A DNA stretch of 64,000 bases from an uncultured Pelagibacteraceae bacterium (GTDB lineage Bacteria > Pseudomonadota > Alphaproteobacteria > Pelagibacterales > Pelagibacteraceae), in assembly GCA_902634935.1 (NCBI GenBank), contig CACPMF010000004.1:31838-95837 (forward strand), in the 5' to 3' direction. Below are positions 1 through 64,000 of the stretch, in pieces. The translations under genes and the position numbers were made by a program. The notes under the pieces were generated by a model. It saw nothing but the letters and a program-made list of their open reading frames with translations, did not search any database and was not told the DNA's origin. Numbering within the stretch: the stretch's first letter is position 1; every line of letters begins with the position of its first letter.

Positions 1-203
1 GCAAGCGCAGTTGCTAAAATTGTTGCCGTGTAAACTGCCCCAAAATCAAAAAATCCTTTTTCAGGTCCAGCAAATTCACCTGAAAGTATAAATGGATTTA
101 AAAACATAATGTAAGCCATAGTTAAAAATGTTGTTACACCAGCTATGACTTCAGTACGAAAGTCTGTTTTATGTTTTTTATAATCAAAATAATTATCTAA
201 CAT
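1..203 (-). CDS. NCS2 family (AzgA-like) purine permease, N-terminal part
   Basis: The gene runs off the left edge, so only about 67 N-terminal residues are visible (my own translation; it is not in the ORF track). They begin MLDNYFDYKKHKTDFRTE, followed by a hydrophobic stretch containing TTFLTMAYIMFLNP, a typical first membrane segment of AzgA-like guanine/hypoxanthine/adenine permeases of the NCS2 family. Such proteins import nucleobases by proton symport across the inner membrane. An ATG at 203 sits behind a strong AGGAGG ribosome binding site, which fixes the start. It diverges from the small lipoprotein gene, so the roughly 135 bp spacer should hold both promoters. Substrate cannot be told from this fragment. 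Confidence 0.8.
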   Translation of the reverse strand, partial: MLDNYFDYKKHKTDFRTEVIAGVTTFLTMAYIMFLNPFILSGEFAGPEKGFFDFGAVYTATILATAL

Positions 204-338
204 TCGTTCCTCCTAAAGGAATATCTTTATTAGATTCTTAATTGAAATTCGCGATTTTAGATTGAATTATTAACATTTTTCAACTCTGGGGTTTAAATTT
301 GCCTTATTTTGGTGGTTATAATTTATAATAACGTGAAC
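204..338. other. Divergent intergenic region between permease and lipoprotein
   Basis: This spacer of about 135 bp separates two divergent starts. The only element I can name is the AGGAGG Shine-Dalgarno of the permease, within about the first 15 bases. I did not recognise a purine riboswitch aptamer or a clear -35/-10 pair. The ORF track extends the lipoprotein ORF into it with a TTG at 309, which I regard as untranslated leader. Confidence 0.4.
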
Positions 339-641
339 ATGAAAATAAAATTTATTTTAATCTCTATGTTCTCTTTAGTTCTCCTATCTGGTTGTCAAAC
401 AATCAAAAATAAATCTGATGAAGTTGCAGAAAAAGAGAATGAGAAATTTGGACAATTCGTAGGCAAACAAGTTAGTGAATTAAAAATGGAACTTGGAGCA
501 CCTACAGAGGATTTTGTTAATGAACTTGGGAATGAAACTTTGGTTTATAAAACTAAAAAATATGGTTTACCTTGTGACAGAAAATTCGAGATTAATTCTT
601 CAGGTACAATTATAGGATTTAATTCAAGCGGTTGTTTTTAA
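339..641 (+). CDS. Small outer-membrane-type lipoprotein (SmpA/OmlA-like fold possible)
   Basis: A protein of about 100 residues with a lipoprotein signal peptide: MKIKFILI, a hydrophobic core, then the lipobox LLSGC around residues 15-19, so it should be lipidated and anchored in a membrane facing the periplasm. The mature part has a VGKQVSELKMELGAP segment resembling the GxxxxxVxxxLGxP pattern of SmpA/BamE-like domains, and two further cysteines that could form a disulfide. I prefer the ATG at 339 over the TTG at 309 because the signal peptide begins there. It is followed by a hairpin shared with the convergent hsp20. Function is unknown; the BamE-like relation is a weak inference. Confidence 0.7.
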   Translation: MKIKFILISMFSLVLLSGCQTIKNKSDEVAEKENEKFGQFVGKQVSELKMELGAPTEDFVNELGNETLVYKTKKYGLPCDRKFEINSSGTIIGFNSSGCF

Positions 642-644
642 ACC

Positions 645-663
645 TGTGGGGCTTAACCCCACA
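645..663. terminator. Hairpin terminator between convergent lipoprotein gene and hsp20
   Basis: A perfect 7-bp GC-rich stem (TGTGGGG / CCCCACA) with a 5-base loop lies in the short gap between two converging genes. In such AT-rich DNA this is a strong stem. The following T-tracts are weak on both strands, so termination efficiency is uncertain, but position and symmetry suit a bidirectional terminator. Confidence 0.65.
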
Positions 664-675
664 AGCAAGGTTTAC

Positions 676-1122
676 TTATTTGATTTCAATAAGTTTTCTT
701 TTTTTATGCTCTGGTATTATTCTTTCACAAGCAATAGTTAAAAGACCATCTTTTAGTTGAGCGCCATTTACTTTTACATCATCAGCAATTGTAAATGATC
801 TTGCAAAATGTCTTTGAGATATTCCTTTGTGAATTATTTCACCATCATCGTTTTTATTTTCTGACTTATCAACTTGTTTTGTTCTAACAGTTAATAAATT
901 ATCTTCAAATTCAACTTCAACATCATTTTTACTGAAGCCAGCAAGTGCAACCTCTATAGAGTATTTGTCTTGTCCAGTTCTTCTGATGTTGTATGGCGGA
1001 TAGTTTGATTGCATGGTCAAACCTCCATTTCCAAGCATATTTTCGAATTGGTCAAACATATCGTCGAAACCAATAGAAAACGGTCTTAATGAATTGAAGA
1101 TAGATAGATCCTTACTTGTCAT
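676..1122 (-). CDS. ibpA: Hsp20 / IbpA-type small heat shock chaperone
   Basis: A protein of about 148 residues of the alpha-crystallin small heat shock family, which holds unfolding proteins in a refoldable state in the cytoplasm. The N-terminus contains SIGFDDMFDQFENM, characteristic of IbpA-like proteins, followed by an alpha-crystallin domain beginning YPPYNIRRTGQDKYSIEVALAGF and ending GLLTIACER. The short tail includes an I-x-I type element (RIIPE/LIEI). I choose the ATG at 1122, which has an AGGAGG site in front, instead of the upstream start in the ORF track. An RpoH-type promoter lies just upstream, matching heat-shock control. Confidence 0.93.
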   Translation of the reverse strand: MTSKDLSIFNSLRPFSIGFDDMFDQFENMLGNGGLTMQSNYPPYNIRRTGQDKYSIEVALAGFSKNDVEVEFEDNLLTVRTKQVDKSENKNDDGEIIHKGISQRHFARSFTIADDVKVNGAQLKDGLLTIACERIIPEHKKRKLIEIK

Positions 1123-1183
1123 AATTTCCTCCTTTGTTAAGCAAGTATATTTTTGCAAGCCCCATTAGGCGACTTACAAATTA

Positions 1184-1212
1184 TATATAGGAATGAAGTT
1201 TATTTTTTCAAG
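1184..1212 (-). promoter_or_regulatory. RpoH (sigma-32)-like promoter of hsp20
   Basis: Read on the minus strand, CTTGAA is followed 17 bases after CTTG by CCTATATA. This fits the alphaproteobacterial heat-shock sigma pattern, approximately CTTG-N17/18-CYTATNT. It lies about 60 bp before the hsp20 start codon. The same arrangement recurs before groES in this window, which raises confidence. Confidence 0.65.
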
Positions 1213-1217
1213 ATTGA

Positions 1218-3293
1218 TTAAATTTTATCAGTAATTTTTAATATAAAAGAATAATCTAGTGCAATTTCTTCAATAGCTCCATCTCTTCCAGACTTGCCAC
1301 CGTGCCCAGCATTCATTTCAGTTTTTAATAGCAGTAGATTATTATCTGTTTTGTATTCTCTAAGCTTGGCAGTAAATTTTGCAGGTTCATCGAACAGAAC
1401 TCTGTTATCACTTAAACTTGTAGTAATTAATATATCCGGATAATCCATTTTTTTTATATTGTTATAAGGTGCATAAGAATAAATATAATCGAAATGTTCC
1501 TTGTTTTCCTTAGCATTTCCGAATTCATCAAATTCTCCTACAGTAAGAGGAAGTGAATGATCTAAATTTGTTGTTAATGAGTCTACAAATGGAACAGCCA
1601 TAATGATACCTTTAAATAATTCCGGATTTTTATTAACAACTGCCCCCATCAATAAACCACCTGCAGAACCACCCATTCCAATTATTTTTCCCTTAGATGT
1701 ATATTTTTTTTCAATAAGAAATTTTGCAACTGCAATATAATCCTCAAAAGTATTTTTTTTATTAAGAAGTTTTCCCTCCTTCCACCATTTCATTCCTTTT
1801 TCCATTCCCCCTCTTATATGTGCAGTGACCCATATTATATCTCGACCAATTAAACTTAATCTCGTTGAGGAAAAGTTTGGTGTCATTGAACTTCCATACG
1901 AACCGTAGCCATACAATAGTAAATTAGCTGAGCCATCGACTGGTGTATTTTTATGCCTAGTTATTGTTATTGGAATTAATCTATTGTCATGTGAAGAACA
2001 CTCAAGTCGTTCCACTATGTAATCATCTGAATTGTGACCAGATGGAATTTCCTGTTCTTTTAATAATTTTCTCTCTTTAGACTTAAGATTATACAAATAC
2101 GTTCTTCCAGGTGTTTTTGGTGACGAATATGACAAGTGAACCTCATCAGTATTCTTATCTTTTTGAGCTAAAGAAATACCAGGAACAATAACTTTTTCGT
2201 CAGAAAAAATAATTTCCTCCTCTTTGTTGGTTTTGGGGTCTCTAAGAATAAGTTTGCTCAATGCGTTTGAGGTTTCAGATCGTATTATCCAATTTTTTAA
2301 AAATACTAAACCACCTATCAAAACTTCGTTTCTTGCTGGTATAAAAACTTCCCAATTTTGATCTTCCAAACTTCTTGCTCTCTCAATTTTAAAATCTTCA
2401 GCATCTTTATTGGTGTGTTTGTAAAAATGCTCATCCCAAGAATTTACGGAATAAATTATTCCTCTTTCCCTTTTTTGAATAAGTTTTGGTTTTGGTTCCT
2501 GTTCGTCCACTGAAAAATAATATTGTTCGGATGTATTATGATCTGAAGAAGTAATAAAAAAAAATTTTTCATCTGAACTAATACCTAATCCAACTGTGAA
2601 TGCTTCACTTTTTTCCTCAAAAATAAGCTCATCATCTAAAACATTGCTACCCAATTTATGTCTGAATATTTTTCTTGGTCTATGATGTTCATCAAGTTTT
2701 GAGTAAAAAATGTACTTATCATCTAAACTAAATGTGATGCTTCCACTTGTTTCCTGTATTTTTTCGGTGATTAATTTATTTGTTTCTATATCTCGTACAT
2801 GAATTGTGTAATATTCAGATCCCTTCAAATCTAGAGAGTAAGCAAGATATTTATCATTAAAACTAACTTCCAAATCTCCTAAACCAAAATATTCAGTATT
2901 TAATTTTTCTTTTTCCTTATCGCCATTCCAAATTTCCTCTACTTCACTGGTATTAATTTTTTTTCTTAATTTAATTGAATAATTTCCTTTTTCTGTTGTT
3001 TTGGTCCAATACTCATAGCGAACATCTTTAAAAGGCAACGATTGATCCTCTAATTTTATTCTTCCTTTGATTTCATCAAATATTTTTTTTTGACTATCTT
3101 TAGTATTTTTCATTTGATATTCAAAATATGCATTTTCTTCCTCTAGATATTTTCTAACTTCAGGTATAAGCTTTGAGCTATCCTTGAGGACTTCTAAAAT
3201 ATTTTTTTGATGTATCCAGCTATAATTATCTTCCCAAGAGACATCGTGACAAGTTTTTACTTCTGGTTTTTTTTGTAATTGTGGTATTTTCAT
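1218..3293 (-). CDS. ptrB: Oligopeptidase B / prolyl oligopeptidase family S9 peptidase
   Basis: A 691-residue serine peptidase of family S9A, matching the usual length of oligopeptidase B (protease II), which cuts short peptides after basic residues. The N-terminal 400 residues form a beta-propeller-like region; the C-terminal part is an alpha/beta hydrolase with the nucleophile motif GGSAGG near residue 541, the Asp in LSDNRV near 629 and the His in AGHGG near 663. YGYGSYG and the RGG segment before the nucleophile are typical family signatures. No signal peptide is seen, so it is probably cytoplasmic. It diverges from the next gene with only 15 bp between the starts. Exact substrate preference is inferred from the family. 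Confidence 0.9.
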   Translation of the reverse strand: MKIPQLQKKPEVKTCHDVSWEDNYSWIHQKNILEVLKDSSKLIPEVRKYLEEENAYFEYQMKNTKDSQKKIFDEIKGRIKLEDQSLPFKDVRYEYWTKTTEKGNYSIKLRKKINTSEVEEIWNGDKEKEKLNTEYFGLGDLEVSFNDKYLAYSLDLKGSEYYTIHVRDIETNKLITEKIQETSGSITFSLDDKYIFYSKLDEHHRPRKIFRHKLGSNVLDDELIFEEKSEAFTVGLGISSDEKFFFITSSDHNTSEQYYFSVDEQEPKPKLIQKRERGIIYSVNSWDEHFYKHTNKDAEDFKIERARSLEDQNWEVFIPARNEVLIGGLVFLKNWIIRSETSNALSKLILRDPKTNKEEEIIFSDEKVIVPGISLAQKDKNTDEVHLSYSSPKTPGRTYLYNLKSKERKLLKEQEIPSGHNSDDYIVERLECSSHDNRLIPITITRHKNTPVDGSANLLLYGYGSYGSSMTPNFSSTRLSLIGRDIIWVTAHIRGGMEKGMKWWKEGKLLNKKNTFEDYIAVAKFLIEKKYTSKGKIIGMGGSAGGLLMGAVVNKNPELFKGIIMAVPFVDSLTTNLDHSLPLTVGEFDEFGNAKENKEHFDYIYSYAPYNNIKKMDYPDILITTSLSDNRVLFDEPAKFTAKLREYKTDNNLLLLKTEMNAGHGGKSGRDGAIEEIALDYSFILKITDKI

Positions 3294-3308
3294 TATGAAA
3301 TTTATTAC

Positions 3309-3821
3309 ATGAATTATTTTATTTTAATACTTATAATTTTTATTGTTGTATATCTATTCCTAAATTGGTTTGCCAAAACATCTTCAAAAAAAATTTCAAA
3401 GTATATTAGATTATTTATAATTTTTTTTTCGGTTCTTTTAGCATTTCTTATGTTTTATGCTGGAAGGTATATTTTCTCATTACCATTTTTGTTGGCAATA
3501 CTTCCTTTAATTAAAACAAAAGCTGGCATTACTTTGCTTCAATTAATCCGAATCTGGGGACTTTTACGTGTTTTAAAAAGCTCTGGAAGATTTAACTTTA
3601 ACAATTTTAATCAAGCCAAAAATACTCAAAATATGAAAATTGATGAGGCATACAAAATTCTTAATCTAAATATTAATAAAAAATATTCAAAAGAAGAGGT
3701 AATGAAATCTTACAAGAGTATTATGAAAAAAATACATCCAGATGTAAGTCCTGAACTTTCAAGATTGGCATCTATTGTAAACGAAGCTAAGGATGTTGTG
3801 ATAAAAAGTATAGATATTTAA
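3309..3821 (+). CDS. Membrane-anchored J-domain protein
   Basis: About 170 residues. Two or three hydrophobic segments fill the N-terminal half (for example NYFILILIIFIVVYLFL), then a C-terminal J domain starting DEAYKILNLN, with the HPD motif near residue 143 (KKIHPDVSP). J domains stimulate DnaK-type Hsp70 ATPases, so this should recruit Hsp70 to the membrane. The layout, with the J domain at the extreme C-terminus after membrane segments, resembles TIM14/Pam18-like bacterial proteins. The ORF track start at 3279 overlaps ptrB; the ATG at 3309 begins the first membrane segment and is preferred. Client proteins are unknown. Confidence 0.8.
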   Translation: MNYFILILIIFIVVYLFLNWFAKTSSKKISKYIRLFIIFFSVLLAFLMFYAGRYIFSLPFLLAILPLIKTKAGITLLQLIRIWGLLRVLKSSGRFNFNNFNQAKNTQNMKIDEAYKILNLNINKKYSKEEVMKSYKSIMKKIHPDVSPELSRLASIVNEAKDVVIKSIDI

Positions 3822-3858
3822 TCTTTACTAAAAAAATATTATCTATTAATTTATTATA

Positions 3859-4743
3859 ATGAGTAAGGTAAATGGTATATACGCTGCAACACTATCAGTA
3901 TTAAATGATGATTTGTCACTAAACGTTAAAAAAACCATTAATCATGCAGAGAATGTAATGGAATTAGGGTGTCACGGTGTAGCTTTTTTTGGCAGTACAG
4001 GCCAGTCACAACTAATTTCTTTATCTGATAAGATACAAATGATCAATAATCTACCTAGTAGTCAATATATAGAAAAATTTATTATTGGCACTGGTTTGAA
4101 TTCGCTAGGTGACACAATTAACTTGATGAGAATTTCGCTGTCGAATAAATTAAATAAATTTTTAATAATGCCACCAGCTTATTATAAGTATGAGGATGAT
4201 GATGTTATTGATTTTTACTCAAAGATTATTGAGGCTTTGCCTGAAAGTGAAATTATACTTTATAATTTTGAAAAATTATCAGGTTATATTTTTAGTATAG
4301 ATTGTATTGAAAAATTAGTCTCTAAATTCCCAAAACAAATTATTGGGGTAAAAGATAGTTCATATAATCTCTATAAAAATTTAAAAATTGATAATTTTTC
4401 TGTCATGCCTGGTTCGGAAATAAAACTATTGGAAGGACTATCTTCTGGTTGCTCAGGTATTATTACTGCAACCGCTAATGTTACAGCTTCACTTGCAAGA
4501 AGTGTTTATGATGATTTTTTAAACAACAAAGATCAGACACAAAACAAAAAACTATGCGATGTAAGAAGAATATTCGACAAATTTAATTTGATTTCTGGAT
4601 TACATACTTTTTTAAAGAACAAAGATAATAACTTTAAAAACTTATTACCACCTCTTCACTTACTCCCTAAAGATCAAGAGAAAGAATTAAAAACATTATT
4701 AAAAAATCTAGATTTCGATGTTAAAATAACAAAAGCTGCATAA
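3859..4743 (+). CDS. DHDPS/N-acetylneuraminate lyase family aldolase
   Basis: A 294-residue (beta/alpha)8 class I aldolase. Visible features are the substrate loop FFGSTGQSQ near residue 45, the catalytic Tyr in ILYNF near 138 and the Schiff-base Lys in IIGVKDSS near 168. After the Tyr the sequence reads YNFEKLSG, closer to the YNxxxLSG of sialic acid lyases than to the PxRTG of true dihydrodipicolinate synthase, and the Arg that DHDPS uses there is missing. I therefore doubt it is the lysine-pathway DapA; it more likely cleaves or makes a 2-keto acid from pyruvate. It is coupled to the next gene by TAATG, which suggests joint expression. Substrate unknown. Confidence 0.75.
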   Translation: MSKVNGIYAATLSVLNDDLSLNVKKTINHAENVMELGCHGVAFFGSTGQSQLISLSDKIQMINNLPSSQYIEKFIIGTGLNSLGDTINLMRISLSNKLNKFLIMPPAYYKYEDDDVIDFYSKIIEALPESEIILYNFEKLSGYIFSIDCIEKLVSKFPKQIIGVKDSSYNLYKNLKIDNFSVMPGSEIKLLEGLSSGCSGIITATANVTASLARSVYDDFLNNKDQTQNKKLCDVRRIFDKFNLISGLHTFLKNKDNNFKNLLPPLHLLPKDQEKELKTLLKNLDFDVKITKAA

Positions 4744-5930
4744 TGAATTTAGCTAATTTTTTAAATAAAATATTTACTCAGGATGGGTTTATATTAATTG
4801 ACTATAATTCAAAAAAATATCAAATAGGCAAACCTATCAAAGCAAAACCTATAAACTTAAAAATTTTAGATAAATCTTTGCATTATAAATTAATGTATTA
4901 TCCTGATTTATATTTTGGAGAGGCTTATACAGATGGATCATTAATCATTGAGAATGGAACACTTACAGAGTTTTTAGAAATAGCTTTTAAAAATATAGGT
5001 AGAAATGAAATTAGTTTATACAGCAAGTTTTTAAAAAAAATTAGAGGAACCTATAGATATCTCACTAATTATAATCAAATTACAAAATCAAAAAAAAATG
5101 TTAGCCATCACTACGATATATCAGAAAAACTTTATGATCTTTTTTTGGATGAAAAAAGACAATATTCATGTGCTTACTTTAAAGATGAAAATAAAACTAT
5201 AGATGAGGCTCAAAATGACAAAATTGATCATATAATTAAAAAATTAAATATAAAACCAAACCAAAAAGTATTAGATATAGGATCAGGCTGGGGTTCTCTT
5301 GCAATCGAAATTGCTAAGAAAACAAGTTCTCATGTGGTAGGAATAACACTTTCAGAAAATCAATTAGAATATAGTAAAAAAAAAGTTAAGGAATTAAATC
5401 TAGGTAATCAGGTAGATTTTAAACTTATTGATTATAGACAAATAAATGAAAAGTTTGATCGAATTGTAAGCGTTGGAATGTTTGAGCATGTGGGAAGGAA
5501 ATATTATCAAAAGTTTTTTAATCAAGTTTCAAAATTACTAAATGAAGATGGAGCAGCTTTAATCCATACAATTGGCTCAGTAAACAGCCCAAGAGACCCT
5601 CAGCCATGGATAAATAAGTATATATTTCCAGGAGGTTATACTCCAAGCTTGAGCGAGATCGCTAGTCCTATAGAAAATTCCGGTTTAATTTTAACAGATT
5701 TGGAGGTTTTAAGAATGCACTACGCTCACACACTCAGACATTGGAAAGAAAGATTTTTGCTAAAAAAAGACCAAGTTTTAGATATGTTCGATGAAAGGTT
5801 CATGAGGATGTGGGAATTTTATCTTACAAGTTGTGAAATGGCTTTTAAATGGGGAGATCAGGTTGTATTTCAATTACAATTAACAAAAAAATTAACTTCA
5901 GTTCCAAATACTAGAGACTATATTTATTAA
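4743..5930 (+). CDS. cfa: Cyclopropane-fatty-acyl-phospholipid synthase family methyltransferase
   Basis: A 395-residue SAM-dependent methyltransferase of the Cfa family, which transfers a methylene group to the double bond of membrane phospholipid acyl chains. The N-terminal lipid-binding part includes YPDLYFGEAYTDG. The catalytic domain has HHYDISEKLYDLFLD, the SAM site LDIGSGWGS near residue 177, and VSVGMFEHVG. HYAHTLRHW near the C-terminus is also typical. Length is close to the family norm. It overlaps the upstream aldolase stop by one base (TAATG). Related enzymes (mycolic acid, tuberculostearate or other acyl methylases) cannot be excluded. Confidence 0.9.
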   Translation: MNLANFLNKIFTQDGFILIDYNSKKYQIGKPIKAKPINLKILDKSLHYKLMYYPDLYFGEAYTDGSLIIENGTLTEFLEIAFKNIGRNEISLYSKFLKKIRGTYRYLTNYNQITKSKKNVSHHYDISEKLYDLFLDEKRQYSCAYFKDENKTIDEAQNDKIDHIIKKLNIKPNQKVLDIGSGWGSLAIEIAKKTSSHVVGITLSENQLEYSKKKVKELNLGNQVDFKLIDYRQINEKFDRIVSVGMFEHVGRKYYQKFFNQVSKLLNEDGAALIHTIGSVNSPRDPQPWINKYIFPGGYTPSLSEIASPIENSGLILTDLEVLRMHYAHTLRHWKERFLLKKDQVLDMFDERFMRMWEFYLTSCEMAFKWGDQVVFQLQLTKKLTSVPNTRDYIY

Positions 5931-5962
5931 ATTATTACTGATAGGTCTTTAAATTCGTCTTA

Positions 5963-7159
5963 ATGAAGAAAAAAAAAAATCGAAAAAAAAAATTAAAAAA
6001 GAGAAAAGTCATTAAATTAAAAAAAACTAATAGATTATCGAAGTTTAATAGAAAAATAAAAAAAAAAAGAACAAGAGTTAGATCTAAAAAAATTAAAAAT
6101 AGACAAAAAAGAAAAATTAAACAAAAAAAAATTAAAATTCTCCCACAACAAAAATCAGATAGTTTAATTCTAAAAACAATAAGAATTCAAGAGGCTATAA
6201 AATCAAAATTTACATTTAAGTTTAATATCAATTTTTTGGCTATTGATAGAGTTATAGCTAATTTTTTTCAGAAAATAGACCAAAAAATAATTGAATATAG
6301 AGAAATTAAAGCAGATGAGAAAAGAAGAATTAAATTAGAAAAATTAGAAATAGCTCAACAGCAAAAAAAACTTTTACAAAAGGAAAAAAAGGAAGACGAG
6401 GAAAATAAATTAAAGCTGAAACAAAAAGAATTAAAAGAAGAGGAAAGGTTAGAAAAAGAGAGGGCAAAAGATATAAAAATTTTTTTAAGAAAAGAACAAG
6501 CATTAATCAGAAAAGAACAAGCTGAAAGACAGAAAAAATTCTTACAAGAAATAAAATTAGAACAACAAATAGAAAAGTTTAGAATTAGAGAAATCAAAGA
6601 ACTTGAAAAATTAGAAAAAGTTGCTCTTAAAGAAAAGAGAGATGATTATTCAGGTTTACAAGAAAGAATAGAAAAACTTAAAAACAAATATCAACAACTA
6701 AGGGATCAAAAAATTAGAGAAAGAGTTGAGGCTCTAGGCGTTGAAATTCAAGAAGGAGATAATAGAGAAACACTATTAAAAAAAGAGAGAGAATACAATA
6801 TTGCCAGACAAAAAATTGAACTGGCCCTTGAAAGTTTTTATAGAAGTGCAAATAGTTTAGTTTTCCAACTTAACAAAAGATATATTACAAAGCATATGTC
6901 CATACTTAGATGTATAGATAGAAGATTCGAAACAGGAGAAATATTTATAAAATGGGATGAAACAATTGATGATGAATGGTTAATTTTAATTTATATTAAA
7001 GATAATTCTCCAGACAAAGGAATTATAATTGAGGATAAATCGAATGAGGAAAAAAATTTTTCTTATGAATACAAACCTAGCGAAATATTTAAAGCATCAG
7101 ACATGATGGTGGACTCCTTAACACAACTAATCGCAAGAAAAAGATCTAAGAAAAACTAA
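5963..7159 (+). CDS. Extremely lysine-rich coiled-coil protein of unknown function
   Basis: A 398-residue protein I do not recognise. The first 60 or so residues are mostly Lys and Arg (KKKKNRKKKLKKRK...), encoded by long A-tracts. Residues about 105-260 are a charged Lys/Glu/Gln-rich heptad-like helix with no Gly or Pro breaks, probably a coiled coil. The last 110 residues form a different, folded-looking segment with RCIDRRFETGEIFIKWDE and hydrophobic strands. There is no signal peptide or membrane segment. The basic tail could bind nucleic acid or acidic surfaces; this is inference only. It follows cfa by 32 bp and overlaps the convergent TPR gene by 4 bp at the stops. Slippage in the A-runs could affect the exact start. 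Confidence 0.75.
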   Translation: MKKKKNRKKKLKKRKVIKLKKTNRLSKFNRKIKKKRTRVRSKKIKNRQKRKIKQKKIKILPQQKSDSLILKTIRIQEAIKSKFTFKFNINFLAIDRVIANFFQKIDQKIIEYREIKADEKRRIKLEKLEIAQQQKKLLQKEKKEDEENKLKLKQKELKEEERLEKERAKDIKIFLRKEQALIRKEQAERQKKFLQEIKLEQQIEKFRIREIKELEKLEKVALKEKRDDYSGLQERIEKLKNKYQQLRDQKIRERVEALGVEIQEGDNRETLLKKEREYNIARQKIELALESFYRSANSLVFQLNKRYITKHMSILRCIDRRFETGEIFIKWDETIDDEWLILIYIKDNSPDKGIIIEDKSNEEKNFSYEYKPSEIFKASDMMVDSLTQLIARKRSKKN

Positions 7160-7701
7160 ACTTGTAACTCCTTTATCAATTTTTTAATTAATTCAATACT
7201 TTGACCATTCTTAATAAGTGGATAAATTGATTTTGCCTTTTCTAAGTCAACTAAAGCTTTTTCATACTCCTTTAATGACAAATAAATCTGAGCTCTTCCT
7301 GATAATGCTCCGAAATGCCTTGGCTCTAAACTTAAAACCTGTTCAATATCTTTTAAAGAAGCATCATAATTTCCCATTAAAAATAGCAAAGTGGCTCTTT
7401 TATTCCAAGCTTCAGCCCAATTGGGATCTTCAGTTATTACATCGCTAAACAATTTTAGTGCTAGACGGTATTGATTGTTGTTCATTGAAAATGTGCCATT
7501 TTCAAGCTTGTCAGTTAAATATTTACTTTTTGGGTGAGTAACCCAATCCCTCCAAATATTTTTTTCAATATACTCTGCAGCATAAATATTTTCTGCCTTT
7601 TGCAACTCATCGAAAAGATTATTTAAATCTTTAGCATTTAACTTAAAAAAAGATATTGAGAGAATTAAAATAACAAAAGAAATTTTTTTAATCACTAACA
7701 T
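7156..7701 (-). CDS. Secreted TPR-repeat protein
   Basis: About 181 residues with a signal peptide (MLVIKKISFVILILSISFF...NA) followed by two or three tetratricopeptide repeats, for example PNWAEAWNKRATLLFLMGNY and PRHFGALSGRAQIYLSLKEY. TPRs mediate protein contacts, here presumably in the periplasm. The ORF track places the start at 7737; I prefer the ATG at 7701, where the signal peptide begins. It overlaps the end of the upstream regulator by 14 bp, so it is probably cotranscribed with it. Specific role unknown. Confidence 0.75.
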   Translation of the reverse strand: MLVIKKISFVILILSISFFKLNAKDLNNLFDELQKAENIYAAEYIEKNIWRDWVTHPKSKYLTDKLENGTFSMNNNQYRLALKLFSDVITEDPNWAEAWNKRATLLFLMGNYDASLKDIEQVLSLEPRHFGALSGRAQIYLSLKEYEKALVDLEKAKSIYPLIKNGQSIELIKKLIKELQV

Positions 7702-9112
7702 AAACTGAAATACCTCTCGAATTAATATCAACATCAAATTTTTTATGAAGTGGTGGGAAAGCTCTCTGAGAACAATCTAAACGATCGCAAGTTCTACATG
7801 ATACACCAACAGGAATTTCAGATTTTTTATCATTTAAATCTAAATTTTCTGTATAAACAAAATCTTTAGCGTATTTAGCTTGGCATCCTAAACCAATAGA
7901 AAGCATACTTTTCTTTTGACCATATCTTCCAATTCCTTTTTCTACAGTTCGGGCAATACAAACATATTTTTCTCCATTTGTCATTTTGCTAACGGCAGCC
8001 TGAATTACGCCAGGCCTTGAAAAAGCTGAATAAACATTCCAACGTGGACAAGCACCACCATATCTTGGTATCTCAATTCCAGATAATGAAAATCTTTTCG
8101 ATATATTGCCAGCAACATCTACCCTTAAAAAGTGAAATGGAACCCCAGGTTTTTTTGGATCATTTAAACAAGTTACTCTATGAGTAACTTGCTCAAATGA
8201 AGTTGCAAATGTATTTTGTAAAAGTTCCAAATCGTATTTAAGTTTTTTACACTCTGAGTGAAATAAATTATAAGGCATTAAAATTGCTGCCCCGCAATAG
8301 TTTAATAGAGCAACTTTTGATAATTTTTTTGACTCCTCGGATGGAAAATTAAATGTCCCTAAATATTCGTTAATTAAATCCTCTGCACCCTCTTGTGCAA
8401 TTTGTGCAGCCGCATGAAGCTTCTTTGTTTCCAAAGATAAGTAATCCGACAAGTAAAGCTCTTTACTTTTTTTATTATAGATTTTGGAAAATGGTTTACC
8501 CTCCTCTGGAATAATGTCCTTAACTGTTATTCCATATTCTGTTTTCAAAAATTCACATAGGGCAACATATCTCGTTCTATTATTTTGTTTTATTTTTTCA
8601 AATATTTCGTTAGCGAAATTTTCAAGTTTAGAAAAATAGTTTTTATTTTCTTGAAGAAAATCAGAGATTACTTCGCCAGGAAATGAATTTTTTCTACTGT
8701 CAACTATTTTCCCTGAAAGTTTCTCTATTTTGTTTACAAGTTCGTGATCTTTTTTTTTTAAAATATCTCCAAGTCTAATCAAAGCCTTTCCTATTTTAGG
8801 ATTACTGCTAGCTAAATCTTTTACTTCTGGACCTAATATATCTAAATCTTCAAAAAGTTGATCGTCTAGTAACTCTGATATTGTATTAATCATGTTAACA
8901 TCAGATTTAGAGGTAAGATCTGAGATATTAATTTTTAATTCATCACAAATTTTAATTAATAAATCACCGTCAACTTTTCTCTTTCCACCTTCAATTAATG
9001 CTAGGTAGCTAGGTGATATTTCCAATTGGCTAGCAAGCTTATTAGCTTGCATCCCAATTTGTCTTCTAAAAGCCTTAATTTTAGGACCTAATTTAAAATC
9101 TAATTGACTCAT
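7688..9112 (-). CDS. RamB-like XRE regulator with DUF2083 (short-chain acyl-CoA/acetate control)
   Basis: 474 residues, a normal length for the RamB/ScfR-type family. Residues about 8-65 form an XRE helix-turn-helix (ASQLEISPSYLALIEGGKR). The middle contains a degenerate IrrE/ImmA-like zinc peptidase segment (HAAAQIAQEGAEDL, lacking an intact HExxH), and the C-terminus is DUF2083-like with a Cys cluster (SCRTCDRLDCSQRAFPP). In actinobacteria RamB controls isocitrate lyase and other acetate genes. Here the gene diverges from isocitrate lyase across a spacer full of TTTGTAAAT half-sites, one array ending just before its own ATG, so control of aceA and of itself is a well-supported inference. 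Confidence 0.88.
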   Translation of the reverse strand: MSQLDFKLGPKIKAFRRQIGMQANKLASQLEISPSYLALIEGGKRKVDGDLLIKICDELKINISDLTSKSDVNMINTISELLDDQLFEDLDILGPEVKDLASSNPKIGKALIRLGDILKKKDHELVNKIEKLSGKIVDSRKNSFPGEVISDFLQENKNYFSKLENFANEIFEKIKQNNRTRYVALCEFLKTEYGITVKDIIPEEGKPFSKIYNKKSKELYLSDYLSLETKKLHAAAQIAQEGAEDLINEYLGTFNFPSEESKKLSKVALLNYCGAAILMPYNLFHSECKKLKYDLELLQNTFATSFEQVTHRVTCLNDPKKPGVPFHFLRVDVAGNISKRFSLSGIEIPRYGGACPRWNVYSAFSRPGVIQAAVSKMTNGEKYVCIARTVEKGIGRYGQKKSMLSIGLGCQAKYAKDFVYTENLDLNDKKSEIPVGVSCRTCDRLDCSQRAFPPLHKKFDVDINSRGISVYVSD

Positions 9113-9118
9113 TTACTA

Positions 9119-9149
9119 TTTGTAAATTTTGTAAATTTATATTTACAAA
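9119..9149. promoter_or_regulatory. Operator array 1 (TTTGTAAAT repeats) before the RamB-like gene
   Basis: Two direct copies of TTTGTAAA spaced 9 bp apart are followed by an inverted copy, so 9128-9149 is an inverted repeat with perfect 9-bp arms (TTTGTAAAT / ATTTACAAA) and a 4-bp spacer. It ends 7 bp from the regulator's start codon. Position and symmetry suggest autoregulation by the RamB-like protein, whose actinobacterial relatives bind a similar short motif. Confidence 0.65.
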
Positions 9150-9181
9150 AAATTTCCACTATTTACTTTCAATATAGCGTT

Positions 9182-9222
9182 TTTTGTAGAATTTGTAAAT
9201 ATTGTAAATTATAAGATTTACA
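9182..9222. promoter_or_regulatory. Operator array 2 (TTTGTAAAT repeats) before the small ORF and aceA
   Basis: A second array of the same half-site: TTTTGTAGA, TTTGTAAAT and ATTGTAAAT follow each other at exact 9-bp spacing, then an inverted ATTTACA whose last base is the A of the ATG of the 54-codon ORF. The arrangement mirrors array 1. One further TTTACAAA lies at 9425-9432, just before aceA. Binding here would be expected to control the small ORF and isocitrate lyase. Confidence 0.62.
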
Positions 9223-9386
9223 TGGATAAAGATAAAATCAAAAACAACGAAATTGATGCGCAAATTATCAGTAAGGAAGATTTAGACCATCACAATAGTC
9301 GAGGAGTTTATATGAGAGACGATCATTGTGACTGGGGTTCAAGTGGATTGGATCAGTTAATAAATCCTATTAACGAAACTAACTAG
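9222..9386 (+). CDS. Unannotated 54-residue acidic protein upstream of isocitrate lyase
   Basis: A short ORF absent from the track: it starts MDKDKIKNNEIDAQ and ends DQLINPINETN. It is hydrophilic, with a His/Asp/Cys/Trp-rich middle (DHHNSRGVYMRDDHCDWG), no signal peptide and no membrane segment. The ATG directly follows operator array 2 without a Shine-Dalgarno, so it may be translated from a leaderless or nearly leaderless transcript. Aceous composition unlike random AT-rich DNA (Trp, His, Cys, Gly codons) argues for real coding. No family is recognised. A regulatory leader peptide or a small protein of the glyoxylate shunt are both possible. Confidence 0.5.
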   Translation: MDKDKIKNNEIDAQIISKEDLDHHNSRGVYMRDDHCDWGSSGLDQLINPINETN

Positions 9387-9442
9387 ATCTCTTTACTTTT
9401 ATTCAATTTCAAAAATAAACAACTTTTACAAAACACGAAAAT

Positions 9443-10717
9443 ATGAGCGCAGAAAATGTTTCTTACGATTTAAAAAGATTTGCGGGTATTAAAAGAGATT
9501 ATACTTCAGAAGAAGTAGAAAGATTAAAAGGCTCAATAAAAATTGAATATTCAGTATGTAAAAATCAGTCACAAAAACTCTGGAAATTACTTAATTCAGA
9601 AAAATATGTAAATACGTTAGGCTCTCTGTCAGGAAACCAGGCTGTTCAACATGCAAAGGCAGGATTAAAAGCAATATATTTAAGTGGATGGCAGGTTGCA
9701 GCAGACGCAAACAGCGCAGGAGAAATGTATCCTGATCAATCACTTTATCCCTATGATAGTGCCCCAAAACTTGTTGAGGCAATGAATAATTCATTGATCA
9801 GAGCTGATCAAATTCAGCATATGGAGTTATCAGACGGTGATATGAAAAAAGAAAATTCTATTGATTATATGTTGCCAATTATAGCTGATGGAGAAGCGGG
9901 ATTTGGTGGTCCTTTAAATGTTTTTGAACTAACAAAAAAATTCATTAAAGCAGGTGCAGCAGGTGTTCATTTTGAAGACCAGCTAGCTAGTGAAAAAAAA
10001 TGTGGCCATATGGGTGGTAAAGTTTTAGTCCCAACAGGCACAATGGTTAGAAACCTGAAGGCAGCGAGGTTGGCAGCTGATATTGCTGATGTTCCTCTCA
10101 TTATACTTGCAAGGACAGATGCCAATGCTGCTAAATTAATTACAAATGATTTCGATGAAAATGATAAACCATTTTTAACCGGCGAGAGATCCCCAGAAGG
10201 TTTTTATTATGTAAAAGATGGCATTGAGCAAGCTATTTCTAGAGGACTAGCTTATGCACCATATGCAGATCTTATTTGGTGTGAAACAGCAACTCCAAAT
10301 TTAAAAGAAGCAAAAAAATTTGCTGATGCTATTCATGAAAAATTTCCAGGTAAATTATTAGCCTACAACTGCTCACCATCATTCAATTGGAAAAAACATT
10401 TGTCAGATGATGAAATAGCAACTTTCCAACAAGAAATTGGAAAAATGGGATATAAATTTCAATTCATTACTTTAGCAGGTTTCCATACCCAGAATATTGC
10501 AATATTTGAGCTTGCAGAAAAATATAAATCAAAAGGGATGAGTGCTTATTCTGAAATTCAAGAACACGAGTTTGCCAGAGAAAAAGATGGTTATACTAGT
10601 GTTAAACATCAAAGAGAAGTAGGGACATCATATTTTGATGCAGTATCTAACACAATAAGTTCTGGAAAAAGCTCAACAACTGCAATGGAAGGATCAACAG
10701 AATCTGAGCAGTTTTAG
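9443..10717 (+). CDS. aceA: Isocitrate lyase
   Basis: A 424-residue isocitrate lyase, which splits isocitrate into succinate and glyoxylate, the first step of the glyoxylate shunt. The active-site signature KKCGHMGGK lies at about residues 185-193, with [16 protein letters not shown] and LARTDANAA around the Mg and substrate site, and [11 protein letters not shown] in the C-terminal half. Length matches the short bacterial form. No clear Shine-Dalgarno precedes the ATG. Malate synthase is not in this window. The divergent RamB-like gene and repeat arrays imply induction by carbon source. Confidence 0.97.
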
Positions 10718-10720
10718 TAA

Positions 10721-11440
10721 TTAGTTTTTTAATTTTTGAATTTGGTCCCAAGCAGAATTTATAGATCTCATTTTCTTTTTACTTTCTTCTATAACTTCAG
10801 GAGGTACACCTTTACTTAAAAGCAAATCAGGATGGTGATCTTTACTTAGTTTAATATATCTTTTTCTTATTTCCGTTAAGCTGTCATCAGGATTACTTTC
10901 AAGTACTATATAAGGGTTTAGCTTGTCAGATGACTTTCTACTTTCCCTCAAGCTATTAAATTGACTTTCACTGAGGCCAAATATTCTTCCAATATCCTCT
11001 ATCATGACCAACTCGGCCTGACTTATGTTACCGTCAGCTTCAGCTATATAGAATAAAATATTTATAACCTCCTCAAGTACGTTTAAATTTCCTTTATAAA
11101 TTTGAGCAATTTGTTCTGCATAAGGCTTATACCCAGTAGACTCATTTTTTGCTTTATTAAAAATTTTTCCAACTTGATCAATTTCATTTTCAGGAATTTT
11201 GAGTTTATCTTTAACTGCAATTAACTCCTCTTTACTGACTTGTCCATCTGCTTTACTTAATTTTGCAGAGAGAACAATCAAAGATAGCGCAAAGATTTGC
11301 TGAGGTTGTGCAAAAGAATTATTTATTGAGCCTTTTGCTCTAGATACCTTTCCACCGATAAAGGAACCTAACAGCATGCCAAAAGGTCCTCCTAGTGAAA
11401 AACCAATCATTCCACCTATCAAACTTCCCCAAATAGACAT
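10721..11440 (-). CDS. djlA: TerB/DjlA-like protein with C-terminal J domain
   Basis: 239 residues. The N-terminus is a glycine-rich membrane-associating segment (GSLIGGMIGFSLGGPFGMLLGSFIGG), followed by a TerB-like helical domain (DGQVSKEEL... and ADGNISQAEL, two acidic motifs typical of the fold), and a C-terminal J domain with HHPDLLLSKG (HPD). The order matches DjlA, a membrane-attached DnaJ-like co-chaperone that stimulates DnaK. It ends 3 bp from the convergent aceA stop and diverges from the next gene with 32 bp between the starts. Client is unknown. Confidence 0.85.
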   Translation of the reverse strand: MSIWGSLIGGMIGFSLGGPFGMLLGSFIGGKVSRAKGSINNSFAQPQQIFALSLIVLSAKLSKADGQVSKEELIAVKDKLKIPENEIDQVGKIFNKAKNESTGYKPYAEQIAQIYKGNLNVLEEVINILFYIAEADGNISQAELVMIEDIGRIFGLSESQFNSLRESRKSSDKLNPYIVLESNPDDSLTEIRKRYIKLSKDHHPDLLLSKGVPPEVIEESKKKMRSINSAWDQIQKLKN

Positions 11441-11472
11441 AAATATTTTAAAATTATATAATAAATTTTAAA

Positions 11473-11766
11473 ATGTTAACAACTTCTTTAATCTTATTTA
11501 TACTTTATTTGCTATTCAGCTGGGTAGCTTCATGGATTAGATACTTTAACAAATTAGATAAAAGATTTGGCGAATCCATCTGGAGATATAGTTATGATCA
11601 TCACGTGGTAGGAGCAAGGGATATTTCAATTTTAGATGATAGGAAGTTTGTTTTATTAAGACGGAAAAGAAACAGTGTAATTACAACTATGTACTTTATT
11701 GTTTTTTTAGCGTTTATCTTTTTTATGTCATTAATGGGTGACATACTTATTAAAATAACTGGTTAG
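11473..11766 (+). CDS. Small two-segment membrane protein of unknown function
   Basis: 97 residues with a hydrophobic segment near each end (about residues 3-22 and 70-92) flanking a charged loop that contains HHVVGARDISILDDRKFVLLRRKR. Both termini would lie on the same side of the membrane. I recognise no family. It overlaps the convergent DUF393 gene by 4 bp (TTAG, where the stops of both strands interlock). Coding is supported by length, a clean start and non-random hydrophobic pattern. Confidence 0.6.
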   Translation: MLTTSLILFILYLLFSWVASWIRYFNKLDKRFGESIWRYSYDHHVVGARDISILDDRKFVLLRRKRNSVITTMYFIVFLAFIFFMSLMGDILIKITG

Positions 11767-12110
11767 TTTTTTAGTTGTTTTCTATTTTTCAAATATAAGA
11801 AAAAAGCAACAAATTCATAACCTATATAAAATAAATGGTAAACAACTGGTAATTTAAAAAATTTGTATAAAATTTTGTATTTTGGAATTTCTTTCCAGAC
11901 TAATAAAAAAGCGTCAACACCAACATAAATTTTTCCATCTTTTTTTACATGTAGCCTTCTTAAAAGCTCTTTATCAGATTTATTTGTTTCTTCTTCTGCT
12001 TCTTTATTTTTAGTAATATCTATCCAGTTGAGCTCGTTAATATTTTCTTTTTTATAAAGATTAATTTCTGCTCTACAAATACTACAAGAATTATTAAAAT
12101 AAACTTTCAT
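11763..12110 (-). CDS. DUF393 / DCC-family thiol-disulfide oxidoreductase-like protein
   Basis: 115 residues starting MKVYFNNSCSICRAEI, the CxxC pattern of the DUF393 (DCC) family, with IDITKNKEAE and VGVDAFLLVWKEIP as the usual following blocks, and a C-terminal hydrophobic stretch. The family has a thioredoxin-like fold and is presumed redox-active, but its biological role is not settled. The stops overlap by 4 bp with the neighbouring membrane protein. Confidence 0.8.
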   Translation of the reverse strand: MKVYFNNSCSICRAEINLYKKENINELNWIDITKNKEAEEETNKSDKELLRRLHVKKDGKIYVGVDAFLLVWKEIPKYKILYKFFKLPVVYHLFYIGYEFVAFFLYLKNRKQLKN

Positions 12111-12197
12111 TAGTTATATTTATAGTGATTTTTAAAATTTTTCTTAATGTGATAAAACGACTGTTGAAATATTAATTATGGCAACTACATTAATTGG

Positions 12198-13610
12198 ATG
12201 TCAAATTTCTTTAAAAACAGCGACTTAGATAATATTAAAGCAGAGAATATCGTATCAGATACACTAAATAATTGTGATGATGGAGAGTTATATCTTGAAA
12301 ATTCGAAATCAGAATCAATCTTATTAGACGATAACAAAATTAAAAACTCAAGCTATAGCTCTGACTTAGGCTATGGTTTTAGGGCAATTACAGGAGAAGT
12401 TGTAGCTTACTCTCACTCTAATGATATTTCAAAAGACTCTATTCTAAAATCAAGTGAAAATCTTAAAGATACGCTTAAATCGAAAAAGGGTACCTACAAT
12501 CATGAAATTCCCAAATCAAATAAAAAATATTATGAAGATCTAAATCCAATTGAGGAAAAATCTCAAAATTCAAAAATAAAAATTTTAAATGAGGTAAATA
12601 ATTACATTAGATCCAAAGGAGATATTGTTAGCCAGGTAACAGCCAGTTTTTTAGGCGAACACAAGGAAATCGAAATTATACGATCAAATTCTGAGGTTTT
12701 AAAAGATGTAAGACCGCTTGTTAGATTTAATGTTTCAGTAGTATTAGAAAAAAATGGAAAAAAAGAAACTGGTGTTTATGGTATTGGTGGAAGACAGTCA
12801 TATGATGAATATTTAAAAAATGAAAATTGGAAACATGTTTGCGACGAAGCTTTTAGAATTGCTGATGTAAATCTTAAAAGCAAACCAGCTCCTGCAGGAG
12901 AAATGAAAGTCGTTTTAGGACCAGGTTGGCCAGCGATATTAATTCATGAGGCAATTGGACATGGTTTAGAGGGAGATTTTAACAGAAAGAAAACTTCAGC
13001 ATTTCATAATTTGATGGGCCAAAGAGTTGCTAGTGAGGGAGTAACAATAGTAGATGATGGTACTTTAAATCTTCGTAGAGGAAGTCTTACGATTGATGAT
13101 GAAGGCACACCAACAGAGAATACTGTGTTAATTGAAAATGGAATACTTAAAAACTTTATGCAAGATAGGTTAAATGCAAGGCTTATGAATACGAAATCCA
13201 CAGGTAGTGGTCGAAGAGAAAGTTATAAACATGTCGTATTACCAAGAATGAGAAATACAATGATGTTAAGTGGTAAATATTCACAAGATGAAATGATAAG
13301 ATCAGTTGATAAAGGTATATTTGCAGTAAGTTTTGGAGGAGGTCAAGTAGATATTACCTCAGGAAAATTTGTATTTAACTGTACAGAAGCTTATGAAATT
13401 AATGATGGAAAAATTGGTTCTCCAATTAAAGGTGCAACACTAATTGGTGATGGTCCATCAATTTTAAAAGAAGTTTCAATGGTTGGGAATGATATGAAAT
13501 TAGATCCTGGAATTGGTACATGTGGAAAAGCTGGACAAGGTGTTCCAGTAGGAGTTGCTCAACCGTCTATTTTAATTAATAAGATGACGGTTGGTGGAAC
13601 ACAACTTTAA
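12198..13610 (+). CDS. tldD: Metalloprotease TldD
   Basis: A 470-residue TldD subunit. TldD and TldE form a zinc protease that degrades unfolded peptides and, in other bacteria, processes microcin B17 and CcdA. The metal site HEAIGHGLEGD lies at about residues 248-258, with the usual GSGRRESYKH and GGGQVDITSGKFVFN blocks further on. The partner subunit follows 3 bp later, so the two are surely coexpressed. The ATG at 12198 gives the expected family length. Confidence 0.95.
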   Translation: MSNFFKNSDLDNIKAENIVSDTLNNCDDGELYLENSKSESILLDDNKIKNSSYSSDLGYGFRAITGEVVAYSHSNDISKDSILKSSENLKDTLKSKKGTYNHEIPKSNKKYYEDLNPIEEKSQNSKIKILNEVNNYIRSKGDIVSQVTASFLGEHKEIEIIRSNSEVLKDVRPLVRFNVSVVLEKNGKKETGVYGIGGRQSYDEYLKNENWKHVCDEAFRIADVNLKSKPAPAGEMKVVLGPGWPAILIHEAIGHGLEGDFNRKKTSAFHNLMGQRVASEGVTIVDDGTLNLRRGSLTIDDEGTPTENTVLIENGILKNFMQDRLNARLMNTKSTGSGRRESYKHVVLPRMRNTMMLSGKYSQDEMIRSVDKGIFAVSFGGGQVDITSGKFVFNCTEAYEINDGKIGSPIKGATLIGDGPSILKEVSMVGNDMKLDPGIGTCGKAGQGVPVGVAQPSILINKMTVGGTQL

Positions 13611-13613
13611 AAA

Positions 13614-14930
13614 ATGGTCAAAGATCAAGAGTATTTAAATAGTATAGCAAGTCAAACAATAGAGTATTCCAAAAAGCTCGGTGCCACAGATGTAAATGTT
13701 GAAGTTATTCATTCCATTTCAGAAACAGTCAATTTAAGAAATAAACAATTAGATGAATCAAACAGATCTGATAGCTTCGCTATAGGCATTACGACATATA
13801 TTAACAAAAAAAAATCAACAATTTCATCCTCAAACTTATCAAAAGATAATATTAAAATACTTACAGAAAGATGCATTGAGACAGCAAAAATTACCCCTGA
13901 AGATGAATTTAATTCATTACCTGACAAGGAGTTAATGGCAAAAAATTTTGAAAGTTTAGATCTTTATGATGAATGTCATGTTCCTAATAATAAAAAAATT
14001 GACATATTAAAAGAAGCTGAGGAAGCTGCATCAAAAGAAACTAAGATCATTAATACAGAAACAGACTTTACTGAAAATAAATCAAATTTTGTTTTAGCTA
14101 ATAGCAATGGATTTATGAATGGATATAAAACTTCAAACTTTAATATTAGCTGTGTAGCGGTTGCCCAAAAAGATAGCCAAATGGAGAGAGATTACGAGTT
14201 TACTAGTAAAAGACATTTTTCAGATTTAATTAGTCCTACAAACATAGGCGAAAGTGCTGCAGCAAACACAGTAAAAAAATTAGATCCTAAGAAAATAAAA
14301 AGTGAAAAAATAGGTATTGTATTTGATAAAAAAATTTCGAAAGGTATTTTGAATGTTTTATCTAGCGCAATATCTGCAGGAGCTATTTCAAGAGGAACGT
14401 CATTTTTAAAGAATAAAATTGGTAAAGAAATTTTTCCTAAAACCCTAAATGTTATAGATGATCCAAAAATTAAAAAAGGACTTGGCTCTAAAAATTTCGA
14501 TAGCGAAGGAGTAGAAACTAACAATCTTAAATTAATCGAAAACGGTGTATTAAAAAGTTATTTAGTAGATACTTATTACGGAAAAAAATTAAATTTGAAA
14601 TCAAATGGAAGAAGTGGTGGCACAAGTAACTTATATTTTGAAAATGGGAGTATGCCTCTTGAAACACTACTTAAATCTAGTAAAAAAAATTTATACATTA
14701 CAGAAACAATTGGACATGGCACAAACCTTGTAACAGGGGATTATTCTGTTGGAGCAAATGGTTTTATGGTTGAAAATGGTGAATTTATATATCCTGTAAG
14801 TGAAATTACAATTGCAGGAAATTTTAAAGACATATTTAAAAATATTACTTTGGCTAATGATCTAGAATTTAAATACTCTACTAATGCACCAACTCTTTTA
14901 GTTGAGGGTATGATTGTAGCTGGAAGGTGA
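13614..14930 (+). CDS. pmbA: TldE/PmbA, partner subunit of TldD
   Basis: 438 residues, the TldE (PmbA) half of the TldD/TldE protease. It lacks the HExxxH motif, as expected for the non-catalytic partner. Typical segments are SDSFAIGITTYINKKK early, SRGTSFLKNKIG in the middle and TGDYSVGANGFMVENGE near the C-terminus. It begins 3 bp after tldD and its TGA overlaps the GTG start of the next gene (GTGA), suggesting one operon. Confidence 0.93.
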   Translation: MVKDQEYLNSIASQTIEYSKKLGATDVNVEVIHSISETVNLRNKQLDESNRSDSFAIGITTYINKKKSTISSSNLSKDNIKILTERCIETAKITPEDEFNSLPDKELMAKNFESLDLYDECHVPNNKKIDILKEAEEAASKETKIINTETDFTENKSNFVLANSNGFMNGYKTSNFNISCVAVAQKDSQMERDYEFTSKRHFSDLISPTNIGESAAANTVKKLDPKKIKSEKIGIVFDKKISKGILNVLSSAISAGAISRGTSFLKNKIGKEIFPKTLNVIDDPKIKKGLGSKNFDSEGVETNNLKLIENGVLKSYLVDTYYGKKLNLKSNGRSGGTSNLYFENGSMPLETLLKSSKKNLYITETIGHGTNLVTGDYSVGANGFMVENGEFIYPVSEITIAGNFKDIFKNITLANDLEFKYSTNAPTLLVEGMIVAGR

Positions 14931-15898
14931 AAAGTATTTGCGTAATTGGTAGTGGGATTTCTGGTTCAACAATTGCTAATTTGTTATCTAAAAAATATAA
15001 AGTCGATGTTTATGAAAAAGCCAAAGGAATTGGTGGCAGGAGCTCTCATAGAAGGTATTTAAACAAAATAGGTTTTGATCACGGGCTACAATATATCTCT
15101 CCAAAAGCGAGCAAATTTAAAAAATTTTGTTATGGATTACAAAAAAAAAGAGTTTTAAAAAAATGGCAGGGTCCACATAATTTTGATCACAGTAAAGTTT
15201 TAGAGAATAAAAAACATACCAAACTTATTGGAGCAAAAGGAAATAATGCAATATCAAAATATTTATTAAAAAATATTAATTGTATTTTTGGATATGAGCT
15301 ATTTAAAATTGAGAGAATAAGAAAAAATTGGAAATTAAGCTTTTTAAATGGTGATGTTAAATATTATGAAATATTAATAATATCAATTCCTTTTGCACAA
15401 TCAAAAAAACTATTAAAAAAATTTCTTCCTAATTTCTTTAAGAATAAAAAAGTAAAAATGGAGGCAAATATCACAGTTATGACTGTAACAAATAAAATTA
15501 AAAATAATTTTTCAAGTTTCTTATTTAATGATGAAGTAATAGGGTGGGCAGCTAAAGAAAATAGCAAAAAAAGGTTTAAGTACAAATACGATCTTTGGAC
15601 AATTCAAAGCACATTTAAATGGGCTAATAGAAATATTTTAAATTATAGAAATAATAAAAAAAAATTTACGAATTTTTTGATCAATAGATTTAAAAAACTA
15701 TCCAAGATAAATATCAATAAAATATATTTTTCAAATATCCATGGTTGGAAATATTCTGCAAACAAAAAAAACTTAAATATTCAATCTTTATGGAGTAAAT
15801 CTTTAAAAGTTGGGATTTGTGGTGATTGGTTCGGAGGCCCTCGTTATGAAAATGGATGGATAAGCGCCAGTGATTTATATAAAAAAATTACTAATTAA
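14927..15898 (+). CDS. Renalase-like FAD-dependent oxidoreductase
   Basis: 323 residues starting with a GTG inside the pmbA stop. The N-terminus is an FAD-binding Rossmann motif (GSGISGSTIANLL) followed by VYEKAKGIGGRSSHRR, the GGR motif of the flavin amine oxidase/renalase group, and the C-terminus has a second flavin-contact block (GICGDWFGGPRYENGW). Such enzymes oxidise amines or reduced nicotinamides. Lysine content is high and typical of the window. Substrate is unknown; operon placement with TldD/E gives no firm hint. The stops overlap the next, convergent gene by 8 bp. Confidence 0.8.
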   Translation: MKSICVIGSGISGSTIANLLSKKYKVDVYEKAKGIGGRSSHRRYLNKIGFDHGLQYISPKASKFKKFCYGLQKKRVLKKWQGPHNFDHSKVLENKKHTKLIGAKGNNAISKYLLKNINCIFGYELFKIERIRKNWKLSFLNGDVKYYEILIISIPFAQSKKLLKKFLPNFFKNKKVKMEANITVMTVTNKIKNNFSSFLFNDEVIGWAAKENSKKRFKYKYDLWTIQSTFKWANRNILNYRNNKKKFTNFLINRFKKLSKININKIYFSNIHGWKYSANKKNLNIQSLWSKSLKVGICGDWFGGPRYENGWISASDLYKKITN

Positions 15899-16580
15899 CT
15901 TTTTTTAGTCTGTACTCCCAAGTACCTAATCTTTTATATCGAATTTTAACTATCATTGCTCTTTTTTTATCGTACCAAATTTCAAAATCTAGTCTCTTAT
16001 CTTTTGGAAGACTTTCATCAGTAGATTTAAGTCTAAATTTTTCAACATTAATTTCATTTTCATAAAGTCTAATTTTTTCCTTTTTTAGAAATTCTACTGA
16101 CTGTTTTTTGATACTTCCAGAAAGTGGACTAATTTGAGTATCTGATTGTAACAATCTATGATTCCACCAATTACCAATTATATTCTCTAAATTTCCAGTT
16201 CCCTTATACGAAGATCCATTAATTTTAAAATTTCTATTTTCTTTATCGAAGAACACTTCCACAAATTTTTTTTTATCATTTTGTACTGTATCTGATTTAA
16301 AATAAATTAGTTGATCATTTTCGTAAATTTCCAAACCTTCACTAATAACTGAGAAAACTGTTATACCCATTAGTTTAACTTCAAAGTTTGTGGTATTTGT
16401 TACTTCAAATTTTTTTTGAGTTTTATTAAAAAAAAATTTACTAAAGCCTATATATTTATTGTCTTTAAATATTTCCATTTCAATCGATTTAATATTTTTA
16501 TAATGATCAGTGTGAGCATATGCATTTATTTTAAATAAAATTCCTAAAGTAATGAAAAACATTAAAATGATTTTATTCAT
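15891..16580 (-). CDS. Periplasmic DUF6134/DUF3108-like protein
   Basis: 229 residues with a signal peptide (MNKIILMFFITLGILFKINAYA). The mature part is rich in alternating beta-type segments (FEVTNTTNFEVKLMGITVF, LDFEIWYDKKRAMIVKIRYKRLGTWEYRL), reminiscent of secreted DUF6134 or DUF3108 beta-barrel/lipocalin-like proteins. That family link is my impression and is not tested. It should lie in the periplasm. Function unknown. Confidence 0.6.
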   Translation of the reverse strand: MNKIILMFFITLGILFKINAYAHTDHYKNIKSIEMEIFKDNKYIGFSKFFFNKTQKKFEVTNTTNFEVKLMGITVFSVISEGLEIYENDQLIYFKSDTVQNDKKKFVEVFFDKENRNFKINGSSYKGTGNLENIIGNWWNHRLLQSDTQISPLSGSIKKQSVEFLKKEKIRLYENEINVEKFRLKSTDESLPKDKRLDFEIWYDKKRAMIVKIRYKRLGTWEYRLKKVN

Positions 16581-16713
16581 AAAATTTATTAAATTATTTT
16601 AATAGAAATTAATATTTAACTAAAGTGAGAAGATATTATAAGAGAATATAGATAAACTTATTTTCTGTTGTTTATACATAAATTCTGTTATGCAATATGA
16701 TCTTTGATCAATA
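16581..16713. other. Divergent intergenic region, no recognised element
   Basis: About 130 bp of AT-rich DNA between the divergent DUF6134-like and YczE-like genes. It must carry both promoters, but I could not assign boxes with confidence. The minus-strand ORF over 16620-17018 in the track mostly mirrors the YczE-like gene and is rejected. Confidence 0.4.
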
Positions 16714-17358
16714 ATGTTTTTAACTATTAAAAAAATTCCAATAAAAACCTGGAGCTCTGAAAAACCTTTAAATTTCAAACCTAAATTTTCAACCTTTTTT
16801 TTTCTTTGTTTAGGATTAGTTTTATTTGGTTTAGGAGAAGGTCTTTTAGTTTTATCAACAACTGGCAATTCACCGTGGTCAGTATTTGCTGAAGGAATAT
16901 CCAAAAAAACGGACATATCGATTGGTGCAGCTACATTTATTGTTAGTGTGAGTGTCTTATTTTTGTGGATTTTTCTAAAACAAAAGCCAGGAATAGGAAC
17001 AGTTATGAATATTATCATTATTGCTGGAATGATCGATGTAACTTTATATTTGTTTGATCCACCAACAAATTTTTTTTCTAAATATTTATTATCAGTTGTT
17101 TCAGTATTGTTAGTTGGATTAGGTAGTGGAATATATTTAGTTGCTAACTTAGGACCAGGACCGAGAGACGGTTTAATGACGGGATTAACAAAAATTATGA
17201 ATTTACCAATTGCTTTTGTGAGAGCTTGCCTTGAAATTTCAGTTGTCTTAATTGGATGGTATTTAGGTGGAACTGTTGGGGTTGGTACATTAATATTTGC
17301 ATTTGGGATAGGCCCTGCAGTTGCCTTTGGTTTATTTTTTGTTAATAAAATTAGTTAG
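16714..17358 (+). CDS. YczE/YyaS/YitT-type integral membrane protein
   Basis: 214 residues with about five hydrophobic segments and conserved-looking polar loops: GEGLLVLSTTGNSPWSVFAEGIS, NLGPGPRDGLMTGLTK and GTVGVGTLIFAFGIGPAVAF. This repeated G-N/P-pattern (NSPWSVF... LGPGPRDGL) is that of YczE-type membrane proteins; the family is a putative transporter/permease with no established substrate. The stop overlaps the convergent typA stop by 8 bp. Confidence 0.8.
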   Translation: MFLTIKKIPIKTWSSEKPLNFKPKFSTFFFLCLGLVLFGLGEGLLVLSTTGNSPWSVFAEGISKKTDISIGAATFIVSVSVLFLWIFLKQKPGIGTVMNIIIIAGMIDVTLYLFDPPTNFFSKYLLSVVSVLLVGLGSGIYLVANLGPGPRDGLMTGLTKIMNLPIAFVRACLEISVVLIGWYLGGTVGVGTLIFAFGIGPAVAFGLFFVNKIS

Positions 17359-19180
17359 CTAAAGAAGCTGCTTTTTCAATTCTTTTTCTCTCGTGAGGAT
17401 CTAAAATTGATTTCCTTAATCTACATGATTTAGGAGTAATCTCTAAAGCCTCATCAGTATTCAGCATGCTTAATTGCTCAGCAATTGACATTTTTCTTAC
17501 CGGAGTAAGGACAACATTTTCATCTGTTCCTTGTGTTCTCATATTTGTTAATTTTTTTCCCTTCATGACATTAATTATCATATCCCCGGGTTTTGGTGCT
17601 AAACCAACTATCATGCCCGAGTAAACAGGGTCGTTATGAGTTACGAACATCTCACCTCTTGCCTGTAGATTAAATATTGCAAAGGCAACAGCTTTACCTT
17701 GTTCCATAGAGATTAAAGCACCATTTCTTCTACCTTCCATCTCTCCTTCAAATTTACTATATGAGTGAAAAATTCTATTTATTACACCTGTGCCTTTTGT
17801 AAGTGTTAAAAATCTACTTGTATAGCCCATTAAACCCCGAGTAGGTGCATGGAAAATAAGTCTCTTTTTATTTTTGCCTGTGTCCTTAAGATCTATCAAC
17901 TTCCCTTTTCTTCTATTCATTGAGTCAATTATTTTTGATGAATATTCCTCATCTAAATCTACGGTTATTTCTTCAAAAGGTTCTAGTTTATTTCCATTAT
18001 CATCTTTTTTGAATAAAACTCTCGGTGGACTTACGGTTAGTTCAAATCCTTCCCTTCGCATTTGTGTAAGAAGTATTTCTAACATTAATTCACCACGTCC
18101 ACTTATTTCAAATGCATCTTTGTTTTCGTTTTCGGAAAATGTAATTCCCACATTATTTTGTGCCTCTACCATCAATCTTTCTCTGATCTGAGTACTTGTT
18201 AATTTTTTACCCTCGGTACCTGCTAGTGGTGAGCTATTTACTGTAATCTTGATTGACATTGTTGGTGGATCAATTGGAGTAGCTTGAATTGGATTATCTA
18301 CATCTAGATCACAAATAGTATCAGCAACATTTGCTTTTTCTAAACCAGCTACAACTACTATATCTCCAGCTTCACCTATTTCTATTGGAACTTTTTTTGT
18401 ACCTTCATATCTAAATATTTTAGTTAATCTTCCTTCATCAACTTTTTCACCATCTAAGTTTATTGCTTTAATTTGTTGGTTTGCTTTTGCTGTACCTTGA
18501 GATATTCGTCCAACTAAACTTCTACCTAAGAAACTATCAGCATAAAGCAAAGTAGACAGCATCGCGAAAGGTTTTGATTTATCAAATTTTGCTGGTTGTA
18601 CATGTTCTATTACTAAATCTAATAATGGATGCAAGTTTTCCCTAGGACCGTCAATTTCTTTACTAGCCCAACCTGATCTACCGCTAGCATATATAACTGG
18701 AAAATCTAATTGCTCCTCATTTGCATCTAAACTTACAAATAAGTCAAATGTTTCATCTAAAACTTCATCAGCTCTTTGATCTGTCTTATCTAATTTATTT
18801 ATTACCACTATTGGTTTTAGCCCTTGCTTAAGTGCTTTTGCTAAAACAAATTTAGTTTGAGGCATCACTCCTTCAGCTGAGTCAATTAATAACAAAGCTC
18901 CATCCGCCATGCTTAAAACTCTCTCTACTTCTGCTGCAAAATCTCTGTGTCCAGGAGTGTCAATTATGTTTATTCTTGAATTATTCCAATTAATGGATGC
19001 TGGTTTGGCTAAAATTGTAATTCCTCTCTCTTTTTCAAGTTCACCGGAATCCATTAATCTTTCATCTACAACTTCATTTTCTCTAAAAGATCCGCTTTGT
19101 TTCATCAGATTGTCGATTAAGGTTGTTTTACCGTGATCGACGTGAGCGATAATGGTTATGTTTCTAATTTCAGTTGTCAT
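17351..19180 (-). CDS. typA: Ribosome-associated GTPase TypA/BipA
   Basis: 609 residues, the standard length. The G motifs are all visible: AHVDHGKTTL near residue 13, the DTPGH motif, NKLDKTD, and the switch I region with ERGITILAKP. Domains II, III and V of EF-G-like architecture follow, with the TypA-specific C-terminal part (RTQGTDENVVLTPVR). TypA binds ribosomes and aids 50S assembly and growth at low temperature or under stress. The ATG at 19180 is preceded by only weak SD sequence. Confidence 0.97.
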   Translation of the reverse strand: MTTEIRNITIIAHVDHGKTTLIDNLMKQSGSFRENEVVDERLMDSGELEKERGITILAKPASINWNNSRINIIDTPGHRDFAAEVERVLSMADGALLLIDSAEGVMPQTKFVLAKALKQGLKPIVVINKLDKTDQRADEVLDETFDLFVSLDANEEQLDFPVIYASGRSGWASKEIDGPRENLHPLLDLVIEHVQPAKFDKSKPFAMLSTLLYADSFLGRSLVGRISQGTAKANQQIKAINLDGEKVDEGRLTKIFRYEGTKKVPIEIGEAGDIVVVAGLEKANVADTICDLDVDNPIQATPIDPPTMSIKITVNSSPLAGTEGKKLTSTQIRERLMVEAQNNVGITFSENENKDAFEISGRGELMLEILLTQMRREGFELTVSPPRVLFKKDDNGNKLEPFEEITVDLDEEYSSKIIDSMNRRKGKLIDLKDTGKNKKRLIFHAPTRGLMGYTSRFLTLTKGTGVINRIFHSYSKFEGEMEGRRNGALISMEQGKAVAFAIFNLQARGEMFVTHNDPVYSGMIVGLAPKPGDMIINVMKGKKLTNMRTQGTDENVVLTPVRKMSIAEQLSMLNTDEALEITPKSCRLRKSILDPHERKRIEKAASLAN

Positions 19181-19350
19181 TTGAGCGCCGTTATATATAA
19201 AAAATATTTTTTTAAAACATCTAAAAATACAATATTACAAAGCATTTTTTCTCAATTACTAAGTGATGGATACAACTTGAGTATAAATATAGATTCGCAA
19301 TATGTGGTTAATTATAAAAAGACTGCATAAATTTGTTAGATTAAGTTTTC
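19181..19350. other. Intergenic region between groEL terminators and typA
   Basis: Together with the hairpins to its right this makes a gap of about 245 bp between groEL and typA, one of the longest in the window. It should hold the typA promoter on the minus strand. I see no RNA gene; the plus-strand ORFs here (19133-19330, 19358-19642) are shadows or chance. Confidence 0.4.
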
Positions 19351-19398
19351 ATCCACCATGAAGTGGATAAAAAAAGGCCATCACAAGGACGGCCTTTT
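19351..19398 (-). terminator. Tandem hairpins with T-tract ending groESL
   Basis: Downstream of groEL on the minus strand, an 8-bp stem (AAAAGGCC / GGCCTTTT) with an 11-base loop runs into seven T residues, a standard intrinsic terminator. It is directly followed by a second small hairpin with perfect 6-bp arms (ATCCAC / GTGGAT). The first stem is symmetrical enough to act in both directions. Confidence 0.8.
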
Positions 19399-19425
19399 AA
19401 AATTTTGTTTTAAGCAAACAGGATA

Positions 19426-21093
<1,668 letters not shown>

Positions 21094-21104
21094 TTAATTA
21101 ATTA

Positions 21105-21398
21105 TTATTTTCCAGATGAAATACCCATAATGTCAGACTCTTTCATTATGCTGTATTCTTTACCATCTATTTTGACTTCGGTTCCTGACCACTTTCCAAA
21201 AAGAACTTTGTCACCAACTTTAACATCCATAGGGATAATTTTTCCATCCTCTGTTTTTGCACCACCACCAACTGCAACTACTTTACCTTCTTGAGGTTTT
21301 TCTTGAGCTGTGTCAGGGATAATTATTCCACCAGCAGTTTTTTCACTGCTATCTAATACTTCGATTAACACTCTATCGTGTAACGGTTTGAACTTCAT
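21105..21398 (-). CDS. groS: Co-chaperonin GroES (10 kDa)
   Basis: 97 residues. It has the start [13 protein letters not shown], the mobile loop [20 protein letters not shown] and the roof/core motif [18 protein letters not shown]. GroES caps GroEL during folding cycles. It is the first gene of the groES-groEL operon, has an AGGAG-like site, and is preceded by an RpoH-like promoter about 25-55 bp upstream. Confidence 0.99.
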
Positions 21399-21422
21399 AT
21401 AAACTCCTTTAAATTAGCAATC

Positions 21423-21451
21423 ATATAAAGGTCAATAATGAGTATTTCAAG
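21423..21451 (-). promoter_or_regulatory. RpoH (sigma-32)-like promoter of groESL
   Basis: On the minus strand CTTGAA is followed 17 bases after CTTG by CTTTATAT, close to the alphaproteobacterial RpoH pattern and to the promoter in front of hsp20 in this same window. I searched the region by eye for a CIRCE operator (TTAGCACTC-N9-GAGTGCTAA) and found no convincing one, so HrcA control is not supported. Confidence 0.6.
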
Positions 21452-21519
21452 ATCCCTTTAGAAATTTATGGCACCAAAAAAGCAAAGAATTAATTAGATT
21501 TTTAGGCTATATCTCAATT

Positions 21520-22335
21520 ATGATAACAAACCTTGATACAGAAGGGCTTAGTAAAATCGCATTTGATTACGATCTTTTTTATATCGATATATGGGGAGTG
21601 ATACACAATGGTTTGGAGCTTAATTTTTCAGCCGTAGAAACTTTGAGACATCTAAAAGAAAATAAAAAAGAATATGTGCTTTTAACAAATGCACCAAGAC
21701 CTAATGAACCTGTAATAAAATTTTTAAAAAAAATGGGTCTAAAAGAAAATTTTGAAAATGTTTTCACTTCAGGTGAAGCAGCTTTAAAATATTTAAAAAG
21801 TGATCTTAAAAACAAAAAATTTTTCCACATAGGACCCCCAAGAGATTATGATTTATTTTCATCTTTTAAAAATTTAAAAGAAACAAATATAGATTTAGCA
21901 GATTATATTCTTTGCACAGGTTTGTTTGATAATTATAACAAAGATTTAGAATATTATAAAATACTTCTCAAAGAACATTTAAAAAAAAAGATGATATGCA
22001 CAAACCCAGATTTAATAGTCGATAAGGGAAATGTAAGAGAGTATTGTGCAGGATCGGTAGCAAAAGTTTTTGAGAATTTAAAAGGAGAAGTTATATATTT
22101 TGGTAAACCATATCCTCCAGTCTATGAGTTATCTGCCGAAACTAGAGATAAAAAAGTTCTATGTATAGGTGATAATCTTAACACAGATATTAAAGGTGCT
22201 AATGTTCAAAATTTTGATGCTCTGCTAATCACAGGAGGCATTCACAGAAATGAAATTTCTGATAAAAAAATAGAAAATTTAACTAAATCTTACAATGTTA
22301 AAATTAATTATATTCAAACAGAACTAAAATGGTGA
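21520..22335 (+). CDS. HAD-superfamily phosphatase, subclass IIA (TIGR01459-like)
   Basis: 271 residues of the NagD-like HAD IIA group. Motif I is DIWGVIHNG (the D-x-W-G-V-x-H form), motif II lies in YVLLTNAPRP, and motifs III/IV in GKPYPPVYELSAE and CIGDNLNTDIKGA. These are Mg-dependent phosphatases of small phosphate esters; alphaproteobacterial members commonly sit next to ribF, as here. It overlaps ribF by 7 bp. Substrate unknown; a link to flavin or sugar phosphates is only contextual. Confidence 0.85.
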   Translation: MITNLDTEGLSKIAFDYDLFYIDIWGVIHNGLELNFSAVETLRHLKENKKEYVLLTNAPRPNEPVIKFLKKMGLKENFENVFTSGEAALKYLKSDLKNKKFFHIGPPRDYDLFSSFKNLKETNIDLADYILCTGLFDNYNKDLEYYKILLKEHLKKKMICTNPDLIVDKGNVREYCAGSVAKVFENLKGEVIYFGKPYPPVYELSAETRDKKVLCIGDNLNTDIKGANVQNFDALLITGGIHRNEISDKKIENLTKSYNVKINYIQTELKW

Positions 22336-23252
22336 GAGTTAAAATATATAAAAATTTTAATATTAAAAAACAACACCACAACGCAATCATATTAATTGGT
22401 AACTTTGATGGACTGCACTTAGGTCATCAAAAATTATTTGATGAAGCTCTGAGATATAAAAAAAAATTTAAATTAAATCTCGGGGTAGTTACTTTTGACC
22501 CTATTCCAAAGATGTTTTTCAATAAAGAAATAAAAAATTATAGAATTTCAAATTTTAACCAAAAGATAACGTACTTTGATAAATATAAAGTTGATTTTAT
22601 AATAAACAAAAAATTTGATAAAAAATTTTCAAAAGTAGAATGTAATTCTTTTATAGAAAAATATTTATACAAAAAATTAAAATCAAAGTTTCTTTTCGTA
22701 AGCAATAATTTTAAATTTGGATACAAACGTAAGGGTGATGTTATTCTTTTAAAAAAATTTCAAAAAAAGTTTAATTACAATCTTATTAAACCAAAACCTT
22801 TAATTAAAAAAAATAAAATTGTTTCATCAACATTGATTAGAAATTATTTAGAAAGTGGAAAAATAGAAATAGCTAATAAATTTTTATCAAGAAAATGGTC
22901 TGTTGAGGGAAAAGTTGAAAAGGGCAGAATGCTTGGAAGAAAAATAGGTTTTCCAACTTGCAACATTGATATTAAAAATTATGTGATTGCTAAACCTGGA
23001 GTTTACTCTGTAAATGTTAGAATAGAAAAAAGTAATAAAATTTTTAAAGGGATCGCAAATCTTGGCTTTCGACCAACTTTTAATCAAAAAAAAATATTGT
23101 TAGAGGTAAATTTATTTAATTTTTCTGGAAATCTTTATAATAAAAAACTATCAGTAGATTTTAAAAATTTTATAAGAGGTGAAAAAAAATTTAAAAATAT
23201 AGATCAACTAAAGAAACAAATTAATAAAGATATTTTATCTGCAAAAAAATAA
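22329..23252 (+). CDS. ribF: Bifunctional riboflavin kinase / FAD synthetase
   Basis: 307 residues. It converts riboflavin to FMN and then FAD. The N-terminal adenylyltransferase domain shows IGNFDGLHLGHQKL (HxGH-type) and SSTLIRNYLESG. The C-terminal kinase domain has GRMLGRKIGFPTCNID, GVYSVNVRI and GIANLGFRPTF. Length is normal. It lies between the HAD gene (7-bp overlap) and ileS (6-bp gap); the ribF-ileS-lspA order is common in bacteria. Confidence 0.95.
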   Translation: MVRVKIYKNFNIKKQHHNAIILIGNFDGLHLGHQKLFDEALRYKKKFKLNLGVVTFDPIPKMFFNKEIKNYRISNFNQKITYFDKYKVDFIINKKFDKKFSKVECNSFIEKYLYKKLKSKFLFVSNNFKFGYKRKGDVILLKKFQKKFNYNLIKPKPLIKKNKIVSSTLIRNYLESGKIEIANKFLSRKWSVEGKVEKGRMLGRKIGFPTCNIDIKNYVIAKPGVYSVNVRIEKSNKIFKGIANLGFRPTFNQKKILLEVNLFNFSGNLYNKKLSVDFKNFIRGEKKFKNIDQLKKQINKDILSAKK

Positions 23253-23258
23253 TATCCT

Positions 23259-25982
23259 ATGAGTAAAGAACATATAAATCTCCCAAAAACAGCATTTTCA
23301 ATGAAGGCTAACTTACCAGTAAGAGAACCTGGTATTTTGGATTACTGGCAAAAGATTGGCCTGTACAAGAAATTAAGACAAAAGAGCAAAGGTAAAGAAA
23401 AATTTGTTCTTCACGATGGACCTCCATATGCAAATGGAAATATTCATATGGGAACAGCTTTGAATAAAATACTTAAAGATATAATTACAAAGTTTCATCA
23501 GATGGATGGAAAAGACTCTGTATATGTCCCAGGTTGGGATTGTCATGGATTGCCAATAGAGTGGAAAATTGAGGAACAATATAAAAAAAATAAAAAAAAT
23601 AAAAATGATGTTCCAATTATTGAGTTTAGGAAAGAGTGTAGAGATTTTGCAACAAAATGGATAGGAATTCATAAAGATCAATTTCAAAGGCTGGGTGTAA
23701 TTGGCGATTGGGAAAATTATTATTCTACTATGAGCTTTGATGCTGAAGCTCAGATAGTAAGAGAACTTGGAAAATTTTTAAAAGAAGGGAGCTTATATAG
23801 GGGGTACAAACCAGTTCTTTGGTCTACAGTAGAAAAAACTGCTCTTGCAGATGCTGAAGTTGAATATATGGACCATGTATCCGATACAATTTATGTAGAA
23901 TTTCCAGTTGTTAAAACGAATTTTAAAGAGATAGAAAAATCAAATGTTGTTATATGGACAACTACACCTTGGACTATACCTGCAAATAAAGCTTTAGCTT
24001 ACAATCAAAGTTTAACTTATCTATTGCTGGAGATTGATAATGAAAAAAAAATTATTATTGCAAAAGATCTTTTAGAGTCCTTCAAAAAAGATACTAATAT
24101 TGAAAACACAAAAATTATTAAAGAATTTTCTGGAAAGGAATTCAAAGGGACAATTTGTAGTCATCCATTTTATTCGATTGGGTATGATTATGAAATTCCC
24201 ATGTTAGAGGCGAGATTTGTAACGACTGAACAAGGAACTGGAATTGTACATTGTGCACCAAGTCATGGTCCAGATGATTTTAATTTATGCCTAAATAATA
24301 ATATTAAAGCTGTTGAAACAGTTGATGATGATGGGAGATACACCAAAAATATTTTGCATTTTGAAGGGCTACATATTTTTAAAGCTAATAGTGTCATTAT
24401 AGAAAAATTAAAAGAACATGAAAAACTTATTGCAAATGGTAAATTAAATCACTCGTATCCACATTCATGGAGATCAAAAGCTCCATTAGTTCACCGTGCT
24501 ACCCCACAATGGTTTATATCTATGGAAAGTCATGAATTAAGATCAAAAGCATTGAAAGCATTGGATGAAACAACTTTTTATCCAAGTAAAGGAAAAGAAA
24601 GAATTAAGTCAATGATAGAAACCAGACCTGATTGGTGTGTTTCAAGACAAAGAGTTTGGGGAGTGCCTTTGCCAATTTTTATATCAAAGAAAGATGGCAA
24701 AGTCTTAATTGATGATGATGTTTTTGAAAATATTGCACAGATTTACGAAAAGGAAGGTTCAGATTGTTGGTTTTCAGATGATTATCAAAAATTATTGGGG
24801 AGCAAGTATAAAGCTGAAGATTTTAATAAACTAAGTGACATTGTTGAAGTATGGTTTGACAGTGGGTCTACTCACTCTTTCGTTCTTGAGAAAAGAGCCG
24901 ACCTTAAATGGCCAGCATCTATGTATTTAGAAGGATCTGATCAACATCGAGGATGGTTTCATTCATCTCTATTAGAATCCTGTGGCACGAGAGGCAAAGC
25001 TCCATTTGAAAGCATTTTATCACATGGATTTGTAGTAGACGGCAAAGGTCTAAAAATGTCTAAATCGCAAGGAAATGTTATAGCACCTGAAGATATTCTT
25101 AAAAAATATGGGGCAGATATTTTAAGAATTTGGGTTGCATCATCTAATTACGCAGAGGATCTAAGAATAGATTATTCAATTTTAGATCAACATGCAGAGT
25201 CTTACCGTAAAATAAGAAATACTTTTAGATTTTTACTTGGAAATATAAAAGATGAATATGAAGAATACGATTTTAATAATTTAGAAATTAATAATTTACC
25301 AGATCTAGAAAAGTATATGCTTCATCGTTTAGCTAAAGTGAACCAAAGTTTTCATAAAAATTTTCACTCATACAACTTTCATCAACTATACAAAGAATTA
25401 TTAAATTTTTGTACAGTTGAGTTATCAGCATTTTATTTCGATATCAGGAAGGATTTATTGTATTGTGACCCAATTAACTCTGATAAAAGATCTGACTGTA
25501 TCAAAGTTCTAAATATAATTCTGCAGTGCTTGTTAAAGTGGTTTGCTCCTATATTATCTTTTACAACAGAGGAAATTTTCAAACTCTTAAATCAAAATAG
25601 CGACAAGCAAAGTATCCACTTAGAAAATTTCATAAAAATTCCATCAAATTGGTTTAATGAAAATATCGAACATAAATGGGATAATATTAAAAAAATTAGA
25701 GAAGAAGCCAATATTAGTATCGAGATAAAAAGAGCTAGCAAGGAAATAGGCTCTAGTCTTGAGGCAAAAATTTTAATAAAACTAAATAAAGATTTATATT
25801 ATGTAACGAAAAATGAGAATTTTTCTGAAATTTGTATCACTTCAGAAAGTAAAATAGTTGAAGATCAGAATATTGATAAAGAAGTTGAAGTGATTACAGA
25901 AAAAGCCGAAGGAAGTAAATGTTCTTTATGCTGGAAAATAAAATCAAAAAAATGTGAGAGAATTAATTGTCAAATCTCCTAA
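23259..25982 (+). CDS. ileS: Isoleucyl-tRNA synthetase
   Basis: 907 residues, a full-length class I enzyme that charges tRNA-Ile and edits valine. The HIGH-type motif is NGNIHMGTAL near residue 60 and the KMSKS motif is LKMSKSQGN near 598. The editing domain contains WTTTPWTIPANKAL and GTGIVHCAPSHGPDDF. The C-terminal zinc knuckle is visible (CSLCWKIKSKKCERINC). It ends one base before lspA starts. Confidence 0.98.
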   Translation: MSKEHINLPKTAFSMKANLPVREPGILDYWQKIGLYKKLRQKSKGKEKFVLHDGPPYANGNIHMGTALNKILKDIITKFHQMDGKDSVYVPGWDCHGLPIEWKIEEQYKKNKKNKNDVPIIEFRKECRDFATKWIGIHKDQFQRLGVIGDWENYYSTMSFDAEAQIVRELGKFLKEGSLYRGYKPVLWSTVEKTALADAEVEYMDHVSDTIYVEFPVVKTNFKEIEKSNVVIWTTTPWTIPANKALAYNQSLTYLLLEIDNEKKIIIAKDLLESFKKDTNIENTKIIKEFSGKEFKGTICSHPFYSIGYDYEIPMLEARFVTTEQGTGIVHCAPSHGPDDFNLCLNNNIKAVETVDDDGRYTKNILHFEGLHIFKANSVIIEKLKEHEKLIANGKLNHSYPHSWRSKAPLVHRATPQWFISMESHELRSKALKALDETTFYPSKGKERIKSMIETRPDWCVSRQRVWGVPLPIFISKKDGKVLIDDDVFENIAQIYEKEGSDCWFSDDYQKLLGSKYKAEDFNKLSDIVEVWFDSGSTHSFVLEKRADLKWPASMYLEGSDQHRGWFHSSLLESCGTRGKAPFESILSHGFVVDGKGLKMSKSQGNVIAPEDILKKYGADILRIWVASSNYAEDLRIDYSILDQHAESYRKIRNTFRFLLGNIKDEYEEYDFNNLEINNLPDLEKYMLHRLAKVNQSFHKNFHSYNFHQLYKELLNFCTVELSAFYFDIRKDLLYCDPINSDKRSDCIKVLNIILQCLLKWFAPILSFTTEEIFKLLNQNSDKQSIHLENFIKIPSNWFNENIEHKWDNIKKIREEANISIEIKRASKEIGSSLEAKILIKLNKDLYYVTKNENFSEICITSESKIVEDQNIDKEVEVITEKAEGSKCSLCWKIKSKKCERINCQIS

Positions 25983-26480
25983 ATGAATAATTCATTCGTA
26001 AAAAAATTATTAATATATTTTTTAATAGTTTTGGTAATTTTCGCTTTAGATAGGTTTAGTAAACTTTTTATACTAAATATTTTAGAGGACAAAGATAAAG
26101 TAGATATCTATATTAACTCTTTTTTAAGCTTATATTTAGTTTGGAATAAAGGAATTGGATTTGGTTTATTTTCATTTGATGATACTACAGCATATAATTT
26201 AATAACCTTAATAATATTATGCATTAACGTAATTATAGTTTATCTGATTTTTGTAGAAGAAGGTTTGAAGATTTATTTTTTACTTACTATATTAGGTGGA
26301 TCATTAGGCAATTTGGTTGATAGATTATATTATAAAGCAGTACCCGATTTTATTGATATAAACTATAACGGATATCATTGGTTCATTTTTAATGTTGCAG
26401 ATATCTTTATTACGCTAGGAATCATTTGTCTTATTTTGGCTGAATTGTTAAATTATAAATCATCAAATGAAAAAAAATAA
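25983..26480 (+). CDS. lspA: Prolipoprotein signal peptidase (signal peptidase II)
   Basis: 165 residues with four membrane segments. The catalytic aspartates sit in GGSLGNLVDRLYY and FNVADIFITLG, the standard LspA blocks, and DRFSKLFIL is the conserved start region. It removes signal peptides from lipidated prolipoproteins at the inner membrane. It directly follows ileS and overlaps the next gene, itself a lipoprotein, by 14 bp. Confidence 0.96.
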   Translation: MNNSFVKKLLIYFLIVLVIFALDRFSKLFILNILEDKDKVDIYINSFLSLYLVWNKGIGFGLFSFDDTTAYNLITLIILCINVIIVYLIFVEEGLKIYFLLTILGGSLGNLVDRLYYKAVPDFIDINYNGYHWFIFNVADIFITLGIICLILAELLNYKSSNEKK

Positions 26481-26793
26481 AAATCTATCAGTTATATTGA
26501 TTTTATTTAGTCTATTTTTATATTCATGCCAAACTGCAACGGATGCATTACAAGGCAAAAAAAGATCCGATCAAAGTGATGAATTTTTAGTTGAAAAAAA
26601 GAACCCATTAGCAATGCCACCTGATTTTGATAAACTCCCAACACCAGGCAATCAAGAAGTGTCCACTGAAACGTTTAGCGATAACAATGAGGTTAAAGAT
26701 TTATTAAATATAGATGAGAGCAAAAACCAAATTGTTGAAAAAGACGAGAATTCCACAGATATTGAAAGCTCTATTTTAGAGAAAATTCAATAA
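26467..26793 (+). CDS. DUF3035/BamF-like lipoprotein
   Basis: 108 residues. A signal peptide with lipobox (SLFLYSC) is followed by a short, unstructured-looking region with DEFLVEKKNPLAMPPDFDKLPTPG. The D-E-F-x-V-x-x-x-x-PL-x-x-PPDF-x-LP pattern is that of DUF3035 proteins; in alphaproteobacteria such a lipoprotein was described as BamF, an accessory part of the outer-membrane BAM complex. I recall that link from the literature and have not tested it. Position after lspA is usual for this family in alphaproteobacteria. Confidence 0.75.
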   Translation: MKKNKNLSVILILFSLFLYSCQTATDALQGKKRSDQSDEFLVEKKNPLAMPPDFDKLPTPGNQEVSTETFSDNNEVKDLLNIDESKNQIVEKDENSTDIESSILEKIQ

Positions 26794-26795
26794 TA

Positions 26796-27968
26796 ATGTT
26801 TACAAAAAATATAAATTTTTCAAATTTTAAATTTAAATCAAACCCTAGTAAGAAAAAAAATTTACTTAAAAAGATAAATAATAAAAATATTTTTATAGAA
26901 TTCCCTTTATTGAAATCTCTAACTAAAGAATATCAAATGGGATACGATAGGAGTTTAATAAAATCACTAAAAAATTATAAAAAAATAAATTTGATTGGTA
27001 TGGGAGGTTCAATTTTAGGTACCCAGGCAATTTACGATTTTTTTAAACATAGAGTAAAAAAAAATTTTAATTTTTTCGATAATCTTCAAGCAAAAAAGTT
27101 TGTTTCTTCAAGTGAGAAAAAAATTAATATTTTAGTCTCTAAATCGGGCAATACGCTGGAGACTATCTCAAATTTTAATATTTTGCGGCAAAAGGAGAAA
27201 AAAAATAAAAATATTTTTATAACTGAAAAAAAAATAAATTTTTTAACAACACTCGCAAAGAAATTAAAAATTGAAGTTATTGAGCATAAAAATTTTATTG
27301 GAGGAAGATATTCTGTGCTTTCCGAGGTTGGAATGTTACCTGCAGAATTAATGGGGCTAAATGAAAAAAAATTTAAAAACTTCAATCAATTAATTAAAAA
27401 TAAAAATTTTGTTAACTCATTAATAGAAAATGTTTTAGCAATAAACCAGTTTGTTTTTAACAAAAAAACTAACTCTATTATTTTAAATTATGATGAAAAA
27501 TCAGATAGTTTTTTTAGATGGTATCAACAATTGACAGCAGAAAGCTTAGGAAAAAAGGGAAAAGGTATTTTACCATTAATTTCAACAATGCCAAAAGATA
27601 ATCATAGTCTTCTCCAACTTTATTTAGATGGTCCAAAAAACAATTTTTTTACTTTTTTTAGTGTAAGTGAAAAAAATTCCCCTAAAATTAATAGTTCAAA
27701 TTTGAACAGTAATTTTAGTCATCTTAAATACAAAAACTTATACAAAATTTTAGTATCGCAAAAACAGGCAACAGAAAATGTTTTCAATAAAAAAAAAATT
27801 CCCTTCAGGTCATTTAATGTTCATAAAAGAAATGAAGAAACAATGGGTGAGCTTTTTAGTTTTTTTATTTTAGAAACTATTCTTTTAGGGCAGTTGATGA
27901 AAGTTAATCCTTTTGATCAACCCTCTGTTGAATTAATTAAAAAAGAAACTGTAAAAATATTAAGATAA
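26796..27968 (+). CDS. pgi: Glucose-6-phosphate isomerase (short form)
   Basis: 390 residues, shorter than the 450-550 of typical bacterial enzymes. It interconverts glucose 6-phosphate and fructose 6-phosphate. Phosphate-binding and catalytic blocks are present: GMGGSILGTQAIYDF, SKSGNTLETISNF, GGRYSVLSEVGMLPAELMG (with the catalytic-region Arg/Glu) and QQLTAESLGKKGKG, then NVHKRNEETMGELFSFF. The enzyme therefore looks intact though trimmed. The stop overlaps the convergent rsmD stop by 9 bp. Confidence 0.88.
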   Translation: MFTKNINFSNFKFKSNPSKKKNLLKKINNKNIFIEFPLLKSLTKEYQMGYDRSLIKSLKNYKKINLIGMGGSILGTQAIYDFFKHRVKKNFNFFDNLQAKKFVSSSEKKINILVSKSGNTLETISNFNILRQKEKKNKNIFITEKKINFLTTLAKKLKIEVIEHKNFIGGRYSVLSEVGMLPAELMGLNEKKFKNFNQLIKNKNFVNSLIENVLAINQFVFNKKTNSIILNYDEKSDSFFRWYQQLTAESLGKKGKGILPLISTMPKDNHSLLQLYLDGPKNNFFTFFSVSEKNSPKINSSNLNSNFSHLKYKNLYKILVSQKQATENVFNKKKIPFRSFNVHKRNEETMGELFSFFILETILLGQLMKVNPFDQPSVELIKKETVKILR

Positions 27969-28523
27969 TTTTCCAAAAATTATTTTAGAAATACCATAGT
28001 TCTTTTCTCTTTGAATTAAAAAGTCTTCAGAAAATTTATCAATAGTTTTTTTATTTCTGTGTAATATTAATAGTGTTCTTTTATTAGCTAATTTTTTCTT
28101 TTTGATTTTATCAATTATAGTTTCAATATTTTTATCTTTGAATGGTGGGTCTAAAAAAATTATGTCAAATTTATTGTCAAATATATTTTCTTCATTAAAT
28201 TTATAAGAGTCACTTTGATATACACTCGCTTTTTTTAAAAGTTGAAATTTTTCTAAGTTCTTTTTTAAAAGCATATTTGACTGATGATAGTTTTCAAAAA
28301 ATACAACTTTTTCAGCACCTCTTGACAAACATTCAATACCAAAAGATCCAGTACCAGCAAATAAATCTAATATTTTGGCTCCTTTTAAATTTATAGTTTC
28401 ATTATTTGAGTGTTCAATTATGTTAAAAATAGACTCTCTAACTCTATCTTTTAAAGGTCTAGTAGATTTATCGGCAGGCTCTAAAATTTTCTGTCCCTTA
28501 AGGTAGCCTCCAATTACACGCAT
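27960..28523 (-). CDS. rsmD: 16S rRNA (guanine966-N2)-methyltransferase RsmD
   Basis: 187 residues. The Rossmann methyltransferase shows RVIGGYLKGQKI at the N-terminus, DLFAGTGSFGIECLSRGA as the SAM motif and FLDPPF as the catalytic NPPY-type motif. RsmD methylates G966 of 16S rRNA in the small subunit. The start abuts purD's stop directly (28523/28524), so the two are probably one transcript. Confidence 0.95.
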   Translation of the reverse strand: MRVIGGYLKGQKILEPADKSTRPLKDRVRESIFNIIEHSNNETINLKGAKILDLFAGTGSFGIECLSRGAEKVVFFENYHQSNMLLKKNLEKFQLLKKASVYQSDSYKFNEENIFDNKFDIIFLDPPFKDKNIETIIDKIKKKKLANKRTLLILHRNKKTIDKFSEDFLIQREKNYGISKIIFGKLS

Positions 28524-29786
28524 CTAATCAATAGCCTTGAAACCAATGTCTTTTCTAAAAAATCCACCACCCCAATTTAAATCCTTAATTTTATCAATTG
28601 CTGATTTTCTAGCCTCTAAATAACTCTCTGAAATACTTACAAAATTTAATACCCTTCCACCATTAGCGAATATTTTGTCATTTTTAGAAATTGTTCCTGC
28701 GTGGAAAATGAAATTATTTTTGTTATTTTTAATTTTATTAAGATTTTTTATTTCAACGTTTTTTTCGTAACTTTCTGGATAACCCTTTGAACATAAAACA
28801 ATAGATAAACTTTTTTTATCTGACCAATCTACGTTAGATTGATTTAATTTTTGTTCACAACAAGCATTAATTATATCTAAAAAATCTGATTTTAGTAATG
28901 GAAGAATAGTTTGACACTCTGGATCACCCATACGCACATTGTACTCAATTAAAAATGGCTCATTATTTTTAATCATTAAACCTGCATAAAGAAATCCAAT
29001 ATACTCCTCTCCAAAATCTCTTATAGCTCTAAAAGTAGGCTCAATAATTTTATCAATAATTTTTTTTTCTAAATCTTTATTTATTAAAGCTGATGGAGAA
29101 TAAGCACCCATGCCTCCAGTATTTTTTCCTGTATCATCTTCACCAACTCTTTTATGATCTTGCGCAGTATTAAATTGTTTGAAACTTTTTCCATCTGAAA
29201 TGACAAAAAAACTCATTTCTTCACCTTCAAGAAATTCCTCAATTACAATTTGATCAGCTTGTCCAAATTTTCCATTAAATATTTCTTTCACTGCTTCATT
29301 GGATTTTTCAAGATTTTCACAAATATAAACTCCTTTTCCTGCTGCAAGGCCATCTGCTTTAATGACTATTGGAAATTTAACTTGGTTTAAATATTCAATA
29401 GATTCTTTCAAATTTTTTAAAATATTAAATTTTGCTGTAGGTATATTATATTTTTTACAAACATTTTTAGTAAACGTTTTTGATCCTTCAAATTGAGATA
29501 GTACTTTATTTGGTCCGAAAACTTTTATTTTTTTTTCTTGCAAAAAATCAGCTATACCATCTACCAAAGGTTTTTCTGGACCAACAACTACTAATTCAAT
29601 TTTATTTTTCAAAATAAAATCATAAATACTTTCAAAATTGTCTAAATTTAAATTAACATTTTCAGCCAAATGACATGTACCAGCATTTCCTGGAATACAA
29701 TAAATTTTAGTGGTTTTTTTTGATAATGACATTTGATTTACCAACGCATGCTCTCTTCCACCACTTCCAAGAATTGCAATTTTCAT
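28524..29786 (-). CDS. purD: Phosphoribosylamine-glycine ligase
   Basis: 420 residues from the ATG at 29786 (MKIAILGSGGREHAL); the longer ORF start in the track adds seven residues without family match. PurD is an ATP-grasp ligase that makes GAR in purine synthesis. Visible motifs are IKADGLAAGKGVYI, EEFLEGEEMSFF, DHKRVGEDDTGKNTGGMGAYSP and EYNVRMGDPECQTILP. The DUF2093 gene diverges with only 23 bp between the two ATGs. Confidence 0.97.
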   Translation of the reverse strand: MKIAILGSGGREHALVNQMSLSKKTTKIYCIPGNAGTCHLAENVNLNLDNFESIYDFILKNKIELVVVGPEKPLVDGIADFLQEKKIKVFGPNKVLSQFEGSKTFTKNVCKKYNIPTAKFNILKNLKESIEYLNQVKFPIVIKADGLAAGKGVYICENLEKSNEAVKEIFNGKFGQADQIVIEEFLEGEEMSFFVISDGKSFKQFNTAQDHKRVGEDDTGKNTGGMGAYSPSALINKDLEKKIIDKIIEPTFRAIRDFGEEYIGFLYAGLMIKNNEPFLIEYNVRMGDPECQTILPLLKSDFLDIINACCEQKLNQSNVDWSDKKSLSIVLCSKGYPESYEKNVEIKNLNKIKNNKNNFIFHAGTISKNDKIFANGGRVLNFVSISESYLEARKSAIDKIKDLNWGGGFFRKDIGFKAID

Positions 29787-29809
29787 ATAGATATTTATAT
29801 ATCTCAATA

Positions 29810-30007
29810 ATGCAAAATAAGTTAGCTAAATTAAAATACCTTCCTAATAATTTTGAAATTATTGAGGAAGGCGACCATGTAATATGTTCTATATCTGGAA
29901 AGAAAATTCTTTTAGAAAATTTGACCTATTGGAATGTTGAAGAACAAGAGGCATATTTTTCATATAAAGAGGCTGCAGCTAAAAGAGATAAGTTAAAAAA
30001 ATCTTAA
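29810..30007 (+). CDS. DUF2093 family small protein
   Basis: 65 residues from the ATG at 29810 (MQNKLAKLKYLP), matching the compact DUF2093 family: NFEIIEEGDHVICSISGKKILLENLTYWNVEEQEAYFS. These are short soluble alphaproteobacterial proteins of unknown function. The track extends it to 29720 through the purD start, which I reject. Confidence 0.85.
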   Translation: MQNKLAKLKYLPNNFEIIEEGDHVICSISGKKILLENLTYWNVEEQEAYFSYKEAAAKRDKLKKS

Positions 30008-30008
30008 T

Positions 30009-30869
30009 TTACTTTTTCCATCTGTCGTGGGTCCAAATCCATTGAAGTGGATTTTTTACTATCATTTGCTCGAGCAAAGTATTTAAAAACTGCGTAATTT
30101 CCTCAATAGTTTTACTTTCACCTACTTTAATAGGTTTGGAAACGTACATTTTAAAATGAAATTTGCTTCTTCTTTCTATGTAGATTGGAACTAGATCACA
30201 TTTATATTTTTTAACCAATTGCGCTGGGATAGTAGTTGTAGTAGCTAAGCTACCAAAAAAATTAACTTTAGATCCTTCTCGAACCCTTTGGTCAATCATC
30301 AATGCAATAGACGACCCTTTTTTAAGATTTTCAATTATTTCCCTTGTCCCTGAACGTCCTTTTTTAATTTGTTTTTTACAAATATATTTAATTCGAATTT
30401 TTTCCATAGTTTTATTAAGGAAAATATTATTTAACGGTCGATAAATAGCAGATAAATCAATCCCATATTTTTCAATCATCATAGCCATCAATTCAAAATT
30501 ATTAAAATGTCCAGATATGAAAACTACTTTTTTGTTTTTTGATTTAATTTCATCGAGGTACTGTTTTCCATCTACTTGAATATACTTTTCAAGTTTACCA
30601 TTTCTAAAGTTTTTAATGAAAGGATATTCAGCAAAAATTCTTCCATAATTTCCAAATATTTCATCCGTAGATTGTTCATGAGTTTTTTTTAATGAGATAT
30701 TAGATTTTTTTAAATTATCTATAACTAGACTTTTAGATCTAAATAATGGTCCAATTGTTTTTCCAATAAAAAATCCAAAGTTTGAAGCCAATTTGTATCC
30801 TAAGACTTTAAATATGATCAACAATAAAGAAACTAAAACAAATTCAAAAAAATAAATAACGGTTTTCAT
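30009..30869 (-). CDS. LpxL-type lipid A acyltransferase
   Basis: 286 residues of the LpxL/HtrB/LpxM lysophospholipid acyltransferase family, with one N-terminal membrane anchor. The catalytic H-x4-E motif is in SGHFNNFELMA near residue 115; further typical blocks are IYRPLNN, DQRVREG and WIWTHDRWKK. It adds a secondary acyl chain to Kdo2-lipid IVA at the inner membrane. It overlaps lpxK by 4 bp, and with waaA and msbA upstream makes a lipid A operon. Which acyl position it serves cannot be decided. Confidence 0.88.
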   Translation of the reverse strand: MKTVIYFFEFVLVSLLLIIFKVLGYKLASNFGFFIGKTIGPLFRSKSLVIDNLKKSNISLKKTHEQSTDEIFGNYGRIFAEYPFIKNFRNGKLEKYIQVDGKQYLDEIKSKNKKVVFISGHFNNFELMAMMIEKYGIDLSAIYRPLNNIFLNKTMEKIRIKYICKKQIKKGRSGTREIIENLKKGSSIALMIDQRVREGSKVNFFGSLATTTTIPAQLVKKYKCDLVPIYIERRSKFHFKMYVSKPIKVGESKTIEEITQFLNTLLEQMIVKNPLQWIWTHDRWKK

Positions 30870-31789
30870 AAGTTTTTGTTTAAAAAACTCTCAAATTTTT
30901 TCTGATTTGAGATTTTTAGATCAACTTTAATAAATTTTATATTTTTTTTTTTAGAATTATCTAGTCTTAAATAATCTTTTTCAGAAGTAACTATTTCCAA
31001 TCTTTTTTCTTTTGCAAGACTTTTAATTTCATTAATGTCTTTATTAGAAAAATTATAATGATCAGGAAAAAATTTTTTTTCTTTAATTTTAAATTTGTAT
31101 TTGATTAAAGTTTTTTCAAATTCTTCAGGATTACCTAGACCACAAAAAATTAGATAATTTTTTTTTAAATTAAATGATTTTAAATTGGTTGGTTTATAGT
31201 TTGCATAGAAAATTTTAATATTTTTATTAATTTTTTTAATTTTATTTTGAAATTTAATATTTTTTTTCTCTCCATTCAAAAATACAGCATCATAATTTCG
31301 TATTTCAAATAAGCTCTCTCGCAAAGGTCCTGCAGGTATTAAAAAACCATTTCCAATGGTATGAGTACTATTAAAACAAGCAATTGATAAATCGTAATTA
31401 ATCTTCTTTTCTTGCAATCCATCATCACAAATTGCTATGTCAAAATTTTTATGTTCGGCAGTTTTAATAGCTATATCTCTATTTTTAAAACATAATAAAT
31501 TTCCATTTTTTTTTAAAATTTTTTGTTCGTCTTTTTGATCGACATAGTTTTTTTTTATAATTGTGGTTTTATATTTTTTTTTTAAAATACTATTTATTTT
31601 AATAACCAACGGAGTTTTGCCTGTCCCACCTAAATATATATTACCAACACATATAGTTTTAACTTTAAATTTAACCTTTGGTGATAATTTTTTCAAATAA
31701 TTAAATAAAAACGTAAAGAAAGTTAATGGAAGAAGAATAATTGAAATTAAATTAACAGTATCAAGATAAATTGGTCTCTTAATTTTCAT
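30866..31789 (-). CDS. lpxK: Tetraacyldisaccharide 4'-kinase
   Basis: 307 residues. The P-loop is GNIYLGGTGKTPLV near residue 48, and ICDDGLQEK is the conserved DDGxQ motif of LpxK. It phosphorylates the lipid A disaccharide to give lipid IVA. The protein is unusually Lys-rich, in line with base composition. It overlaps waaA by a single base and lpxL by four. Confidence 0.95.
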   Translation of the reverse strand: MKIKRPIYLDTVNLISIILLPLTFFTFLFNYLKKLSPKVKFKVKTICVGNIYLGGTGKTPLVIKINSILKKKYKTTIIKKNYVDQKDEQKILKKNGNLLCFKNRDIAIKTAEHKNFDIAICDDGLQEKKINYDLSIACFNSTHTIGNGFLIPAGPLRESLFEIRNYDAVFLNGEKKNIKFQNKIKKINKNIKIFYANYKPTNLKSFNLKKNYLIFCGLGNPEEFEKTLIKYKFKIKEKKFFPDHYNFSNKDINEIKSLAKEKRLEIVTSEKDYLRLDNSKKKNIKFIKVDLKISNQKKFESFLNKNL

Positions 31790-33018
31790 TATATAAATTT
31801 ATCTATTTCATAAATATTATTTTTAAGAACTCTTTTACCCATTTCGTCTATTTTTTTTAATATTTTTCTTGAATGATTGTAATTAATTTTTTTTTTAATT
31901 AATTCACAAACATTATTTAAACTTTTTACTTTGCTTGCAATTTTAAGATTTAATAATAAGTCATATACCTCTTTAAAATTATGAACAAATGGCCCAAAAA
32001 TAATATAATTTTTTCCCCTTACAGGCTCTAAAGGATTTTGGCCTCCATGATTAATTAATGATCCTCCAACAAAACATAAATTAGATATTTCATAAAATTT
32101 ACGAGCTTCTCCATATGTATCAGCAATATATACATCTGTGGATTTACTTATTTTATTTCTAGACGATCTTGTAATTACATTTAATTGTTTGCTTTCTAAC
32201 AGTCTAACTATTCTATCAGTTCTATGGACATGTCTTGGAATTATAACTGTAAGCAAATTATTAATACTTTTTTTTACTTTTTTATGAGCCTCAGAAATTA
32301 AATCCTCTTCATTGTCATGAGTACTCGCGCAACAAAAAATTTTTCTATCTCTAATTATCTTTTTTACATCAGAATTTACCTTTGTTTTTTTTTCTCCAAA
32401 GTATTTTAGGTTTCCTGCAATTTTTATATTTTTTACTCCAAGTTTACTCAAATAAAGTTTTGACTTTTTATTTTGTGGAAGTGCCAAAGTAATACTACTA
32501 AAGATTTTTTTTGCAAAATTTGGAAATCTTAACCATCTTTTATAACTTTTTGATGTGATTCTTCCATTAATTAAAACTATGGGTATATTTTTTCTTTTTA
32601 GATTTTCAATCATGTTTGGCCATATTTCTGAATCTATAAAAATTGCCACTTTTGGCTTCCAAAATTCCAGAAATTTATTTGTCAAATAATTTTCATCTAT
32701 TGGAAAATACACGTGTTCGGTTTTTCTAAACTTTATTTTTTTAACAACTGATGCTGAACTTGTAGTGGTAGATGTGAGTAAAATTTTTTGGACTTTATTA
32801 TTTTTTTCTAAAATTTTAATTATAGGGATGATACTCATGATTTCACCAACACTTGCTCCATGAAACCAAATCGTTTGGTCTTTATTATATTTTTTATAAA
32901 TACAAAATTTTTCCAGAAATCTATTAAAATCCTCTTTTCCGATTATAATTCTTACAGCAAATATTATTGGTGAAAATAATAGAAAAGTTATTGCTAAAAT
33001 TTCGTAAAAAAAAAACAT
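31789..33018 (-). CDS. waaA: 3-deoxy-D-manno-octulosonic acid (Kdo) transferase
   Basis: 409 residues, a normal-length GT30 glycosyltransferase with an N-terminal membrane anchor. WFHGASVGEI contains the catalytic-region Glu, and FVGGSLINHGGQNPLEP is the C-terminal donor-binding signature. It attaches Kdo to lipid IVA using CMP-Kdo. It shares single-base start/stop overlaps with msbA and lpxK, so expression is tightly linked. Confidence 0.95.
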   Translation of the reverse strand: MFFFYEILAITFLLFSPIIFAVRIIIGKEDFNRFLEKFCIYKKYNKDQTIWFHGASVGEIMSIIPIIKILEKNNKVQKILLTSTTTSSASVVKKIKFRKTEHVYFPIDENYLTNKFLEFWKPKVAIFIDSEIWPNMIENLKRKNIPIVLINGRITSKSYKRWLRFPNFAKKIFSSITLALPQNKKSKLYLSKLGVKNIKIAGNLKYFGEKKTKVNSDVKKIIRDRKIFCCASTHDNEEDLISEAHKKVKKSINNLLTVIIPRHVHRTDRIVRLLESKQLNVITRSSRNKISKSTDVYIADTYGEARKFYEISNLCFVGGSLINHGGQNPLEPVRGKNYIIFGPFVHNFKEVYDLLLNLKIASKVKSLNNVCELIKKKINYNHSRKILKKIDEMGKRVLKNNIYEIDKFI

Positions 33019-34760
33019 TAGTTTTCTTTAATTTGTCGATTATAAAAATTTTGATAAATCTCAGAATGTTTCAGTAAATCATTATGTTTACCTTGATCTA
33101 TAACTTTTCCTTTATCAAGAACATAAATAATATTTGAATTTAGAATTGTTGAAAGCCTATGGGCAATTACAATAGTTGTCTTATTTGAAATTAATTTTTC
33201 CAATGCCTTTTGAATTTTTTCTTCCGTTTCAGAGTCTAATGAAGATGTTGCTTCATCTAAAAGAATAATTTTGCTATTTTTTAAAAAAGCTCTTGCAATT
33301 GAAAGTCTTTGTTTTTCACCGCCGGACAATTTAATTCCATTTTCACCAATTTTGGTCTCAAATTTATTTTCAAGTTTGTTTATAAAGTCAGTGCACATTG
33401 CCATATCTGCAGCTTTATATATTTCATCATTTGAAGCATCAGGTTTTGCATATTTAATATTATTTAAAACTGTATCGTCAAATAAAGTGGTGTTTTGATC
33501 GACAATTGAAATTTCTTTTCTAAGAGAGGAAAGTTTTACCTCTTTTATGTTTTGACCATCTAACTCAACTTTTCCAGAAATAGGATCGTATATTCTTGGT
33601 ATAAGGCTTAATAAAGTAGATTTTCCAGAACCACTATGACCAACAAGTGCTGTCATTTTGTTTCCAGCAATATTTATATTTATATCTTTAAGTACACGAT
33701 TATCTAAATTGCTTTCATAATTAAAATTTACATTACTAAAATTAATTGAGCCCTCATTTAATTTTAGCTCTCCTAAACTTTCATTAGATGAAATATTATT
33801 TTTAGTATCTATTATTGGTATAATTCTTTTGCCAGCAGATAAACCTTGAAAAATTCCCACATTAATAGTCGCTAAAGATTTTACAGGTTGGTAAGCTAAC
33901 ATCATTGCCGCGAGAAAAGAAAAAAAATTATTAATATTGAGTTGTCCATTCATAATAAGTTTTCCAGAGTAGAAGATTAAAATTGCTATCATTATACCAG
34001 TTAGTATTTCCATTATTGGAGTAGCTCTTATAAATACAGTTGCTATTTTGATAGATTTCTTCTTAAGATCATCAACAAATTTTTCAGACCTCTTATTTTC
34101 AAAATTTTCTCTTTGAAAAATTTTTATAACTTTATGATTTTTAAATAAGTCAATTAAGTATTTATTTAAGTCACCTGATTTTTCTTGCGCTTCTGTTGCA
34201 ACTTTTCCCATTCGTCTCCCAAGTTTTTTTGCTGTAATCGAAGCAATTGGGATCATTACTATAGCTATTAGTGACAATCTCCAGTTCTGTAGAAACATTA
34301 CTGTTAATAGACCAATAAGAGTTAAACCATCTTTAAAAAAGCTCAAAAATGAATTGCTCAACATTCCAGTAATTTGATTTACATCAAAATTTAAATTTGA
34401 AATATATTTTCCAGAATGTTTATTCTCTATTTGTTGAGTATCTGCTTTAATAAAGGATGAAAGCATATCAATTTGAATTTTTTTCTTAACTTCTTCAGCA
34501 ACATTTATCATTATTACTTTTGCCATATACAATGAAATTCCTTTAGTAGAAAAAGCTAAAACAATTAAAATAGGAATTACAAATATTAAAGTTTGATCCT
34601 GATTGATAAAAATTTTCTCTATTGCAGGATCTAAAAGCCAAGCAGTTGCAGATGTACTTCCTGCAACCAAGATAGAGAAAAATACAGCTAACAAAATTTT
34701 AACAATAAAAATTTTTGTATAGTCGTTGTATAATCTTTTTAAGATCTCTAAATTAGTCAT
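33018..34760 (-). CDS. msbA: MsbA-like lipid A flippase, ABC transporter
   Basis: 580 residues with six N-terminal membrane helices and a C-terminal ATPase, the half-transporter layout of MsbA. Walker A is VGHSGSGKSTLL, the signature is LSGGEKQRLSIARAF, and Walker B is IILLDEATSSLD. MsbA flips lipid A-core to the outer leaflet of the inner membrane. Its position before waaA, lpxK and an acyltransferase supports this role over other exporters of the family. Confidence 0.9.
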   Translation of the reverse strand: MTNLEILKRLYNDYTKIFIVKILLAVFFSILVAGSTSATAWLLDPAIEKIFINQDQTLIFVIPILIVLAFSTKGISLYMAKVIMINVAEEVKKKIQIDMLSSFIKADTQQIENKHSGKYISNLNFDVNQITGMLSNSFLSFFKDGLTLIGLLTVMFLQNWRLSLIAIVMIPIASITAKKLGRRMGKVATEAQEKSGDLNKYLIDLFKNHKVIKIFQRENFENKRSEKFVDDLKKKSIKIATVFIRATPIMEILTGIMIAILIFYSGKLIMNGQLNINNFFSFLAAMMLAYQPVKSLATINVGIFQGLSAGKRIIPIIDTKNNISSNESLGELKLNEGSINFSNVNFNYESNLDNRVLKDININIAGNKMTALVGHSGSGKSTLLSLIPRIYDPISGKVELDGQNIKEVKLSSLRKEISIVDQNTTLFDDTVLNNIKYAKPDASNDEIYKAADMAMCTDFINKLENKFETKIGENGIKLSGGEKQRLSIARAFLKNSKIILLDEATSSLDSETEEKIQKALEKLISNKTTIVIAHRLSTILNSNIIYVLDKGKVIDQGKHNDLLKHSEIYQNFYNRQIKEN

Positions 34761-34763
34761 GAA

Positions 34764-35630
34764 TTATAAAAGTTTCCCAATTAAAATATTTATAAATATT
34801 AACAAACCTAAAAAATTATTACTTTTAAATTTAAACAAACAGTCTAATGGTTCTTTTACATTAAGTTTGTATATTTGAAAAAAAATCAAATGCCCAATAG
34901 GTAAAAATAAAAATAAAAAATAAAAATAATTAAAGTTCATTAAAAGGCCTACTAAGATTAGAGCTCCAATAAAGATCAAATAACAAAAAGAAATAAATTT
35001 CTTTGGATCATTTTTAAATTTAATTGAAGTAGATTTAACTCCTATAATTTCATCATCTTTTATATCTTGGTATCCATAAATAGTGTCGTATCCCAGTGTC
35101 CAAAATATGGCTCCAAAATAGAAAATAATTGGAAGCATTGAGATTTCGTTAGTGACAGAGATCCATGCCAATACAAGACCATAATTGAAGGTAATTCCAA
35201 GAAACAATTGTGGCCAATATGTAAATCTTTTCATTAGAGGATAAGAGAATGCAAGTGGCATCGATAGCAGTGCCATCCAAATTGTAAAAAAATTAAAATT
35301 AATTAAAACCATAAAAGCAATCCCACACAGTATGAATGAGTAAAAACTTGCTAGTTTTACAGATACTTTACCTGAAGCAATGGGTCTATTTTTTGTTCTT
35401 TCAACAAGTTTATCAAAATTTTTATCCGTTATATCATTTACTATACAGCCAGCCGATCTCATTAACACAGCCCCAAGAAAGAAAAGCAGGATATAAAAAA
35501 AATATGTTTCAAGTTCACTATTAAACTCATAGGCAATTGTAAGACCCCAAATACAAGGCCAAAAGAGAAGCATATAACCTATCGGTTTATTCAATCTTGT
35601 AAGTTCAATAAATAATTTAACGTTTAACAT
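34764..35630 (-). CDS. ubiA: 4-hydroxybenzoate polyprenyltransferase
   Basis: 288 residues from the ATG at 35630 (the track's TTG start at 35651 adds seven residues). It is a polytopic membrane prenyltransferase with the Asp-rich motif DITDKNFDKLVERTKNRPI and the second one DTIYGYQDIKDDE. UbiA attaches the polyprenyl tail to 4-hydroxybenzoate in ubiquinone synthesis. The neighbouring msbA starts 3 bp after its stop. Confidence 0.94.
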   Translation of the reverse strand: MLNVKLFIELTRLNKPIGYMLLFWPCIWGLTIAYEFNSELETYFFYILLFFLGAVLMRSAGCIVNDITDKNFDKLVERTKNRPIASGKVSVKLASFYSFILCGIAFMVLINFNFFTIWMALLSMPLAFSYPLMKRFTYWPQLFLGITFNYGLVLAWISVTNEISMLPIIFYFGAIFWTLGYDTIYGYQDIKDDEIIGVKSTSIKFKNDPKKFISFCYLIFIGALILVGLLMNFNYFYFLFLFLPIGHLIFFQIYKLNVKEPLDCLFKFKSNNFLGLLIFINILIGKLL

Positions 35631-35680
35631 TAATTTACTTGTAAATAACAAAGGCTAGTTTCATAATCAATTCGATTCGA

Positions 35681-36085
35681 ATGAATATAGATTATACAGT
35701 TACAGCTTTAATGTTTCCTGCAATTCCTCTTTTAATGGGGGTTTACAGTAACAGATTTCATACTTTAAGCAGGTTGATTAGAGAACTTCATGACGAACAT
35801 GTATATGAAAAACATATTCCCGCAGAATGGAAAAAACAATTTATTAACTTGAGTAGAAGAATTTCAATTTTAAGGTGGACTATAATGTTTGCTGCCTTTG
35901 GATTTTTATTTAATATGCTTACAGTTTTTGCTCTTTATTTAAATGAATTATTCTTAGCGAGAGTAATTTTTGGTTCGTGCTGTTTATCAATGATCATATC
36001 AATTATTTTCTTTATAAGAGAAATTCAAATATCCACAAATGCACTCAATTTACACATGTCTGACATGGATGTAAAAATAGATTAA
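35681..36085 (+). CDS. DUF2721 family membrane protein
   Basis: 134 residues with three hydrophobic segments. ALMFPAIPLLMGVYSNRFHTLSRLIREL at the N-terminus, RRISILRWTIMFAAFGF in the middle and REIQISTNALNLHM at the end fit the DUF2721 family. Function is not established. It diverges from ubiA and its stop interlocks with the convergent quinone oxidoreductase (TTAA, 4-bp overlap). Confidence 0.85.
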   Translation: MNIDYTVTALMFPAIPLLMGVYSNRFHTLSRLIRELHDEHVYEKHIPAEWKKQFINLSRRISILRWTIMFAAFGFLFNMLTVFALYLNELFLARVIFGSCCLSMIISIIFFIREIQISTNALNLHMSDMDVKID

Positions 36086-37056
36086 TTTGGTAAAATTATT
36101 GCAGGACCAAGTAATTTTCTTCCCTCAAGATCTTCATGAGCTTTTCTAACTTCATCTAAAGAATACTTTTTTGAAATTTCAACTTTAAATTTACCTTTAG
36201 ATATTGCTTCAAAAACTTTTTCAGCTGCTTCTTCAAGCTCTTTTCTTATGATCGTGTAGTGAGCGATTGAAGGTCTAGTAAAAAAAAGACCTTTTGCATT
36301 TATATGCTTTTTTATATCTAATGTATGAACGTAACCAGATGCATTTCCAAAAGCAACCATCATGCCTCTTACTTTTAAAACTTCTATTGAACCGTCAAAT
36401 GTTTTTGCTCCTACTCCATCATAAACTACATCAAGTCCGTTTTTTCCTACAATTTTTTCAACTTCCTCAACAAAGCTTTTCTCATTATAGTTTATAACAT
36501 GATGGCATCCATTCTTTTTCGCTATTTCTATTTTTTCATCTGAACCGACTGTTCCTATTATTTCAGCACCAAGTGCATTAGCCCACGGGCAGAAAATCTG
36601 ACCAAGTGCGCCTGCAGCTGCATGGTATAAAATTTTATCTCCTTTTTTAACTTGATAAGTTCTGTGCAATAAATATTCGGCTGTTATACCTTTTAAAGTA
36701 ATACATGATGCAACTTCATCAGAAATATTATCTGGAACCTTTACTAACTTGTCTTCAGGTATTATTTGTTTTTCAGAATAAGTTCCAATTGGCATGGAAG
36801 CACGAGTTACTCTATCTCCAACTTTAAATAATTTAACTTCAGAACCTACTTCTTCAATAATACTACAAGCTTCAAGTCCAATACCACTTGGCAGTGGGAT
36901 GGGATAAAGACCTGAACGGTGGTATGTATCAATATAATTTATACCTATAGATAAATTTTTAACTAGCACTTCATTCTGGCCAGGTTTTCCAATATCAACG
37001 TTCTTTATTTCCAATACCTCAGGTCCACCAAATTCTTTTATTTCAATTTTTTTCAT
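36082..37056 (-). CDS. qor: Quinone oxidoreductase, zinc-free MDR family
   Basis: 324 residues of the medium-chain dehydrogenase/reductase family, quinone oxidoreductase branch: FGGPEVLEIKNVD, IGINYIDTYHRSGLYP, AAAGALGQIFCPWA as the NADPH motif, and DVVYDGVGAKTFDGS. No zinc-ligand cysteines are seen. It should reduce quinones with NADPH, forming semiquinones. It overlaps the upstream pirin gene by 4 bp, which suggests a redox or detoxification pair. Confidence 0.92.
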   Translation of the reverse strand: MKKIEIKEFGGPEVLEIKNVDIGKPGQNEVLVKNLSIGINYIDTYHRSGLYPIPLPSGIGLEACSIIEEVGSEVKLFKVGDRVTRASMPIGTYSEKQIIPEDKLVKVPDNISDEVASCITLKGITAEYLLHRTYQVKKGDKILYHAAAGALGQIFCPWANALGAEIIGTVGSDEKIEIAKKNGCHHVINYNEKSFVEEVEKIVGKNGLDVVYDGVGAKTFDGSIEVLKVRGMMVAFGNASGYVHTLDIKKHINAKGLFFTRPSIAHYTIIRKELEEAAEKVFEAISKGKFKVEISKKYSLDEVRKAHEDLEGRKLLGPAIILPN

Positions 37057-37892
37057 TGTTTTACAAAATTTCCATTATGGTAATCGTCAATAGCTTGAAG
37101 TATTTCCTGTTTTGTATTCATTACAAATGGTCCACCTCTTGCAATTTGTTCACCAATTGGTTTTCCAGATATTAATAAAAATTTAGCCTTAGTCAAAGCA
37201 GTTACTTTTAATATTTCACCATTAGTTAAAAGTATCAAAGTAGAGTCTTTAACTTTATCATGTTTTTTTTCTCCGATTTTTATTTCACCCTCAATTAAAT
37301 AAATAAAGCTATTGTGAGAGGAGGGTATCTCAAAATTAAATTCCTTATCTTCTTTAAGTTCAACATCAAAATAAACAGGTTCAACATTATGCTTTTTAAT
37401 TGGTCCTTCTGCTTTTTGAAATTTTCCAGCAATAACTTTTATTTGCTTATCACTATCTTTATGTACACTCATTTTGTCAGCATCAATATAATGATATTCA
37501 GGTTTATCCATTTTCATACTCGCTGGCATGTTTATCCATAATTGAAAACCATGAAGTTTACCCTCTTTCATTGCTGGCATTTCTGAATGAATAATACCAC
37601 TTCCTGTTTTCATCCACTGAACATCTCCTGCTGTCATTCTACCTTGTCCACCAGTACTATCTTTATGTTCAAAATCTCCCGCTAACATATAAGTTACTGT
37701 TTCTATACCTCTATGAGGATGGGGCGGAAAACCTGCAATATAATCTTCACTATTTTCTGATCCAAACTCATCCAACATTAAAAATGGATCAAAATAATTT
37801 GGCTCAACTCCAATACTTCTTTTTAATTTTACACCAGCACCATCTGATGCTGATATGGGTTCAATAATTTTTTCAACTTCTATTGATTTCAT
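37053..37892 (-). CDS. Pirin family protein (possible quercetinase)
   Basis: 279 residues of the bicupin pirin family. The metal-binding N-terminal block is FPPHPHRGIETVTYMLAGDFEHKDS, followed by GDVQWMKTGSGIIHSEMP and FQLWINMPASMK. Bacterial pirins bind Fe and some oxidise flavonols; a true role here is unknown. It overlaps qor by 4 bp and lies 20 bp after the haloacid dehalogenase stop. Confidence 0.92.
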   Translation of the reverse strand: MKSIEVEKIIEPISASDGAGVKLKRSIGVEPNYFDPFLMLDEFGSENSEDYIAGFPPHPHRGIETVTYMLAGDFEHKDSTGGQGRMTAGDVQWMKTGSGIIHSEMPAMKEGKLHGFQLWINMPASMKMDKPEYHYIDADKMSVHKDSDKQIKVIAGKFQKAEGPIKKHNVEPVYFDVELKEDKEFNFEIPSSHNSFIYLIEGEIKIGEKKHDKVKDSTLILLTNGEILKVTALTKAKFLLISGKPIGEQIARGGPFVMNTKQEILQAIDDYHNGNFVKQ

Positions 37893-37912
37893 TCGATCGA
37901 TATATACTTTAA

Positions 37913-38575
37913 CTATATAATTTCAAGTAACTCACTTAAATCGTGAATTTCATCTAATGGTTGATAGTCAAGATTATCAAATATATTTTTATTCCTGTTT
38001 ACCCAAACAGAATTATATCCATAATTTCCACCCCCAGAAACATCCCATGTATTCGCACTTAAAAATAAAATTTCGTACTTTTTAATGTTGTATTTATTTA
38101 CAGGTAATTCATAAACTTTTGAGTCTGGTTTAAAAATTCCCACTTCTTCAATTGAAAAAATATCATCAAATATATTTTCTAAGTTATTATTTTTGACCAG
38201 ATTTCCCAACAAGCTAGGAGTACCGTTGGAAAGAATTGCTAACTTAAAATCTTTCTTTTTCAACTTATTTAAAGTTTCTTTAACTTCAGAAAAAGGTGAG
38301 AGCACTTTGTACAAATCTAATAAATCATTTCTCATGGAGTTATCAATTTTAAAAAATTTCATCGATTTGTCTAAACTGTCTTCAGTAATTTTCCAAAAAT
38401 CTTTATGTCTATTCATTAAACTCCTTAACCAAGTATATTCTAATTGTGTGGTTCTCCAATAATTTGCGAAATCTTCCCACTTATCACCTATTTTTCCTTT
38501 ACATTTTTCTGCAGCAGAATTGACGTCAAATAAAGTTCCATAAGCATCAAATATTATTGCTTTAATATTTTTCAT
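37913..38575 (-). CDS. Haloacid dehalogenase, type II
   Basis: 220 residues. The L-2-haloacid dehalogenase signatures are all there: FDAYGTLFDVNSAA with the nucleophile Asp, YWRTTQLEYTWLRSLM, LAILSNGTPSLL, and FLSANTWDVSGGGNYG, WVNR. The enzyme hydrolyses 2-haloalkanoic acids in other bacteria; natural substrates in the sea could be haloacetates. It sits at the head of the dehalogenase-pirin-qor run. Divergent rsmE starts 17 bp away. Confidence 0.88.
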   Translation of the reverse strand: MKNIKAIIFDAYGTLFDVNSAAEKCKGKIGDKWEDFANYWRTTQLEYTWLRSLMNRHKDFWKITEDSLDKSMKFFKIDNSMRNDLLDLYKVLSPFSEVKETLNKLKKKDFKLAILSNGTPSLLGNLVKNNNLENIFDDIFSIEEVGIFKPDSKVYELPVNKYNIKKYEILFLSANTWDVSGGGNYGYNSVWVNRNKNIFDNLDYQPLDEIHDLSELLEII

Positions 38576-38592
38576 AATTTAATTTAAATTTA

Positions 38593-39291
38593 ATGAGCAA
38601 TATTAGGTTATTTTACCCAGAAAGTTTATCAATTAATTTAGAAGGAAAATTGAATAAAGCACAATCTCATTATTTAACTAAAGTGATGAGAATTCCTATA
38701 GGTGGTAATTTTTCTTTATTTAATAAGTTTGGTGAATGGCAAACAATAATTAAAAAAATTTCAAAAAATGATTTAAATTTTAAAGTTACTAAGCAACTTA
38801 GACATGAAGAAAATGAAACTGATCTTTGGTTAGCTTTTTCTCCTATTAGATCAAATTTTTTTAATTTCATGATTCAAAAAGCAACAGAATTAGGTGTAAC
38901 AAAATTCATTCCAGTAATTACAGAAAGGACTGTTGTAAGAAACATAAATTATGAAAGACTAATAAAAATTGTTACAGAAGCTTCAGAACAAAGTAACAGA
39001 TTAAGTATTCCTGAGATAGATAAAATACAAAAATTAGATGAGTTTATTGAAAATAATAAAGATTTAAATCTTATATTTGGAGATTTAAATTCAGATAATA
39101 AAAAATTAAAAATAAATAACAAAAAACTTTTATGTATTTTAATTGGCCCCGAAGGTGATTACACTGAGGTCGAGAGAGAAAAGATTCTTAAATATAGTGG
39201 AACACAATCAATAAAATTGGGTCATAACATTCTTCGAACTGAAACTGCAGTTATATCCGCTTTATCTGTGATCAATTTTCTAAAAAATTGA
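38593..39291 (+). CDS. rsmE: 16S rRNA (uracil1498-N3)-methyltransferase RsmE
   Basis: 232 residues of the SPOUT class. AFSPIRSNFFNFMIQKATELGVTKFIPVITERTVV and IGPEGDYTEVEREKI followed by LRTETAVISALSVI are diagnostic. RsmE methylates U1498 of 16S rRNA. It precedes the cox operon by about 60 bp. Confidence 0.95.
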   Translation: MSNIRLFYPESLSINLEGKLNKAQSHYLTKVMRIPIGGNFSLFNKFGEWQTIIKKISKNDLNFKVTKQLRHEENETDLWLAFSPIRSNFFNFMIQKATELGVTKFIPVITERTVVRNINYERLIKIVTEASEQSNRLSIPEIDKIQKLDEFIENNKDLNLIFGDLNSDNKKLKINNKKLLCILIGPEGDYTEVEREKILKYSGTQSIKLGHNILRTETAVISALSVINFLKN

Positions 39292-39350
39292 TAAATTGTC
39301 GCGAAATCTCTAGTGTTTTTTTATATTTTTGGCTTTATAAACTTTTGAAA

Positions 39351-40163
39351 ATGAAAAAATTCATAACAACTTTATTAACCTCATTGATTTCATTACCTGC
39401 TTTTGCCAATCAACCGGAGAAGTGGCAATTGAGTTTTCAAGAGCCTGCATCTCAGACAATGAGAGATATTGTGTGGTTCCACGACTATATGTTGCTTCCA
39501 ATTATTGTTGCAATAAGTGCGTTTGTGTTGTTTCTGATGTTATATGTGATGGTGAGATTTAGAGAGTCTAGAAATCCTAATCCGTCAAAAAGAACTCATA
39601 ATGTTGCAGTGGAAATAATTTGGACATTGGTTCCATGTTTAATTCTAATAGTGATGGCTGTTCCATCATTTAAGGTTTTGTATTCTCAAGATACAATTCC
39701 AAAAGCGGATGTAACTATTAAAGCAATTGGATATCAGTGGTACTGGGGCTATGAATATCCGGATGAAAATATAATTTTTGACTCATACATGATTGAAGAA
39801 GAGGATTTAAAAGAGGGTCAACCAAGACTACTAGCAGTTGATAACGTTGTAGTGGTGCCAGTAAATAAAGTTGTAAAAGTGTTAATAACAGCAAATGATG
39901 TATTGCATGCATGGGCATTACCTTCATTTGGAGTTAAAAGAGACGCAATGCCAGGAAGAATTAATGAAACATGGTTTAAAGCAGAAAAAGTTGGAACATA
40001 CTATGGTCAATGTTCAGAATTATGCGGAATAAAGCACGCATTTATGCCAATTGAAGTAAGAGTAGTTTCTGATGAGGACTATCAAGCGTGGTTGTCAGAT
40101 GCGAAAATAAAGTTTGCAAAAGACGAAAGTTTAATTAATAAAAATTTAATAGCGAGTAATTAA
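39351..40163 (+). CDS. ctaC: Cytochrome c oxidase subunit II
   Basis: 270 residues from the ATG at 39351; the track's start at 39288 adds a sequence that overlaps rsmE and precedes a clean signal peptide (MKKFITTLLTSLISLPAFA), so I reject it. Two membrane helices follow, then a cupredoxin domain with the CuA ligands: HAWALPSFG, GTYYGQCSELCGIKHAFMPI. YQWYWGYEYP is the electron entry aromatic motif. It accepts electrons from cytochrome c in the aa3-type terminal oxidase. Confidence 0.97.
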   Translation: MKKFITTLLTSLISLPAFANQPEKWQLSFQEPASQTMRDIVWFHDYMLLPIIVAISAFVLFLMLYVMVRFRESRNPNPSKRTHNVAVEIIWTLVPCLILIVMAVPSFKVLYSQDTIPKADVTIKAIGYQWYWGYEYPDENIIFDSYMIEEEDLKEGQPRLLAVDNVVVVPVNKVVKVLITANDVLHAWALPSFGVKRDAMPGRINETWFKAEKVGTYYGQCSELCGIKHAFMPIEVRVVSDEDYQAWLSDAKIKFAKDESLINKNLIASN

Positions 40164-41801
<1,638 letters not shown>

Positions 41802-41828
41802 ATTCTAGTAAAAATATATAATATTAAA

Positions 41829-42737
41829 ATGCAGTCTACTATCTTAAGAGAAAAAAGATCTAATACAGATATTGGAATTATCTCAGAGCTAATAAAGCTC
41901 ATGAAGCCAAGAGTAATGTCTTTAGTAATATTTACTTGTGCAGTTGGTTTGCTAACAGCTCCAAATTCCATACCTTTCACTCAGGCAGCTATTGGTATTC
42001 TCATAGTGGCCATTGGGGCAGGTGCAGCAGGTGCATTGAACATGTGGTACGAGGCTGATCTTGATAAATTAATGACTAGGACATGTTTAAGACCAATTCC
42101 ACGAGGCAAACTTAATAGAGCTCAGGCTTTATACTTTGGAACAACATTATCTATTATTTCTGTCTTTAGCTTATATTATTTTACTAATGCTATTTCAGCT
42201 TTCTTACTGTTTTTTACAATTTTCTTTTATTTGTTTATTTATACAATTTGGTTAAAGAGAAGAACTCCCCAAAATATAGTAATTGGAGGAGCAGCAGGTG
42301 CATTACCACCTGTTATTGGATGGACCATAGCAACAAACTCTTTATCAATTGAACCTTTAGTTTTTTTTCTAATAATTTTTGTTTGGACACCATCTCATTT
42401 TTGGGCCCTAAGCCTTTATAAGGCTAAAGACTACAAAAAGGCAAAAATTCCAATGTTGCCAATTACTAATGGAATTGAAAACACAAAAAAGAATATATTT
42501 ATATATTCATTGCTAATGTTACCAACAGTGGTTTTTCCATATGCGATTGGATTTACATCAGAATTATTTCTTACATTTGGATTGACCTTGACTATTTATT
42601 ATAATTATCTTTGCTTTAAACTTTATAATTATAAAAAAAATAAATTTGAGATCAAAATTGCAAAACAAATTTTTGCTTACTCAATATTTTACTTATTTTT
42701 AATTTTTGTGTTATTTTTAATAGATAAACTTATTTAA
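41829..42737 (+). CDS. ctaB: Protoheme IX farnesyltransferase (heme O synthase)
   Basis: 302 residues, a UbiA-superfamily membrane prenyltransferase that adds a farnesyl group to heme b to make heme o, the precursor of heme a. NMWYEADLDKLMTRTCLRPIPRG is the first Asp-rich region and WTPSHFWALSLYKAKDYKKAKIPMLP the second conserved block. It sits between ctaD and the Cox11 gene, and overlaps the next small ORF by one base (TAATG). Confidence 0.96.
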   Translation: MQSTILREKRSNTDIGIISELIKLMKPRVMSLVIFTCAVGLLTAPNSIPFTQAAIGILIVAIGAGAAGALNMWYEADLDKLMTRTCLRPIPRGKLNRAQALYFGTTLSIISVFSLYYFTNAISAFLLFFTIFFYLFIYTIWLKRRTPQNIVIGGAAGALPPVIGWTIATNSLSIEPLVFFLIIFVWTPSHFWALSLYKAKDYKKAKIPMLPITNGIENTKKNIFIYSLLMLPTVVFPYAIGFTSELFLTFGLTLTIYYNYLCFKLYNYKKNKFEIKIAKQIFAYSIFYLFLIFVLFLIDKLI

Positions 42738-42859
42738 TGATAAGAGACGAAAAAACAAAAAAGAAAAATTTATGGACCGCGCTAGGTCTTGTAATTTTTA
42801 TAGTGATATTATTTGTTTTTACTTTATATAACGTAGGTGTCTTTGAGAGATCAATATGA
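42737..42859 (+). CDS. CoxF-like small membrane protein of the cox operon
   Basis: A 40-residue ORF not in the track: MIRDEKTKKKNLWTAL, a single hydrophobic helix (LVIFIVILFVFTLY) and a short tail NVGVFERSI. It starts in the ctaB stop (TAATG) and stops inside the start of the Cox11 gene (ATGA), so it is clearly translationally coupled. A tiny single-helix protein at this place is common in alphaproteobacterial cox operons and is sometimes named CoxF. Role is presumably in oxidase assembly, but this is unproven. Confidence 0.75.
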   Translation: MIRDEKTKKKNLWTALGLVIFIVILFVFTLYNVGVFERSI

Positions 42860-43404
42860 TAAAAAAAAATACATTAACACCTCTTTTGTTAGCTGGAATA
42901 TTTGTTTTTATGTTAGGATTATCATTTGCTGCAGTACCACTTTATGATTTGTTTTGTAGGGTAACAGGATTTGGAGGCACTACCCAAATCTCTAAAGAGG
43001 CACCAAAGATAGTATTAGATAAAATAGTAAATGTAAGGCTTGATACAAACGTGAATTCCCAGTTAGATTGGGATTTTGCAGTTAATGAAAAAACTTTGGA
43101 TGTAAAACCAGGCAAAGTTTATAAAATCAAATTTAATGTCGAAAATTTGGGTGATCAACCTTCGTCCGCAGTTGCAAGCTACAATGTTTCCCCTTCGTCC
43201 TTTGGTCAGTATTTTAATAAATTAGGCTGTTTTTGTTTTGAAAAACAGACACTTAAACCTGGAGAAAAGGCATCCTATGATTTAGTATTTTATCTAGACC
43301 CTGAATTAGTAAACGACCCAAAAACTAAAAATATAGAGGATGTTACTATGTCCTATACTTTTTTCTCCTCTGACTACTATAAATTTGAGAAAAACGAGAG
43401 TTAA
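42856..43404 (+). CDS. ctaG: Cytochrome c oxidase assembly protein CtaG/Cox11
   Basis: 182 residues with one N-terminal membrane helix and a periplasmic copper-binding domain. FAAVPLYDLFCRVTGFGGT and FGQYFNKLGCFCFEKQTLKPGE, including the CFCF copper site, identify Cox11. It delivers copper to the CuB site of subunit I. It is coupled to the upstream small ORF by ATGA and lies 2 bp before ctaE. Confidence 0.96.
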   Translation: MIKKNTLTPLLLAGIFVFMLGLSFAAVPLYDLFCRVTGFGGTTQISKEAPKIVLDKIVNVRLDTNVNSQLDWDFAVNEKTLDVKPGKVYKIKFNVENLGDQPSSAVASYNVSPSSFGQYFNKLGCFCFEKQTLKPGEKASYDLVFYLDPELVNDPKTKNIEDVTMSYTFFSSDYYKFEKNES

Positions 43405-43406
43405 AA

Positions 43407-44195
43407 ATGTCCTCAGCTCAAAAGCATGATTATCACTTAGTTGACCCTAGTCCGTGGCCAATTGCTACTTCTTTCGCTACATTAATTACTGCACTGGGAA
43501 CAGTTTATTATTTGCATACACAAGCAATGTGGGCAATGTTGCTTGGATTTGCTCTTTTAATTTATTGTGCATTTATGTGGTTCCGAGATGTTGTTATTGA
43601 GGCCGAGCACCAAGGCCATCACACTCCAGTTGTACAACTCCATCATAGATATGGAATGACTTTATTCATTGCCTCTGAGGTAATGTTTTTTGTTGCTTGG
43701 TTCTGGGCTTACTTTGATGCAAGTTTATTTCCGAATGAATTTACTGGTAACGTTTGGCCACCAAAAGATATCGAAACATTTGATCCATGGGATATTCCTC
43801 TTATAAATACTTTAGTTCTTCTTTTATCAGGTACAACAGTTACATGGGCTCATCACTCTTTACTAGAAGGTGATAGAAAAGGATTTATTAATGGTCTAAT
43901 TTGTACAGTTGCTCTAGGAGCATTCTTCACTCTTTTACAAATATATGAATATCAACATGCTTCATTTAGTTTTTCAGGTCATATTTATGGAGCAACTTTT
44001 TACATGGCTACAGGCTTTCATGGTTTTCATGTGGTTGTTGGAACAATCTTCCTAGCAGTGTGTCTATGGAGGGGAAAACTGGGTCATTTTACAAAAGAAC
44101 ATCACTTTGGTTTTGAGGCAGCAGCTTGGTATTGGCACTTTGTCGATGTGGTATGGTTATTTTTATTTGCAGCCATATACATTTGGGGAAGTTAA
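43407..44195 (+). CDS. ctaE: Cytochrome c oxidase subunit III
   Basis: 262 residues with seven membrane helices. HDYHLVDPSPWPIATS at the N-terminus, RYGMTLFIASEVMFFVAWFWAYFDASLFP, and TGFHGFHVVVGTIFL and WYWHFVDVVWLFLF near the C-terminus are the family blocks. Subunit III stabilises the core oxidase and its turnover. Confidence 0.98.
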   Translation: MSSAQKHDYHLVDPSPWPIATSFATLITALGTVYYLHTQAMWAMLLGFALLIYCAFMWFRDVVIEAEHQGHHTPVVQLHHRYGMTLFIASEVMFFVAWFWAYFDASLFPNEFTGNVWPPKDIETFDPWDIPLINTLVLLLSGTTVTWAHHSLLEGDRKGFINGLICTVALGAFFTLLQIYEYQHASFSFSGHIYGATFYMATGFHGFHVVVGTIFLAVCLWRGKLGHFTKEHHFGFEAAAWYWHFVDVVWLFLFAAIYIWGS

Positions 44196-44201
44196 AATCG
44201 T

Positions 44202-44855
44202 TTGAAAAACAAGTTATCGTTTTCATTATTTGTATATTTTTTTATTTTAGTTTTTTTAGCCCTAGGTACTTGGCAAATTATAAGATTAAACTGGAAACTT
44301 GAATTAATAAACTCAATCGAAAAATCTTTAAAAAGTGAACCAATAGAGTTTAACGGTAGCAATCCAACTAATTTTAAAAAAATTAAATTTGAAGGAATAT
44401 TAGATAATTCAAAAATCATTTATTTGTATAGTTTAAGTGAAAAAGGAGAGCCAGGTTTTGATATTGTCAATCCAATAAGTATCAATAATAAAAGTTATTT
44501 GATTAATCGTGGATGGATTCCTAGAGACTTTAAATCAAAAAAATACTTTTCAGATAAAAGCAAGTTCGAGGGGATTTTGAAACTAAAAAGTAAATTTAAT
44601 TATTTTAAGCCAGATAATGATTTGAACAAGAACTATTGGTTTACATTAAAAGATGAGGATTTATTAAATTATACTGGTAAACAATTTTCTCCATTTATTA
44701 TAAACAATATCAGTAAGCAAGAAGGAATTTATCCAAAGTCAAAACAAGTGGGAGCCAATATTTCCAACAACCACTTAAAATATGCATTAACTTGGTTTTC
44801 ATTAGCCGTTTCTATATTTTTAATATATTTATATTTCAGAAAAAAAAATTACTGA
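44202..44855 (+). CDS. SURF1 family heme a insertion factor
   Basis: 217 residues from a TTG start at 44202, with a membrane helix at each end. ALGTWQIIRLNWKLELI, GEPGFDIVNPI, INRGWIPRDFK and HLKYALTWFSLAVSIFLIYLYFR match SURF1. SURF1 supplies heme a to subunit I. The TTG start is 6 bp after ctaE's stop. Its TGA overlaps the thrC ATG (TGATG). Confidence 0.9.
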   Translation: MKNKLSFSLFVYFFILVFLALGTWQIIRLNWKLELINSIEKSLKSEPIEFNGSNPTNFKKIKFEGILDNSKIIYLYSLSEKGEPGFDIVNPISINNKSYLINRGWIPRDFKSKKYFSDKSKFEGILKLKSKFNYFKPDNDLNKNYWFTLKDEDLLNYTGKQFSPFIINNISKQEGIYPKSKQVGANISNNHLKYALTWFSLAVSIFLIYLYFRKKNY

Positions 44856-46228
44856 TGGAATATATTAGTACTAGAAATAATTCAGATCATTTCTCATTTA
44901 AAAACGTTTTTCTTAAAGGTTTAGCAGATGATGGTGGTCTATTTGTGCCCAAATCAATTAAACCATTTAGTAAGGAAGAATTAATCAAACTTAGCAGCCT
45001 TAAATACAATGAATTAGCAGCTGAAATTATTTTCCCATTTATTGGAAATTTTATGACAAAAAAAGAATTATCTTTCCTAATATCTAAATCTTACTCACTT
45101 TTTAGATGTGAAGATGTTGTAAAAATCTCTGAGTTAGGAAAATTTAAAATTTTGGAATTGTTTCATGGTCCAACACTCGCTTTCAAGGATATTGCGATGC
45201 AATTGATAGGTAATTTCTACCAATATCACTTAGAAAATGCAGAGAAAAAAATTAATATTATTGTAGCAACTTCAGGAGATACAGGGGCTGCAGCTATTGA
45301 TGCATTAAAAGGCAAAAGTAATCTTAATGTTTTTGTATTGCATCCTCACAATAAAATTTCACCTGTTCAGAGACGATTGATGACAATTCATGAAGAAAGA
45401 AATGTTTTTAATATCGCAATTGAGGGTAACTTTGATGATTGTCAAAATTTAGTAAAAGCTATGTTCAATGATCAAAATTTTTCAAATAAGATCAACATGT
45501 CAGGAGTAAACTCAATTAATTGGGCAAGAATAATAGCTCAAGCCGTTTATTACTTTTATGCGTATTTTAAAACAGGTAATGGACAACCTTTATCATTTTC
45601 TGTTCCAACAGGTAATTTTGGAGATATTTATGCTGGTTACTTGGCAAAAAAACTTGGCCTACCTGTCGACAAACTTATAGTAGCAACAAATAAAAACGAT
45701 ATTCTTCATAGAGCAATCTCTGGAGGTGATTATACTCAAAAGAAAGTTGAAGAAACAAATACTCCTAGTATGGATATTCAGATAGCAAGTAACTTTGAAA
45801 GACTTTTATATGATGTGAAAGACTGTAATTCTGAATTTACGAAAGATGTTATGAGTAAAATAAAAATTAATGAATATAAAATTGATAATACTGACTTAGA
45901 GAAGATTAAAAGAAATTTTATCTCTGAAATGTTAGATGAAAATGAGACTGTTGAAATGATAAAAGATATCCATGAAAAATATCAAATAGTAGTTGATCCT
46001 CACACTGCAGTTGGAATTGGAGCTGCAAAAAAACTAGAATTAGAAAAAAACTGTGTTGTATTGTCAACAGCTCATCCATGTAAATTTCCAAAAGCAATAG
46101 AGGACGCAATCTCAAAAACTGAAAAACTACCAGAAAGCCTAAGATATGTTTATGATAGGGAGGAAAAATTTGATGTCTTATCAAATGATTTAGAAAAAGT
46201 TAAAAATTATGTAATAAATTCAATATGA
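44855..46228 (+). CDS. thrC: Threonine synthase
   Basis: 457 residues from the ATG at 44855 (MEYISTRNN); the longer ORF start in the track lies inside SURF1. PLP enzyme making threonine from O-phosphohomoserine. GPTLAFKDIAMQL contains the PLP Lys, ATSGDTGAAAIDAL binds the cofactor phosphate, and GNFGDIYAGYLAKKLGLP the substrate region. It is the YRR/class II form found in proteobacteria. Homoserine kinase thrB lies 1 kb away on the other strand. Confidence 0.96.
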   Translation: MEYISTRNNSDHFSFKNVFLKGLADDGGLFVPKSIKPFSKEELIKLSSLKYNELAAEIIFPFIGNFMTKKELSFLISKSYSLFRCEDVVKISELGKFKILELFHGPTLAFKDIAMQLIGNFYQYHLENAEKKINIIVATSGDTGAAAIDALKGKSNLNVFVLHPHNKISPVQRRLMTIHEERNVFNIAIEGNFDDCQNLVKAMFNDQNFSNKINMSGVNSINWARIIAQAVYYFYAYFKTGNGQPLSFSVPTGNFGDIYAGYLAKKLGLPVDKLIVATNKNDILHRAISGGDYTQKKVEETNTPSMDIQIASNFERLLYDVKDCNSEFTKDVMSKIKINEYKIDNTDLEKIKRNFISEMLDENETVEMIKDIHEKYQIVVDPHTAVGIGAAKKLELEKNCVVLSTAHPCKFPKAIEDAISKTEKLPESLRYVYDREEKFDVLSNDLEKVKNYVINSI

Positions 46229-46710
46229 AAATTGAAATAAAAGATCAAATTCCTGATACTGAAATTTTCCATCTAGTAGAGGGTGAGCCAAGAATAAGCA
46301 AAATTAAAGAAATACTTGGCACAGGCAAAATTATTCTATTTGGGCTACCTGGTGCTTTTACTTCAACCTGTTCCAAATTTCACCTTCCAGGTTATGTGGC
46401 AAATGCAGATAAATTAAAACAGAAAGGAATACAAAAAATATTTTGTATATCTGTTAATGATCCATACGTTATGGATGCTTGGGGACAAGCTCATAACATT
46501 GCAAATAAAATAACAATGTTATCTGATCCTTATTTATCATTTACAAAGGCAATCGGTGCAGAAGTTGATAGAAATTCTAGAGGTATGGGAATAAGATCAA
46601 ATCGATATTCTATGGTGATCGAGAACTTGCAAGTATCAAATATTCAAGTTGAAAAAGAGACTAAAGAATGTGGTTTATCTTCAGCAGAGGGTATTCTAGA
46701 TATATTATAA
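46225..46710 (+). CDS. Peroxiredoxin (Prx5-like)
   Basis: 161 residues of the AhpC/TSA superfamily, Prx5 subgroup: ILFGLPGAFTSTCSKFHLPGYV with the peroxidatic Cys, ISVNDPYVMDAWG and LSDPYLSFTKAIGAEVD. It reduces hydrogen peroxide and organic peroxides, useful beside a respiratory operon. A further Cys lies near the C-terminus (KECGLSSAEGI). It starts inside the thrC stop (ATGA). Confidence 0.93.
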   Translation: MKIEIKDQIPDTEIFHLVEGEPRISKIKEILGTGKIILFGLPGAFTSTCSKFHLPGYVANADKLKQKGIQKIFCISVNDPYVMDAWGQAHNIANKITMLSDPYLSFTKAIGAEVDRNSRGMGIRSNRYSMVIENLQVSNIQVEKETKECGLSSAEGILDIL

Positions 46711-46737
46711 ATTGGATTTAAGTTCTCTTTTAGGCAC

Positions 46738-47160
46738 TTAGATATTTGCTGAAGTTCTTGCCAATAAATCCACCTCATTGTTAAGCTTATCTGATGAGTG
46801 AGCTTTTACCCAGCTCCATTTTATTTCAAAAGAGTTTGATAAACTATCTAATTCAGTCCAAAGTTCTTTATTTTTCACTTCCTTTTTATTAGCTGTTTTC
46901 CATCCATTTTTTTTCCAATTATGTATCCATTCAGTAATCCCTGATTTTACATATTTAGAATCTGTAAATATTTGAACTTTGCTACCTTTTGCAATTCTTT
47001 TTAAAGCTTTAATCGGAGCAAGTAATTCCATTTGGTTGTTTGTTGAATCTTTTTTACTACCTTTAATTTTAGTTTTATTTCCATTTTCAATTATTATCGC
47101 AGCCCAACCGCCATTCCCTGGGTTTCCAATACAAGAGCCATCTGTATAGATTTTTATCAT
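46738..47160 (-). CDS. rnhA: Ribonuclease HI
   Basis: 140 residues from the ATG at 47160, which overlaps the thrB stop as TAATG; the TTG at 47166 in the track is less likely. The four catalytic acids are in IYTDGSCIGNPG (Asp), NNQMELLAPIKAL (Glu), IFTDSKYV (Asp) and NEVDLLART (Asp), with TSHWVKAHS-type KWSWVKAHSSD. It cleaves RNA in RNA-DNA hybrids. Confidence 0.96.
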   Translation of the reverse strand: MIKIYTDGSCIGNPGNGGWAAIIIENGNKTKIKGSKKDSTNNQMELLAPIKALKRIAKGSKVQIFTDSKYVKSGITEWIHNWKKNGWKTANKKEVKNKELWTELDSLSNSFEIKWSWVKAHSSDKLNNEVDLLARTSANI

Positions 47161-48125
47161 TAGCAATAATCTTTAAATGAATTTAAATTTTTATGAAAAT
47201 CAAGTTTTTGAATATATTCTTTTGGATCTTTAATTTTGATAATAGCTGTTTTGGGTGTGTTTAAATAATCATAAGATCTTGTGAGTAAGTACCTTAAAGC
47301 CGAGCCCTTACAAAGTGTATTAAAACTATTTTTCTCTAATTTCGTTAATTTTCTGACCGATTGATATCCTTTCAATAAATTTGAAGATTTATTCCTATTC
47401 ATAATAAATTTATTATTTTTTTTATTGAAGCATAAAGCATTCACACATATTGCAAGATCATATGCATAGTAATCATTAGAAGAAAAATAAAAATCAATAA
47501 AACCATGAAAGCGACCTTTATAAAAAAATATATTATCAATAAATAAGTCTCCATGAATAATTCCTGTCGGAAGTTTTTTTGGCCAAAGTTTTTTAATTTG
47601 AATATAATCTATTTTCATATTTTCAGTTAAATCCTTAAATTTTTTATTTATTTTTCTACTAATTTTTTTCAAAAGAGTTCCCCATGAATTAACTGAAAGT
47701 GAATTTTTGCGAAATATTCTTAATTTTTTAGATGAGTTGTGCAATCTTGCAATATTTTTTCCTATGACAAAGCATTCTTTAGAATTTAAACTTTTCTTAT
47801 CTTTTCCTTCTAAGAAGGTTACCAAACATGCATTTTTACCTTTTAACTTAAATAAATATTTACCCTTTTTAGTTTCAACTGGTTTTGGACACTTTATTTT
47901 AGATTTTGAAAGACCCGACATAAGTTTCATAAAAAAAGGTAGATCTATTGAGTCAACTCTCTTCTCAAAAATAGTTAATATAAACTTTCTTTTTTTTGAT
48001 TTGATAAGATAATTTGTATTCTCAATACCTTTTTTAATACCACTATAATTTAATATTTTTCCAATACTAAAATTTTTCTCAATTAGATTTATTTCATCTA
48101 AACTTATTTTTGTGAAGACTGCCAT
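47160..48125 (-). CDS. thrB: Homoserine kinase, aminoglycoside-phosphotransferase type
   Basis: 321 residues of the APH-like (type II) homoserine kinase used by many alphaproteobacteria and pseudomonads. The catalytic loop is TGIIHGDLFIDNIFF and the metal-binding block is GFIDFYFSSNDYYAYDLAICVNALCF; the N-terminal NYSGIKKGIENTNYLI is typical. It makes O-phosphohomoserine for thrC. Single-base overlaps with ispH and rnhA show tight packing. Confidence 0.92.
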   Translation of the reverse strand: MAVFTKISLDEINLIEKNFSIGKILNYSGIKKGIENTNYLIKSKKRKFILTIFEKRVDSIDLPFFMKLMSGLSKSKIKCPKPVETKKGKYLFKLKGKNACLVTFLEGKDKKSLNSKECFVIGKNIARLHNSSKKLRIFRKNSLSVNSWGTLLKKISRKINKKFKDLTENMKIDYIQIKKLWPKKLPTGIIHGDLFIDNIFFYKGRFHGFIDFYFSSNDYYAYDLAICVNALCFNKKNNKFIMNRNKSSNLLKGYQSVRKLTKLEKNSFNTLCKGSALRYLLTRSYDYLNTPKTAIIKIKDPKEYIQKLDFHKNLNSFKDYC

Positions 48126-49069
48126 TAGTTTAATTTTCCGGGAACTTTAAATGTAATATTTTCTTTTGTGATTTCTACTTCTTCTATATCAATAGTAAAT
48201 TGTTTTTTTAGCTCCTCAATAAATTCGGTAACTAAAATTTCAGGTGCTGATGCGCCAGATGAAATTCCTATTGTTTTACAATTCTTTATTTGACTGAAAG
48301 GAATTTCGCTTTCAGAATGTATTAATTTTGCTGATTTAGATCCGTTTTTTTTTGCAACTTCAACTAATCTGACTGAATTGGATGAGTTACGGCTACCAAT
48401 TACAAAAAACATCTCACATTTTGGGGCAATTTTTTTTACTGCATCTTGTCGATTTGTTGTTGCATAACAAATGTCCTCTTTTTTGGGTTCATAAATATCT
48501 GGAAATTTAGATTTTAGAGCCTCAATTATCTCTTTGGTATCATCTACAGAGAGAGTTGTTTGAGTAATATAAGCCAGTTTTTTGTCAGAATTATTAATAT
48601 AATTATTGGCATCTTCAGTGCTCTCAATTAATTCTATTGATCCTTTAGGTAATTGACCCATAGTACCAATGACTTCAGGATGATTTTTATGACCAATGAG
48701 GAGAATGTGCATTCCTTGTTTATTAATATTTTCAGCTTCTCGGTGAACTTTTGAAACTAGAGGACATGTAGCATCTACATAAGTCATTTTTAAATTTAAT
48801 GCATTTTCTGATACTGATTTTGGAACTCCATGAGCAGAAAAAATAACTGGTCTAGTTTTATCTTCAATCTCATCAAGCTCCTCCACAAAAATTGCACCTA
48901 TTTTCTTTAAACTTTCTACGACATGTTTATTATGAACAATTTCATGCCTGACATAAACTGGAGAACCATATTTATTTAAACTTTTCTTAACAATTTCAAT
49001 TGCTCTATCTACACCAGCGCAAAAACCTCTGGGTGCTGCTAAAAAAACTTTAATTTTATTATTTTTCAT
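48125..49069 (-). CDS. ispH: 4-hydroxy-3-methylbut-2-enyl diphosphate reductase
   Basis: 314 residues from the ATG at 49069 (the track's TTG adds three). The last enzyme of the MEP isoprenoid pathway, with a 4Fe-4S centre: Cys in APRGFCAGVDRAIEIV, in DATCPLVSKVH and in CYATTNRQDAV, with HSE around 'SESEIP'. It supplies IPP and DMAPP for carotenoids and quinone tails, and it follows the retinal genes with an 11-bp overlap with blh. That linkage suggests precursor supply is coordinated with retinal synthesis. Confidence 0.96.
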   Translation of the reverse strand: MKNNKIKVFLAAPRGFCAGVDRAIEIVKKSLNKYGSPVYVRHEIVHNKHVVESLKKIGAIFVEELDEIEDKTRPVIFSAHGVPKSVSENALNLKMTYVDATCPLVSKVHREAENINKQGMHILLIGHKNHPEVIGTMGQLPKGSIELIESTEDANNYINNSDKKLAYITQTTLSVDDTKEIIEALKSKFPDIYEPKKEDICYATTNRQDAVKKIAPKCEMFFVIGSRNSSNSVRLVEVAKKNGSKSAKLIHSESEIPFSQIKNCKTIGISSGASAPEILVTEFIEELKKQFTIDIEEVEITKENITFKVPGKLN

Positions 49070-49958
49070 TTTTCTCAATTAAGTATTCAAGCAATATATG
49101 TGGAAATGTTAATGAGGCCAATCCAATAAATATTACCATATTCACACTTTCATTTAGTTTAAACTCATAATTTAAAAAATTTAAAGCAACTATAAAAATA
49201 ATTCCAGTTATAAAAGTAAGTGGAAGCGCTTTTTTAATAAATAGAAAAATACCTATTTTAAAATTTTTATTTAGTTCAAATATCAATTTAATAGAATGTC
49301 TAAATGAGTGTAGAAAGCAGAAATAAATTGTAAATGCCAGTAAAGGATTTAAAAAAATATTCAACATAATTATTGAAAAAAAATCCATTAATAAAATGGA
49401 CTTTTCATCATAATTTTTATTAAAAGATAATATTAAATTTGATATAAATGATACAAGAAGTAAAATTAGTAAAAACTCAATTTTAACTAGCAAAGTATTA
49501 GATAAATCAAAATTTATAGAATTAAATATTTCTAAAGTTTTATTTTGATTAAAGAGTAATGGTGCAACTATTATAATTGACCCTTTAAAAGTTTTTAAAA
49601 AAAAACTTTCTTTTTTATTTTTACTTATAAAATCTGAGTCTTCCTTACCAAAATGGTAAGATGCGATAATCAAAAATAATAGCAATAAACTTTGTGGAAA
49701 CAGTATCCATAATATAATAATACCTAAACCAATCAAAATATATGCTAAATAAAAATAAGAAATATTTTTAATTTTTAGAATTTTAATTAACTTTCTTCCT
49801 TTAATATTATCCAAAGCACCATGTGAAACACCCAAGATCAAAATTAAAAAAAAACATATTAAAATAAATGAATTTGATCTTAAGTAATCAAAAGAAGATA
49901 AAAAAATGCACGATATAAAAAAAATTAAAGAGTGATTATAATTAATCTTTTTTATCAT
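49059..49958 (-). CDS. blh: Beta-carotene 15,15'-dioxygenase, Brp/Blh family
   Basis: 299 residues, an integral membrane enzyme with about eight hydrophobic segments. The conserved histidine motif SHGALD lies at residues 45-50, and other His-containing blocks are ASYHFGKEDSDF, FLHSFRHSIKLI and LTFPHILLEYL, consistent with the iron-binding His set of Blh. Blh splits beta-carotene into two retinals. It ends the carotenoid run crtI-crtB-crtY-blh and so supplies retinal for a rhodopsin, which is not in this window. Confidence 0.9.
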   Translation of the reverse strand: MIKKINYNHSLIFFISCIFLSSFDYLRSNSFILICFFLILILGVSHGALDNIKGRKLIKILKIKNISYFYLAYILIGLGIIILWILFPQSLLLLFLIIASYHFGKEDSDFISKNKKESFFLKTFKGSIIIVAPLLFNQNKTLEIFNSINFDLSNTLLVKIEFLLILLLVSFISNLILSFNKNYDEKSILLMDFFSIIMLNIFLNPLLAFTIYFCFLHSFRHSIKLIFELNKNFKIGIFLFIKKALPLTFITGIIFIVALNFLNYEFKLNESVNMVIFIGLASLTFPHILLEYLIEKNEK

Positions 49959-51028
49959 TTTTGTTGAAATATAGCTTTTAAAAAAACTATTTTGGGCATT
50001 TTTAATATAATTGATAAATCTTCTCCCAAATGACTTTTGTTGGATAAAAAATTTATAATTGCCTCTGATTTTGAGTTAAACATTTTATAAAATACATGAG
50101 GCATTATTTTTGGACTTTTTTTTAAAACTCTTAGGAAAATTTTATCTAAAAACTCATATTTTGTGCTTATTTTGAAGGCTTTATTAGATTTAAATTTTTC
50201 TATGTTTTTTGCTAAATATTTTGATTGTTCCTGAATGTTTAAAAACGTATATCCCGTACTAAGCCTAGTCATGCCACCTGCAGTTCCAATATTTACTAAA
50301 TTTTGATTATTTATATTAGAAGTTCTAAATAAAGGAATTTTACCAACTTCTTTATACTTAATTTTATAATTTTTAAGATTAAGATGATTTTTGATATAAT
50401 TTATAAGTTGTTGGTCATATTCCTCTTCCTCTTGATTTTTCATCGTTGATAACCATGTGGTTTCAACTAGAGCTTTATTTTTTGAAAATGGAAGAGTATA
50501 AAAAAAATGAACACTGTCCTTTTGATCACAATCAAAATCCATAAGATTCATAATTTCTTCATCAAAAAATTCTTTATCAGTTTCAATTTCATATCCACAA
50601 AAGTGTTGCCAAAGCTTATCATCAGTTTTACTTATTTCTGGAATACTATTAAAAACTATAGAAGAATTTGTGTTAATCTCGTTTTTGCTTTTAAAAAAAT
50701 TAATATTTTTATTTTGTTTTAGTTTATTTAAAATTTTATCATAGAACAAACCACTATCTATTGATTGATATGGATATTTATTACAATCCTTATATAAAGT
50801 TCCATCTTTAGAATTAATTGAAAACTGATCCCAACTTTTTATCACGCAATCTTGAAAATCATGTTGATTTACTTTCCAAAAGGACCAAGTTTTGTCTCTA
50901 TAATATCTATCTCTATTATCAATAATAGCTAAGGATCTATCCTTTAATTTTGAATTTATTTCTAATTGGTAGGCCAAGGATAATCCACTACATCCCCCTC
51001 CAATAATTACAATATCAAAATCTTTCAT
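49955..51028 (-). CDS. crtY: Lycopene beta-cyclase
   Basis: 357 residues. The N-terminal dinucleotide fold (FDIVIIGGGCSGLSLAYQL) and the DKTWSFW motif are typical of CrtY, as are HFFYTLPFSKNKALVETTWLS and NIGTAGGMTRLSTGYTFLNIQ. It cyclises lycopene to beta-carotene. It overlaps crtB by 14 bp and blh by 4 bp. Confidence 0.93.
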   Translation of the reverse strand: MKDFDIVIIGGGCSGLSLAYQLEINSKLKDRSLAIIDNRDRYYRDKTWSFWKVNQHDFQDCVIKSWDQFSINSKDGTLYKDCNKYPYQSIDSGLFYDKILNKLKQNKNINFFKSKNEINTNSSIVFNSIPEISKTDDKLWQHFCGYEIETDKEFFDEEIMNLMDFDCDQKDSVHFFYTLPFSKNKALVETTWLSTMKNQEEEEYDQQLINYIKNHLNLKNYKIKYKEVGKIPLFRTSNINNQNLVNIGTAGGMTRLSTGYTFLNIQEQSKYLAKNIEKFKSNKAFKISTKYEFLDKIFLRVLKKSPKIMPHVFYKMFNSKSEAIINFLSNKSHLGEDLSIILKMPKIVFLKAIFQQK

Positions 51029-51869
51029 TTAGATTAATTTCTTCCATTATAATTTTGTGTTTACTTTCAGTATAACCTGTTTCTTGATTAGTCATTAAGC
51101 TCAGCTTAATCATATCTAATAAAGATACTAAAGTTTGTATTACTTTTCCAAAATTATTTACAAATATTTTCCCAGAATTTTTATACTCTTCAAAATTGGT
51201 TTTTTTTTTAATTTGAAATCCTATTTCTCTATAAACTCTTCTTGCAACACAAATTGAAAATCTTAAACGAAAAGGAATATCTTTTATGTGATAAAAACAA
51301 CTTCTGTAAAAAGTTTCAGCAAGATTTAAAGTATCTTTAATTTCTTTAATGTCAGACTTAATATAATATCTATTGAGATTTTGATCTTCAATCACATCTC
51401 TAGATATATTTGTTAATTGCATAGCTATCCCTAAATCGATTGCAGCTTTAAAGGCACTCTCTTTTTTTACATTAAGAATTTTTGCCATCATTAATCCAAC
51501 AGTTCCAGCAACTCTATATGAATATATCAATAATTCTTTTTCAGACTTCAATTCTACTTTTTCTTCTAAATCACTTTCAACACCATCAAATAAATCATAA
51601 ATAATATTTGTAGAAATATTTGTATCGGCAACTAATTTCCACATTTTTTCAATTATTGGATTTGAGAAATTTTTTGATTTAAAATCATTTTTAAATTCTT
51701 TGAATTTTAATTTCTTATTTTCTAATTCTCCAGTTTCATCTGCAATATTATCTAAACATCGACAAAAAGTGTATAAATCAGAGCACTTTTGATAAGTCTC
51801 TTTGTTTAGAAAAAAACCTGCCCAACTAAATGATTTTGCATAAATCGATAAATAGTTTTGATTATTCAT
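51015..51869 (-). CDS. crtB: Phytoene synthase
   Basis: 284 residues of the squalene/phytoene synthase family. The two Asp-rich motifs are CRCLDNIADETGE (DxxxD) and SRDVIEDQNLNRYY. LGIAMQLTNISRDV is the conserved helix. It condenses two GGPP molecules into phytoene. It has single-base start overlap with crtI. The GGPP synthase gene (crtE) is not in the window. Confidence 0.95.
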   Translation of the reverse strand: MNNQNYLSIYAKSFSWAGFFLNKETYQKCSDLYTFCRCLDNIADETGELENKKLKFKEFKNDFKSKNFSNPIIEKMWKLVADTNISTNIIYDLFDGVESDLEEKVELKSEKELLIYSYRVAGTVGLMMAKILNVKKESAFKAAIDLGIAMQLTNISRDVIEDQNLNRYYIKSDIKEIKDTLNLAETFYRSCFYHIKDIPFRLRFSICVARRVYREIGFQIKKKTNFEEYKNSGKIFVNNFGKVIQTLVSLLDMIKLSLMTNQETGYTESKHKIIMEEINLNERF

Positions 51870-53320
51870 TAGAGTATTTTGTCTAATACCTTCGCTGAAG
51901 ACAAAACCCCTGGTACACCTGCGCCAGGATGTGTCCCTGCACCAACAAAGTATAGACCATCAAATATCTCAGATTTATTATGAAATCTGAAATATGCTGA
52001 CTGAGTAAATTTTGGTTGTATTGAGAAGCCTGAGCCAAATTTTGTATTTAATTCTTTTTCAAAATAATCAGGAGTTAAATAGAAGTCCTCTACAATGTTT
52101 TTTCTAAGATCTGGCATTAAATTTTGCATTTTATCGATAACCAGATTTTTCATTTCCTCACCTTTCTCACCCCAATTAATGCCAGACTGATTATTAGGCA
52201 CAGGAACCAAAACATAAAAACAATCATGGCCTTTTGGTGCCATCGCCTCGTCAGTAGCAGTAGGCCTATGTAGGTAATAGCTTATATCTTTATTCAATAT
52301 TTTATTATTAAATATGTCATTTAAATGTTCCTCATATTTTTCTCCAAATTTTATGGTGTGATGCTCAATATTTTCATATTTCTTTTTTGTACCAAAGTAA
52401 TAAACGAATAAACCCATAGAATATTGCATACGTTTCATCTTATACTTAAAAAATGTACTTAATTTTTCATTCATTAGACTTGAATAAACTGCTGGAGGAT
52501 CTGCATTACAAATAACATTATTCGCATCTAATTCACTTCCATCATCAAGCTTTACAGACTTAATTTTTTTATTCTTTGTAGTTACTTCCACAACTTCTTT
52601 TCCTTTTATAATTTTAATTTTTTCTTCGAGCATAAGCTTCTCCAAACCACTTACTATTTGACCTGTACCACCCATGGAGTAGTGAATTCCCCATTTTTTT
52701 TCTAAATATAATATTAATCCATAAATTGACGTCGTAGTGAAAGGATTTCCTCCCACCAATAAAGGATGCATGCTCAATAGTCTTCTTAACTTATCATTTT
52801 TAACATAAGAAGATACCAAGCTATACACTGATTTATAGCTTTTTAGTTTAAGCAATGATGGTATTTGTTTAAACATAAATAAAGGTTTATCAAATGGGAC
52901 ATCTGATAATTCAGTAAATCCTTTATCAAATATTTTTTTTGTAAAATTTACTAAGTTTTTATATCCAATATAATCTTCTTTACTTATTTTCTCGATTTGA
53001 ACTTTCATTTTCTCATCATCACCTGAGTAATTAAATTCACTACCATCTTCAAAAACAAATCTGTACCAAACATTTAAAGGCTTTAATTCAATGTAGCTTT
53101 TTGAAGTCTTGTTAAATAATTCAAAAAGTTCCTCAATTAAATAAGGGGCGGTAATAACTGTTGGACCAGCATCAAAAGTAAATCCATTTTTTTTAAATAC
53201 TCGCGCTCTTCCACCCAAATCATTATGCTTTTCAATTAAAGTTACATTATGATTTTTTGCTCTAAGTCTAAGCGCTGAAGCTATACCACCAAAACCAGAT
53301 CCAATCACTACTGAATTCAT
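51869..53320 (-). CDS. crtI: Phytoene desaturase
   Basis: 483 residues. An FAD-binding N-terminus (VVIGSGFGGIASALRLRAKNHNVTLIEKHNDLGGRAR), then FDAGPTVITAP, MGGTGQIVSGLEKLM and the C-terminal carotenoid dehydrogenase signature YFVGAGTHPGAGVPGVLSSAKV. It introduces four double bonds to make lycopene. It is the first gene of the retinal run and starts 49 bp after atpF. Confidence 0.96.
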   Translation of the reverse strand: MNSVVIGSGFGGIASALRLRAKNHNVTLIEKHNDLGGRARVFKKNGFTFDAGPTVITAPYLIEELFELFNKTSKSYIELKPLNVWYRFVFEDGSEFNYSGDDEKMKVQIEKISKEDYIGYKNLVNFTKKIFDKGFTELSDVPFDKPLFMFKQIPSLLKLKSYKSVYSLVSSYVKNDKLRRLLSMHPLLVGGNPFTTTSIYGLILYLEKKWGIHYSMGGTGQIVSGLEKLMLEEKIKIIKGKEVVEVTTKNKKIKSVKLDDGSELDANNVICNADPPAVYSSLMNEKLSTFFKYKMKRMQYSMGLFVYYFGTKKKYENIEHHTIKFGEKYEEHLNDIFNNKILNKDISYYLHRPTATDEAMAPKGHDCFYVLVPVPNNQSGINWGEKGEEMKNLVIDKMQNLMPDLRKNIVEDFYLTPDYFEKELNTKFGSGFSIQPKFTQSAYFRFHNKSEIFDGLYFVGAGTHPGAGVPGVLSSAKVLDKIL

Positions 53321-53369
53321 CTCTTAAATTTATCTTATTTTTGAAAAAAAACGAACTTTACAATATAGT
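53321..53369 (-). promoter_or_regulatory. 49-bp junction between atpF and crtI
   Basis: This is the largest gap in a 12.6 kb same-strand block. It has no GC-rich hairpin or T-tract terminator, so read-through from the ATP synthase genes into crtI is plausible. AT-rich hexamers resembling -10 elements (TATATT on the minus strand) occur but I cannot define a promoter with confidence. Confidence 0.3.
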
Positions 53370-53864
53370 TTACGAATTAACCTTTTTTAATTCAATTTTG
53401 GTTTCCTCAAGATTTTTTGCAAAAAGCACATCTAACTTTGATTTATCCACTGAGGTTGATATTGTCTTTTTAACTGCTTCAATTGCAACATTTATGGATG
53501 TATCTTTGATATCTTTAATTGCAGCATCTTTCATTTGAGAAATTTTTATATTAGCTAAATTTTTCTTTATTTCGGCTGATTTTGAGAATTTTTCACTCAT
53601 ATCTTTTGTAAGTTTTTCAGCTTCAATGTTTGCTTGGTCAATAATTTTTTTCTTTTCCTGTTCTGCAGAATTTAATTTGCTTTGCGCATCATCTAACAGT
53701 TTTTTTGATTCAGATCTTAATTTTTCACTCTCATCAATTTCGTTTTTTATGTCAACGATCATCTTCGTTAGTAAACTATTCACATTTTGAGGAACTTTTA
53801 AATAAATCAAGCCTACAAAAAATATTACAAATGAAACAGCTACCCAAAAAGTTGCATCAAACAT
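53370..53864 (-). CDS. atpF: ATP synthase subunit b
   Basis: 164 residues. One N-terminal membrane helix (FWVAVSFVIFFVGLIYL) followed by a long charged alpha-helix (SEKLRSESKKLLDDAQSK...) that forms the peripheral stalk. Position after b' and length support the assignment. It overlaps b' by 8 bp. Confidence 0.93.
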   Translation of the reverse strand: MFDATFWVAVSFVIFFVGLIYLKVPQNVNSLLTKMIVDIKNEIDESEKLRSESKKLLDDAQSKLNSAEQEKKKIIDQANIEAEKLTKDMSEKFSKSAEIKKNLANIKISQMKDAAIKDIKDTSINVAIEAVKKTISTSVDKSKLDVLFAKNLEETKIELKKVNS

Positions 53865-54444
53865 TTTTTCTATTCTCCTTAGAATTATTTGTTAGATCAT
53901 TTACAATTGTTGAGATATTTTCTTTGTTGATCTCCTCTCCAATTAGTTGTTTTATCAAACCTAAAGATGTTTCTGTGGCTATTTTTTTGATATTCTCTGC
54001 TGAACTTTTATTTAAATTTTGAATTTCTTTTTCGGCAATTTCTATTTCTTCCTCTAAATTCTTTTCTAATTCAGATCTTTTTTTATCTATATCATCCAGT
54101 ACTTTTTGACGAGCCTCATTAAATAAATTTTTTGCTTCTAACTTGCTATTTGAAATAATTTTATCAAATTCTTTTATTTTATCTTCACTTTCCTCTCTTT
54201 GTTTTTCAGCAATCTCTATATTCTCCAAAATTTGTGACCTTCTACTTTCTAAATTATCACTGATTTTTGGCAGTATTACCTTCGACAAAATAATATACAA
54301 AGCACCAAACGTTATGACTAACCAAACAATTTGAGATATCCAAAACTCTGGATTTAATTGTGGCATACCTCCGCTTTCAGCACTTTGTACTTTAGTAATT
54401 AGTACAAAGCTAAAAAGAAATTTAATAATTATTTTTTTTAGCAT
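53857..54444 (-). CDS. atpG: ATP synthase subunit b' (second b-type stalk)
   Basis: 195 residues. A signal-like start, then GGMPQLNPEFWISQIVWLVITFGALYIIL, the membrane helix typical of alphaproteobacterial b' subunits, followed by the long stalk helix. Together with atpF it makes a heterodimeric stalk, as in photosynthetic and alphaproteobacterial ATP synthases. Name follows usual alphaproteobacterial usage (atpG/atpF'). Confidence 0.92.
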   Translation of the reverse strand: MLKKIIIKFLFSFVLITKVQSAESGGMPQLNPEFWISQIVWLVITFGALYIILSKVILPKISDNLESRRSQILENIEIAEKQREESEDKIKEFDKIISNSKLEAKNLFNEARQKVLDDIDKKRSELEKNLEEEIEIAEKEIQNLNKSSAENIKKIATETSLGLIKQLIGEEINKENISTIVNDLTNNSKENRKNV

Positions 54445-54447
54445 TAA

Positions 54448-54675
54448 TTAAAATGCGAATAAAATAATCAGTGCAACTACTAGACCAAATAATCCAGTTG
54501 CTTCGGCTAATGCAAAACCTAAAAGCAAATTTGGAAATTGTTTTTGAGCTGCAGATGGATTTCTCATCGCACCTGATAGGTAGTTTCCAAAAATTATTCC
54601 TATTCCTACTCCAGCGCCCGCTAGAGCTATTGCTGCAAGTCCTGCTCCAATCATTTTTGCTGCTTCTAATTCCAT
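54448..54675 (-). CDS. atpE: ATP synthase subunit c
   Basis: 75 residues, two helices with a polar loop: GAGLAAIALAGAGVGIGIIFG in the first, RNPSAAQKQF in the loop and the ion-carrying Glu in FALAEATGLFGLVV near residue 58. No Na+-binding Gln/Ser pattern is seen, so it is presumably proton-driven. An AGGAGG site precedes the start, unusually strong for this window and fitting the high copy number of c subunits. Confidence 0.96.
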   Translation of the reverse strand: MELEAAKMIGAGLAAIALAGAGVGIGIIFGNYLSGAMRNPSAAQKQFPNLLLGFALAEATGLFGLVVALIILFAF

Positions 54676-54695
54676 TATATCCTCCTTATAAGTTG

Positions 54696-55430
54696 TTAAT
54701 GGTGTAAATTTAATGCATCATTTAAATAGATGCACGTTAATATTGCAAAAACATAAGCTTGAAGAAAAGCAACTAGTATCTCCAAACCTGTTAGTGCAAC
54801 TGAAAAACTTAATGGTAGCCATCCTCCTACTATTCCAAGACTAACAACAAATCCTCCAAATACTTTCATCATAGTATGACCGGCCATCATATTTGCAAAT
54901 AATCTTACCGACAAACTAATCGGCCTACTTAGATAAGAAATTATTTCTATTACAACAATTAATGGTAAGAGAACCATTGGAACTCCACTTGGCACAAATA
55001 ATTTTAAGTAACCAAGGCCGTGTTTAATAAATCCAATAATTGTAACTCCAATAAATATAAAAGCTGCAAGCACAAAAGTTACAATTATGTGACTTGTAAC
55101 CGTAAATGAATAAGGGATCATCCCAAACATATTGCAAAAGAGGACGAACATAAAAAGTGAAAATATAAATGAGAAATATGGTTTTGCTTTTGTCCCAGCT
55201 GTGTCACTAATCATTTTTGATACAAATGAATAACTTAATTCGGCAAGCAATTGCAATTTATCTGGTATTAGTGATTTTTTTTTAGCTCCTAAGTTTAAAA
55301 CAATCAAAATAGCTATTGTGCTAATAACCATAAATAAACTTGCGTTAGTAAATGAAATATCGACGTTACCTAATTTTATTTCTGGACCAATCCGGTAAAC
55401 ATTGAATTGGTTCATTGGATTTGCTGCCAT
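54696..55430 (-). CDS. atpB: ATP synthase subunit a
   Basis: 244 residues with five or six membrane helices. The key Arg is in SLSVRLFANMMAGHTMMKVF, and the C-terminal block is LEILVAFLQAYVFAILTCIYLNDALNLHH. It forms the half-channels for protons against the c ring. It lies 7 bp after atpI and 20 bp before atpE. Confidence 0.96.
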   Translation of the reverse strand: MAANPMNQFNVYRIGPEIKLGNVDISFTNASLFMVISTIAILIVLNLGAKKKSLIPDKLQLLAELSYSFVSKMISDTAGTKAKPYFSFIFSLFMFVLFCNMFGMIPYSFTVTSHIIVTFVLAAFIFIGVTIIGFIKHGLGYLKLFVPSGVPMVLLPLIVVIEIISYLSRPISLSVRLFANMMAGHTMMKVFGGFVVSLGIVGGWLPLSFSVALTGLEILVAFLQAYVFAILTCIYLNDALNLHH

Positions 55431-55437
55431 TTGTAAT

Positions 55438-55713
55438 CTATTTTTGCATTTTTTTTGCGGTTTTAACTACGTTCATAATTCCAGCAGCTACCCCTACAAA
55501 AAAAAATATTAAAATTAACCATGGCTTAGTACCAAACCAATTGTCTAAAATAAACCCAATAATTGTCCCAACAGCTACTGCAGACACCAATTCTGTGCTC
55601 ATTTTGAACGCTGTTCCCATGTTAGAGCTAGATTTTGGATTTTTTTGATCCTTGTGAACTTCTGCTTTATTTTTTGCAATTTTTAAGCGAGATTTGAATT
55701 CATCTTCTGACAT
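55438..55713 (-). CDS. atpI: ATP synthase protein I (AtpI/AtpZ-like)
   Basis: 91 residues with two membrane helices (ELVSAVAVGTIIGFILDNWFG and LILIFFFVGVAAGIMNVV) after a charged N-terminus. This is the assembly-helper AtpI family, which aids c-ring formation or Mg supply. It is the first of the Fo genes and lies 5 bp after smc. Confidence 0.9.
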   Translation of the reverse strand: MSEDEFKSRLKIAKNKAEVHKDQKNPKSSSNMGTAFKMSTELVSAVAVGTIIGFILDNWFGTKPWLILIFFFVGVAAGIMNVVKTAKKMQK

Positions 55714-55718
55714 TTGTC

Positions 55719-58292
55719 CTAAGCAACCATGCTCTCAGCTTTTTGAAGATCAACAGCAACAAGTTGGCTTATTCCTTTTTCTGGCATTGTAACTCCATAA
55801 AGTCTATCCATCTTTGACATTGTTAAAGCATGGTGGGTAACAATTATAAATCTTGTAGATGTTATTTTTGTTAATTCACTTAACAAATTACAAAATCTTG
55901 TAACATTAGCATCATCAAGAGGTGCGTCTACTTCATCTAATACACATATTGGTGAGGGGTTTGTTAAGAATACTGCAAAAATTAAAGATAGAGCTGTTAA
56001 AGCCTGTTCTCCTCCTGATAACAATGTAATTGATTGAAGCCTTTTACCTGGAGGACTAACTAACATTTCAAGTCCAGCTTCTAACGGATCATCAGAGTCA
56101 ACAAGTTCAAGTTTTGCATTTCCACCATTAAATAATTTGGTATAAACCTCATTAAACTTTCTATTAACTTTTTCAAAAGCCTCAATCAATCTCTCTCTTC
56201 CTTTTTGATTAAGCTCAGAAATACTTTCTTTTAGTTTAACTATAGCGGTTACAAGATCTTGTCTGTCTTTTTCCATTTTTTTTATTTCTACTTCATATTT
56301 TGAAGTTTCTTCATCAGCTCTTAAATTTACCGATCCTAATTTTTCCCTCTGTCTTTTTTTCTCATCAAGCAACTCTTCTTGTGTAACTACATCAGGAAAT
56401 TCAACTTCTTTTTCTAAATTTGAAAACTCTAACAATTTTTCTTCAATAAGATTTAATTCTGAATTTACTCTTTCTATTAGATCACTTCTTCTCTTACTCA
56501 AACCATCTATAGTAGCACCTGAGCTGGCTTTTCTCTCTCTGATCTCAATAGAATTTTCTTTGGTATCTTTTAATTCATTTCTTAATTTTAATATTTTATC
56601 ATCTATCTCTTCGATGATTGACTCATTTTCATTTTGTTCCTTTTCTGAAATTCTTAAGCTTTCAGAAATCTGTCCTTTTTTCTCTCCTTGCAGTTGAGGC
56701 TGTTTTTCAAGATCATTCAATTTTAATGTTTGTTTATTTTTTCTATCATTTAACTCCCTCACCATTTTTTCAGAGTTGGTTAACAGATTTTTCCAACTTT
56801 CAATTTCTAGATCTATCTTTTGAATTCTTTCATTTCTTTTAACAGACTCTTTTTTTATATTTTGGTTATTGCTGTAGATATCAGCGTATTTTTCTTGAAG
56901 TTTTTTAATTATTTCATTTGTTTCATTCAACACTGTGATTTTATTACCATTCTCTACATCTTTAATTTTAATATTTAAATAAGATAAGTTCTCTTTACAT
57001 TCATCTAAAACTTTTAAGGCAGCGGAACTATTTTGTTCATTTATAAAATTTTTTGCAGATGTTATTTGATCAATAATTGTGTTTATTTGTTCAATATTCT
57101 TATTTAAACTTTCTGAGCTAAATGTATCTAAAATTCTATCTACTTTATCTTGTTCTCTTTTCAAATTTTCTTTTGCAGCATCTAAATCTTGATTAGATAA
57201 TTTCTCGGTTTCGTAATATTTAGAATCTATTTCTATTAACTCACCTTTTTCCTCTTTAAGTCTTTTTTCATTTGAGTTTGCATCAATTACAATACTTTTT
57301 TCCCTGTCAATATCTTCTTCGATCATTTTTAGTGAATTTTTTAAATACTTTATTTCTTCATCAATTCTCTCATTTTCCTCATCAAGACTTTTCAATTCTA
57401 AATTAAGTCTCTGAATTTTAGATAGATTTTCAATATTTCTCTCTCTTATTGGTGTTACTTTGTTAGTTTCATCTGTAATTCTTTTTTCTAAATCTTCTAA
57501 TTGTGAGTTAAACTCTTTAACTTGATCTTCCGCCTCATTATTTATTTCATTTTCTAATTTAATTTCATTATCAATATCTCTAAGTTTTAAATAGTATAGA
57601 CCTGCTTCAACTCTTTTAATTTCCTCAGATACTGACTTATATTTTGCTGCCTCCTCTGCTTGTTTTTGCAAATTTGCAAGTTGTCTTTCTTGTTGTCTTC
57701 TCAATTCGTCTGCTCTTTTTAAGTTATTCTCTGCTGCACTTAATCTAAGTTCTGCCTCGTGCCTTCTAACGTGTAAACCTGCAATTCCCGCTGCTTCCTC
57801 TAGTATTGCTCTTCTGTCAGCAGGTTTTGCTGTAACCAAAGCTCCAATTCTACCTTGGCTAATTAAAGATGGTGAATGTGCTCCAGTAGACAAGTCTGCA
57901 AAAAACATTTGCGCATCTTTTGCTCTAACTTCCTTATTGTTTATGTAAAATTTCGAACCTTTATCTTTTTCAATTTTTCTTCTGATTTCTATTTCGTCAA
58001 GCTCGTTGTATTGTATTGGTCCGTCTTTATTTTCATTACTTAAAGCAATAGATACTTCTGCAATATTTTTTGACGGTTTATTTGATGTTCCAGAGAATAT
58101 GACATCTTCCATCCCAGAGCCCCTCATACTTTTTGCTGATGTTTCTCCCATACACCATCTTAAAGACTCAACAATATTTGATTTCCCGCAACCATTTGGA
58201 CCGACGATACCTGTCAAACCTTCTTCAATAAGGAAGTTGGTTTTTTCTGCGAATGATTTAAATCCAGTAAGCTGGATTTTTTTAAATTCCAT
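55719..58292 (-). CDS. smc: SMC-type chromosome segregation ATPase, unusually short and without an evident hinge
   Basis: 857 residues, against about 1150-1200 for usual bacterial SMC. The head halves are complete: Walker A GPNGCGKSN at residues 31-39, GRIGALVTAKPADRRAILEEAAGI, the signature LLSGGEQALTAL at about 757 and Walker B VLDEVDAPLDDANV at about 784. Between them lies about 550 residues of charged heptad-like coil. Around the middle (residues about 390-450) I find no globular glycine-rich hinge and none of the hinge signatures; only SSAALKVLDE-like helix. Reading frame is intact. SMC organises and separates chromosomes with ScpA/ScpB, which are not in the window. How it dimerises without a hinge is open. 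Confidence 0.88.
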   Translation of the reverse strand: MEFKKIQLTGFKSFAEKTNFLIEEGLTGIVGPNGCGKSNIVESLRWCMGETSAKSMRGSGMEDVIFSGTSNKPSKNIAEVSIALSNENKDGPIQYNELDEIEIRRKIEKDKGSKFYINNKEVRAKDAQMFFADLSTGAHSPSLISQGRIGALVTAKPADRRAILEEAAGIAGLHVRRHEAELRLSAAENNLKRADELRRQQERQLANLQKQAEEAAKYKSVSEEIKRVEAGLYYLKLRDIDNEIKLENEINNEAEDQVKEFNSQLEDLEKRITDETNKVTPIRERNIENLSKIQRLNLELKSLDEENERIDEEIKYLKNSLKMIEEDIDREKSIVIDANSNEKRLKEEKGELIEIDSKYYETEKLSNQDLDAAKENLKREQDKVDRILDTFSSESLNKNIEQINTIIDQITSAKNFINEQNSSAALKVLDECKENLSYLNIKIKDVENGNKITVLNETNEIIKKLQEKYADIYSNNQNIKKESVKRNERIQKIDLEIESWKNLLTNSEKMVRELNDRKNKQTLKLNDLEKQPQLQGEKKGQISESLRISEKEQNENESIIEEIDDKILKLRNELKDTKENSIEIRERKASSGATIDGLSKRRSDLIERVNSELNLIEEKLLEFSNLEKEVEFPDVVTQEELLDEKKRQREKLGSVNLRADEETSKYEVEIKKMEKDRQDLVTAIVKLKESISELNQKGRERLIEAFEKVNRKFNEVYTKLFNGGNAKLELVDSDDPLEAGLEMLVSPPGKRLQSITLLSGGEQALTALSLIFAVFLTNPSPICVLDEVDAPLDDANVTRFCNLLSELTKITSTRFIIVTHHALTMSKMDRLYGVTMPEKGISQLVAVDLQKAESMVA

Positions 58293-58300
58293 TCACTAAC

Positions 58301-58879
58301 TTATATCAGTTTTTCTATATATTTTTTTAATTTTTTATAGTCTGTTGGATTATCAAACTTTTTACCATTAATTATTAGAGTAGGGGTTGCTTTAACTTCA
58401 TATTTTTTTACACCATTGATTCGATCTTCGAGTATATGATCTTCTACAGATTTATCAGCTAAACAACTCTCAATATCTATTTTGAAACTTGAATTTTCTA
58501 TAAGTTCTTTAATGTTTTTGTTTGCATCATCAATTGAACCACCTCTCACCCATTCACTTTGCTTCTCATATAGATAGTGCAAGACTTCAGAATTGCCGTC
58601 GTTTTTACAATGAGCAATTTTTGCAGCATTAAATGCTGCGATATCTAAGGGAAAATTTTTATATTCAATTGAAACAAAACCTTTATCAATAAACTCTTTC
58701 TTTAATTCTGGATAAATTTTCTTATGGAAGTTTGCACAAAAACCGCAAGTTAAAGATTCAAATACTACTAACTTGACCTTTGCATCAACATTTCCATCAA
58801 TTATTGGTTTTACATCAGAACTTGAGATATTAGGGAACAAAAAGAAGGACAATAAAAAGGTTAATAAAATTTTTTTCAT
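58301..58879 (-). CDS. DsbA-family thiol:disulfide oxidoreductase
   Basis: 192 residues with a signal peptide (MKKILLTFLLSFFLFPNISS). The thioredoxin-fold active site is ESLTCGFCANFHKKIYPEL (CGFC), and VKATPTLIINGKKF carries the cis-proline. It belongs to the DsbA/BdbD-like group that oxidises or isomerises periplasmic cysteines. It overlaps the DciA-like gene by 4 bp and lies 8 bp before smc. Confidence 0.9.
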   Translation of the reverse strand: MKKILLTFLLSFFLFPNISSSDVKPIIDGNVDAKVKLVVFESLTCGFCANFHKKIYPELKKEFIDKGFVSIEYKNFPLDIAAFNAAKIAHCKNDGNSEVLHYLYEKQSEWVRGGSIDDANKNIKELIENSSFKIDIESCLADKSVEDHILEDRINGVKKYEVKATPTLIINGKKFDNPTDYKKLKKYIEKLI

Positions 58880-59358
58880 TTTTTTTTGTATAAATTGCTC
58901 AACTCTATTAAAGAGTTTCTAACTTTTTCATTTTTAATGTTACTTATGTCTTTTATGTGTTTGTTTTTTGTCGCATTATCAGCGCTTTTTTTGAGCTTTT
59001 TTTCCAAAAATCCATCAAATGTATTTAGTTTTATAGTTTGAACAACTTCATATCCAAAGAATGCATTCATTTTTTTTATAATTTCATTTTTAGAATATTC
59101 TAAGTTTACTTCAGACCCTCTTTTAACCATTATAGTCAAACAACTATTTTTAACTTTATTAGATCCCTTAAATGATTTTGGATAACATTCTTTGAATAAT
59201 TCTTTGCCAACTATATATTTCCAATTATCAAGAGTTTTATTATAAACATCTCCTTTTTTATTAAGTATTCTTTTTGCCTCTTTGGGCAAAGTATCTTTAA
59301 AAGATCTTAAACCTTGAATGGATGTATATCTCTGCTTAGTATTGTATTTAATATTCAT
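58876..59358 (-). CDS. DciA-like (DUF721) protein
   Basis: 160 residues from the ATG at 59358; a TTG at 59370 is possible. NKTLDNWKYIVGKELFKECYPKSF and LTIMVKRGSEVNLEYSKNEIIKKMNAFFGY are the DUF721 blocks. DUF721 includes DciA, the loader of the replicative helicase DnaB in bacteria lacking DnaC. In many alphaproteobacteria it also lies between mutY and a DsbA-like gene, as here. Its ATG abuts the divergent mutY ATG with no spacer (CATATG). Confidence 0.85.
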   Translation of the reverse strand: MNIKYNTKQRYTSIQGLRSFKDTLPKEAKRILNKKGDVYNKTLDNWKYIVGKELFKECYPKSFKGSNKVKNSCLTIMVKRGSEVNLEYSKNEIIKKMNAFFGYEVVQTIKLNTFDGFLEKKLKKSADNATKNKHIKDISNIKNEKVRNSLIELSNLYKKK

Positions 59359-60345
59359 ATGACAAATCAAAACATACCAAAAAAAATTCTATATTGGTAC
59401 GATAATAATAAAAGAGCCCTACCTTGGAGAAAAAAAGTTTCGAAAAAAAAACAAGACTATTTTACTCTTGTAAGTGAATTTATGCTTCAACAAACACAGG
59501 TTAAAACTGTTATTCCTTATTTTGAAAAGTTTATAAAAGAATTTCCAAATTTAAAATTATTGGCTAAATCAAGTGATTACAAAATTTTAAAAAACTGGGA
59601 AGGACTTGGCTATTATTCTAGAGCGAGAAATTTAAAAAAAACTGCAATAAAACTATTAAAGGACTATAAAGGTGAGTTGCCAGAGGATATTGAAACACTT
59701 AAATCTCTCCCAGGAATTGGTGAGTATACTTCTAGATCAATTTTAGCAATTGCGCATAATAAGCCTTATATCCCAATGGATGGAAACGTCGAAAGAATAC
59801 TAAAAAGAGTTTTTCTACTTAAAACTGATTATGAAATATCAAAAGAAAACTTAAATAAAAAAAAATCTTTTTTTGGATTTTCAAAAAGATCAAGTGATTA
59901 TGCACAAGCAATCATGGAGATAGGAGCATTAATTTGTAAACCTTCATTGCCATATTGCACTCGCTGTCCACTTACACAAAATTGTCAATCTTATAAGAAA
60001 AAAGATTTTTTAATCAAATCTAAAAATAAGTTTAACAAAACAAAATACTTTGAAGCAAATGTTAATAAATATAAAAATAATTATTTATTAATTAAAAATA
60101 AAAAATTCAATTTTTTAAAAAATTTGATCATTTTTCCAATGATAGAAATAGATGAAAATAAATTCGAAAATTCAACTCAAAAAAAAATAAATGTAAAAAT
60201 GTCAAATATGGATATGAAAATTATTATTAATAAAAATATAAAAGTTAAAAAAACAAATAACAGTATAATGTTGAACAAAGAAAATATTAAAAATTATATT
60301 TTACCTTCATTTACAAAAAAAATATTAAATTCGGTATCACAATAA
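59359..60345 (+). CDS. mutY: A/G-specific adenine glycosylase MutY
   Basis: 329 residues from the ATG at 59359; the track's longer start overlaps the DciA-like gene. It removes A opposite 8-oxoG. The catalytic Glu is in EFMLQQTQV near residue 40, the helix-hairpin-helix and catalytic Asp in LPGIGEYTSRSIL and PMDGNVERIL (D about 141), and the 4Fe-4S cysteines in CKPSLPYCTRCPLTQNC. The C-terminal NUDIX-like 8-oxoG sensing part is short and diverged. Confidence 0.95.
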   Translation: MTNQNIPKKILYWYDNNKRALPWRKKVSKKKQDYFTLVSEFMLQQTQVKTVIPYFEKFIKEFPNLKLLAKSSDYKILKNWEGLGYYSRARNLKKTAIKLLKDYKGELPEDIETLKSLPGIGEYTSRSILAIAHNKPYIPMDGNVERILKRVFLLKTDYEISKENLNKKKSFFGFSKRSSDYAQAIMEIGALICKPSLPYCTRCPLTQNCQSYKKKDFLIKSKNKFNKTKYFEANVNKYKNNYLLIKNKKFNFLKNLIIFPMIEIDENKFENSTQKKINVKMSNMDMKIIINKNIKVKKTNNSIMLNKENIKNYILPSFTKKILNSVSQ

Positions 60346-60346
60346 A

Positions 60347-61480
60347 ATGAAAAGCATTGCAATAATTGGATCTGGAATTTCTGGTCTTTTTCTCGCAAAT
60401 CTTTTAGAAAAAAATAACTCTTTTTCTTATAAAATTTTTGAAAAAAAACCCTCATTAGATTTAAGCGATGGTTATGGGATACAGTTGTCAGTAAACAGCA
60501 TTAATCTTCTAAATAAAATTGGATTTCAAACAATGAATGCGAGCGAAGTATTTTTTCCGAAAAAAGTAAATTTCTTTGATGCAAAAGTGTTGAAAAAGAT
60601 ATGTGACATTGACTTAGCTCAATTTAACTTTGAGAATAACAGATATACAACATTAAGAAGATCAAAATTAATAGAATTTTTGTTAAGTAATATCCCAAAA
60701 GAAAAAATAATTTTTAACTCTGATCTCACCAATATTGAGGAATATGAGAAATTAAAATTATCTTTCAGCGATAATAGCAAAGAGGAATTTGATTATATAG
60801 TTGCAGCTGATGGAGTTTATTCAAGAACAAAAGAAATTTTGTTTAAAAAAGAGGGTACACCAAAGTATTTTAATTCAATTGCACTAAGAGGGAATATTCA
60901 GAACTTCGAAAATTTGGATATTTCCCTATATTTAGGGTCAAATTTTCACTTTGTAATCTATCCTATCAATCAAAATAACGAATTTAATTTTATATCTATA
61001 GTAAGAAAAAAATTAGTAGAATCTGAGATTACAAATAGAAGTCTATTTAAAGATAAAAGTTTTATAAATAACTTAATGAGCCAGATTTCCTCAAAATCAG
61101 ATTTAAATTTAACTGAGTTGGTAAATGAAATTAAATGCTTTCCAATTTTTGTGAGTAAAAAAATTAAAATACCAAGTAATAAAAATATTTTTTTAATGGG
61201 TGATGCGTTCTTTTCATTTCCACCCTCTTTTGCGCAAGGAGCATCACAATCAATTGAATCTGCAAATGATCTTTTTAATGATCTAAATAATAATTTATCA
61301 AATTATTATAAAAAAAGAGTTTTAAAGACGAAACAGATAAATTCTAGATCTTCCATCAATCACTATGCATTCCATATTGCAAATCCTATAAATGTTTTTT
61401 TTAGAAATATTTTTCTTAAATATCTTTCTAAAAATAAAAGTTTTTTAGAAAATTATTTGGGTAAAATTTATAAGAATTAA
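60347..61480 (+). CDS. FAD-dependent aromatic-ring-type monooxygenase
   Basis: 377 residues of the PHBH/UbiH flavoprotein superfamily. Motifs: IAIIGSGISGLFLANLL (FAD), DYIVAADGVYSRTKE (DG motif) and FLMGDAFFSFPPSFAQGASQSIESAND (GD motif). It starts 1 bp after the mutY stop. Members hydroxylate aromatic rings, including ubiquinone precursors; the substrate here is undetermined. Its stop interlocks with ccrM's on the other strand (TTAA). Confidence 0.85.
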   Translation: MKSIAIIGSGISGLFLANLLEKNNSFSYKIFEKKPSLDLSDGYGIQLSVNSINLLNKIGFQTMNASEVFFPKKVNFFDAKVLKKICDIDLAQFNFENNRYTTLRRSKLIEFLLSNIPKEKIIFNSDLTNIEEYEKLKLSFSDNSKEEFDYIVAADGVYSRTKEILFKKEGTPKYFNSIALRGNIQNFENLDISLYLGSNFHFVIYPINQNNEFNFISIVRKKLVESEITNRSLFKDKSFINNLMSQISSKSDLNLTELVNEIKCFPIFVSKKIKIPSNKNIFLMGDAFFSFPPSFAQGASQSIESANDLFNDLNNNLSNYYKKRVLKTKQINSRSSINHYAFHIANPINVFFRNIFLKYLSKNKSFLENYLGKIYKN

Positions 61481-62550
61481 GCTCTTGGCCGTAGACGTTG
61501 CCTAAGTTCATCAATAGGCTTTAAACTATTTCCTACTTGATAATGCCAATAGGTCCAACCATTGCAGCTTTCTGCGCCTAATATCTGAGCAGCTACTTTG
61601 TGAATAGATCCCTCGTTATCTTTATGTTTAATACTTCCATCAACCATAACTTTTGCAAATACTTTCTTTTTTTGGTCGTAAATTTCTGTACCAGGCTTTA
61701 TAACACCTAATTCAATTAATGAACCAAAAGGCACTCTCGGCTTTGATTTATTATTCTGGAGTGTATCCAAATATTCATCCATAATAATTTTAGTATTTCT
61801 TATCCGTTTGTTCGCAGCTTCAAAATATTTTTTTTCTTTTTCTATTCCAAAATAAGATCGTCCTAGTTTTTTTGAAACCACAGCAGTTGTACCTGATCCT
61901 ATAAAAGGATCTAAAATAAAATCGTTTTTATTTGTAGAGGCTAATACTACCCTATGTAGTAAAGCTTCTGGTTTTTGGGTTGAATGTACTTTCGTTCCAT
62001 TATCTTTTAATCTTTCTTTACCGTTACATATTGGTAAATTCCATGTGGACCGCATTTGCAGATCATCGTTGAATGACTTCATTGATTGATAATTAAAAGT
62101 ATATTTTGACTTTTTACTTTTTGATGCCCAAATCAAAGTTTCGTGAGCATTAGTAAACCTGGTACCCCGGAAGTTTGGCATAGGGTTATTTTTATTCCAG
62201 ATTACATCGTTTAAAATCCAGAAACCAAGATCCTGAATTATTTTTCCTACTCTAAAAATATTATGATAACTGCCTATGACCCAAATAGACCCATCTTTTT
62301 TTAATACTCTATTTGATTGTTTTAGCCATTCGTATGTAAACTCATCATAAGATTTAAAACTCTCAAATTGATCCCATTTATCATCCACCGCATTCACTCT
62401 AGATCTGTCTGGTCTAATTAAACTGTTTTGTAATTGTAAATTATAAGGCGGATCTGCAAAAATTAGATCAAATGTTTCATCAGGAATTTTTTTTAATTCT
62501 TTTAGACTGTCCCCATTTATAATTTTGTTATGTAATTTTTTAACTATCAT
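61477..62550 (-). CDS. ccrM: CcrM-like DNA adenine methyltransferase (GANTC)
   Basis: 357 residues from the ATG at 62550 (MIVKKLHNKIINGD). Beta-class order: DPPYNLQL near residue 33, then FIGSGTTAV near 215. The middle matches cell-cycle methylases (NPMPNFRGTRFTNAHETLIWASKS), and the C-terminus is the extra domain (GTEIYDQKKKVFAKVMVDG, CNGWTYWHYQ) typical of CcrM. It methylates the adenine in GANTC late in the cell cycle. Four GANTC sites cluster just upstream, which suggests methylation-sensitive self-control. Confidence 0.93.
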   Translation of the reverse strand: MIVKKLHNKIINGDSLKELKKIPDETFDLIFADPPYNLQLQNSLIRPDRSRVNAVDDKWDQFESFKSYDEFTYEWLKQSNRVLKKDGSIWVIGSYHNIFRVGKIIQDLGFWILNDVIWNKNNPMPNFRGTRFTNAHETLIWASKSKKSKYTFNYQSMKSFNDDLQMRSTWNLPICNGKERLKDNGTKVHSTQKPEALLHRVVLASTNKNDFILDPFIGSGTTAVVSKKLGRSYFGIEKEKKYFEAANKRIRNTKIIMDEYLDTLQNNKSKPRVPFGSLIELGVIKPGTEIYDQKKKVFAKVMVDGSIKHKDNEGSIHKVAAQILGAESCNGWTYWHYQVGNSLKPIDELRQRLRPRA

Positions 62551-62567
62551 ATTTAAAAAAGTAATTA

Positions 62568-62644
62568 GACTCCAAGGCAGATTCTGCGTCAACCAGAGAT
62601 TGAAAAAAATAGACTCTACTTGTTGTAAGTTTTAGTTTTGACTC
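62568..62644. promoter_or_regulatory. Cluster of four GANTC sites upstream of ccrM
   Basis: GACTC at 62568-62572, GATTC at 62580-62584, GACTC at 62612-62616 and GACTC at 62640-62644. They fill the spacer between rnhB and ccrM and the last codons of rnhB. At this base composition a site is expected about once in 360 bp. In Caulobacter, GANTC methylation state controls ccrM transcription; the same here is an inference. Confidence 0.6.
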
Positions 62645-63201
62645 AATATATTGTGTATAGGCCTAAAGTTTTTTCGATGATGCTTCGTTATACCAAATTT
62701 CTTAATGGCTTTTAGATGTTCTTTAGTTCCATATCCAGCATTTTTATCCCAAGCATATTCTTTAAATTTTTTGGACATATTTGTAATTAGCCGATCTCTT
62801 GCAACCTTAGCAATTATAGATGCTGCCGATATTTCAGATATTTTTTGATCTCCCCTAATTACAGACTTAATTTTGTAACCCTTCATTTCTGGCAATTTAT
62901 TTCCATCAATTAATGTTGATGTAGGTTTTATTTTAAGTTTTTTAATCGATCTTTTCATGGCCAATAAAGATGCATTAAGAATATTTAATTTTTCAATCTC
63001 TTTTAAAGAGGCAGATCCAACGCTCCAGATAGAGTTTTTTTTAATATATTTTTCTAAAATATCCCTTTCTTCTTTTGAAAGTTTTTTAGAATCTTTGATC
63101 TTACTTTTATCTATATTTTTTTTAAATATTACTGCAGCAGCATATACTGGACCAACTAAACTCCCTCTTCCAACTTCATCAACTCCAGCTACCTTTTTCA
63201 T
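62632..63201 (-). CDS. rnhB: Ribonuclease HII
   Basis: 189 residues. The conserved N-terminal GVDEVGRGSLVGPVYAAAVI (catalytic Asp/Glu) and SLIDGNKLPE-type TLIDGNKLPEMKGY, with AASIIAKVARDRLI and YGTKEHLKAIKKFGITKHHRKNFRPI. It removes ribonucleotides misincorporated in DNA. Its ATG overlaps the stop of the 44-codon ORF (TAATG). Confidence 0.97.
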   Translation of the reverse strand: MKKVAGVDEVGRGSLVGPVYAAAVIFKKNIDKSKIKDSKKLSKEERDILEKYIKKNSIWSVGSASLKEIEKLNILNASLLAMKRSIKKLKIKPTSTLIDGNKLPEMKGYKIKSVIRGDQKISEISAASIIAKVARDRLITNMSKKFKEYAWDKNAGYGTKEHLKAIKKFGITKHHRKNFRPIHNILSQN

Positions 63202-63335
63202 TATTTAAAAAAAAAATGATAAATAATTAATCCAATAAATAAACCCTTGAAGAAAGATATCAAAACCAAACTATAATCTGAAAGATTAAATTTTTTTTTA
63301 AAAAAACTTAAGTACTTTTTGTGCAGTCCTATCAT
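63201..63335 (-). CDS. Unannotated 44-residue single-helix membrane protein
   Basis: A small ORF not in the track, starting MIGLHKKYLSFFKKKFNLS and ending in a hydrophobic helix (LVLISFFKGLFIGLIIYHFFF). It starts 4 bp after the uracil-DNA glycosylase stop and ends in the rnhB start (TAATG), so both junctions fit translation coupling. A basic N-terminus followed by one helix suggests an inner-membrane miniprotein. No family recognised; low-complexity T-tracts mean chance is not excluded. Confidence 0.5.
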   Translation of the reverse strand: MIGLHKKYLSFFKKKFNLSDYSLVLISFFKGLFIGLIIYHFFFK

Positions 63336-63339
63336 AAAT

Positions 63340-64000
63340 TTATAAGTTTATTTCTAATTCATCAATTTTTTTTCTTATTTCTTTAAGATCTGTCCAAGAG
63401 TATTTTTTTTGCTCTGGTTGCCTTAAAAGATACGCTGGATGAAATGTTATCATTGTTAAGTAGCTTTTATTGTTTATAATTACATTTTTCCAATTTCCTC
63501 TTCCTTTTGAAATTTTAATTTTTGATCCAAATAACGACTCCATTGCAGTGCTACCCATTAAAATTAAAATCTTTGGGTTTATTATTGATACATGTTTTCT
63601 TAAGTATTCTGAGTATCGTGTTATTTCAGCAGGTTCCGGTTTTCTATTATTAGGAGGTCTATAATTTACAACATTAGTAATATAAATATCTTGTCTATTA
63701 ATATTTATTGCTTTTAGCATTTTATTTAATAATAAGCCTGCATCTCCTACAAAAGGTTTGCCGACCTCATCCTCTTTTTGACCAGGTCCTTCTCCAACAA
63801 TCATTATTTTGCTATCGGAATTTCCATCACTGAATACAAGTTTTTTAGCACTTTCCTTTAGCTCACAATTTTTGATATTTTGTAAATCATTTTTTAGTTT
63901 TGCTAGAAGAGAAATCTTATCTTCTACTTCTGGTTTAGTTTTAAATCTATTTATTGGTTTATCGCTAAAGATGAATTCTATGTCGTTGGGATCATTGAAT
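63340..64000 (-). CDS. Family 4 uracil-DNA glycosylase, partial (N-terminus cut by window)
   Basis: The frame stays open to the window edge, upstream of the track's internal start at 63804, so at least 219 residues are present. Upstream in frame are NIKNCELKESAKKLVFSDGN and IMIVGEGPGQKEDEVGKPFVGDAG, the active-site region; NVVNYRPPNNRKPEPAEI and ITFHPAYLLRQPEQKK complete the family-4 signature. The Cys before LK is one expected 4Fe-4S ligand. It removes uracil from DNA. It heads a run with the 44-codon ORF, rnhB and ccrM. Confidence 0.93.
   Translation of the reverse strand, partial: FNDPNDIEFIFSDKPINRFKTKPEVEDKISLLAKLKNDLQNIKNCELKESAKKLVFSDGNSDSKIMIVGEGPGQKEDEVGKPFVGDAGLLLNKMLKAININRQDIYITNVVNYRPPNNRKPEPAEITRYSEYLRKHVSIINPKILILMGSTAMESLFGSKIKISKGRGNWKNVIINNKSYLTMITFHPAYLLRQPEQKKYSWTDLKEIRKKIDELEINL

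Follow-up and report, generated by a model that had tools for sequence, protein, structure and literature searches.

The spacer between a gene for an ScfR-family regulator and the divergent isocitrate lyase gene aceA carries a series of conserved short boxes which, judged by sequence comparison, very likely form the operator cluster of this adjacent regulator; all of these features lie in the 64,000-nucleotide stretch of DNA analysed here (the window). We base this assignment on the family of the protein, the restriction of the exact box pair to this locus, a footprint-like conservation in 117 spacers, a class-wide enrichment of the boxes upstream of ScfR genes and the precedent of Mycobacterium tuberculosis PrpR. 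The first-pass annotation had proposed that the arrays are operators of a RamB-like protein, and the computational evidence, including the conservation of the boxes together with the regulator, supports this proposal. Judged from its nearest named relatives, the source organism falls within the Pelagibacteraceae (SAR11). Few transcription circuits are known in SAR11, a group of abundant ocean bacteria, and our search of the literature on the control of SAR11 isocitrate lyase found nothing direct. The boxes would map in detail the operators through which the glyoxylate shunt of these bacteria is controlled. The 9-bp spacing is already known from Mycobacterium, and the new details are the microprotein, the leaderless prediction and the double-HTH relatives. 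The features are as follows:

7688 to 9112, minus strand: ScfR-family regulator (RamB/PrpR-like), 474 aa, with HTH_3, IrrE-like and ScfRs C-terminal domains
9119 to 9136, plus strand: box pair D1-D2, TTTGTAAATTTTGTAAAT, with a period of 9 bp, immediately before the ATG of the regulator
9142 to 9149 (9-mer 9141 to 9149), minus strand: inverted box I1 (TTTACAAA on the plus strand), 0-1 mismatch in 115/117 genus spacers
9161 to 9169, minus strand: site of inverted box I2, which reads ATTTACAAG in the majority of relatives and is degenerate here (ATTTACTTT)
9183 to 9191, plus strand: degenerate box D0, TTTGTAGAA, variable among relatives
9192 to 9209, plus strand: box pair D3-D4, TTTGTAAATATTGTAAAT, adjoining the -10 element on its upstream side and 73 bp from D1-D2
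9210 to 9215, plus strand: predicted -10 element TATAAG (TATAAA, TATAAG or TATATA in nearly all relatives)
9222 to 9386, plus strand: conserved microprotein gene, 54 aa, predicted to be leaderless and to head the aceA unit
9425 to 9432, minus strand: TTTACAAA before aceA, unconserved, probably chance
9443 to 10717, plus strand: aceA, isocitrate lyase, 424 aa (PRK15063, 729 bits, cut-off 562)

The regulator clearly belongs to the ScfR family. It matched the Pfam ScfRs domain PF09856 with E=3.3e-59 and 199.7 bits (cut-off 24), as well as the IrrE-like domain PF06114 (38.1 bits, cut-off 22) and HTH_3 (33 bits, cut-off 23), and its nearest solved structures are those of M. tuberculosis PrpR (6cz6 at E=8e-66, PrpR structures at about 1e-65). 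The 474-aa protein lacks an HExxH motif and keeps the [4Fe4S] ligand cysteines, namely C439, C442 and C447 (C439RTCDRLDC447, a C-x2-C-x4-C arrangement) together with C355 of the GAF region (GGACPRWN). The NCBIfam RamB equivalog model NF038139 gave 361.6 bits, under its curated cut-off of 700, so that "RamB-like" is a correct description and strict RamB equivalence is not supported, a point that we counted against the operator reading.

Direct reading of the sequence located exact copies of TTTGTAAAT on the plus strand at 9119-9127, 9128-9136 and 9192-9200, and on the minus strand at 9141-9149. With ATTGTAAAT at 9201-9209 and the degenerate TTTGTAGAA at 9183-9191, the 9-bp period is exact, and the description of direct half-site arrays at this spacing stood when the coordinates were re-read. 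The further claim that each array is closed by an inverted half-site holds for array 1 (9141-9149), whereas in array 2 the inverted copy is only partial (ATTTACAT, 9216-9223) and runs into the ATG. The arrangement corresponds to the PrpR-type layout of two TTTGCAAA-like 8-mers one base apart, reading TTTGTAAA-T-TTTGTAAA at 9119-9135 and TTTGTAAA-T-ATTGTAAA at 9192-9208, although one core base of the window boxes differs from TTTGCAAA, being T for C.

Single copies of TTTGTAAAT are ordinary in the window (8 found versus 5.6 expected), and the signal is therefore carried by pairing and position. An order-3 Markov model predicts 0.0016 occurrences of TTGTAAATNTTGTAAAT in 64 kb and 0.026 in the genome, and two exact copies are present in the spacer; a third exact copy in the assembly sits inside a coding frame. 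The full pattern, TTTGTAAATNTTGTAAAT, occurs exactly only at the two spacer sites in the assembly (1.06 Mb, with a completeness of about 79%). The first-pass annotation had weighed its reading against the possibility that the repeats are widespread in unrelated AT-rich spacers, and a genome-wide search revealed no such spread, the exact pair occurring twice at the locus and otherwise only in that coding frame. We also considered a wider regulon in this genome and rejected it, since the remaining near matches examined all lie within coding sequence.

To assess conservation, we read 153 loci holding both ScfR and aceA, which yielded 117 distinct spacers from the same genus, and found the boxes to be near-invariant. 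D1 is exact in 100 of the 117 genus spacers, D2 in 115 and D3 in 107, and with at most one mismatch I1 is present in 115, I2 in 104 and D4 in 111. In an alignment of 24 representatives the boxes stay at fixed positions while the intervening DNA diverges, and the ScfR-microprotein-aceA order is kept in every locus holding both genes. I2 is lost in the window's own lineage (ATTTACTTT), which we likewise counted against the operator reading. The half-site reported before aceA is indeed present at 9425-9432 (TTTACAAA), but a functional role is doubtful: only 3/117 spacers have an exact box in the 40 nt preceding aceA, and this copy is therefore probably chance. Other genera of the family also possess the box cluster, with the first pair reversed (TTTACAAAATTTACAAA), which suggests that pair orientation may matter little, as would be the case for a near-palindromic operator. 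The D1-D3 distance is 73 bp (75 spacers) or 74 bp (42 spacers) within the genus and mostly 81 or 89 bp in the other genera; given this variation, a fixed looping geometry is not indicated, and the idea of DNA looping with fixed phase between the pairs was dropped.

The boxes are not peculiar to SAR11. In the regions upstream of ScfR genes from 27 other alphaproteobacterial genera (5.9 kb), TTTACAAA/TTTGTAAA was seen 21 times versus 0.41 expected, an enrichment of about 50-fold, while the coding DNA of these loci (28 kb) contained no copy. Pairs of TTTACA on one strand at a distance of 8-10 bp were seen 11 times in these upstream regions versus 0.007 expected. The upstream regions concerned (L182-L209) have a GC content of 35-61%. 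On this enrichment, the SAR11 box looks like a class-wide ScfR box and not a product of low GC. The tandem arrangement of TTTACAAA boxes at 8-10 bp could be used to predict regulons across the class. The window shares with these regions both the TTTACAAA/TTTGTAAA boxes and their tandem spacing, yet the ScfR genes with boxes in the 27-genus sample do not all adjoin aceA, whereas the window cluster adjoins both aceA and a microprotein gene, clear relatives of which were not found outside SAR11.

These observations bear on two other explanations of the boxes. That they are chance repeats in an AT-rich spacer, as the commonness of single TTTGTAAAT copies might suggest, has a negligible probability, considering that exact pairs are expected about 0.03 times per genome and that near-invariance over 117 distinct spacers contradicts it. 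It is also very improbable that another regulator, such as a global protein with a preference for AT-rich TTTGTAAA-like DNA, acts at these sites and that ScfR is a bystander. The AT-richness of the DNA is in keeping with such a protein, and binding of ScfR to the boxes is proposed from sequence; the boxes, however, accompany ScfR genes in the 27 genera, over the range of upstream GC given above, the other genome matches examined lie in coding frames, and the boxes fit the known box of the family (TTTGCAAA) but for one base.

With the boxes read as ScfR operators, each 9-bp pair, i.e., two TTTGTAAA boxes separated by a single base, would constitute one 17-bp operator, probably bound by a dimer. 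Operators of 17 bp are also used by lambda-type repressors, so that no special account of the phasing is required. Nor did the earlier view of the 9-bp spacing as unusual and oddly phased hold up, as the PrpR footprint has the same period (PMC3420887; PMC6765138): M. tuberculosis PrpR protects 25 bp containing TTTGCAAA and TTTGCgAA one nucleotide apart (PMC3420887), and the same 17 bp are found upstream of icl1 (PMC6765138). Like the PrpR operator (prpD-prpR, icl1), the window cluster has two 8-bp boxes one base apart, lies between an ScfR gene and its divergent, here putative, target, and is also associated with isocitrate lyase. It differs in its core, TTTGTAAA as opposed to the palindromic TTTGCAAA, in having several boxes as well as inverted ones, and in that its operator role is predicted. 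The comparison links the ScfR box of alphaproteobacteria (TTTACAAA/TTTGTAAA) with the TTTGCAAA of actinobacteria. Like PrpR, the regulator may be tetrameric, and its C-terminal domain, with the [4Fe4S] ligands, would most likely sense short-chain acyl-CoA (PMC6765138), thereby matching entry into the glyoxylate shunt to acyl-CoA supply. D1-D2, I1 and I2, placed at the regulator's own start, would mediate autoregulation.

Two characterized RamB proteins allow further comparison. The first-pass annotation had referred to RamB control of isocitrate lyase in actinobacteria; such control is known there, but the statement is too narrow, because the alphaproteobacterial RamB of Paracoccus also controls the glyoxylate cycle (PMC10370305). 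In the latter case, RamB activates the glyoxylate operon through two boxes 18 bp apart (PMC10370305). The window resembles Paracoccus denitrificans (class 2) in harboring an alphaproteobacterial ScfR gene that lies upstream of glyoxylate-cycle genes and is oriented opposite to them (PMC10370305), and departs from its 18-bp spacer upstream of malate synthase-icl in having 9-bp pairs and an aceA gene placed behind a microprotein gene. Corynebacterium glutamicum RamB mostly represses, via AA/GAACTTTGCAAA, and shares with the window regulator its family, the box core and aceA as target, the last being predicted for the window (PMC4448153). It has a wide regulon with single 13-bp motifs, whereas the window site pair is restricted to a single locus.

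D3-D4 lies immediately next to the -10 element of a putative promoter from which the microprotein gene and aceA would be transcribed as an operon. The microprotein ATG lies exactly 6 nt after the -10 box in 115/117 spacers, so that the expected transcript start falls on the ATG and a leaderless message is predicted. On reading the sequence, no good -35 hexamer was found at the usual spacing from TATAAG, and a scan for consensus sigma-70 promoters gave minus-strand matches only, at shuffle level. In one sister genus (L123, L124), the microprotein gene is preceded by a Shine-Dalgarno-like GGGAGG/AGGAG, and a second small ORF lies between it and aceA.

The microprotein ORF is present in 153/153 ScfR-aceA loci, and its core, GIYMRDDHCDWGSSGM, becomes G(L/V)YV(N/R)(D/E)DDQDWGSAGM in sister genera. 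It belongs to no Pfam or NCBIfam family, its predicted structure was of low confidence (pLDDT 56) and uninformative, and among 385 genomes of the class no clear relative was found outside SAR11, the single marginal match lying inside a long ORF. A phage origin was considered and set aside, since neither phage records nor viral contigs contained a relative. The role of this conserved, family-less microprotein, encoded ahead of the isocitrate lyase gene, is amenable to testing. We entertain, as an unlikely proposal, that it is a SAR11-specific partner, induced along with isocitrate lyase from a leaderless promoter under ScfR control and acting on the enzyme or on the acyl-CoA/iron-sulfur sensing of the regulator; if true, the microprotein would make entry into the shunt responsive to both carbon and iron.

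The position of the small ORF between promoter and aceA is also what would be expected of an RNA or translational leader (attenuator) for aceA, with conservation residing partly in the RNA. There is little likelihood of this, given a dN/dS of 0.11 for the core (NG86, 1,033 pairs), indicating strong purifying selection with third positions free, the retention of the protein sequence across SAR11 genera and the lack of any Rfam match above threshold, a result that also led us to reject an RNA element. A glycine riboswitch was likewise not found in the genome assembly, which is incomplete. The sign of control is more evenly balanced. We lean slightly to activation because of the Paracoccus precedent and the lack of a usable -35, but a pure repressor is a serious contender, if somewhat less than an even chance. 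In that case D3-D4 and D1-D2 would cover both promoters and the regulator would be released upon acyl-CoA binding or loss of the Fe-S cluster, e.g., under iron limitation. D3-D4, which extends over roughly -11 to -28 in the predicted promoter, is placed where a repressor would block polymerase, and the RamB proteins of C. glutamicum and M. tuberculosis repress aceA/icl1 (PMC4448153; PMC6765138). Moreover, aceA and the regulator rise together in iron-limited Ca. P. ubique (PMC2864753). Conversely, the experimentally studied alphaproteobacterial RamB, that of Paracoccus, is an activator (PMC10370305), and the absence of a good -35 fits an activator-dependent promoter.

In the Ca. P. ubique experiment, aceA and the neighboring transcription regulator were up about 1.6-fold under iron limitation, with P values of 0.09 and 0.05, respectively (PMC2864753), a shared rise that we also counted in favor of the operator reading. 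The accompanying table lists aceA as SAR11_1240 and the transcription regulator as SAR11_1242 (PMC2864753); SAR11_1241 is presumably the microprotein gene. The iron response may be due to read-through from the sfu iron-uptake operon, which is adjacent in that strain.

In 21 of the 153 loci, some of them repeat fetches of one locus, the regulator carries a second HTH in front and reaches about 562 aa (among them L019, L026, L028, L029, L031, L032, L058, L075, L085, L087, L092, L097, L102, L110, L114, L119, L168). The extra HTH domains form one clade (support 0.985), yet they are scattered on a quick tree of the regulator, a pattern that suggests one gain followed by several losses or transfers. 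These double-HTH loci show no accompanying change in the operator cluster.
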